From a virus, in the IMG/VR virus record IMGVR_UViG_3300037502_001797, positions 1 through 30,332 of that record: a stretch of 30,332 nt of DNA; one strand, 5' to 3'. The position numbers were made by a program, and so were the translations under genes. Shown piece by piece: positions 1-30,332 of this stretch (position 1 is its first letter; every line of letters begins with the position of its first letter). The notes under the pieces are model-generated. The model saw only the letters and a program-made list of their open reading frames with translations, ran no database searches and had not been told where the DNA came from.

Positions 1-127
1 AGAAGGCGGCGCTTGGCGTGCGCGTCACGCTGGACGCGGAGATCGCCAAGTCGACGTCGCCTGACGAGAGCATGTCCGATGAGCAGCTGATCGGCGTCAT
101 CGTCGACGCTGTCGCCTCGCTGCCGCC
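1..127. repeat. Left copy of 127-bp terminal overlap (circular genome junction)
   Basis: Bases 1-127 are identical to 30206-30332. The repeat starts and ends in mid-gene and keeps one reading frame across the junction, so the two ends are the same stretch of a circle or a terminally redundant molecule read twice. 127 is a k-mer length commonly used by de Bruijn assemblers, which leave exactly such an overlap on circular contigs. A real short terminal repeat is possible but less likely inside a coding region. Confidence 0.95.
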
Positions 128-203
128 GCAGCACCTCGAGCGCATCGAAGACGCGATTAGCCTGAGGCGCACCGGGAAAGTGGTGCGGCTGGCGCAGGCG
201 TGA
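1..203 (+). CDS. Small terminase subunit candidate, C-terminal part (continues from 30046)
   Basis: This is the 3' part of the gene that begins at 30046 and crosses the circular junction. Joined as 30046-30205 plus 1-203 it encodes 120 residues. The apparent GTG at 18 is an internal valine codon. The protein is mostly helical and charged, with a lysine-rich start (MATKKK), and its stop overlaps the large terminase start as GTGA. Small terminases of tailed phages bind the packaging site and pass DNA to the large subunit. The call rests on size and on position directly before the large terminase, because I see no diagnostic motif. Any small DNA-binding protein could occupy this place. Confidence 0.65.
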   Translation, partial: KAALGVRVTLDAEIAKSTSPDESMSDEQLIGVIVDAVASLPPQHLERIEDAISLRRTGKVVRLAQA

Positions 204-1585
204 GTCTCGCCGCACTGGCCTCCGCGTCGCACGTCTTGCGCGCTCGCGCGTCGCTGGACCCGCTGCAGTACTTCCGCCCGACCCCGCCGCAACTGGAGTT
301 CCTGCAGAGCACGTCGAAGATCCGCCTCTACCGTGGCGCGAACCAGGTAGGGAAGACGTGGGTGGGCATCGCCGACACGATCTGGCGCTGTCTCGGGGCA
401 CATCCGTACCAGCCCGTGCGCTCCGGTCCCATCGAGGCGCACGTCGTCACGGTCACGAACGAGCAGGGCCTCGCCATCCAGGCGAAGTGCTGGGACTTGC
501 TGCCGAAAGACGCCATCCTCCCCGACGTGGAGTACACGCCGGGCAAGGGCTTTCGCGGTCGCCAGGCGATGGTCCGCTTCAAGAACGGCTCGATCCTCAA
601 GTTCCGCAGCGTGCAGCAAGGCGCCCTCTCGATGGCGGGCTCGACGCTGGATCACCTCCAGATCGACGAGCCGCCGCCCGAGAGCATCTGGAACGAGCTG
701 GTGCCGCGCGTGTTCCGGCGCAACGGGACGATCTCGCTGACGCTGACGCCCGTGGGCCTCCCGTTGGACTGGTTGAAGAAGCTGATCGAGGACAAGCGCG
801 TGCACGACATCGTCGCGCCGCTGTCCGTCGAGGCGACGACGCCGATCGGCGGTCGCCCGCTCCTGACGCAGCAGCAGATCGACGAACTCGCGATGAGCGT
901 GCTCGAGTCAGAGCGCGGGCAACGCCTGTTCGGCGAGTGGGAGACGACCTTCGTGCAAGGTCGCGTGTTCCCGATGTTCAACCCCAAGACGATGGTCGTC
1001 GACGAGGCGCCTGTCGGCGAGGCTCTGCTCGGCATCGGCGTCGACCACGGTCGCGAGTCGGGCGCGCAGGTCGCTCTCTTGACCGCCATTACGACGAACG
1101 CCGAAGGACATCATCGGATCACGGTCCTCGACCAGGTGCAGTCGGACGGGATGACGACGCCGGAGCAGGACGCGCGGGCCATTATGGACATGATCAAGCG
1201 GGCGGGTCTGCGCTGGGAGCAGATCGATCGTTGGGTAGGCGACCGTGCGGCGATCTCGCGGCGAGGCGGCGCGATCAAGTCGAACGCGATGCTCGTGCAG
1301 GCCATCGAGCGCGACCTTCGCATCCCGGTCGGTTCGTGGCCTGTCCGTTTCAACGTGGCCTACAAGCCACGCGGCTCCGTGTTCATGGGCTACCGTATGT
1401 TGCAGGCGGCGATGCTCCGCGGCGACTTCGTCGTCAACCCGCGCTGCAAGCGCCTCATTGACGACCTGCAGAAGTTCGACGGTCGCGAAGCGAGCGAGCA
1501 CAAGCACTCGATCGACGCGCTGCGGTACACTCTCGAACTCGTGACGAGGCGCCAGTATGCGCCTCAACTCCTCCGGATCGGATAG
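200..1585 (+). CDS. terL: Terminase large subunit (packaging ATPase and nuclease)
   Basis: This is the 461-residue motor that pumps DNA into the prohead and cuts it. The ATPase domain has a Walker A loop GANQVGKT at residues 46-53, a Walker B strand ending in D156-E157, and a TLTP coupling segment near 181-184. The C-terminal RNase H-like nuclease shows its acidic residues in VDHG (D282), GDRA (D348) and HSIDALRY (D439). Length is normal for the family. It starts with GTG, overlapping the previous gene's stop by 4 bases. The portal gene follows without a gap, the usual packaging order. The Walker A has Q-V where many terminases have basic residues, which is within known variation. Confidence 0.95.
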   Translation: MSLAALASASHVLRARASLDPLQYFRPTPPQLEFLQSTSKIRLYRGANQVGKTWVGIADTIWRCLGAHPYQPVRSGPIEAHVVTVTNEQGLAIQAKCWDLLPKDAILPDVEYTPGKGFRGRQAMVRFKNGSILKFRSVQQGALSMAGSTLDHLQIDEPPPESIWNELVPRVFRRNGTISLTLTPVGLPLDWLKKLIEDKRVHDIVAPLSVEATTPIGGRPLLTQQQIDELAMSVLESERGQRLFGEWETTFVQGRVFPMFNPKTMVVDEAPVGEALLGIGVDHGRESGAQVALLTAITTNAEGHHRITVLDQVQSDGMTTPEQDARAIMDMIKRAGLRWEQIDRWVGDRAAISRRGGAIKSNAMLVQAIERDLRIPVGSWPVRFNVAYKPRGSVFMGYRMLQAAMLRGDFVVNPRCKRLIDDLQKFDGREASEHKHSIDALRYTLELVTRRQYAPQLLRIG

Positions 1586-1594
1586 GTGGCCGCC

Positions 1595-3325
1595 ATGGTG
1601 TACTCGACGCAGACGACTCCGCAGCCTCCCGCGCCCGGCAACCCTGACGAAGCACGCCGCGTCGAGCACACGCGTCATCGATACGCGATGATGGAGGGGC
1701 GCTGGCTACCTCTCCTCGAGGCGCGCCTCGAGCAGCAGCTGGGATCCGTTCGTCGCGCCGCGTGGGGAACGGGCGACATCACGCAGTGCATCCTCCGCAC
1801 GACCTCGATCGAGCTCGCGACGCTGTACGACAGCGAGCCGGACGTAAAGCACTCGCAGATCGCGCCCAGCCCGAACCTTGAGCGCCTCATCGGCTCGACG
1901 GGCAGCATCGCGCGCTCCGGCCTCTGGGCGCAGATGGCGCGCTTCCAGGCGCTCGTCATCGCGCTCCGAGAAATGTGGATGCGGGTTGAGGTCGTCGACG
2001 GTCGCCTCGTCTACCGTCCGGTCCCGCCGCACATGACGATCGCGGAGGCCGACCCTGCTCGGCCGACCGTGCCGACCATGTTCGGCGAGTTGCGCCTCCG
2101 GTACATCGACCGCAAGCACATCTGGACATTCGACCTCTGGGACATCCGCGACCAGGAGAACCCGTCCTACCGGGTCGTCGAGGCGCTCGACGGATGGCAG
2201 TTCGGTCGTGACCTGACGCAGGCGCTCCACGGCGCGACCTACGTCGGCGCCGACTACCCGGCGGCGTGGCGCCGTGCGAACGGGACGCCCATTATCCCCG
2301 CGCAGCTGTACCACGCGTCGAACTACGGCGATCGCCTCTTCGACCCGTTCGCGCAGATCGAGCTGTACGAGGGAACGCTCAACCTCGGCGTGCTCTACAC
2401 GTACCTGCAGCACTGCATCCGCGATGCGTCCTACCCGCAGCGGTACGCTGTTGGCGTTCGCGTCGCCGGTACGGAGTCGGTGGACGGCGGAACGCGGGCC
2501 TCGCGTTCGGAGGTCACGACCGACCCGACGACGATCCTGATGCTCGATCCGGTCGGCGAGACGAGCCAGCCGATGATCGGGCAGTATCAGGCCGGCTCGG
2601 ATGTCGAGAAGCTGGAGGCCGTCATCGCGGCCGTGGCGCATCGCCTCGCGACTGACGCGGGCCTCGCGCCGTCCGAGCTCCAGCGCACGTCGGGCAGCGC
2701 CCGCAGCGGGTACGCGATCAGCCTCTCGCAGGAAGGCAAGCGCGTCGCCCAGCGCCGCTACGTGATGCAGTTCCGCGCCGCCGACGAGGCGCTCGTGGGT
2801 CTGTCCGCGATCCTCTTCAACCGCTGGGCTGAGTCGAACACGGAGCCCACGAACTATCCGGAGGGTGGCTACTCGGTCCTGTACCGCGAGATTCCGCTCT
2901 CGCCGGATGAGATGCAGGCCCGCCGCGAGCACGTCCTCGCGATGCTCGGCGCTGGGCTGATGTCTCAGATCGACGCCCTGCGCTACTTCGGCTCGCTGAG
3001 CGAGCAAGACGCCGTCGCTCAGCTTGCTGCCATCAAGGCGATGCAGGCAGAGGCGCCGCCTACAAGCCCTGAAGAAGGAGCAAAAGCGGGCGAGGCGGCG
3101 CCTGCCGGCGACGTATCCCATGCGGAGGCCATGGCGGAGGCGGTCGACGAGTTGCGCGCGTCCGAGGAGGCGCTCGACGGGCTGCTCGAGGCGGCTACTG
3201 GCGACCAGCGCGACATCCTGCGCGCCGTGCTCGAGAGCCTGCGCGAGGCCCGCGGCTATCTGACCGGTCAACCTGTCGAGGCCGAGACGGAACTCCCGCG
3301 TGAGGACACGCAGGAGGACGGCTGA
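1595..3325 (+). CDS. Portal protein
   Basis: The 576-residue product sits between large terminase and the head genes and has the length and composition of a phage portal, the dodecameric ring at the vertex through which DNA enters. A GTG at 1586 directly follows the terminase stop, but the ATG at 1595 has AGGTGG (1584-1589) at good spacing, so I prefer ATG. The central part (about residues 230-440) resembles portal stem and clip regions, with a segment around GSARSGYAISLSQEGKR. The C-terminal 100 residues are alanine/glutamate-rich and probably coiled. Its stop overlaps the next start as TGATG. The assignment is by position, size and general resemblance. Confidence 0.82.
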   Translation: MVYSTQTTPQPPAPGNPDEARRVEHTRHRYAMMEGRWLPLLEARLEQQLGSVRRAAWGTGDITQCILRTTSIELATLYDSEPDVKHSQIAPSPNLERLIGSTGSIARSGLWAQMARFQALVIALREMWMRVEVVDGRLVYRPVPPHMTIAEADPARPTVPTMFGELRLRYIDRKHIWTFDLWDIRDQENPSYRVVEALDGWQFGRDLTQALHGATYVGADYPAAWRRANGTPIIPAQLYHASNYGDRLFDPFAQIELYEGTLNLGVLYTYLQHCIRDASYPQRYAVGVRVAGTESVDGGTRASRSEVTTDPTTILMLDPVGETSQPMIGQYQAGSDVEKLEAVIAAVAHRLATDAGLAPSELQRTSGSARSGYAISLSQEGKRVAQRRYVMQFRAADEALVGLSAILFNRWAESNTEPTNYPEGGYSVLYREIPLSPDEMQARREHVLAMLGAGLMSQIDALRYFGSLSEQDAVAQLAAIKAMQAEAPPTSPEEGAKAGEAAPAGDVSHAEAMAEAVDELRASEEALDGLLEAATGDQRDILRAVLESLREARGYLTGQPVEAETELPREDTQEDG

Positions 3326-3753
3326 TGCCGTTCGTCTCTGACGCACAGCGCGAGTACCTGCGCCGCAACGAGCCCGCGGTATACCGCGAGTTCCAGCGTG
3401 CGGAGGAACGCGGCGAACTCGACCTCCGTCCGCCTGCTACGGTCGCCGCGGCTGCGCGTCGTGGTCTGGAGCTCCGCGCCGAGTACGGGCGCGGCGGAAC
3501 GGCGGTCGGCGTCGCCAGGGCGCGTGACCTGTCGAATCGACGCACGCTGACCGTGGAGACGGCTAAGCGGATGGTCGCGTATTTTGAGCGCCACGAGGTC
3601 GACCTCGAGGCGCCCGCAGCGAAGCGCGGACATCCGGACTATCCATCGGCTGGGTACATCGCGTGGCTCTTGTGGGGCGGGGACGCCGGCCGCACATGGG
3701 CCCGCAAGATCGTGCGCCAGCAGGCGCGTATCGAGGCCATCGCCAAAAAGTGA
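3325..3753 (+). CDS. Small conserved head-module protein (142 aa), function unknown
   Basis: The N-terminus (PFVSDAQREYLRRNEPAVYREF) and the C-terminal segment with PSAGYIAWLLWGGDAG (about residues 108-123) recall a small domain often found in phage head operons, alone or fused to head-maturation proteins. I cannot name an activity. A basic stretch, GRGGTAVGVARARDLSNRR, lies near residues 56-74. The gene is translationally coupled to portal (TGATG) and precedes the scaffold gene, so a role in head assembly is likely. No serine-protease or ClpP-type catalytic motif is visible, so I do not call it a prohead protease. A hairpin (3759-3781) follows directly. Confidence 0.6.
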   Translation: MPFVSDAQREYLRRNEPAVYREFQRAEERGELDLRPPATVAAAARRGLELRAEYGRGGTAVGVARARDLSNRRTLTVETAKRMVAYFERHEVDLEAPAAKRGHPDYPSAGYIAWLLWGGDAGRTWARKIVRQQARIEAIAKK

Positions 3754-3758
3754 AAGGC

Positions 3759-3781
3759 CGGAGCGGCTGGTACCCGCTCCG
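3759..3781 (+). terminator. Intergenic hairpin before scaffold gene
   Basis: Arms CGGAGCGG (3759-3766) and CCGCTCCG (3774-3781) form a perfect 8-bp stem with a 7-base loop. No T-run follows, so it may be an RNA-processing or stability hairpin rather than a true terminator. The rest of the gap to 3848 holds the Shine-Dalgarno AAGGAG of the scaffold gene at 3838-3843. Confidence 0.45.
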
Positions 3782-3848
3782 ACCGGAACACCGACAAGCG
3801 CCTGAGTAGGAGGACTTCGACGCTCCAAACGCATAACAAGGAGCACGA

Positions 3849-4415
3849 ATGTCTGCAGAGGAAGGAACGCAGCCCGTCGACGACAGCGGCGCGAACGCAC
3901 GTATCCGACAGCTGGTTGCGCGTGTCAAGGAGCTTGAGGCGAAGGTCACGGAGTTGGAGCCCGCTGCAGCGTCGGCTGACAAGTGGCGCGCGCAGTTTGA
4001 GGAAGCGAAGGCAAGCAGCAAGGCGGAACGCGAGGCGCTCCGTCTGGAGCGTGAGATCATGTCCGCAGGGGTGACGGATGCGGAGGGTCTCGAGTACGTG
4101 CAGCACGCCTACGGCAAGTTGCCCGCTGAGAACCGCCCGCCGATCGGCGAATGGCTCGGGAACCGTGACGCGCTCCCGAAGGCCGTTCGTGCGTACCTGA
4201 GCGACGCGGCTCCTGCGCCCCAGTCCGCGCCGACGCTGCCGTCGCAGTCTGCACCCGCGACCATCTCTCCGCCTGCTCCTGCCACGTCGCGCGCGACCGT
4301 GCCGCAGGCGCCGACAGCGCCCGAAGCGTGGTCGGCAGAGGCCATCGCCCGTCTGAGCCCTGCGGAGTTCAAGGCGAACCGCGAGGCCATCTTCGCTGCG
4401 TTGCGGACGGGTTGA
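3849..4415 (+). CDS. Capsid scaffolding protein
   Basis: The 188-residue product directly precedes the major capsid gene, the standard place for a scaffold that guides capsid subunits into a prohead and is then lost. It has a heptad-rich coiled coil at about residues 16-70, a short folded part around 75-118, a long Pro/Ala/Ser linker (about 120-155), and a charged C-terminal helix (about 158-188) of the type that contacts the coat protein. The start is fixed by AAGGAG (3838-3843). I found no separate protease gene, so the scaffold may leave the prohead intact, as in P22 or phi29. That is inference. Confidence 0.8.
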   Translation: MSAEEGTQPVDDSGANARIRQLVARVKELEAKVTELEPAAASADKWRAQFEEAKASSKAEREALRLEREIMSAGVTDAEGLEYVQHAYGKLPAENRPPIGEWLGNRDALPKAVRAYLSDAAPAPQSAPTLPSQSAPATISPPAPATSRATVPQAPTAPEAWSAEAIARLSPAEFKANREAIFAALRTG

Positions 4416-4441
4416 CAAACTGTCAGGCGCATAGGTAGGCT
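4412..4441 (+). promoter_or_regulatory. Candidate promoter for the major capsid gene
   Basis: TTGACA at 4412-4417 is a perfect sigma70 -35 box and overlaps the scaffold stop codon. Eighteen bases later TAGGCT (4436-4441) keeps the most conserved -10 positions (TA and final T). The -35 box is part of a small inverted repeat, TGACA-AAC-TGTCA (4413-4425), which could be a regulator site. It would give the capsid gene its own transcript. Confidence 0.45.
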
Positions 4442-4446
4442 GGCGA

Positions 4447-4466
4447 TGCGGCGGGCAACCGCCGCA
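4447..4466 (+). promoter_or_regulatory. GCAA-tetraloop hairpin in capsid leader
   Basis: TGCGGCGG (4447-4454), loop GCAA, then CCGCCGCA (4459-4466) form a perfect 8-bp stem closed by a GNRA tetraloop. It lies just downstream of the candidate capsid promoter, so it would sit at the 5' end of the capsid mRNA and could stabilise it. No T-run follows. The remaining leader to 4526 shows nothing else I recognise. Confidence 0.5.
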
Positions 4467-4536
4467 CGCGCTCGGGCACGAACTCCCGTCAACAGCGACA
4501 GGCGCGGCCGAACCTCTAACGAATACGGAGGGTATT

Positions 4537-5457
4537 ATGCCCGGCGAAATCTATTACAGCGGTCTTAGCGGGAATGCCCGGGCCGCGGCCGTCCTCTCGC
4601 AGCTCATCGCCGTCAAGCTCGCCGACCGCGTGAGCCTGTTCAACCATCCGTCCATCGTGCGCTTCGACAACATGAACGCGCGTGGCTCGACCGTCCTGCA
4701 GGTTCCCGTGATCTCGTGGGGCGCCGACGCCATGTCGGCCGTCGCGGAGAACGCGTCCAGCACCAACACCGCGCTCACCTCCACGAACGTCAACATCACG
4801 ATCAGCCGACAGGCCATCCAGCGCACTGTGAGCGATCTCGCGCAGCTCACCGCGACGGGCGTGCCGTTCGATGTCACTCTCGAAAATTTGGCCGCCGACT
4901 CTGTCGCCGCCTTCGAGAAGCGGATCACCCAGATGATCACCGCGCTCTCGACCGGCTTCTCCACCTCCGTCGGAAGCACGGGCGTCGACCTCTCGGTCAC
5001 GACCTTTTACAACGCGATCTTCGCGCTACAGCTTCAGGCGAACGAGAACATGACGGCCGTGCTGCACAACCAGCAGTTCAACGACCTGATGAGCTCGCTC
5101 CGTAGCGAGTCCGGGCCGGGCCAATACCTGCAGAACACGCAGGCGGCTCTGGAGGCGAAGGCGCCCGGGTCCAAGGGCTTCCTGTTCGGCGTCGAGGTCA
5201 TCACCTCGAATACGTGCCCGGCCATTAATACGAATGCCGACTACAGCGGCCTCATGTTCAGCCGCGGCGCCATCGGCCTCGCGACTGCGACCGCAGCGCC
5301 GATCGTGGGCTCTACCACGATCATCCCGCAGTCTCCGATCGTCGTCGAGATCGAGCGCACCGCCGCGGCAGCGACGAGCACCCTCGTCGCGACCGCCTAT
5401 GCTGGCGTGGCCGAGCTGGACGACGCGCGCGGCGTTCAGATCGTCAGCGACCTGTAG
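4537..5457 (+). CDS. Major capsid protein (HK97-fold candidate)
   Basis: The 306-residue product follows scaffold, has a strong Shine-Dalgarno GGAGGG (4527-4532), and has its own candidate promoter upstream and hairpin downstream, as expected for the most abundant virion protein. Composition is typical of an HK97-fold coat: a Ser/Thr/Asn-rich N-arm, a helical spine segment around residues 115-145, a P-domain-like region with FLFGVEVITSNTCP (about 215-228), and a beta-rich Ala/Thr C-terminus. No long cleavable N-terminal delta domain is present, consistent with a separate scaffold. The call is mainly from position and general resemblance. Confidence 0.85.
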   Translation: MPGEIYYSGLSGNARAAAVLSQLIAVKLADRVSLFNHPSIVRFDNMNARGSTVLQVPVISWGADAMSAVAENASSTNTALTSTNVNITISRQAIQRTVSDLAQLTATGVPFDVTLENLAADSVAAFEKRITQMITALSTGFSTSVGSTGVDLSVTTFYNAIFALQLQANENMTAVLHNQQFNDLMSSLRSESGPGQYLQNTQAALEAKAPGSKGFLFGVEVITSNTCPAINTNADYSGLMFSRGAIGLATATAAPIVGSTTIIPQSPIVVEIERTAAAATSTLVATAYAGVAELDDARGVQIVSDL

Positions 5458-5469
5458 TCGCACAACAGG

Positions 5470-5506
5470 CGCCCGCTTCGGTGGTTACTCTACCGCGGCG
5501 GGCGTT
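5470..5506 (+). terminator. Hairpin terminator or attenuator after major capsid gene
   Basis: An outer 7-bp stem CGCCCGC (5470-5476) with GCGGGCG (5498-5504) encloses an inner 6-bp stem CGGTGG (5479-5484) with CTACCG (5490-5495), loop TTACT. Only two T follow directly, so termination may be partial. The outer stem resembles the one after the tail-tube gene (8120-8147), and both are followed by a GAAGGAGCACA Shine-Dalgarno. Confidence 0.6.
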
Positions 5507-5537
5507 CCTGTGTCCGCGTCACACGAAGGAGCACACG

Positions 5538-6221
5538 ATGGCAGCGACATTCGGCACTTCCGGCGTCGGAGCGTTTCAGGCGCAGGCCGCGCAGCGTCCG
5601 AGCGGGATGAAAGAGCTCGTCCGCATGGAACCGAAGCCGGCGTTCTGGTACAAGCATCACCCTTCCAGATGGACGTTCCGAAACGGCGAATGGGTTCCGT
5701 TCCTGCTTCCGTTCTACGCCGACCCGGGCGTAGCCAACGTCGACCAGCACGGGAATACGGAGACCGCAGAGGTGTCGATGCGCCGCCGCGGGTGGACGCT
5801 CATCCCGTGGGAAGCCGAGCCTGGCGGCTACTGCATCGCCTATGAGGGCGTGGCCGGGCCCGTCCACATGAGCAAGTGGGAGCGGCCGAAGATCGTCGCA
5901 GGTCAGACCCGTATCGACGCCGATGAAGAAGGATACTGGGCGTTCTGCAAGCGCCTCGTGCGGGATGGGTACATCGAACTGCCGGATCCCGACTTCATCC
6001 ACGTGCAGATCGAGCGACAGGAGAAGAAGGTCGACGAGTGGCGCGAGAAGGCGCCGAGCTCTCCGTGGCATCGCGAGGCGCTGGCCGTCGAGGAGGCCCT
6101 GCTCGAGGCGATGGTCATTGGAAAGGAGCGCCTCTACAACGGCGAGGCGATGGCGATGGATGCGGCCGTCGAGGAAGTCGAGGCCGTCGCGAAGCCGAAG
6201 CCGCGTCGAGGCCGCGCGTGA
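5538..6221 (+). CDS. Unknown head-module protein (227 aa)
   Basis: The start is fixed by AAGGAG (5526-5531) before ATG 5538. An in-frame GTG at 5481 lies inside the upstream hairpin and is rejected. The N-terminus is Ala/Gln-rich. The middle is aromatic (KPAFWYKHHPSRWTFRNGEW, about residues 33-52). A charged helical part (about 157-200) follows, and the C-terminus ends in a basic KPKPRRGRA tail. I recognise no family. It lies between the capsid and connector genes, so it may be a minor capsid, decoration or head-completion protein. That placement is the only functional hint. It overlaps the next gene by GTGA. Confidence 0.6.
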   Translation: MAATFGTSGVGAFQAQAAQRPSGMKELVRMEPKPAFWYKHHPSRWTFRNGEWVPFLLPFYADPGVANVDQHGNTETAEVSMRRRGWTLIPWEAEPGGYCIAYEGVAGPVHMSKWERPKIVAGQTRIDADEEGYWAFCKRLVRDGYIELPDPDFIHVQIERQEKKVDEWREKAPSSPWHREALAVEEALLEAMVIGKERLYNGEAMAMDAAVEEVEAVAKPKPRRGRA

Positions 6222-6367
6222 GCGGCGAGCGTCCCGGCTATCGGGAGGCAATGGAGCGGATGGAGCGCCAGCTTCGGCAGTCGGGCGTGCCTGCGGACAA
6301 GGCGCGGCAGACCGCGCAGGACACGGCGCGCCGTCACGACCAGCAACAGCGCGATAAGGGCCGTTAG
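6218..6367 (+). CDS. Small basic hypothetical protein (49 aa)
   Basis: GTG at 6218 overlaps the previous stop as GTGA, the coupling used across this genome. The reading frame is open further upstream, but that part lies inside the preceding gene and is rejected. The product is charged and helical (REAMERMERQLRQSGVPADK), with many Arg, Gln and Asp. No family is recognised, and there is no membrane segment. It is probably co-produced with the head genes. Confidence 0.55.
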   Translation: MSGERPGYREAMERMERQLRQSGVPADKARQTAQDTARRHDQQQRDKGR

Positions 6368-6381
6368 GCAAAGGAGGTCGC

Positions 6382-7134
6382 GTGTCGCTCGCAGAGACCG
6401 TCTACACCGCACGGTTCCGTAGCTCGGAGACCATCGAGCGCGGGCGCACGCAGATCCTGTCGTGTCCGACGCAGCGCGCGGGTGCAGCCGCTGCGCCGAC
6501 GAGCGGCACGTTTACCTTGTACCGACCCGATGGTTCGACGCTCGTTACGGGCGCCGTATCCATCGTGTCGAGCGTGGCGCAGTACAGCCTGACGGGTGCG
6601 CTGACCACGGCAGAGGCTCTCGGCGAAGGCTGGCTCGTGGAGTGGGCGCTCGTCATGCCGGATGGCGTGACCCATACCTACAGAAACGACGCCGCCGTCT
6701 GTAGGAGGACCCTCTACCCGGTCGTGTCGCAGGCGGACCTTGAGCAGCGCCACAGCGACCTGCCGGCCCTGCTCGGAACCGCTGCCAGTTACCAAAATTA
6801 CATCGATGAGGCGTTCGCCACGATTGCTAATCGCCTCATCGGAAACGGGCGTAGACCCTATCTCATCATCCAGCCGAGCGCGCTTCGGGACGTTCACCTG
6901 ATGCTGACGCTCCACCTCATCTTCCTCGACTTCTCGACGAGCGCTGGTGACGGCGGTCGCTGGCAGGCCCTCGCGGCGCACTACGGGCAGCAGTACGAGT
7001 CCGCGTTCGCGCAGTTGAAGTTCACCTACGACGAGGCGGACGAGAACACGGTCGACCCGACGAAGAAGAAGGGTGGCGCGAGTCAAATCTGGACGAACGG
7101 TCGCGGGTATAGCAACCCGTATTGGCGCGTCTGA
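6382..7134 (+). CDS. Head-tail connector candidate (250 aa)
   Basis: GTG 6382 is preceded by AAAGGAGG, one of the best ribosome sites here. Residues 1-110 look beta-rich (TSGTFTLYRPDGSTLVTGAV), like a small Ig-like or jelly-roll unit. Residues 115-220 are helical, with HSDLPALLGTAASYQNYIDEAFATIANRL, similar in layout to gp6/gp15-type adaptor proteins that extend the portal ring. The order capsid, connector, tail terminator, tail tube supports a neck role. The tail KKKGGASQIWTNGRG is basic and polar. The family assignment is inference, and I see no catalytic motif. Confidence 0.55.
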   Translation: MSLAETVYTARFRSSETIERGRTQILSCPTQRAGAAAAPTSGTFTLYRPDGSTLVTGAVSIVSSVAQYSLTGALTTAEALGEGWLVEWALVMPDGVTHTYRNDAAVCRRTLYPVVSQADLEQRHSDLPALLGTAASYQNYIDEAFATIANRLIGNGRRPYLIIQPSALRDVHLMLTLHLIFLDFSTSAGDGGRWQALAAHYGQQYESAFAQLKFTYDEADENTVDPTKKKGGASQIWTNGRGYSNPYWRV

Positions 7135-7577
7135 TGGCTGCGAAGACTGTCCGCCAGCTGCGCGAAGACGTGACGGCGCGCATCCTGACGCTGCCGGGCT
7201 GGAAAGAGTCGCGCGTCGCACCTGACAACTTCGGGCGGGACGCCGATAGCCTTGCGCACAAGTGCTTCGCCGTGCATCCGACCCTGAGCGAAGACACGCG
7301 GCAGTATCGAGGCAAGCCGTCCGAAGGGACGCTCCTGGAGACGGCGCTCGAGGTCCGCTACTCGTGGCGGCTCGCGCCGAAGGACATGAGCAACAGCTAC
7401 GATGACGCGCTCGACGGCGAGCAGGCGATCGTAAACAAGCTGATGGCCTACGATGCGACGTGGCCGTTGTCGTACAAGTTCCAGCTGGTATCCGTCACCC
7501 GCGAGACGAATGACGCCGGGGAGTGGGTTCAGGGTACTATCAGCTTCCGAGTCGTGCAGACCCTCCCCCTTCAATGA
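7134..7577 (+). CDS. Tail terminator or neck protein candidate (147 aa)
   Basis: The start ATG 7134 overlaps the connector stop as TGATG. Length (147 residues), alternating strand-like segments (ETALEVRYSWRLAP; YKFQLVSVTRE; ISFRVVQTLPL) and position just before the tail tube gene match tail terminators such as the lambda gpU or SPP1 gp17 type, which cap the tail and join it to the head. No sequence motif proves this. The last codons overlap the candidate extended -10 promoter of the tail tube gene (7575-7583). Confidence 0.5.
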   Translation: MAAKTVRQLREDVTARILTLPGWKESRVAPDNFGRDADSLAHKCFAVHPTLSEDTRQYRGKPSEGTLLETALEVRYSWRLAPKDMSNSYDDALDGEQAIVNKLMAYDATWPLSYKFQLVSVTRETNDAGEWVQGTISFRVVQTLPLQ

Positions 7578-7583
7578 TATGAT
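7575..7583 (+). promoter_or_regulatory. Candidate extended -10 promoter for tail tube gene
   Basis: TGATATGAT (7575-7583) matches an extended -10 (TGn followed by TATGAT, five of six to consensus). No good -35 is visible 17 bases upstream, which extended -10 promoters tolerate. It overlaps the upstream stop codon and would start transcription about 15 bases before the tail tube gene. Confidence 0.4.
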
Positions 7584-7606
7584 CCCGCTTCAGTGAGGTA
7601 GCAAAA

Positions 7607-8101
7607 ATGGCCATCTCGTCCGTCGTCAAGAACTACCGGGATGGGGTGCTGAAGCTCTCCGATGGCACCGGCACCCCGATCGAGATCACCGTGCAGTACG
7701 AGAACGGCGACTTCTCGCTGAGCGGGACGAACCAGGGCAACTACGAACACACGAAGTACCTCGATCGTGGCGAGCTCGGCAGCATCCGCAAGACGAACCG
7801 CATGTTCCCTACGGGCAGTTTCACGGCGCAGCTCACCGATCTGAGCGACGCGACCAACAAGACCCTCTGGGATGCCGTAAACAAGACCGGAGCCTTCGCC
7901 TCCGCCGTGTCGACGCTCGGCAGCACCGCCGATCTCTACTGTCTCGACATCACGCTCACGATTTCGGGGACTGTGCTCGGGGATGCCAGTGACCATGTCC
8001 TGTCGATGTCTGACTGTCGCTGCTCGATCGACGTGGCGGAAGGCGACCCGGACTCTTTCAGCCTGTCTTTCGAAGTGTTGGGCTCGATCACGGCGACCTG
8101 A
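7607..8101 (+). CDS. Major tail tube protein
   Basis: The 164-residue product is rich in Ser, Thr, Gly and Asp and is strand-dominated (GVLKLSDGTGTPIEITVQYENGDF near the start; SFSLSFEVLGSITAT at the end), as expected for stacked tail-tube rings. It lies before the frameshifted chaperone pair and tape measure, the conserved siphovirus order. Length is typical. It has a Shine-Dalgarno-like GTGAGG upstream and a strong intrinsic terminator just downstream, fitting a highly expressed gene. Confidence 0.78.
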   Translation: MAISSVVKNYRDGVLKLSDGTGTPIEITVQYENGDFSLSGTNQGNYEHTKYLDRGELGSIRKTNRMFPTGSFTAQLTDLSDATNKTLWDAVNKTGAFASAVSTLGSTADLYCLDITLTISGTVLGDASDHVLSMSDCRCSIDVAEGDPDSFSLSFEVLGSITAT

Positions 8102-8119
8102 GCCCGCCTGCCTGACGTG

Positions 8120-8157
8120 CGCCCGTCGTGCTACGGTACGGCGGGCGTCGTCGTTTT
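8120..8157 (+). terminator. Rho-independent terminator after tail tube gene
   Basis: CGCCCGTCGT (8120-8129) pairs with ACGGCGGGCG (8138-8147) over 10 bp with one G-T wobble. The 8-base loop is followed by TCGTCGTTTT (8148-8157). This is the clearest intrinsic terminator in the structural region. Confidence 0.75.
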
Positions 8158-8175
8158 GGCGCCGAAGGAGCACAG

Positions 8176-8535
8176 GTGGAAGTCACGATCAAGGGGCGCG
8201 CGGTCAAGCTCGAGGCGCCGCCGAGTCATGTCGCCCGGCAGAAGGCTCTCCTCGCGTTGGCGCAGGACGGATGGATCGGGCTCGGCGCCGCACTCGGCGT
8301 GTGCTGGGCCTCGAGGCCCGCGCTGAAGGCGACGCTCGCTGCGCACAAGTGGGACGGGCTCGCGTTCGGCGTCGCAGTCCGCGACGAGCTACACGGCGCG
8401 GGCGTGTCGGAGGAGGAGGTTGCGGAGGCCGCAGCCGCGGCGCTCAAGCTGATCGTGGATTCCTACCCGAAGGAGAGCGCCGTAGCCGAGCACGCGGATT
8501 TTACCGCAGTGCCGACGGTGGCCTCGACGCCGTAG
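8176..8535 (+). CDS. Tail assembly chaperone, short form (gpG-like)
   Basis: The short form is 119 residues from GTG 8176, which has GAAGGAGC (8164-8171) upstream. An in-frame region further upstream lies in the terminator and is not used. It sits between tail tube and tape measure, where siphoviruses encode two chaperones that coat the tape measure during tail assembly. It has a helical Ala-rich middle (VSEEEVAEAAAAALKLIVDSYPKE). A run of four T just before its stop allows a -1 shift into a second frame. The short form should be the major product. Confidence 0.75.
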   Translation: MEVTIKGRAVKLEAPPSHVARQKALLALAQDGWIGLGAALGVCWASRPALKATLAAHKWDGLAFGVAVRDELHGAGVSEEEVAEAAAAALKLIVDSYPKESAVAEHADFTAVPTVASTP

Positions 8536-8729
8536 CCATTGAGATCGGCCTCACCTACTGCGGCGACCCGGACGCGTTCTACAGCTGGTCGATCGACCAG
8601 CAGGAGCGCGTACTCGGATGGTATCGGGCGAAGCACACGCCGAAGCCGAAGGCGTCGCGCAAGGGCGCATTCCAGGCGCGTGAGGGTGATAGGGTATCGC
8701 CAACGGGCGCATCCTTCTGGGGGCTCTAA
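8176..8729 (+). CDS. Tail assembly chaperone, frameshifted long form (gpGT-like)
   Basis: Reading zero frame to 8502 and then re-reading base 8502 gives a 184-residue fusion. The junction reads ...EHADF-YRSADGG... and the -1 frame continues to TAA 8727-8729. The extension contains DPDAFYSWSIDQQERVLGWY, an acidic-aromatic pattern typical of the T part of such chaperones, which binds the tape measure. The extension has no good start or ribosome site of its own, which supports translation only by frameshift. Its stop overlaps the next start as TAATG. The mechanism is established for lambda-like phages; its use here is inferred. Confidence 0.7.
8497..8533 (+). promoter_or_regulatory. Probable -1 frameshift site with downstream hairpin
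   Basis: Zero-frame codons are GAT TTT ACC at 8497-8505. The Phe tRNA on TTT (8500-8502) can re-pair with TTT at 8499-8501. This is not a canonical XXXYYYZ heptamer, so slippage of a single tRNA is implied. A hairpin ACGGTG (8515-8520) with CGCCGT (8528-8533) begins 12 bases downstream and could stimulate the shift. Confidence 0.55.
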
Positions 8730-9421
8730 TGGCACGACCTGCAGGAACGCGGCGGTTCGTAGCGCCAACAGCGATGGTCACAATTGGACCTGAGCTGGAG
8801 CGCGCCGTCGCGCAACTCGTCCGCGATGTCGCAGGCGATGTCGTCGACACCGTCGAGGCCATCGTCGCGGAGACTGCAGGAGTGACGCGGGAGAAGTGGT
8901 ACACGATGGTTCGTCGTCGTAGCGGACGGTCGGGCGACGGCACGGACTACCGCATTCAACTGAAAGGCGACACCATCGAGGGCGTCGTGTTCAACGACGC
9001 CCGCGCTTCTGCAAAGCGCCGCGTGAACGTCGACTTGCAGGGGCGTCTACGCCCCGGCGAGACGAAGCCATCCGAGCAACGCGTCGCGGCAGAGGAGCTT
9101 TACGCATACTTCGTCCACCGACCGAACGCGCTGTCCATGCGGTATCGGGCGGTCCCGCTGGCGGAGTACCGCGAGTTGATGTCGTACTTCCGACGCACAG
9201 GGCGACTCCCGATCGGGTACGCCGCGAAGTCACTGGTTGACAAGAGGGGGCGTAAACGCCCTGTCGGCATCGCAAAGTTGGAGCGCAACCCGCTTGCGAG
9301 TGACGGAAAGAAGGTTTGGGATATCCTCGTAACGAAGGGCCATAGGCGTATCGTGAAGGATCGGGCGCTTGATCTGGATAAGGCACTGACGGCGTCGGCT
9401 AAGAAGCTGGCGCGGAGGTAG
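8729..9421 (+). CDS. Unknown tail-module protein (230 aa)
   Basis: This gene lies between the chaperones and the tape measure and starts at the TAATG overlap with the long chaperone. The N-terminal third is helical (ELERAVAQLVRDVAGDVVDTVEAIVAETAG, about residues 22-51). The rest is basic, with KRGRKRPVGIAKLERNPLASDGKKVWDILV and a Lys/Arg-rich C-terminus (SAKKLARR). No transmembrane segment or catalytic motif is seen. It could be a tail completion or minor tail protein that moved from the usual neck position. I do not recognise the family. Confidence 0.5.
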   Translation: MARPAGTRRFVAPTAMVTIGPELERAVAQLVRDVAGDVVDTVEAIVAETAGVTREKWYTMVRRRSGRSGDGTDYRIQLKGDTIEGVVFNDARASAKRRVNVDLQGRLRPGETKPSEQRVAAEELYAYFVHRPNALSMRYRAVPLAEYRELMSYFRRTGRLPIGYAAKSLVDKRGRKRPVGIAKLERNPLASDGKKVWDILVTKGHRRIVKDRALDLDKALTASAKKLARR

Positions 9422-9424
9422 GCG

Positions 9425-11305
9425 ATGGCAACTGCTGAATTGACCGTAACTGCGAACCTCGCAGGACTCCGCGCACAGCTTGAGTCGATCCCCGGCATTA
9501 CGGCAGACGCCGCGACGAAGATGGTCGCACAATTGGAGAAGTCAAATCGTGCTGCCGCCGCCGCCGCAAAACAGTCTGCCGAAGCGACGAAGCGCGCGAT
9601 GCAGGACGCAGAAAAGTCGGCGACGAAGGCCTCGACCGCTGTTTCTGATGTCGGCGACAAGTTCGGGAAGGTGGGCAGCTCGGCATCAAAGGTCGCGGGT
9701 GTACTCGACCTACTCGCGCCAGGACTCGGAGAGGCCGCGCGCGGTGTCGCCGACGTGGCAGACGGCATGGAGGTCGCCGCGCAAGGTGGGAGCAAGCTCG
9801 CACTCGGGCTGGGCGTGGTCGGCGTGGCGATGGGCGCGGTGGCGCTGGCAACGCAGCACTACGCCGACGAGTTGGCAAAGGTCGAAGAGCGCAACGCCGC
9901 CGCCGCGAAGGCCGCGACGGAGGCTGCAGCACGCGCGGCGCAGCTCAAGGATGCTGAGTACGAGCTGGCCATCGCGACGGCGCAGGCATCAGGCGCCATC
10001 ACGGAGGAAGAGGCCGCGATCATGCAGCGCACTGCGGCAGTGCGCGAAGCCTTCTCCGCGCAGCGTGAGTATGCCGAAGCCCAACTCGCGTCCGCGGAAG
10101 CCGCGCTTAAGCAGGGCGGAACGGATCTCAACCTCGTCGCCGTTCGCAACAAGGCCTTCGCGACCCTGCAGCTACTCAATGAGCGCGAAGGACAGGCCGT
10201 AGCGACGGCACAAGAGCTGGTTGAAGCAAAAAACCGTGAAGTCCGCGCGCAGAAGGCAGCGGCGGCTGCAGCGAAGGCAAAGGCCGATGCCGCGCGTGAG
10301 GCGGAAGAAGCTGAGCGCGCACATCTCGCCGCAACTCAGGCGTATACGACGGCTGTCGTCGGATATGCCGATGGCATCCGAGAGCTGCAGGCCGCGCAGC
10401 TCGCCAACGCGAGCGAGGAAGAGAGGATCCTCGCCGCGGGCAATGAGCGCATCCGGCAGCTTGAAGAGCTTGCGATGCGGACGCAGTACCTCGCGCTGAC
10501 CTCGGAGGAGGCCGCGCGGGTACAGGTTGAAAGCGAAGCTGCGATCGTCGCGACGAGGGCAGAGACGCAGGCGAAGCTCGATGCGCTCGAGCAGGCGGCG
10601 GCGGAGAAGCGTAAGGCTCTCCGCGACGAGGAGACGGAGAAGGAGAAGGCGGCAGCACAGGAGATCGCAGACGCGCGAGCCGCGCTGACCGAACAGGCCG
10701 CAGCATTGGCGCTCGAGGCGATGCAGAACTCCGCCGATAACCAGGCGGAGGTTTTGTCTGCGCTCGAAGCACAACTCGCTGCGGGTGAAGAGAATATGAC
10801 TGCCACGCAGCGCGATGAGCTCAAGCAGCGCATCGCACTCCAGCGTGAGGCTGCAATGCAGGCATTCAACGTAAACAAGGCAGCGAAGCTCGCAGAAGCC
10901 GTGATCAACACGGCGGCTGCAGTGACGCAGGCGCTCGGTTCGGCGCCGCCTCCGTTCAACCTTGTGAACGCGGGCATTGCCGGCGCTGCGGGCGGTGTTC
11001 AAGTCGCCGCCATCGCCTCGCAGCAGCCCGCGTTTCACTCGGGCGGCATGGTGCCCGATGAAGTGCCCGCGCGCCTCGTGGCAGGAGAGGCGGTCCTCTC
11101 TCGCGTCGGTCGCAACGTCATCGGCGACGAGCAGATCCGTGCGGCCAATGCCGGGATGCAGCCTATGGAACGTCCGCTCATCGTCGTGCAACAGTACAGG
11201 CACCGCGTCTACAACGACTTCGCGCGCGACAACCTTCGCCTCGGAGGGCCATTAGCAACCGCCGTCCGCGGTTCCCGCGTGGTAGGAATGCGCGAGGCTC
11301 TGTAA
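9425..11305 (+). CDS. Tape measure protein
   Basis: The 626-residue product is almost entirely helical and Ala/Glu/Lys-rich, with long coiled coils at about 35-75, 145-300 and 360-500. It has a hydrophobic stretch at about 124-143 (LALGLGVVGVAMGAVALA) of the kind that may enter the host membrane. The C-terminal part with FHSGGMVPDEVPARLVAGEA (from residue 537) is a common tape-measure ending. The start has GGAGG at 9414-9418. At the usual 0.15 nm per residue it would set a tail near 90-95 nm, a short siphovirus tail. That figure is an estimate from a general rule. Confidence 0.88.
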   Translation: MATAELTVTANLAGLRAQLESIPGITADAATKMVAQLEKSNRAAAAAAKQSAEATKRAMQDAEKSATKASTAVSDVGDKFGKVGSSASKVAGVLDLLAPGLGEAARGVADVADGMEVAAQGGSKLALGLGVVGVAMGAVALATQHYADELAKVEERNAAAAKAATEAAARAAQLKDAEYELAIATAQASGAITEEEAAIMQRTAAVREAFSAQREYAEAQLASAEAALKQGGTDLNLVAVRNKAFATLQLLNEREGQAVATAQELVEAKNREVRAQKAAAAAAKAKADAAREAEEAERAHLAATQAYTTAVVGYADGIRELQAAQLANASEEERILAAGNERIRQLEELAMRTQYLALTSEEAARVQVESEAAIVATRAETQAKLDALEQAAAEKRKALRDEETEKEKAAAQEIADARAALTEQAAALALEAMQNSADNQAEVLSALEAQLAAGEENMTATQRDELKQRIALQREAAMQAFNVNKAAKLAEAVINTAAAVTQALGSAPPPFNLVNAGIAGAAGGVQVAAIASQQPAFHSGGMVPDEVPARLVAGEAVLSRVGRNVIGDEQIRAANAGMQPMERPLIVVQQYRHRVYNDFARDNLRLGGPLATAVRGSRVVGMREAL

Positions 11306-11308
11306 AGC

Positions 11309-14300
11309 ATGGCTGCACTTGTTCGCACGGTCCTCCGTGGTCTGGTTCTACCCGACCCGCGCATTGACTCCGACGCCTACGACGCGTCGCGTTCGACGGT
11401 CACGCAGGCGGGTCCACAGCCAGGACAGGCCATCGCCGCAGGCGATACGTCTGCGGTCCTTACGGCTACCGGCTCGCAGAGCGCGGGTGGCAGTGTGCAG
11501 TTCTTCGCGACGAGTGGAGGAATGCCAGGGCTAAACGCAGCCCGCATCCTCTGGCGAAACACGGGAGACGCCCGATACCGCGGGTGGGAAGTGCCGCAGA
11601 CCATCGCTGGCTTCGGCTATGCGGCGCATACGACGACCGCGAACCTGTATGTCGACCCGTGCATTCTGCGCCTTGCGTCCGACGGAGTACTCATCGCGTT
11701 TGAGCAGACGACGACGGGTCAGGTGCTGTTGCGACGGCGGGCTGCGACCGCTTCGACGTGGACGAATGAGGTCGTCTACACACATCCCGGCGGAGTGTAC
11801 GCCTCGGGTGCCCGTCCGTGCATGGTGCAGTTGCCGAACGGTCGTGTGCTGCTCTTTCACTGCGTTGAGACCTCGGGCGCGGTCAATGTCGGCATGCGCT
11901 ACAGCGACGACGACGGAGACACGTGGACAACCGGACAGCAGTTCTGTCTCGCGTCGCCCATCTCGACAGCGACGGCCAGCGTGCGGCGCCTGCGTGCGGC
12001 CTATCACGGAGGCCAGATCGTCCTATTCGTCGACATCCGCGATACGTCGACGGCGTACTACCGGCGCCTTGCGCAATACGCGTCGGCCGACCTCGGCGCT
12101 ACCTTTCAGCTCATTACGCAGCTCGCCGGTACAAGTGAGGCGACGCATGCGGCGTTCCCCGACGTGGTCGCCACACCGACCGGGTTCGTGCTGACCTACG
12201 TTCGATATGTCACGGATACGACGAACGGAAACCGCGTGCGTGCGTACTCTCGGCGCATCGGTTCGGCCTACGCGATCTTCTCTGTCGCTACTGAAGTGGC
12301 GATGCAAGATCCGACGAACCCGATGGCATGGGGTACGTATGCGGGCGGCGATATTACGGCGGGTGACATGGCGCTGTGTGCCGATGACATCGGGCGCATC
12401 TATGCGTTCGGTCGCGACCTTTCGGCGCTCGGCTACGAGGACGGCGCTGTGCGCTACACGGACGACGACGGCGACTCGTGGAGCGGCACGGGCAGCTCGT
12501 CGCACCAGACCACCAAGGCAATGTGGTGGCGCGGGACGGATGCATCGACGGCGCCGCGTGCCTTCGCCGCGACATGGCAGCGAGGCCGTGCGCTCCTCGC
12601 GACGCAGCATGACTCCTCGGGTACGACCGCAGACGCGAGCATCAGCCTCATCGCGCTGGGTGGCTACGCGTCGCACGCGCTGCCGTCGCTGACCGGTCCT
12701 ATCACGCACGACACGATGGCCGCGTGGGAGGCGACCTATCTGCCGTTCGATCTCCCGCAGGACACGGGCACGAACTGGACAGCGGCACCGACCGGCGTGC
12801 CGACGATCACGCTCGGCAGTACCGGACTCGTGACCTCTGGCGGCGCGGGAACGGTCGCAAGCTGGTTTGCTACTCCAACGGGGACGATGGCCGAAGGCGT
12901 CATCGCGGAGGTCTGGGTTGCCGTGACGACGGGCGTTGCGTCGCTCGAGGTGCGCGCGGGTGTGGCTGGCCCGGACTCGTTCCGCGCTCGTGTCGAGGTC
13001 ACGCCAACCGCGATTACGCTCGTGGACGCAGAAGCCGCAACGACGATCGCAACCGCGACGACGACAGTTGGCGCGTCGGGTGTATGGGTACGTCTCGCCG
13101 TAGGCTGCGCCAGCGTAAGCGGCAACAATGGCCGCTGCGCTGCGTACTATGCGGCGGGTTCGCGCGGCGACAGCGAAGATCGCAACTATCTCGAGCTGGG
13201 GACAAGCACGACGCTGACGCAGGGCGCGGACACGACGCATCGCGTGACGTTTCGTGCAGCGACGACCGGCGTGGCGTTTGATGTGGCGTGGCGCTTCGTC
13301 GGGTACGTGTCTGCGTCCTATGCCGGGACGAACAGCCTGAGCGGATACTCTGGCAATGCATCTCCAGGCGACCTCCTCGGGCGCGACCTGACGGCGCGTG
13401 ACGCTTACGTCGCCGATGGTCTGTCCATCCGTGCCGACGACGGACCGGCCTACCGCAACGACACATGGACGGTCGATGCGACGTATCGCTACCCTGTTGG
13501 CGCCATCCACTACGACGAGCAGCCGAGCCCGCGTCGCACATGGCGCTCGACGAGCGATGCTTCGAACGCGGTGATCGCGTGGACCGTCAACCCTACCGCA
13601 GCGACGGTATCGCCTGCACCGAACCTCGCGCGCGTGCTGTACCTCGGCAACATCAACTTCCGCACGGCTACGCTCGAGGGGTTGAACTCACTGGGGCTCT
13701 GGGTATCCATCGCCAGCATCGACGCAGCAACGGGTAGCACGGGACTCGGGTTCGCCCGCGCCGACACGATGATCACGCCGACGTTTATCGGGACTCTGCC
13801 GGTATCGTCGGGCATCGGACGGATGCTGACGGCGAACGAGCTCGTCGGTTGCCGGTTCGCGGCAGGCAGCACAGTGCGGCGCATTACGTGGTCTGGTCCG
13901 GGTTTCTGGCCGGGACAGTTTCACAACTCGTTCGCGCCTGCGCGCTTTACCGTCACGTCCGGCGCTGGGTATCCAGCGAGCGCGAAGACGGGCGAGGTCT
14001 GGTGGCCGAACGTCGCCGTGGTCATCAACGACACGACCGGCACACAGTACAGCGCCTATCGCCTCGTCATCCCGGCGCAGACGACCGCGGAGGGGTATTT
14101 CGAAGTCGGCATCGCGATGATCGGCTACCTGCACGTATTCGGGCAGCAGTACAGCGCGAACCGTTCGCAGGACATCGCGCCGTCCTATGAGCTCACTGAA
14201 GGCCGTGGCGGCACGCGACGGGTGCAGACGACCGGCCCGGCCCGTCGTGCTGTCGAGGTGGCGTGGGATGAGGGCGTTGACGCCAGCGACCTCGCATCGA

Positions 14301-14608
14301 GCACAGGCGACGACTACGTCGAGGGCTACGTCGGAGGAGGCGCGCTCGGGTCGCCCGCCGATGTTGTGCCGTCGATGCTGGGCGTCCTCTCGCAGCTCGG
14401 GGGCGCTGCCACGCCGTGTGTCTACCTCCCGCGCGTGCCCGTGGTCAGCGGCGCAACGACGACGACGACCATCAATGCGCCTCCGTTGCTGCTCTACGGG
14501 CGCATCATGACGGAGACCCTGCGAATGGACACCATCCAGGGCGATGAGTACGAGCGCCCCGGCGAGGTCTATCGACTCGCGCGCGTCCGCATCGAGGAGG
14601 AGCTGTGA
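11309..14608 (+). CDS. Large tail protein with Asp-box beta-propeller (1099 aa)
   Basis: Residues 85-460 contain two clear Asp-boxes, SDDDGDTW (199-206) and TDDDGDSW (384-391), and a weaker one, ASADLGATF (258-266). Asp-boxes mark blades of sialidase-like (BNR) propellers, which bind or cut glycans. Residues 470-700 look like a carbohydrate-binding jelly-roll module (many Gly, Thr, Val strands). The remainder is beta-rich and ends in a charged segment, RPGEVYRLARVRIEEEL. It follows the tape measure, so it belongs to the tail tip and may be the glycan-recognition protein. I cannot identify catalytic Arg/Tyr/Glu residues with confidence, so enzyme activity is unproven. It is coupled to the next gene by GTGA. 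Confidence 0.68.
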   Translation: MAALVRTVLRGLVLPDPRIDSDAYDASRSTVTQAGPQPGQAIAAGDTSAVLTATGSQSAGGSVQFFATSGGMPGLNAARILWRNTGDARYRGWEVPQTIAGFGYAAHTTTANLYVDPCILRLASDGVLIAFEQTTTGQVLLRRRAATASTWTNEVVYTHPGGVYASGARPCMVQLPNGRVLLFHCVETSGAVNVGMRYSDDDGDTWTTGQQFCLASPISTATASVRRLRAAYHGGQIVLFVDIRDTSTAYYRRLAQYASADLGATFQLITQLAGTSEATHAAFPDVVATPTGFVLTYVRYVTDTTNGNRVRAYSRRIGSAYAIFSVATEVAMQDPTNPMAWGTYAGGDITAGDMALCADDIGRIYAFGRDLSALGYEDGAVRYTDDDGDSWSGTGSSSHQTTKAMWWRGTDASTAPRAFAATWQRGRALLATQHDSSGTTADASISLIALGGYASHALPSLTGPITHDTMAAWEATYLPFDLPQDTGTNWTAAPTGVPTITLGSTGLVTSGGAGTVASWFATPTGTMAEGVIAEVWVAVTTGVASLEVRAGVAGPDSFRARVEVTPTAITLVDAEAATTIATATTTVGASGVWVRLAVGCASVSGNNGRCAAYYAAGSRGDSEDRNYLELGTSTTLTQGADTTHRVTFRAATTGVAFDVAWRFVGYVSASYAGTNSLSGYSGNASPGDLLGRDLTARDAYVADGLSIRADDGPAYRNDTWTVDATYRYPVGAIHYDEQPSPRRTWRSTSDASNAVIAWTVNPTAATVSPAPNLARVLYLGNINFRTATLEGLNSLGLWVSIASIDAATGSTGLGFARADTMITPTFIGTLPVSSGIGRMLTANELVGCRFAAGSTVRRITWSGPGFWPGQFHNSFAPARFTVTSGAGYPASAKTGEVWWPNVAVVINDTTGTQYSAYRLVIPAQTTAEGYFEVGIAMIGYLHVFGQQYSANRSQDIAPSYELTEGRGGTRRVQTTGPARRAVEVAWDEGVDASDLASSTGDDYVEGYVGGGALGSPADVVPSMLGVLSQLGGAATPCVYLPRVPVVSGATTTTTINAPPLLLYGRIMTETLRMDTIQGDEYERPGEVYRLARVRIEEEL

Positions 14609-16434
14609 AGCCTCTGTATTGGCTCTTCGACCTCGACTTCGGCGGGCAACGTCTGCGCCTCGCTACGGCGGAGCTGGACATCGCCAGCGACGACGGCGAC
14701 CTCCACTACACGGGCGCGCTGCAGGACGTGGAGTACTCCCAGGCGATGGAGCTGCTTGACTCGCAGCTCACGCAGGCGTCGGTATCCATCGACGCCGTGC
14801 TGCCGGTCGACGTGCCGGCGCTCGTCGCCCGCGGCTACCCGCTCGAGGGCGTGTCGGGCACGCTGGCGCTGTGGCGAGAGGGGACAGCCTATGAGTCGCG
14901 CCGCGTCGTCCTCGTGGGTGCTGTGCGCGACCCGGAGTATGGAGCCGCCGACGAGCCCGTCAGCTTCACGCTCGAAGACGAGCTCTGGCAGAGCGAGGCG
15001 CAGATCCCAGCACCCGGCCTCGACGTGAACGACAACACATGGCCCGACAGCTGGACGAGCACCTACCCCGGAGATGCCAGCGCCTTCTTCAACTTGTACG
15101 TGGGCTCCCTGACGCCCGAAGATGTCGGGCTCGCGTACCCGGTCGTGTTCGGATACCCCGGCCGCACGCGTGGTCTCAGCTATCCGGCGTATGAGGGCAG
15201 CATCGCGGTTCACGTGAGCCGCGACAAGGGGGGCCTCGACGCCGACGGCTACGAAGGCCCTTACGCCGTCATCGCCGGGCACCGCGTGATGGCCGACACG
15301 GTCTACGCGTTCACGGAGAGCATTAGTGACGACACATGGGCGAATGCGACGCTGCCGCCGTCGCGCCCGCAGGCGAACGCGTTCAAGATCGAGCACTGGA
15401 CGGATGCGCTCGGTAACGTGGTCGCTGTCCTCGTCGGACACGCGACCGGCGATAGTGACGCAGGCGACACGACCGTAAATGGCGTCGAGGTCTCGACGCT
15501 CGGCAGCGATATCGCCATCCCACTCAACGACGAGAGCTATCGCGACAGCAGTGATGGCAACGGCGGCACGCTCTACATCCCGATCTATGTCGGGTGGTAC
15601 GACCGCACGCGCACGGACGAAGGCGGCGGCATGGTTGGCGAGGACGGCGAAGTGGTACGCGCCGCGGGCGACGTGCTCACGTACCTGCTCCGGCAGACCG
15701 GCCTCCCGGTCGACGCCGGGCGCTGCGCCGCTGCCGCCTCGCTCTTGAATGGCTTCAAAATTGACTGTGCCATCGACCAGCGCACGAAGGTCTGGGAATG
15801 GCTGCAAGCAAACCTTCTTCCGCTTCTGCCCGTCAGCATCACGACCGGCGCCTCGGGGCTGTACCCGGTCGTATGGCGCTATGACGCGACTGCGAGCGAC
15901 GCGAAGTTCCGTCTCGACGCCGACGCCGATCCGACCATCATCCGCGCCTCTCGCGTAAAGGTCGATAGCAGCAAGGTCGCCAACAGGTTCCGCCTGAACT
16001 TCTGCGTCAACCGCCGCACGGGACAGTCGATGCAGTACCGCGGCCTCGACGCGACGTTTGACCAGGCGAACGCCAGCGTGCGCGGGTCGTACATCTGCGC
16101 GGTCTCGCAGGCGCGCTACAAGACGGCGCGGGACAGCGGCGTGCGTGATGATGAGATGACTACATCCATCATCTGGGATGTGGCGACCGCCGACGCCATC
16201 CTCGACGTGCGCGCCCGCGCCTATGCCCTTGCGCGGCGAACAGTCGACTACGTCATCTCGGGCGAAGACTACGACACGCTCGAGGTGGGAGATGTGGTGA
16301 CGCTAACGCACGCGGAGATTGGCGTTGACGAGGCCGTGTGTCTGGTCCGTGAGCTACAAGTCGACGCATCTGGCGCGGTCGGCGTGTCGCTGCTCCTGCT
16401 CGAGGATCCCGCCCGTGACATGAGGAGGGTCTGA
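14605..16434 (+). CDS. Tail tip hub or baseplate-like protein (609 aa)
   Basis: The N-terminal 100 residues form strand-like segments (WLFDLDFGGQRLRLATAELDI) resembling the start of distal-tail or hub proteins. The central section is Gly/Asp-rich. The C-terminal 200 residues (RASRVKVDSSKVANRFRLNF; LEVGDVVTLTHAEIGVDEAVCLVRELQVDA) look like a hub domain with a late OB-like fold, as in central tail-tip proteins that close the tube and attach fibres. GTG 14605 overlaps the previous stop, and the product is tightly coupled to the next gene by TGATG. The hub role comes from gene order and fold impression only. Confidence 0.58.
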   Translation: MKPLYWLFDLDFGGQRLRLATAELDIASDDGDLHYTGALQDVEYSQAMELLDSQLTQASVSIDAVLPVDVPALVARGYPLEGVSGTLALWREGTAYESRRVVLVGAVRDPEYGAADEPVSFTLEDELWQSEAQIPAPGLDVNDNTWPDSWTSTYPGDASAFFNLYVGSLTPEDVGLAYPVVFGYPGRTRGLSYPAYEGSIAVHVSRDKGGLDADGYEGPYAVIAGHRVMADTVYAFTESISDDTWANATLPPSRPQANAFKIEHWTDALGNVVAVLVGHATGDSDAGDTTVNGVEVSTLGSDIAIPLNDESYRDSSDGNGGTLYIPIYVGWYDRTRTDEGGGMVGEDGEVVRAAGDVLTYLLRQTGLPVDAGRCAAAASLLNGFKIDCAIDQRTKVWEWLQANLLPLLPVSITTGASGLYPVVWRYDATASDAKFRLDADADPTIIRASRVKVDSSKVANRFRLNFCVNRRTGQSMQYRGLDATFDQANASVRGSYICAVSQARYKTARDSGVRDDEMTTSIIWDVATADAILDVRARAYALARRTVDYVISGEDYDTLEVGDVVTLTHAEIGVDEAVCLVRELQVDASGAVGVSLLLLEDPARDMRRV

Positions 16435-16967
16435 TGCCCGCAGCCCGTAGGCCGATGACCCATCACGGCGTGCATGTCTCTGGTGGGCGTGACGCGCTCA
16501 CTGGCAACCTCGACGCCGTCGCACGCATCAACGTCGAGCAGGGACAGACGACCTATACGCGGCGCACGCTGTCGATCGCCACTACGGGCGGGCTCACGGC
16601 GAGTATTACGGACGACGCGCAGACGGAGAAGATCACGCTCTCGCTCGGGGCGCCTACGGAAGTGCGCGCTATCCGCGTGTTCGCGACCGTACAGGGCGGC
16701 GCCACGAGCACGGCAGCATCCACGACGGACTATACGATCGTCGTCAACCCGAATGCTGTAGCCGGGACCGTGACGTTACCGGCAGCGGCATCAAATACGG
16801 GGCGCTGCTACGTCGTGAAGCATGCGAATGCATCACAGAACACGGTCACTATCGACCCGAATGGCGCCGAGACGATCGATGGAAACGCGACGCTCGTGCT
16901 GACGGCGCGACAGGCGGCATACATACAGTCTGACGGCGCAGCATGGTTCGTTCTGTCACGGGCGTAA
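16434..16967 (+). CDS. Tail fibre-like beta protein (177 aa)
   Basis: The C-terminal 75 residues contain the pattern TVTIDPNGAETIDGNATLVL followed by a final SDGAAWFVLSRA. This module recurs at the tips of many phage fibre and tail-accessory proteins. The N-terminus carries GVHVSGGRDAL, a short motif often found where fibres attach. A good ribosome site, GAGGAGGG, precedes the start. The product probably decorates the tail tip with the 1099-residue protein. No enzyme motif is seen. The lysis cassette follows. Confidence 0.62.
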   Translation: MPAARRPMTHHGVHVSGGRDALTGNLDAVARINVEQGQTTYTRRTLSIATTGGLTASITDDAQTEKITLSLGAPTEVRAIRVFATVQGGATSTAASTTDYTIVVNPNAVAGTVTLPAAASNTGRCYVVKHANASQNTVTIDPNGAETIDGNATLVLTARQAAYIQSDGAAWFVLSRA

Positions 16968-16994
16968 TGCGTTAGCATGCGGCGAGGAGAGACT

Positions 16995-17279
16995 ATGCGC
17001 CTCGCTTTACTCGTCGGTCCCGCCCTCATCCTCATGTCCTGCGCTGCGGCGTTGGCGCAGGAGACGGCGCCGATGATGCAGGCGCTGCCAGTCGCGGCCT
17101 CGACGCCGGCCGCAATGGCGACGCCGCAGGAATACCTGATGACGCTCGGGCCTTTCGGAGCGCTGGTCTGGGGCGCGTTCATCCTCGGTCGTGGCGTAAA
17201 GCTCACCATCAACGTCAAGCTCGACGACGATGATCGCAAGCTCGTCGAGCGTGGCGTCGTCGCACTGGAGAAGCCATGA
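16995..17279 (+). CDS. Holin candidate (94 aa, two membrane segments)
   Basis: The start ATG 16995 is chosen because GAGGAG (16984-16989) precedes it. An ATG at 16977 has no ribosome site. Residues 3-20 form a hydrophobic N-terminal segment ending ALAQ, which could be a signal peptide or a signal-arrest-release anchor. The Cys in ILMSC is a poor lipobox. Residues 47-65 form a second membrane segment, followed by a charged tail, KLDDDDRKLVERGVVALEKP. The endolysin gene overlaps its end by ATGA. Small membrane protein plus endolysin is the standard lysis pair, so holin is likely. A secreted anchor protein is the alternative. Confidence 0.6.
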   Translation: MRLALLVGPALILMSCAAALAQETAPMMQALPVAASTPAAMATPQEYLMTLGPFGALVWGAFILGRGVKLTINVKLDDDDRKLVERGVVALEKP

Positions 17280-17722
17280 ACGTGTCGCAGCACTTTACAT
17301 GGGCAGAGCTCACGCGTACTGGCCAGACATCGCTTCAGGCCGCGAACCGTGCGGAGGCCGAAGCCTTCCGCGCGCAGCTGACGGCGCTGGCAACGAACCT
17401 GCTCGAGCCCATCCGCGCCAAGTTCGGCCCGATCAAGGTGAATAGCGCCTTCAGGGGAGCCAGTGTCAACGCCGCGGTGAACGGCTCCAAAAATAGCCAA
17501 CACCTCCGTGGCGAAGCGGCGGATATCGTGGCGCCGGCGGTCTCCGTCGAGGAGCTACACCGCTGGATCTGCGCCGAGAGCGGGCTGGCGTTCGGGCAGT
17601 GCATCCTCGAGAAGTCCGCGCCAGACCGCCCGTTTACATGGGTTCACATCAGCCTCGGCACGAAGCGCGAGGCCCTCGTGTACGATGGCGCAGGCAAATA
17701 CACGCCGTGGAGGCCGAAGTGA
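17276..17722 (+). CDS. Endolysin, M15 family zinc peptidase
   Basis: The 148-residue enzyme has the M15A signature: SAFRG (R60), SQHLRGEAADIV with zinc ligands H76 and D83, and WVHISL with H124. These peptidases cut peptide cross-links in peptidoglycan, releasing progeny at the end of infection. It is a single compact domain with no wall-binding module or signal peptide, so it needs a holin to reach the wall, and the holin candidate directly precedes it (ATGA overlap). The next small gene overlaps its stop (GTGA). Confidence 0.9.
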   Translation: MNVSQHFTWAELTRTGQTSLQAANRAEAEAFRAQLTALATNLLEPIRAKFGPIKVNSAFRGASVNAAVNGSKNSQHLRGEAADIVAPAVSVEELHRWICAESGLAFGQCILEKSAPDRPFTWVHISLGTKREALVYDGAGKYTPWRPK

Positions 17723-17910
17723 AGGCGAAGATCGACGCGACCGAAGCAGCATCCATCGCCATCGAGGCCGCTGCGCTGATCAGCGTGCTGAACGCATCGC
17801 TCCGCAAGGATGCCGATGGCGTGGTACGTTTCGACGCGGCAGAGTCGCGCGAGGTCATTCGGCGTCTGCTGAGTGTGGCGCGCGTTATCACCCTCGCGCT
17901 GCTCGACTGA
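17719..17910 (+). CDS. Small helical protein after endolysin (63 aa)
   Basis: GTG 17719 overlaps the endolysin stop as GTGA. The product is helical with hydrophobic patches (ASIAIEAAALISVLNASL; LLSVARVITLALL) but no segment long enough for a confident membrane span. Its place would suit a spanin, but it lacks the N-terminal anchor and coiled-coil design of Rz or the lipobox of Rz1, so I do not call it one. No family is recognised. Confidence 0.5.
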   Translation: MKAKIDATEAASIAIEAAALISVLNASLRKDADGVVRFDAAESREVIRRLLSVARVITLALLD

Positions 17911-17919
17911 GGAGGCGAC

Positions 17920-18291
17920 GTGTCGACCATCTACAATATCCAGCAGATCCTGAGCGGAACGGCGACGAACGTCGGCGCCGCGACGGAGATCCAGCTCGCC
18001 ATCGGTGACAGCGTGAAGACGGTCGTCGTGGACCGCGTCAAGCTGCACCACACCGCGGGCGCTGCGGCCTCGTTCACGCCGCGCATTCACTCGGCGACGG
18101 GCGGAACCGCGGAGGCCACCTCGCAGGAGTTCGCTGCCTCGAGCACGCTGGTCGCCATCCTCTGCGATGTCGCCGCCTCGGGCGTCATCTGCAAGACGGA
18201 TGCGACCGGGAAGCTCTACCTCATGCCCGTGCCAAACACTGGCGCGGACAACACCTTTGATTGGCTCGTCGCCTATCGGGTGCTCGCATGA
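17920..18291 (+). CDS. Small beta-rich tail accessory protein (123 aa)
   Basis: GTG 17920 follows a strong GAGGAGG site. The chain alternates short strands and Gly/Ala/Thr turns (TEIQLAIGDSVKTVVVDRVKLHH; GKLYLMPVPNTGADNTFDWLVAYRVLA), as in small tail-decoration proteins. It is coupled to the glycine-rich adhesin by ATGA at 18288-18291, so the two may form one complex. No known family is named. Confidence 0.5.
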   Translation: MSTIYNIQQILSGTATNVGAATEIQLAIGDSVKTVVVDRVKLHHTAGAAASFTPRIHSATGGTAEATSQEFAASSTLVAILCDVAASGVICKTDATGKLYLMPVPNTGADNTFDWLVAYRVLA

Positions 18292-19295
18292 GTACGCAGA
18301 CGTCTCCTGCGCCGAGCGGCGGTGGTGGTGCCGGGACGCCTGCGTCCACGGTCGTCACGACGAATATCTTCGGACAGCAGAGCGCTGTTGGCACGAGCAC
18401 CGACTACGCCCGCGCAGACCATGTCCACGGTTCGCCGGCAGCGCCGATCGTCGTGCAATCTGACGGATGGTACGGACACGGCATCGATGGCGACCTCTCG
18501 ACGACCGGCGACGTGACGTTGACCCGCGACACGTTCTACAACAACCTCACCATCAATGCCGGCCACAACATCAAGCCGGCAGGGTGGCGCATCTACGTGC
18601 TCGGCACGCTGACCATCAATGCCACGGGCACCATCAATGATGATGGCGTAGCGGCGACGACATCGACAGGCGCTACCGGACTGACGCTCCGCGGCGGGCT
18701 TGGCGCATCGTCAGGCGCTGGCGGTGCTGGATCCGCTGGCGGCACAAATGGGGTGGCCGGTTCTGGCGCAACAAACTCCTCTGTCAATGCAAGTTTCAAC
18801 CTCCCGAATGGCGGCGCAGGCGGAAACGGTGGAGGAAATAACGGCGGAGCCGGCGGCGTAAATACCACGTACAACGCTCAGGTGAGCCTCAACACGGTTT
18901 GGCCCTGCTTGACGTTGGGCCATGTGTTCGGGCGTGGTAGCTCATCGAACGTATACAATGGCGGTGGTGGTGGTGGTGGCGGTGGTGCAGGCGCTGCCTC
19001 GACGGCTGGCGGTGGCGGTTCGGGTGGTGGTGGTGTCGCGGTACACGCGCGCACCATCAACAACGCTGGTCGCATCTCGGCCAATGGTGGCGCAGGCGCT
19101 GCGGCAACTGTCGGAAACGCGGGTGGTGGTGGCGGTGGTGGCGGCGGGTACGTCGTCGTCATCTACCAGAACACGACCGGCAGCGGTCTTGGCACCATCC
19201 AGGCCAATGGCGGAGTTGGCGGCAACGGCATCGGAACTGGGCTGCAGGGCGCTACTGGCGTTGTCGGTATCGCTCGCACGCTTCGGATGGGGTGA
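18288..19295 (+). CDS. Glycine-rich tail adhesin (335 aa)
   Basis: Residues 38-50 hold TDYARADHVHGSP, a motif at attachment points of many phage fibres. Residues 80-120 look like a small beta-helix (LTINAGHNIKPAGWRIYVLG). From about 135 to 315 the chain is dominated by Gly, with runs of up to nine Gly. This recalls polyglycine-helix receptor-binding tips such as gp38 of phage S16, although similarity beyond composition is not shown. The DNA contains GGT/GGC tracts (18960-19035 and 19118-19150) prone to slippage, which could vary the receptor-binding loops. ATG 18288 overlaps the previous stop. An earlier in-frame start at 18261 is inside that gene. Confidence 0.68.
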   Translation: MSTQTSPAPSGGGGAGTPASTVVTTNIFGQQSAVGTSTDYARADHVHGSPAAPIVVQSDGWYGHGIDGDLSTTGDVTLTRDTFYNNLTINAGHNIKPAGWRIYVLGTLTINATGTINDDGVAATTSTGATGLTLRGGLGASSGAGGAGSAGGTNGVAGSGATNSSVNASFNLPNGGAGGNGGGNNGGAGGVNTTYNAQVSLNTVWPCLTLGHVFGRGSSSNVYNGGGGGGGGGAGAASTAGGGGSGGGGVAVHARTINNAGRISANGGAGAAATVGNAGGGGGGGGGYVVVIYQNTTGSGLGTIQANGGVGGNGIGTGLQGATGVVGIARTLRMG

Positions 19296-19298
19296 AGC

Positions 19299-19493
19299 AT
19301 GAAGTTCCTCGTAGCATCTTCGACCATGACAGAAGAGCAGGCCCGCGACCTCGCCATCGCGAACGGCTGCGGCGGGTACTACATGACCATTCCGCCGGTC
19401 TGGAAGGATCAGTCCGTTGCGGAGGAATGGACATTTCCCTGCGTCGTCACGATGTCCGATGAGGGCACTGTGGCGAGCTGGGCGCCGGTCTAA
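19299..19493 (+). CDS. Small hypothetical protein (64 aa)
   Basis: It follows the adhesin by 3 bases, with a weak GGGGTG ribosome site. The sequence (MTEEQARDLAIANGCGGYYMTIPPVWKDQ) shows one helix then strands. It is tryptophan-containing and acidic, without membrane segments. The position suggests a chaperone or accessory part for the adhesin. No family is recognised. Confidence 0.5.
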   Translation: MKFLVASSTMTEEQARDLAIANGCGGYYMTIPPVWKDQSVAEEWTFPCVVTMSDEGTVASWAPV

Positions 19494-19495
19494 CG

Positions 19496-19837
19496 ATGCC
19501 CGTCATCGACCTTCGCACGCTGCCATCGCTGCCGTACGTGTACTCGGGGACGACGCCTGCCACGACCAACACGTGTCAGGTGTTTCTTCTGCCAGTTGAG
19601 CGCGGCGTGCAGGTCACGATCCACAACAGGGATAAGGCGTCGAAGACGCTGCTCGTGAGCTTCGATGGGACACTGACGCAGGACGGGACGGCGCCGAGCA
19701 TGGGCTTCAGCATCAGCGAACCGACGCACATTGCGACGGACGCGGCCTCGGGCGTTGGGTTCCAGCCCATCACGCAGATGGCGCTCTGGAGCGGGCACTC
19801 CGCGACGACATACGAGCTGCTATTCGCAGCGCCATGA
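19496..19837 (+). CDS. Beta-rich tail accessory protein (113 aa)
   Basis: This is the last gene of the rightward late region. Strand-like segments (CQVFLLPVERGVQVTIHNRD; KTLLVSFDGTLTQDG; ATTYELLFAAP) suggest a small beta-sandwich, the sort found in virion-decorating proteins. It lies 2 bases after the previous stop. A large inverted repeat (19856-19923) that probably ends late transcription follows it. Function is unknown. Confidence 0.5.
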   Translation: MPVIDLRTLPSLPYVYSGTTPATTNTCQVFLLPVERGVQVTIHNRDKASKTLLVSFDGTLTQDGTAPSMGFSISEPTHIATDAASGVGFQPITQMALWSGHSATTYELLFAAP

Positions 19838-19855
19838 GCATTGCGATAGGCAGTG

Positions 19856-19923
19856 GGCCTGCGGCGTCGCCTTCTTCTACACGGACCTTCGCGAGGATCC
19901 TCGAAGCGGTGACGCCGCAGACC
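19856..19923. terminator. Large inverted repeat between convergent operons
   Basis: The arms 19856-19871 and 19908-19923 pair over 16 positions with one mismatch and one G-T wobble (core CTGCGGCGTC / GACGCCGCAG). Inside lies a smaller palindrome, CGAGGATCCTCG (19892-19903). Rightward late genes end at 19837 and leftward genes end at 19925, so it probably stops both. No T-run follows on either strand, so the mechanism is uncertain. Confidence 0.6.
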
Positions 19924-19924
19924 T

Positions 19925-20140
19925 CTAAGCCTGCTCGGGGAGTCGTGGGAAAGGCATAGCGACCTCGACCGTGTGGTAGAGCTGCGAGCAGCTCTTACAC
20001 TTCCGACGACGAACAACGAACGTCGTCGCCTCCGCGCCAGCGATCTTCCGAGCAGCGCGGCGTTTCGCAGGAGAAGCCGCAGCAGCTTCGCGCGACTCCA
20101 TCACCTCGGTCTCCGACCCACAGCGTGTGCAACGCATCAT
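19925..20140 (-). CDS. NrdR-like zinc-ribbon protein (71 aa)
   Basis: C4-x2-C7 near the start and C48-x2-C51 form a zinc ribbon. The RRRKC context, MRCTRCGSETEVMESR start and YHTVEVA ending resemble the N-terminal ribbon of the ribonucleotide-reductase repressor NrdR, but the ATP-cone is missing. Similar short ribbons occur in phage transcription factors of the Ogr type. It probably binds DNA, with an unknown target. It is the last gene of the leftward operon, and its ATG overlaps the previous stop as ATGA. The longer upstream frame lies within the neighbouring gene and is rejected. Confidence 0.6.
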   Translation of the reverse strand: MMRCTRCGSETEVMESREAAAASPAKRRAARKIAGAEATTFVVRRRKCKSCSQLYHTVEVAMPFPRLPEQA

Positions 20141-20472
20141 CGGCGCAGCTCCTCGAGCTCGGAGAGTGCGGCCATCTGTTGACGGTCCAACATCTGCACG
20201 CTCGCCTCCGCTCGGCGCAATGTGTCGCTCAGTAGACGAGTGTTCGCGCGTGCATGCAGAAGATCGCGCTTGAGCTCCTCGACCTCCGCGAGTAGAGCTG
20301 CAACCCGGCGCCGGTACTCGACGCCTTCTACCAGCGCCTCGCGCACGTCGTCGAGGGCGTCGAGTCCCTCGAGGAGCACCTCTCCAGGCGTCACACCCGG
20401 CACGTCCCGCGTGACAGCATGCCACGCGAGGCGCCGCAGCGCGCGTGCGAGGCGGTCAACCGCGGGGATCAT
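20137..20472 (-). CDS. Coiled-coil hypothetical protein (111 aa)
   Basis: The start ATG 20472 overlaps the previous stop as ATGA. The first 30 residues are Arg/Ala-rich. From about residue 48 a long heptad pattern (VEYRRRVAALLAEVEELKRDLL ... LDRQQMAALSELEELRR) predicts one coiled coil to the end. It is probably an oligomer or an adaptor for the recombination proteins encoded upstream. No family is recognised. Confidence 0.55.
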   Translation of the reverse strand: MIPAVDRLARALRRLAWHAVTRDVPGVTPGEVLLEGLDALDDVREALVEGVEYRRRVAALLAEVEELKRDLLHARANTRLLSDTLRRAEASVQMLDRQQMAALSELEELRR

Positions 20473-20699
20473 GCCACCACCCAGACGAGAGGAGGCGGTC
20501 CACGGCGACCGCGCTCGGCAACGCATGACGGTACGGCGCGGATCTTTCCTTCTTGTTGTAGCTGGAGAAGGTAGAGGCGAACCGCCGCGCGTCCGAGACG
20601 CGTCACGGCGCCGATCTCGTCAGCCGTGCAGTACGGTTCACGGCGCACGATGCGCGCGATCTGACGCCGCCGCGCGACCGCAGGCATCCTCAGCGCCAT
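20469..20699 (-). CDS. Winged-helix DNA-binding protein (76 aa)
   Basis: The segment CTADEIGAVTRLGRAAVRLYLLQLQQEGKI (about residues 24-53) has the helix-turn-helix pattern of a winged helix, followed by a short wing (PPPLVWVV). It is basic overall. ATG 20699 is preceded by GAGGTG and overlaps the Gp157 gene by 10 bases. An ATG at 20687 is an alternative. It may regulate the leftward operon or serve recombination. Targets are unknown. Confidence 0.58.
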   Translation of the reverse strand: MALRMPAVARRRQIARIVRREPYCTADEIGAVTRLGRAAVRLYLLQLQQEGKIRAVPSCVAERGRRGPPPLVWVVA

Positions 20700-21184
20700 C
20701 GCACACCTCGCTTATGCACGAGCGTCGCGCCGTGGATCTCCGCACCGAGCTCGAGGTCGCGCTTCAGCCTCTGCTTGTCGATGCTGACCTCAATGCGCCG
20801 ATAGCACGCGTCGAGGCGCTCGGGCTCGACGGAGACCTCGACGCTGGTCGTGGTGGCGAGCCAGGCGCTGTAGAGCGGCGTCTTGACCTTCGCCTCTTCG
20901 CCGAGCCCCTCGCGCGCCTCCAGCATGTACGAGGCACGGCTTCTCACGAGGTCCGCTTGCCTCTCAAGGTAGCGCCGTCGCTTGGCAAGCGTAGTCTCCA
21001 GTTCGCGCAGCTGTGCTCCTTCGGCGTCGAGGCGCTTGCAGACGGCCCAGTAGGCCGTCATCCGGTCCTCGCAGCCCGCAAGCCACGCGTCGATCTCGTA
21101 GCTGATGTCTGCATCCGCGCCCTCTGGCGCCTCGAGCTGAGCAACGAGCGCACCCGCCCGCATCAGCAGATCGTGTCCGTTCAT
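20690..21184 (-). CDS. Siphovirus Gp157-family protein
   Basis: The 164-residue protein has the full Gp157 layout: an N-terminal helical part, a long coiled coil (about 45-95), then KVKTPLYSAWLATTTSVEV and a C-terminal YRRIEVSIDKQRLKRDLELG with GAEIHGATLV. The family is common beside phage annealing and SSB genes. It was first noted in streptococcal phages, where its expression has been linked to phage resistance. Its molecular role is unclear. Its ATG is preceded by AAGGAGG, whose first bases overlap the ERF stop codon. The context supports a role in recombination with the ERF protein. Confidence 0.85.
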   Translation of the reverse strand: MNGHDLLMRAGALVAQLEAPEGADADISYEIDAWLAGCEDRMTAYWAVCKRLDAEGAQLRELETTLAKRRRYLERQADLVRSRASYMLEAREGLGEEAKVKTPLYSAWLATTTSVEVSVEPERLDACYRRIEVSIDKQRLKRDLELGAEIHGATLVHKRGVRWR

Positions 21185-21193
21185 GCAGCCTCC

Positions 21194-21934
21194 TTAGAAC
21201 GGCATGTCGTCGAGGTCGGGAGGTGGACCTTCGGGCATCGGTACGGCCTCGAGGCGTTCCTGCTTGCGAGGACCACGCGGGGGCCAGATGACGCCGGAGC
21301 ACTCCTTGTCACGGCACTTGTAGTCGGGCGCCTTCGGGTTGGTCTTTGGCTTCGACGGCGTGCCGCGGTTGTCCCACATGCGACCGCCGCAGACCGGGCA
21401 GGACGGCTCGCCGTCGGGCTGCTGCGTCGCGACGTAGGTCGTCGTCGCACCAGTGAACGCGCCCTCGACCTTCGCCACGGCGCCGCGCAGCTGAGCGGAC
21501 GGCTCGGCTGCTGGCTGAGGGCGCGGCGAAGGAGCAGGCGCCATCGCTGCTACACCGTCATCATCCTCGGCGCTGCTGAGGCCGACGATGGCGGATAGGC
21601 TGTATCGACGAAGGTACGTCAGCGCCGACCCGACCGATGGGGCGTCGTGCTTCGCGATGCGGACGGCCGCGTCGCTGCCGATGAACTCGCCAGACGTGTG
21701 CAGGAGCATCGTCGTGAGGCGCACGGTATCGCCGTCGAGGGAGGGGAGCTGCGACACGGCGAGGCCGTGACGAGCGAGCGGCGCACGGACGGCGTCCCAG
21801 CAGGCCGAGAGGTCGGCGTACTTCGAACGGAAGTGCGGGTTCGTGGCGTCGCGCTTGGCGGGCTCGAGCTCGGCCTGCGCGGCAGCGAGGGCCTTGGCGA
21901 GCTCGCCGATGGTGGTGGACATGTGGATGGACAT
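21194..21934 (-). CDS. ERF-family single-strand annealing protein with zinc ribbon and SSB-like tail
   Basis: Residues 8-127 match the ERF superfamily (NPHFRSKYADLSACWDAVR; SALTYLRRYSLSAIVGL; an acidic EDDDG end). ERF proteins anneal complementary single strands and drive phage recombination or genome circularisation. A Pro/Ala linker (130-148) is followed by a zinc ribbon with C179-x2-C182 and C207-x4-C212. The last seven residues, DLDDMPF, resemble the acidic C-terminal tip of SSB proteins that recruits repair enzymes. The start ATG 21934 has GGAG eight bases upstream. A longer upstream frame is rejected because it crosses the next gene. No separate SSB gene is visible. Confidence 0.85.
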   Translation of the reverse strand: MSIHMSTTIGELAKALAAAQAELEPAKRDATNPHFRSKYADLSACWDAVRAPLARHGLAVSQLPSLDGDTVRLTTMLLHTSGEFIGSDAAVRIAKHDAPSVGSALTYLRRYSLSAIVGLSSAEDDDGVAAMAPAPSPRPQPAAEPSAQLRGAVAKVEGAFTGATTTYVATQQPDGEPSCPVCGGRMWDNRGTPSKPKTNPKAPDYKCRDKECSGVIWPPRGPRKQERLEAVPMPEGPPPDLDDMPF

Positions 21935-21939
21935 GCGTG

Positions 21940-22059
21940 CTACTCCGAGATCGCGTGAGGGTTGCGTGACATATGGGTGCTGTCGTCGTAGAGCATCGCG
22001 CCAAGGAAGGCGCTGACCGCGACCAGACAGACGAGGAAGCCGATGATGTTCTCTTTCAT
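21940..22059 (-). CDS. Membrane peptide (39 aa)
   Basis: The ATG at 22059 overlaps the previous stop as ATGA, and the TAG at 21940-21942 is part of the next gene's ribosome site. Residues 5-24 (IIGFLVCLVAVSAFLGAMLY) form one membrane span, followed by a short polar tail. It is a plausible real gene from its coupling on both sides. It could be an anti-host or superinfection peptide, but nothing shows its role. Confidence 0.6.
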   Translation of the reverse strand: MKENIIGFLVCLVAVSAFLGAMLYDDSTHMSRNPHAISE

Positions 22060-22523
22060 GCGTAAGCCACTCCGATAGGGGAGGATGCGGAGACGAGGAG
22101 ATCGTCACCGACGAGATAGTGCATATGGATAGCGTCCGACCATGAGACGATCTGCGCGTCCTGCGGAGGAACGGCGCAAAGTAGGTGGGCCGTGGCGCCT
22201 CTGGCTCCGATCTGAGTTCGTCCGGTCGCCGCTTCATGTCGTAGAAGCCACTCGCCAAGGTGAGCAAGCTCCTCGAGGCCACGGGCGCAGGCCACAAGCT
22301 GCAAGAGCGTGTCGAGGTCGACGTCGAGACCAGTTGGCTCCGTCATCGCGTGGACCTTCACGCCGTCGACCGTCCACGTGACATAGCTTCCGACGATGAG
22401 CGCATCCGGCGGCATCGGCGCGGCGCCGAGCAGGAGCACGGTGCCAGGCATGACGCATGACCCGTCCGCGCGTTCGATGGCGTCAGCGTAGAGGCGCGCG
22501 AGCGTGTAGAGGCGAGAGTCCAT
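22056..22523 (-). CDS. First gene of leftward operon, unknown (155 aa)
   Basis: ATG 22523 is preceded by GACGGAGCG. The chain mixes helices and strands (GTVLLLGAAPMPPDALIVGSYVTWTVDGVKVHAM) and has a His/Trp-containing C-terminal part (IVSWSDAIHMHYLVGDD). No family is recognised. Being promoter-proximal and under the divergent operator, it will be the first leftward product made. Such genes often counter host functions, but that is only a guess from position. Confidence 0.6.
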   Translation of the reverse strand: MDSRLYTLARLYADAIERADGSCVMPGTVLLLGAAPMPPDALIVGSYVTWTVDGVKVHAMTEPTGLDVDLDTLLQLVACARGLEELAHLGEWLLRHEAATGRTQIGARGATAHLLCAVPPQDAQIVSWSDAIHMHYLVGDDLLVSASSPIGVAYA

Positions 22524-22541
22524 AGTCGCTCCGTCCCACTA

Positions 22542-22570
22542 CATGTAGCGGGTGCTCGTTAGAGTGTCAA
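22542..22570 (-). promoter_or_regulatory. Leftward promoter of divergent pair
   Basis: On the minus strand, TTGACA (22565-22570) is a perfect -35 box, with a 17-base spacer and a weak -10, TACATG (22542-22547). The -10 lies in the palindrome CTACATGTAG (22539-22548), possibly a second regulator site. It would drive the leftward recombination operon starting at 22523. Confidence 0.55.
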
Positions 22571-22581
22571 CGCACGTTGAC
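22566..22581. promoter_or_regulatory. Divergent operator palindrome
   Basis: GTCAACG (22566-22572), CA, CGTTGAC (22575-22581) is a perfect inverted repeat. Each arm holds part of a -35 box, leftward TTGACA and rightward TTGACG. One bound dimer would therefore block both promoters. The HTH protein encoded from 22612 is the obvious candidate binder. Confidence 0.65.
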
Positions 22582-22605
22582 GCAGTTTATGCTTCAGAGT
22601 AGAAG
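22577..22605 (+). promoter_or_regulatory. Rightward promoter of divergent pair
   Basis: TTGACG (22577-22582), a 17-base spacer and TAGAAG (22600-22605) form a sigma70-like promoter. Transcription would begin very close to the ATG at 22612, so the HTH mRNA could be leaderless or nearly so, although AAGGA (22603-22607) precedes the ATG. Confidence 0.45.
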
Positions 22606-22611
22606 GAAGGC

Positions 22612-22899
22612 ATGAACGCGAACGAACGCATCCAGCATTACGCCGCACTTCACGGCCTCACGCGCTCCGACGTGTGGCGTACCTGTCGCGACCTCGGAAT
22701 GTCTCGGCAGTCCATGCACGGGTACTGGCACGGGCTGCGTCGTCCTGACCCGCTCGCCGCCTCGATGCTGTGCGTGGCGCTCGACCTCGACGCGCGGCAG
22801 TGCTGCGAGCTGTACGAAGCGTGCGGCATCCCGACGCCGGACCCTGTCTGGGAGGCCGTACATGAGGCCGCGCGCGGGTTCATCGGAGGTGAAGAATGA
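22612..22899 (+). CDS. HTH regulator (Cro/cI-like candidate, 95 aa)
   Basis: Residues 5-45 (ERIQHYAALHGLTRSDVWRT ... LGMSRQSMHGYWHGLRRPDP) have the five-helix pattern of the XRE family, with GMSRQSMHGYWHG as probable recognition helix. The C-terminus is short and acidic, without a peptidase domain. It lies next to the divergent operator and is probably its repressor. ATGA at 22896 couples it to the RuvC-like gene, so regulator and nuclease share a transcript. The size suits Cro better than a full cI repressor. Confidence 0.7.
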   Translation: MNANERIQHYAALHGLTRSDVWRTCRDLGMSRQSMHGYWHGLRRPDPLAASMLCVALDLDARQCCELYEACGIPTPDPVWEAVHEAARGFIGGEE

Positions 22900-23381
22900 C
22901 CGCATTCATTGGCATCGATCCCGGCCTTGACGGCGCCCTCGTGGTGCTCGTGAGGGACGCATCGGGCATCCGCTGCGTAGAGCAGTACTGCACCCGCGAC
23001 CTCTGCCCGGATGGCTACCTGCCCGAGCGTATGGACGCCGCGGTCAGCGACGCGATCCTGACGTGGCAGCCGACGCTCGCGGTCCTCGAGCGAGTGTCCG
23101 CGCGTCCAGGAGAGGGCGTGTCCAGCTCATTCAAGTTCGGCGTGGGATGGGGCCTATGGCGCGGCATCCTCGCAGGGCGCATCTCGTCGGTCCTTGAGCC
23201 AACGCCGCAAAGCTGGCAGAAGGCCACGCTCCGCGACATTCCCGGCGAGGGGAAGGCCCGCGCCATCGCCCGCGCTGCGCAAGTGCGCGACCTCGACCTC
23301 TCTCCCGGCCGGCGCCGCAAGCCGCACGACGGCCTCGCCGACGCTGCCTGCCTCGCACTCTATGGAGCATCCCGTGACTGA
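22896..23381 (+). CDS. RuvC-like Holliday junction resolvase
   Basis: The 161-residue enzyme has the RNase H-like pattern GIDPGLDGA (D8), LERV (E65) and HDGLADAACLA (D145, D149), and a segment FGVGWGLWRG typical of phage RuvC-type resolvases. It cuts four-way junctions, resolving recombination or replication intermediates before packaging. It works with the annealing protein encoded on the other strand. ATGA overlap with the HTH gene. Confidence 0.85.
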   Translation: MTAFIGIDPGLDGALVVLVRDASGIRCVEQYCTRDLCPDGYLPERMDAAVSDAILTWQPTLAVLERVSARPGEGVSSSFKFGVGWGLWRGILAGRISSVLEPTPQSWQKATLRDIPGEGKARAIARAAQVRDLDLSPGRRRKPHDGLADAACLALYGASRD

Positions 23382-23739
23382 CATCGAACGCATCCGCCGC
23401 GACCTCGTCGCGTGCCGTGACATCCCATGGTCCTGCTCGTGCGTAGAGCCGGAGCAGCTGGCCGCGCTGGTCGCGGAGGTGGAGCGGCTGCGCGCGGAGA
23501 ACGCGGAGCTTGAGCTCGGCGTCACCACGATGCGCGCCCGCATGGCGAAGGCCTACGAGCAGCGCAACGACGAGCGCGCCGCCGTGGTGGCATGGCTGCG
23601 TGTGCAAGGAATGGCACCCTACGCGCAGAGCAACCTCGACTATGCCGCCACCATGATCGAACGCGGCGAACACCGTCGCGAGCGCGAGCCCCTCGAGGAC
23701 GACAGCATTGAGTATCGCGACATCGCGAAGGAGGACTGA
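23374..23739 (+). CDS. Coiled-coil hypothetical protein (121 aa)
   Basis: GTG 23374 has GGAG (23364-23367) and overlaps the resolvase end by 8 bases. ATG 23362 is an alternative. It has Cys-Ser-Cys near residue 21 and a heptad-rich coil (LAALVAEVERLRAENAELELGVTTMRARM, about residues 29-57). The end is acidic. No family is recognised. The Cys pair alone is too little for a zinc site. Confidence 0.55.
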   Translation: MTDIERIRRDLVACRDIPWSCSCVEPEQLAALVAEVERLRAENAELELGVTTMRARMAKAYEQRNDERAAVVAWLRVQGMAPYAQSNLDYAATMIERGEHRREREPLEDDSIEYRDIAKED

Positions 23740-23744
23740 AAGCC

Positions 23745-23981
23745 GTGACCAACGTCGAGACGCTACGACTCGCACACAGCGGACCCGTCGAGGAGGTCGT
23801 TGCCTTGCTACGCGAGGTGCTGGCAAGGGCAGAGGCCGGAGAGGTCATCGGCGTTGGCGTTGCGATGGCGTGCGCTGGTCGCTGCGACGCGACAGCCTAC
23901 GCCGTGGGCGATGGGAACATCGCCACGCTCGTGCTGGCGTGCGAGCGGATGAAGACACGTCTGCTGTCTGTAGGAGAGTAG
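23745..23981 (+). CDS. Small conserved phage hypothetical (78 aa)
   Basis: GTG 23745 follows AAGGAGG (23728-23734) at a somewhat long spacing. The chain has a helix (VEEVVALLREVLARAEAGEV), a short strand GVGVAMACAGRCDATAYAVGDG, and a final helix. This layout is common among small early phage proteins of unknown role. No catalytic motif is visible. Confidence 0.55.
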   Translation: MTNVETLRLAHSGPVEEVVALLREVLARAEAGEVIGVGVAMACAGRCDATAYAVGDGNIATLVLACERMKTRLLSVGE

Positions 23982-23986
23982 AGAGC

Positions 23987-24196
23987 ATGAGCACCGTTGA
24001 CCATCCGAAGCACTACACGCACGGCAGCATCGAGGTCATCGACGCGATCGAAGCATGGGGGCTGGGCTTCTCGCTCGGCAACGCCGTGAAGTACATCGCG
24101 CGCTGCGACCACAAGGGAAACGCCGTCGAGGACCTGCGTAAGGCGCTCTGGTACATCCAGCGCGAGCTCGACCGTCGCGGGATGGTCGGGCGATGA
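23987..24196 (+). CDS. DUF3310 protein
   Basis: The 69-residue product matches DUF3310 along its whole length: VDHPKHYTHGSIEVIDAIE, LGNAVKYIARC and EDLRKALWYIQREL. The domain is frequent in phage early regions, near nucleotide-metabolism and replication genes, and its biochemical function is not established. Start ATG 23987 has GGAGAG upstream. ATGA overlap joins it to the methyltransferase. Confidence 0.85.
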   Translation: MSTVDHPKHYTHGSIEVIDAIEAWGLGFSLGNAVKYIARCDHKGNAVEDLRKALWYIQRELDRRGMVGR

Positions 24197-24621
24197 GCGT
24201 GCACTTCAGCTCAGCGACTGATCAGTGGGCGACGCCGCAGGCGCTGTTTGACGAGTGGAACGCGCTGTTTCGCTTCGACCTCGACGTGTGCGCCGACGCG
24301 AGCAACGCCAAGTGCGCGCGATACTTCACGGCAGAGGATGACGGACTGAGCCAGGAATGGGCGCCGTCGCGATGCTGGGTCAACCCTCCGTATGGTCGAA
24401 CCATTGGGCGATGGGTCCAGAAGGCCGCAGAGGAAAGCCAGCGTGGCGCCCTCGTCGTGGGCCTGCTGCCCGCACGGACCGATACATCATGGTGGCATGC
24501 GCACGTGTTGCCTCATGCCCACGTCGTCTATCTGCGCGGGCGCGTGAAGTTTGGCGCCGCTATGGCTGGAGCGCCCTTTCCTTCTGCGGTCGCCATCTGG
24601 AGTATGACCTTGCGTCAATGA
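24193..24621 (+). CDS. dam: Phage DNA N6-adenine methyltransferase (Dam family)
   Basis: The 142-residue enzyme has the phage Dam pattern: TDQWATPQALFDEW, FDLDVCADASNAKC, the catalytic NPPYG (N64-Y67), LPARTDTSWWH and RGRVKFG. It transfers a methyl group to adenine, usually in GATC for this family, though specificity is not proven here. Roles include protection from restriction and marking of replicated DNA. The candidate origin (29144-29411) is rich in GATC. The product is short because the family lacks a separate target domain. Confidence 0.88.
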   Translation: MSVHFSSATDQWATPQALFDEWNALFRFDLDVCADASNAKCARYFTAEDDGLSQEWAPSRCWVNPPYGRTIGRWVQKAAEESQRGALVVGLLPARTDTSWWHAHVLPHAHVVYLRGRVKFGAAMAGAPFPSAVAIWSMTLRQ

Positions 24622-24661
24622 TACAGGTGCGGTATCATGCATGTATCAGCACGACGCTGAT
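24610..24661 (+). promoter_or_regulatory. Candidate internal promoter with GTATCA repeats and RBS-proximal hairpin
   Basis: ATGATAC (24618-24624) and GTATCAT (24632-24638) form a perfect 7-bp inverted repeat. GTATCA recurs at 24643, 11 bases after the copy at 24632. TTGCGT (24610) and TATCAT (24633-24638) have 17-base spacing, with a good -10 and a weak -35. ATCAGC (24645-24650) pairs with GCTGAT (24656-24661) just before the ribosome site AAGGAG (24663-24668). Confidence 0.45.
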
Positions 24662-24673
24662 GAAGGAGCAAGG

Positions 24674-24994
24674 ATGGAATGGGAAGCGACGGCGCACGGA
24701 TTCACGTGCAGAGTCAACGCAGACTGGTTGCTGATCTGCAACCCGAAGAAGAAGGGGAAGGAGTGGAGCTGGGAGGCCAGCGGGCCGACCGGCTACGACG
24801 TGTTCGGCGGGTGGGCCTCGTCGAAGGAGGACGGGCAGCGCGCAGCAGAGGCGATGTACCGCGGGCTGCAGGCGCTCGAGGAGCGTGACGCCGTCGTCTT
24901 CTATCTGCTCGCGCAAGCCGCGGAATTCGACGTGCCCGCTCTGGCAGAAGCCGCAACCGACATCTCGCACGGCGAGCACGTGGCGGTGCGATGA
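24674..24994 (+). CDS. Hypothetical protein under own control region (106 aa)
   Basis: ATG 24674 has AAGGAG five bases upstream, so it is preferred to ATG 24641. The N-terminal half is Trp-rich and strand-like (WEATAHGFTCRVNADWLLICN; GKEWSWEASGPTGYDVFGGW). The C-terminal half is helical and acidic. No family is recognised. It is one of the few genes in this operon with its own putative promoter and hairpin, which suggests special timing, perhaps a host-takeover protein. The last point is a guess. Confidence 0.55.
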   Translation: MEWEATAHGFTCRVNADWLLICNPKKKGKEWSWEASGPTGYDVFGGWASSKEDGQRAAEAMYRGLQALEERDAVVFYLLAQAAEFDVPALAEAATDISHGEHVAVR

Positions 24995-25275
24995 GGCGCG
25001 GACAATGGACAGATGCAGAGATCGCCGTGCTCGTCGAGGCCGTCGCCTCGAAGACGCACTATCGCGTCGTGTCGGAGCTGCTCGGGCGGAGCTACCCATC
25101 CGTTGCTTCGATGGTCAACCGCCTCGCACTCCGGAAGACGAAGGCATGGACGACGCAGGAAATGCAGCGCGTGAAAGAGCTGCGGGAAACAGGGCTCGGA
25201 TACGTCCTCATTGGCCGCGCCGTCGGGCGCACGACGTGGGCCGTGCGTCACGCGCTGAAGCGAGGTGCCGCGTGA
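24991..25275 (+). CDS. Two-repeat HTH protein, SANT/GcrA-like (94 aa)
   Basis: Two helical modules each begin W-T-x2-E (W6 and W53), as in QWTDAEIAVLVEAV with YRVVSELLGRSYPSVASMVNRL, then AWTTQEMQRVKEL with YVLIGRAVGRTTWAVRHALK. The spacing matches tandem HTH units like Myb/SANT or GcrA. It is basic and probably binds DNA. A related three-module protein is encoded from 26042, so they are likely paralogues. ATGA and GTGA overlaps join it to its neighbours. Confidence 0.62.
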   Translation: MRRGQWTDAEIAVLVEAVASKTHYRVVSELLGRSYPSVASMVNRLALRKTKAWTTQEMQRVKELRETGLGYVLIGRAVGRTTWAVRHALKRGAA

Positions 25276-25457
25276 CCGACATTCCGACCATGCGAGCGCG
25301 CCTGTACGAGGCGATCTTCGAGCCCGACGGGCTCACTAGACGCGACGCCGACGAGCTGCACCTCGACGTTACCGACCTGCTCGCCGAGCTGGAGCGTTAC
25401 CGTCGCGAGCGCCTGACGACGGTCGAAGACATCATCCGGCGAGAGGGGGGACGATGA
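25272..25457 (+). CDS. Small acidic helical protein (61 aa)
   Basis: GTG 25272 overlaps the HTH gene stop as GTGA, and ATGA at 25454 joins it to the next gene. It is mostly helical and acidic (DELHLDVTDLLAELERYRRER). No family is recognised. The tight overlaps on both sides support that it is real. Confidence 0.55.
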   Translation: MTDIPTMRARLYEAIFEPDGLTRRDADELHLDVTDLLAELERYRRERLTTVEDIIRREGGR

Positions 25458-25867
25458 CCGACCTCGAGACTCTGGGCAAGCGACTCGTCGCTTGCAGGCA
25501 CTTCCGACCGATGCGCGGGATGCGCGACCTACAGGGGCGCACGTGGGACGAGGCGCTGCTCTGGCGCTGGTCGAATGAGTTCGACGTGCCCGACCTGAGC
25601 GACCCGGCGACGCTCGGGTGCGTGCTCGCGCTGGTTCGTGCGACGTATGGCGCTCCGCTCGTGGAGTTCGAGGGCGAGACGTACCCGGCAGTGCTGTACG
25701 TCACGAACTGGAGCGGGTGCTTTTACATTCGCCGCGACTGTGGCGACGGCGATGAGGAGCTGCACGAGGACGGCACGTGGTCGCAGATGAGCCGGCACGA
25801 TGTCGATGACGTGCGCGGCGACACAGAAGCCGAAGCCCTCGTCGCGGCGCTGGAGGCGGCGCCATGA
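25454..25867 (+). CDS. Hypothetical early protein (137 aa)
   Basis: The protein has an N-terminal helical part with LGKRLVACRHFRPMRGM and WDEALLWRWSNEFDVPDLSDPATLGCVLALVR, followed by a strand region (YPAVLYVTNWSGCFYIRRDCGDGD) and an acidic helical end. The first part resembles a small domain common in phage early proteins. No activity can be named. ATGA overlaps at both ends. Confidence 0.58.
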   Translation: MTDLETLGKRLVACRHFRPMRGMRDLQGRTWDEALLWRWSNEFDVPDLSDPATLGCVLALVRATYGAPLVEFEGETYPAVLYVTNWSGCFYIRRDCGDGDEELHEDGTWSQMSRHDVDDVRGDTEAEALVAALEAAP

Positions 25868-26049
25868 GCCACGGAGGACCACGCCCGAACGCGGGTAGAC
25901 CGAACCCTTGGGGACGCGGTACGCGCCTTCAGCCGCGCACGCTGCGCCTGCCCGACGCCGTGTGGGATGCGCTCGACGCGACAGCGAAGCGGGAGCAGGT
26001 CACGCCTGCGGTCGTCGTCGCTCGCCTGCTCGAGGTGCCTCATGCGTAG
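25864..26049 (+). CDS. Small GGPRPNAGRP-motif DNA-binding candidate (61 aa)
   Basis: The N-terminus GGPRPNAGRP is a basic motif seen at the start of many small phage and plasmid proteins. The C-terminal 35 residues (RTLRLPDAVWDALDATAKREQVTPAVVVARLLEV) have the strand-helix-helix pattern of a ribbon-helix-helix repressor. It may autoregulate. It overlaps the next gene by 8 bases. Confidence 0.6.
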   Translation: MSHGGPRPNAGRPNPWGRGTRLQPRTLRLPDAVWDALDATAKREQVTPAVVVARLLEVPHA

Positions 26050-26617
26050 CTGGACGACGCACGAGATCGCTGAGCTCAAGCGGCTGTCACGTGAGGGCGT
26101 ACCGCTTCGCGAGATCGCGGAGCGCCTCGAGCGGACCTACAAGGCGACGGCCATCCAGGCGCTCAGGGTCGGCATCGTGTCGCCTCGTCAGCGTCAGTGG
26201 TCGACCGTCGAGATCCGACGCGCGCGGCAGATGTACGACGCCGGCAGCTCGCCGACCGTCATCGCCGAGCGCCTCGCGCGCACCGAGCGAAGCGTGCGCG
26301 CCCAGCTCGCGCGGCATGGGGGGCTCGACCGGCGGCGCAAGGGCGCGACGCGCCGAAAGCACGACGTGACAGCCTACGCCCTCTGGATGCGCGGACTAAC
26401 CGCCACAGAGGTGCTGATCGTCCTCGACCGGCGGAGCGATAACAACGCCCGGCGGGGGCTCTGCGCGTGGCTCACGAGGTACGCCGAGCGCGCCCGCTTG
26501 CCTGTCCCGGCGCCGCATCGCCGGTATCGGGTCGACTGGGACCGCGTCGAGGCCGCGCGTCGTGAGCTGTACGGTCCCGCCGTGCAGCCCCTTGACCGGG
26601 AGCGGAAGGCGTCGTAG
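26042..26617 (+). CDS. Three-module HTH protein, SANT/GcrA-like (191 aa)
   Basis: Modules at about 4-45 (SWTTHEIAELKRL ... REIAERLERTYKATAIQALRVG), 53-93 (WSTVEIRRARQMYDAG ... VIAERLARTERSVRAQLARHG) and 108-150 (a more divergent HTH) align with the 94-residue protein encoded from 24991. GAGGTG (26031-26036) precedes ATG 26042. The tail is basic. It could act as a transcription factor or as an origin- or packaging-site binding protein. It ends the operon before a terminator. Confidence 0.6.
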   Translation: MRSWTTHEIAELKRLSREGVPLREIAERLERTYKATAIQALRVGIVSPRQRQWSTVEIRRARQMYDAGSSPTVIAERLARTERSVRAQLARHGGLDRRRKGATRRKHDVTAYALWMRGLTATEVLIVLDRRSDNNARRGLCAWLTRYAERARLPVPAPHRRYRVDWDRVEAARRELYGPAVQPLDRERKAS

Positions 26618-26649
26618 AAGCCCCGCGGATTCAAGTATGGGTCTATGGT

Positions 26650-26693
26650 GGCTCGCCTCGGCATGGTGCAGGGGCGGGCCTTCATCCTTTTTT
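26650..26693 (+). terminator. Terminator of first rightward early operon
   Basis: GGCTCGCC (26650-26657) pairs with GGCGGGCC (26673-26680) with one G-T wobble. A run of six T follows at 26688-26693, seven bases after the stem. The gap before the T-run is longer than usual, so termination may be partial. Confidence 0.5.
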
Positions 26694-26703
26694 GGGCGTG
26701 CGC

Positions 26704-26806
26704 TTGCCTGCTCAGGCGGCGTCCGGTAATACATGCACGTCCTCGTCGGACACCGGGTAGCTCCCGGTAAGCGAGGGGGGCGCGGCATAGTCCGCGTCTC
26801 CCTCGC
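26704..26806 (+). promoter_or_regulatory. Chain of hairpins before prim-pol gene (leader RNA or replication element)
   Basis: A small palindrome GCCTG-CT-CAGGC (26706-26717) overlaps a weak promoter-like pair, TTGCCT (26704-26709) and TAATAC (26727-26732), 17 bases apart. Then three hairpins abut: GTCC-TCGTC-GGAC (26739-26751), ACCGGG-TAGCT-CCCGGT (26752-26768), and a 15-bp stem (26771-26785 with 26792-26806, two G-T wobbles, loop CATAGT). The last stem ends 30 bases before the prim-pol ATG. The gene has only a weak ribosome site, so RNA structure may control it. A single-strand initiation site is another possibility. Confidence 0.55.
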
Positions 26807-26836
26807 GTCTTCCCCGACGAGCGGCAGACGAGAGAC

Positions 26837-27676
26837 ATGGACATGAGACAAGAGGCGCGGAAGTGCGCCAGCATCGGGCTGCGCGTGTTTCCGCTCCACG
26901 AAATAGGCGCCGGCCTCATATGTTCCTGCAAGCATGGCGCGACGTGCAAGAACGCGGGGAAGCACCCACGGATCTTGGAGTGGCAACTCAACGCCACAAG
27001 CGACGAGGCGACGGTCGGCGAATGGTTTAGGCGCTGGCCGCGCGCGGGGCTCGGCATGGCGACGGGTCGCGCCTCGGGCGTATGGGTGCTGGACCTCGAC
27101 GGCGACGAGGCGATCGCGTGGTACGCGAGCAAGGTCCGCGAGCACGGCAGGACGCCGACGCGCGGCGTTCGCACCGGACGCGGGCGGCATCTCTACTTCA
27201 CGTTCCCTGACGGCGTTGAGATCCGGAACATGCAGGACGTCGACAAGCAGAAGATCGACGTCCGCGGCGATGGCGGCTTCGTCGTCCTGCCGCCAACGCT
27301 GCACTACTCCGGCCGACGCTACGAGTGGCTCGACACGGGCGTGTACCAGCAAGAGCCGGCAGCGCCGCCCGGCTGGCTCATCGAGTACGTGCGCCACGTC
27401 CCGCCGTCGCCGCCGCCGCCGAGGCCCGCGTCAGTGAGCCGTGAGGGGCTGCGCCGCGTCTTCAACGACGCCATTGACGCCGATCCTGACCTTCGCACGA
27501 AGCTCGGAGAACGCGCGGGAGGGCGGCTGCGTGCCAACTACGTCGACCGCTTGCGCTGCCCTTCTTGCGGGCGACATGACGCATGGTTCTACGTTCACGG
27601 CGGTCCCGCCGTGTGCCACCACCGGAATAGCTGCGGCTGGGCCGGTCCCATCACTCGTATTTTGGAGATCGCATGA
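26837..27676 (+). CDS. Bifunctional primase/polymerase (prim-pol)
   Basis: The N-terminal prim-pol domain shows ICSCKHGATCKNAGKHP (28-44), the catalytic LDLDGD (D86, D88), RTGRGRHLYF (with H118) and IDVRGDGGFVVLPPT (140-154). It makes primers and may extend DNA. A Pro-rich linker (188-198) leads to a zinc ribbon (C241, C244, C260, H261 or H262, C266). The start ATG 26837 has a weak ribosome site after strong hairpins. ATGA joins it to the helicase. Many related phages fuse both in one chain; here they are separate. Confidence 0.88.
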   Translation: MDMRQEARKCASIGLRVFPLHEIGAGLICSCKHGATCKNAGKHPRILEWQLNATSDEATVGEWFRRWPRAGLGMATGRASGVWVLDLDGDEAIAWYASKVREHGRTPTRGVRTGRGRHLYFTFPDGVEIRNMQDVDKQKIDVRGDGGFVVLPPTLHYSGRRYEWLDTGVYQQEPAAPPGWLIEYVRHVPPSPPPPRPASVSREGLRRVFNDAIDADPDLRTKLGERAGGRLRANYVDRLRCPSCGRHDAWFYVHGGPAVCHHRNSCGWAGPITRILEIA

Positions 27677-29145
27677 CGAACGATGAGATGGCCGAGATCC
27701 TCGGCGTGAAGGTCTACCGACCCACCGATGGAGGCAACGCCGATCGGCTCGCCGACCGCTTTGGAGACGAGGTCCGATGGTGCAACGCCGTCCAAGGCGA
27801 CGGGTGGCTCGTCTGGGATGGAGCGCGTTGGGCACCCGACACAATGCTCCGCATCGACCAGCTCACGCGCCTCGTGGCGGGCGACGTCGTGCGTCACGCC
27901 GAGGACGTCGGCACCGACCTGCGCGCTGCCGAGGCGCGCGTCAGTCACCCGCCCACGTCCGCCGAGGCCGCGCGCATCTCCGCGCTGCGTCACGAGTTCC
28001 GCGTCTGGGACGGGTGGAGCCGCTCCACCGAGATGGTTGGACACCTAAAGGCGATGCAGACCGTCGCGCGGCAGCGCGTTGCCGTTGAGCAGGACCGGCT
28101 GGACGCGGACCTCTGGGCGTTGAACACGCCCGAGGGGGTCGTGAACCTCACGACCGGCGAGCTCGCCGCGCACGACCGCGACGCGATGCACACGAAGGTT
28201 GCAGGCGCCTCACCCACCGGCGACTGTCCGACGTGGCTCGCGTTTCTCACGCGCATCATGGGCGACGACGCCGAGATGGTCGCCTTCCTGCAGCGCGTCG
28301 TCGGGTACTGCCTGACGGGCAGCACGCGCGAGCAATGCATCTTCATCCTCTATGGCAACGGGTCGAACGGGAAGAGCACGTTTCTCGACACGCTGCGCGC
28401 GGTCCTCGGTGACTACGTCATGCACGCGCGCGCCGAGACGTTCATGCGCGATCCTCGAGGAGGCGGCATCCCGAACGACGTCGCTGCGCTCCGAGGCGCT
28501 CGCGTCGTAACGGCCTCCGAGCCGGAGCAAGGCGAGCAGCTGGACGAATCGCTCGTGAAGGAAATGACCGGAGACGCGGCGATCACCGCGCGCTTTATGC
28601 GCGGCGAGTTCTTCACATTCGCGCCGCGGTTCAAGGTGTTGTTGGCGACGAACCATCGTCCCGTCATCCGCGGCACCGATCATGGGATCTGGCGGCGCAT
28701 CCGGCTGATCCCGTTCACGGAGACGATCAGCGACGCCGAGAAGGACCGCGACCTGATGAACAAGTTGCTCGCCGAGCGAGACGGCATCCTCGCCTGGGCC
28801 GTGGAAGGATGCATCGCGTGGCAACGCGAGGGGCTCGCGCCGCCCGACGCCGTCCTTGACGCCACCGACGACTACCGCGCCGACATGGATTGGCTCGGTG
28901 AGTTCATCTCCGACCGCTGCGTAGTTGGCGTGCAGAGCGTGGCGAACACCGCGCTCTTCCAGGCTTACCGTGATTGGTGCGAAGCGAACGGCGAGAAGCC
29001 CAGAGCGCAGCGGTCGCTGACCCGCGCGCTCCTCGATCGCGGCTATCGGCAGGCCGCCAACCGCATGAACGGGCGACGTTGGGATGGGCTCGGGCTGAAG
29101 GAGGACGCGCTGCCGAAGGTGAAGGAGCGGGGCGCCGTGTGGTGA
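27673..29145 (+). CDS. SF3 replicative helicase, D5/P4 alpha-like
   Basis: The 490-residue enzyme has a D5-type N-terminal part (WALNTPEGVVNLTTGEL, about 148-164), then the SF3 ATPase: Walker A GNGSNGKST (228-236), Walker B-like VVTASEPEQ with E283, sensor LLATNHRP (N327), and an arginine finger in IWRRIRLIPF (R341/R342). It unwinds DNA as a hexamer at the origin and is coupled to the prim-pol by ATGA. The C-terminal 90 residues resemble the winged helix of such helicases. Its stop overlaps a 12-bp palindrome (29144-29155) at the edge of the iteron array. Confidence 0.92.
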   Translation: MTNDEMAEILGVKVYRPTDGGNADRLADRFGDEVRWCNAVQGDGWLVWDGARWAPDTMLRIDQLTRLVAGDVVRHAEDVGTDLRAAEARVSHPPTSAEAARISALRHEFRVWDGWSRSTEMVGHLKAMQTVARQRVAVEQDRLDADLWALNTPEGVVNLTTGELAAHDRDAMHTKVAGASPTGDCPTWLAFLTRIMGDDAEMVAFLQRVVGYCLTGSTREQCIFILYGNGSNGKSTFLDTLRAVLGDYVMHARAETFMRDPRGGGIPNDVAALRGARVVTASEPEQGEQLDESLVKEMTGDAAITARFMRGEFFTFAPRFKVLLATNHRPVIRGTDHGIWRRIRLIPFTETISDAEKDRDLMNKLLAERDGILAWAVEGCIAWQREGLAPPDAVLDATDDYRADMDWLGEFISDRCVVGVQSVANTALFQAYRDWCEANGEKPRAQRSLTRALLDRGYRQAANRMNGRRWDGLGLKEDALPKVKERGAVW

Positions 29146-29411
29146 CCGATCGGTCTACGCCGGACACATCGCGGACAGATGCAGGACACATCAAGCGCCT
29201 CTACGATCCGCATCAACACTACTTCAGGACAGATCGGACACACACTGTAGACATGATCCCTACACGCACGAGAGTTATGGATAAGTCCTTTCGTTATGTA
29301 GGTTGCGATCACCTCGTCACGCTCTGTCCGATCTGTCCTGTAGTAGCTACCATCGGCATCGTAGAGGGTGGCGATGTGTCCGCGATGTGTCCGTGGATGT
29401 GTCCGATCTCC
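29144..29411. repeat. Symmetric iteron array, probable origin of replication
   Basis: About ten copies of GGACA(C/G)ATC occur. Forward: 29162, 29173, 29184 (exactly 11 bp apart), 29227 and 29236. Inverted: 29321, 29330, 29373, 29384 and 29396. CAGGACAGATCGGACA (29225-29240) has a perfect inverted match at 29325-29340. The centre (about 29270-29300) is AT-richer and holds TTATGGATAA, whose reverse complement is one base from a DnaA box. CCTACA (29259) and TGTAGG (29297) flank it. Seven GATC sites lie in the region. It follows the helicase gene. No coding sequence is credible here. Confidence 0.8.
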
Positions 29412-29432
29412 GGCGCAGGAACGTCGGTAGTG

Positions 29433-29441
29433 TGGTATAGT
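29433..29441 (+). promoter_or_regulatory. Candidate extended -10 promoter beside origin
   Basis: TGG followed by TATAGT (29433-29441) is a good extended -10 element, just outside the last iteron. Transcription would begin near 29448, at the ribosome site AGGAGGG of the gene at 29462. Iteron-bound protein could control it. Confidence 0.45.
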
Positions 29442-29461
29442 GTGTTCAGGAGGGTAGAAGT

Positions 29462-29746
29462 GTGACGCACCAACCAACGGCGCAGAACATGCGCGCGTTT
29501 TTCGAAGCGTGGATGGCGCAGAACGACGGCGGGCCGATGACCAGCACGCAGCTGGTCCCGCTGGCGGTGGAGCACGGCGCGCTCTACACGAAGGGGCTTG
29601 CACCTACCGGAGCTGCGATGTCGCTTGGCCGCGTCATGCGCGCCGCGCTCACCGCTCACGCCGCTGTGCTGCCTTACGAGCTGGTTGAACGTCGAGGCCG
29701 CAAGGCCGGGCGCCTGCTCACGCTGTACCGTCGAGGTGTCGCGTGA
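29462..29746 (+). CDS. Origin-proximal small protein (94 aa), possible winged helix
   Basis: GTG 29462 follows AGGAGGG (29448-29454). A helical N-terminus (TAQNMRAFFEAWMAQ) is followed by MTSTQLVPLAVEHGA, AMSLGRVMRAALTAHA and YELVERRGRKAGRLLTLYRR, a pattern like a winged helix with a basic wing. It is the gene next to the iterons, so it is one candidate for the iteron-binding initiator. That is inference from place and fold impression. It overlaps the next gene by GTGA. Confidence 0.55.
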   Translation: MTHQPTAQNMRAFFEAWMAQNDGGPMTSTQLVPLAVEHGALYTKGLAPTGAAMSLGRVMRAALTAHAAVLPYELVERRGRKAGRLLTLYRRGVA

Positions 29747-29961
29747 AGCCGTTCGTGCGGTGGCTGCTCAAGCAGGCCGGCCGCGACGATCCTGTCGGTG
29801 ACCTCGCGGTGGACGCGAAGCGAGATCGCGGGTTCCCGATGGAGGGAAGCATCACCGAGCTGCGCGCCTACCTGTCGCGGTATCCGGACTACGTCCGCGA
29901 TGCGTTCGAAGACGCTCGCCGTGACTACGCAGCCTATCGACGCGCGCGCATGAAGCGGTGA
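29743..29961 (+). CDS. YozE/SAM-like small protein (72 aa)
   Basis: PFVRWLLKQAGRDDPVGDLAVDAKRDRGFP followed by ITELRAYLSRYPDYVRDAFEDARRDYAAYR matches the YozE SAM-like domain over most of its length. The family is a small helical fold of unknown biochemical role, seen in Firmicutes and in many phages. GTG 29743 overlaps the previous stop as GTGA. It is the last gene before the packaging genes. Confidence 0.75.
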   Translation: MKPFVRWLLKQAGRDDPVGDLAVDAKRDRGFPMEGSITELRAYLSRYPDYVRDAFEDARRDYAAYRRARMKR

Positions 29962-30045
29962 GGGCGTGTATACCGAGGGGACCCCCCCCGACCGCGATAG
30001 CCCCTCGACCCATTCCCCCCACTCGTAAAACTCACCGGGTGTTTC
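29962..30045 (+). other. C-rich noncoding spacer before terminase genes
   Basis: CGAGGGG (29974-29980) pairs with CCCCTCG (30001-30007). A run of eight C (29982-29989) lies in the loop, and another run of six C precedes the small terminase. Such spacers before terminase genes often hold the packaging site (cos or pac). No cut site can be seen from sequence alone. TAAAAC at 30026-30031 is a weak -10 candidate. Confidence 0.4.
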
Positions 30046-30332
30046 ATGGCAACGAAGAAGAAGCAGCCACCCCGCGCAGAGCTCAGTCCGACCGAGTCGG
30101 TCGAGGCGACGACACTGGCCTACCTGCGCGCGTCGCTCGTGCAGCTTGAGGAGGCCGTCGTGAACGCGACGGAGGCGGGTAGCTGGACCGCAGTCAGCAA
30201 TCTCAAGAAGGCGGCGCTTGGCGTGCGCGTCACGCTGGACGCGGAGATCGCCAAGTCGACGTCGCCTGACGAGAGCATGTCCGATGAGCAGCTGATCGGC
30301 GTCATCGTCGACGCTGTCGCCTCGCTGCCGCC
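30046..30332 (+). CDS. Small terminase subunit candidate, N-terminal part (continues at 1)
   Basis: ATG 30046 begins a frame that runs to the window end and continues at base 128, ending at 203. The start MATKKKQPPRAELSPTESVEATTLAYLRASLVQLEEAVVNA is basic, then helical. The ribosome site is weak (GGGTG). See the entry at 1-203 for the role and for the limits of the call. Confidence 0.65.
   Translation, partial: MATKKKQPPRAELSPTESVEATTLAYLRASLVQLEEAVVNATEAGSWTAVSNLKKAALGVRVTLDAEIAKSTSPDESMSDEQLIGVIVDAVASLP
30206..30332. repeat. Right copy of 127-bp terminal overlap
   Basis: This stretch is identical to bases 1-127. When both are merged, the probable small terminase gene is intact (120 codons plus stop) and the map is circular at 30,205 bp. 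Confidence 0.95.

Follow-up and report, generated by a model that had tools for sequence, protein, structure and literature searches.

Origins annotated directly after a gene for a P4/D5-type primase-helicase are on record in phages. The record of phage Sfi21 places a 302-bp origin right after the orf382 primase gene, and that of Lactobacillus phage A2 a rep_origin after the primase gene, while the P4 record annotates both crr and ori1. In P4, crr is required in cis and synthesis starts at the separate ori1. At the origins of SV40 and the papillomaviruses, an SF3 helicase acts as a double hexamer on symmetric sites around the start. The SaPI origin, as Ubeda is said to have described in 2012, has an AT-rich region with a symmetric set of iterons on either side. 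By way of a C-terminal domain, SaPI Rep and Cch2 each bind iterons that follow their own gene, with Rep apparently bound as two hexamers (PMC7581432). In the Sulfolobus plasmid pRN1, replication requires a 100-bp stem-loop located after the Prim-Pol/SF3 gene, and this element plus the replication operon suffices (PMC4234260).

The genome and its replication genes

The sequence analysed here, referred to as the window, is a single virus record in its full length of 30,332 bp (IMG/VR record IMGVR_UViG_3300037502_001797, positions 1–30,332). A direct repeat of 127 bp at its two ends (1–127 and 30206–30332) makes it probable that the genome, of 30,205 bp, is complete and either circular or permuted. 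Its GC content is 66%, and nearly all genes lie on one strand. A gene for an archaeo-eukaryotic primase/polymerase (Prim-Pol; 26837–27676, plus strand; Pfam PF09250, E 2.3e-37) overlaps with its end the start codon (ATGA) of an SF3 (D5/P4-type) helicase gene, the presumed initiator (27673–29145, plus strand; D5_N 8.8e-27, DUF5906 and a Pox_D5-like C-terminus), whose product also matches the PHROG DNA primase at 9.4e-141. The two are separate genes in this phage and one fused protein of ~780 aa in the relative L008, so that the separation reflects either a real split or an assembly frameshift. On the 3′ side of the array described below follow a small gene, a YozE/SAM-like gene and, past the circle joint, the gene for the terminase large subunit (200–1585), ~1 kb further round the circle. 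The genome also encodes RuvC-like and Erf-like proteins, as well as HTH proteins near the array (e.g. at 25967–26617), and no partition protein was recognised among its scanned proteins. GC skew rises gently round the whole circle with no inflection at the array, a profile that is uninformative given the one-strand gene bias.

An array of opposed iterons follows the SF3 gene

All seven exact copies of GGACA(C/G)ATC in the 30,332-bp record fall within 29162–29404, three on the plus strand (29162, 29184 and 29227) and four on the minus strand (29330, 29373, 29384 and 29396), whereas the reversed control pattern of GGACASATC does not occur in the record at all. With three near copies the total reaches ten, five plus-strand copies on the left side opposing five minus-strand copies on the right. 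The array begins 16 bp past the SF3 stop (29145) with the outer-left group, composed of GGACACATC (29162–29170, exact), GGACAGATG (29173–29181, one mismatch) and GGACACATC (29184–29192, exact), all on the plus strand. The inner-left pair, likewise on the plus strand, comprises an exact copy, GGACAGATC (29227–29235), and GGACACACA (29236–29244, two mismatches); it is mirrored on the minus strand by GGACAGAGC (29321–29329, one mismatch) and GGACAGATC (29330–29338, exact). Three exact minus-strand copies of GGACACATC (29373–29381, 29384–29392 and 29396–29404) form the outer-right group. Copies are spaced 11/11 bp in the outer-left group, 11/12 bp in the outer-right group and 9/9 bp in the inner pairs. 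Between the inner pairs lies a 76-bp AT-richer centre, the presumed melting region (29245–29320; 47% GC against 66% for the genome).

Much of this had been described in the earlier note, which spoke of about ten copies in two opposed groups around an AT-richer centre, directly after the prim-pol and SF3 genes, with exact 11-bp spacing on the outer left and a 16-bp inner repeat perfectly inverted across the centre; the positions above bear it out, the inner repeat being CAGGACAGATCGGACA at 29225–29240 with its perfect inverted match at 29325–29340. What it overlooked is a second mirrored motif between the inner and outer iterons, CTCTACGAT on the left (29199–29207, plus strand) and its counterpart on the right (29358–29366, minus strand; ATCGTAGAG on the plus strand), which sits at a fixed distance and is kept in most close relatives.

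The array is far beyond chance: nine copies with at most one mismatch were observed against a maximum of two and a mean of 0.28 in dinucleotide shuffles of the intergenic region. The remaining 29.9 kb contain no exact copy and ten scattered one-mismatch copies, and a scan of the record with the 9-mer revealed no second iteron cluster. With five plus and five minus copies on opposite sides, the arrangement is unlike the one-sided layout of iteron plasmids, a contrast that the note had drawn and that is supported as architecture, as is its comparison of the layout with viral origins that load two helicase rings. Its suggestion of a role for DnaA fared less well. The single DnaA-box-like site, TTATCCATA (29276–29284, minus strand), carries one mismatch, has four equally good counterparts elsewhere in the genome, and is absent or reversed in relatives. 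Judging from this distribution, the site is probably incidental, and the clustered, conserved boxes of a DnaA-dependent origin are not present.

Comparison with described origins

The traits of origins that follow SF3 genes recur in the window: a D5/P4-type gene upstream, opposed iterons round an AT-richer centre and a mirrored core. In Sfi21, two copies of TTAGTTAC and two inverted ones flank a 71-bp centre of 89% AT directly after the SF3 gene; the repeat sequence is unrelated to ours, the spacing is 8 bp, the centre is far AT-richer, and the SF3 protein is only 27.5% identical, over half the protein. Phage A2 likewise carries opposed CGGGAGGAT-type repeats after its primase gene, but their irregular spacing does not pass the strict geometry scan described below. 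P4 has a gene of the eponymous alpha type, with crr right after it and opposed type-1 repeats that include a 9-bp pair; it differs in having two separate repeat regions, a crr duplicated as 120-bp repeats, and a primase fused to the helicase. The required stem-loop of pRN1 (locus L204, downstream of 5030) proved to be an exact mirrored tandem pair of TGTCCA-type units, TGTCCATAG TGTCCAACT, with 9-bp spacing and a 60-bp gap, after an AEP-SF3 gene; unlike the array, it was described as a stem-loop, lacks outer iterons and has its units reversed in orientation relative to GGACA. SaPIs, which are satellites and not phages, also have the origin directly after the initiator gene (Rep helicase; SF3/D5 type in SaPI5), a likeness drawn from published descriptions. 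The symmetric sites around the start that serve the SF3 helicases of SV40 and the papillomaviruses are a further parallel; these sites are unrelated, and the origin-binding domain of these helicases is N-terminal (PMC7581432).

The label 'undescribed', which the earlier note had attached to this origin, is not supported, because origins at the same place are known: Sfi21 and A2 have them annotated after P4/D5-type primase-helicase genes, and for pRN1 and SaPIs there is functional evidence. As an origin, the array is a new phage example of this known kind, not a new origin type.

The array accompanies the helicase gene in close relatives

Among relatives with 63–71% identical SF3 proteins, the array starts no more than ~20 bp after the SF3 stop in every one with enough downstream sequence. 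Its units read, for example, GGACACTTC, GGACACATC or GGACAGGTG, and most of these relatives have an outer-to-inner spacing of ~43 bp on either side. Downstream sequence beyond the array differs among some of them while the array stays, which ties it to the helicase gene and not to its other neighbour. L008 and L009, two of the relatives, share a block of ~94% identity that runs from the Prim-Pol/SF3 gene through the array into the start of the next gene and is joined, on its upstream side, to unrelated sequence; gene and array therefore travel together. Within this block, the changes sit in the iterons and the centre, the spacers between iterons are nearly identical, and the last 60 SF3 residues are identical. 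In several copies of both arms (6435–6670 in either locus), iteron position 6 changes from C to G, a concerted change despite the unchanged SF3 C-terminus. Another relative, L012, has a longer inner arm (6500–6660), with a non-iteron insertion of ~10 bp, TACCATTTCAC, mirrored in both inner arms. When viral contigs were scanned for GGACANWTC pairs, at least 120 stretches were retrieved, mostly single chance pairs; among the matches listed, a clean 4/4 or 5/5 mirror was confined to this phage and its relatives.

The layout recurs with unrelated repeats

SF3 homologues at 30–47% identity are followed by other repeats in an identical layout and place. To score this geometry, we defined a mirrored tandem element as four 8-mers with a spacing of 8–10 and a gap of 40–100 (maximum score 32), and scanned ~400 bp after the SF3 stop in 56 loci, with 1048 other windows of these loci as controls. 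A score of at least 29 was reached in 37 of the 56 SF3 loci and in none of the 1048 control windows, and one of at least 30 in 31 of 56 and again in no control, bearing in mind that the 56 loci are not all independent because groups of close relatives are included. The core of our phage (29/32 at 29227) is the top score in the whole window, and the annotated Sfi21 origin scores 32/32. In 35 of the 37 high-scoring loci, the centre has a higher AT content than the locus. With the spacing left free between 7 and 14, it equalled 9 in 27 of 34 high-scoring cases; the gap of the mirrored pair ranged from 46 to 95 bp, and its values spread over all helical phases.

About ten repeat sequences occur among the mirrored elements after SF3 genes. 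Besides GGACA(C/G)WTC, the families include GGGAGGAT, GACGGGCC, CAGTGCAG, TGCCACTT, GTGTCGGA and AGTGACAC, as well as TAGTTACT/TGTTACTT in Bacillota, Sfi21 and phi105, TGACGSAT in Acetobacteraceae and AcaML1, and GGCACGAA in an archaeal virus. The comparison shows one mirror layout persisting, with changing repeat sequences, in many unrelated phages and in an archaeal plasmid. About a third of the SF3 homologues in the 56-locus scan lack the strict element; the geometry scan did not find it in TG1, Franklin22, Flapper, P185, Wanderer and a few MAG contigs.

Mirror copies are more alike than tandem copies

Compared over 34 loci, mirror copies show 72 differing positions, against 110 for tandem neighbours; the mirror match is the better one in 21 loci and the worse in two, a bias absent from simulated independent repeats (11 versus 17). 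Complementarity also exceeds a cross-locus null in the flanks beyond the iterons (5.0 versus 3.1 and 5.8 versus 3.5 of 12; p 0.0005). Arm–arm pairing, arm-to-arm copying or position-specific roles of the copies are possible sources of the mirror excess.

Pairing of the arms would suit a structured origin, as proposed for pRN1, in which the initiator recognises a cruciform or a single-stranded hairpin formed by the inverted repeat and the tandem units are secondary. The window array does fold as one long arm-to-arm hairpin (z −7.5), as do most cores from other lineages; the mirror excess, the complementarity continuing into the flanks and the mirrored insertion of L012 point the same way, and pRN1 needs the integrity of both stem and loop (PMC4234260). 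However, nearly every lineage builds its arms from tandem iterons, for which a pure hairpin would have no need, and SaPI Rep and Cch2 bind duplex iterons, Cch2 even without inverted repeats (PMC7581432). In addition, the flank matches may contain degenerate extra iterons, and arm-to-arm copying would yield an equal mirror excess. We regard a hairpin origin as unlikely, albeit the most serious competitor of an iteron origin bound by its own SF3 initiator.

The SF3 C-terminus as the probable reader of the repeats

The most likely reader of the repeats, as judged from sequence comparison and a structural model, is the SF3 C-terminal winged-helix domain. With the helicase core corrected for, repeat similarity over 35 loci correlates with the identity of this domain (partial Mantel r 0.35, permutation p 0.0005), a correlation that is partly phylogeny, whereas the core adds nothing once corrected for the C-terminus (r 0.04, p 0.25). 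An AF2 model of the protein (pLDDT 89.6), built on a 35-sequence alignment since a version from nine close sequences was unusable (pLDDT 39), has a winged-helix-like C-terminus at ~aa 416–475. In Foldseek it matches viral SF3 proteins solved as hexamers or dodecamers (AsfvPrimPol chains). By sequence, the protein also matches the solved chain 7ola, titled 'DNA primase', which we take to be SaPI5 Rep.

What the array is

The earlier note's reading of the array as a replication origin, here one read by the phage's own SF3 helicase, is strongly supported. Two of the three outcomes that the note had named as refuting it were checked, and neither occurred: the 9-mer is dense nowhere else in the genome, and relatives conserve the array. 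We consider it highly probable that the array is a phage replication origin downstream of its own SF3 initiator, with iteron binding, melting and the loading of two rings as the proposed mechanism. This reading draws on the array's place behind the SF3 gene in each close relative sequenced far enough, on the joint movement of gene and array in L008 and L009, on the enrichment of mirrored pairs scoring at least 29/32 after SF3 genes over controls, on the same location of the annotated Sfi21 and A2 origins and the required pRN1 element, on repeat similarity that tracks the SF3 C-terminal domain and not the core, and on the binding of SaPI Rep and Cch2 to their own downstream iterons by that domain (PMC7581432). 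Counted against it are the GC skew without an inflection at the array, the third of SF3 homologues without the strict element, and the phylogenetic share of the C-terminal correlation.

By analogy with relatives, the SF3 protein would use its C-terminal winged-helix domain to bind the GGACA(C/G)ATC iterons, and an assembly would form on either side of the 76-bp centre, nucleated by the mirrored inner pairs with reinforcement from the outer triplets. These two assemblies would melt the centre and turn into helicase rings of opposite direction, the phage Prim-Pol would prime, and with two opposed rings replication would presumably leave in both directions. That two rings are loaded at the array is inferred from the related systems.

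P4 also counts against the origin reading, in that its opposed type-1 repeats lie in crr, right after alpha, in addition to a separate ori1; by this precedent the array could be an accessory region required in cis, with synthesis starting elsewhere. However, the genome has no second iteron cluster, and the Sfi21 and A2 annotations and the pRN1 data put the origin itself at this place, making such a role improbable. Still less probable is an operator through which a regulator, such as the HTH protein at 25967–26617, controls a promoter before 29462. HTH genes are nearby and a gene does follow the array, but the array is retained beside SF3 in relatives whose downstream sequences differ, lineages with unrelated repeats show the same opposed symmetry about a long AT-rich gap, and the repeat sequence tracks the SF3 C-terminus. 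A packaging (pac/cos) or partition site can be dismissed almost entirely despite the terminase gene ~1 kb away, given that in other lineages the element is linked to SF3 and not to terminase, that the pRN1 plasmid carries it yet is not packaged, and that no partition protein was recognised. The pac, partition and operator readings were rejected on comparison.

A possible blueprint shared by AEP and SF3/D5 replicons

More tentatively, at somewhat short of an even chance, we propose that replicons with AEP and SF3/D5 proteins share a blueprint: two tandem 8–9-bp sites with 9-bp spacing, repeated in mirror image across a melting gap of 46–95 bp, just after the initiator gene. It would persist across bacterial and archaeal viruses and plasmids, with repeat turnover tracking the initiator C-terminal domain and mirror halves co-evolving more tightly than tandem copies. 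Because this tighter co-evolution points to arm pairing or arm-to-arm copying, the pRN1 'stem-loop' and the phage and SaPI 'iteron' origins would be the same thing. Neither the mirror blueprint, nor its persistence through repeat turnover, nor the identity of the pRN1 stem-loop with it was found stated in the accessible literature, outside which key subscription papers lie, and priority is uncertain.

Used as a simple rule, the mirrored, 9-bp-spaced pair after an SF3 gene points to the likely origin of many phages, prophages and plasmids without origin annotation. The comparison connects the pRN1 hairpin origin to iteron origins, and makes the face-to-face loading of two helicase rings and the persistence of mirror-site likeness testable questions.

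The GGACA(C/G)AT repeat also accompanies SF3 proteins that are only 36–45% identical, in a Gemmatimonadetes MAG contig (L159) and in Mycobacterium phage Milly (L200). In Milly (~3057–3190) and in Arthrobacter phage Constance (L201; ~3092–3200), hypothetical genes annotated from the SF3 stop onwards enclose the mirrored element, and these ORF calls may be spurious.
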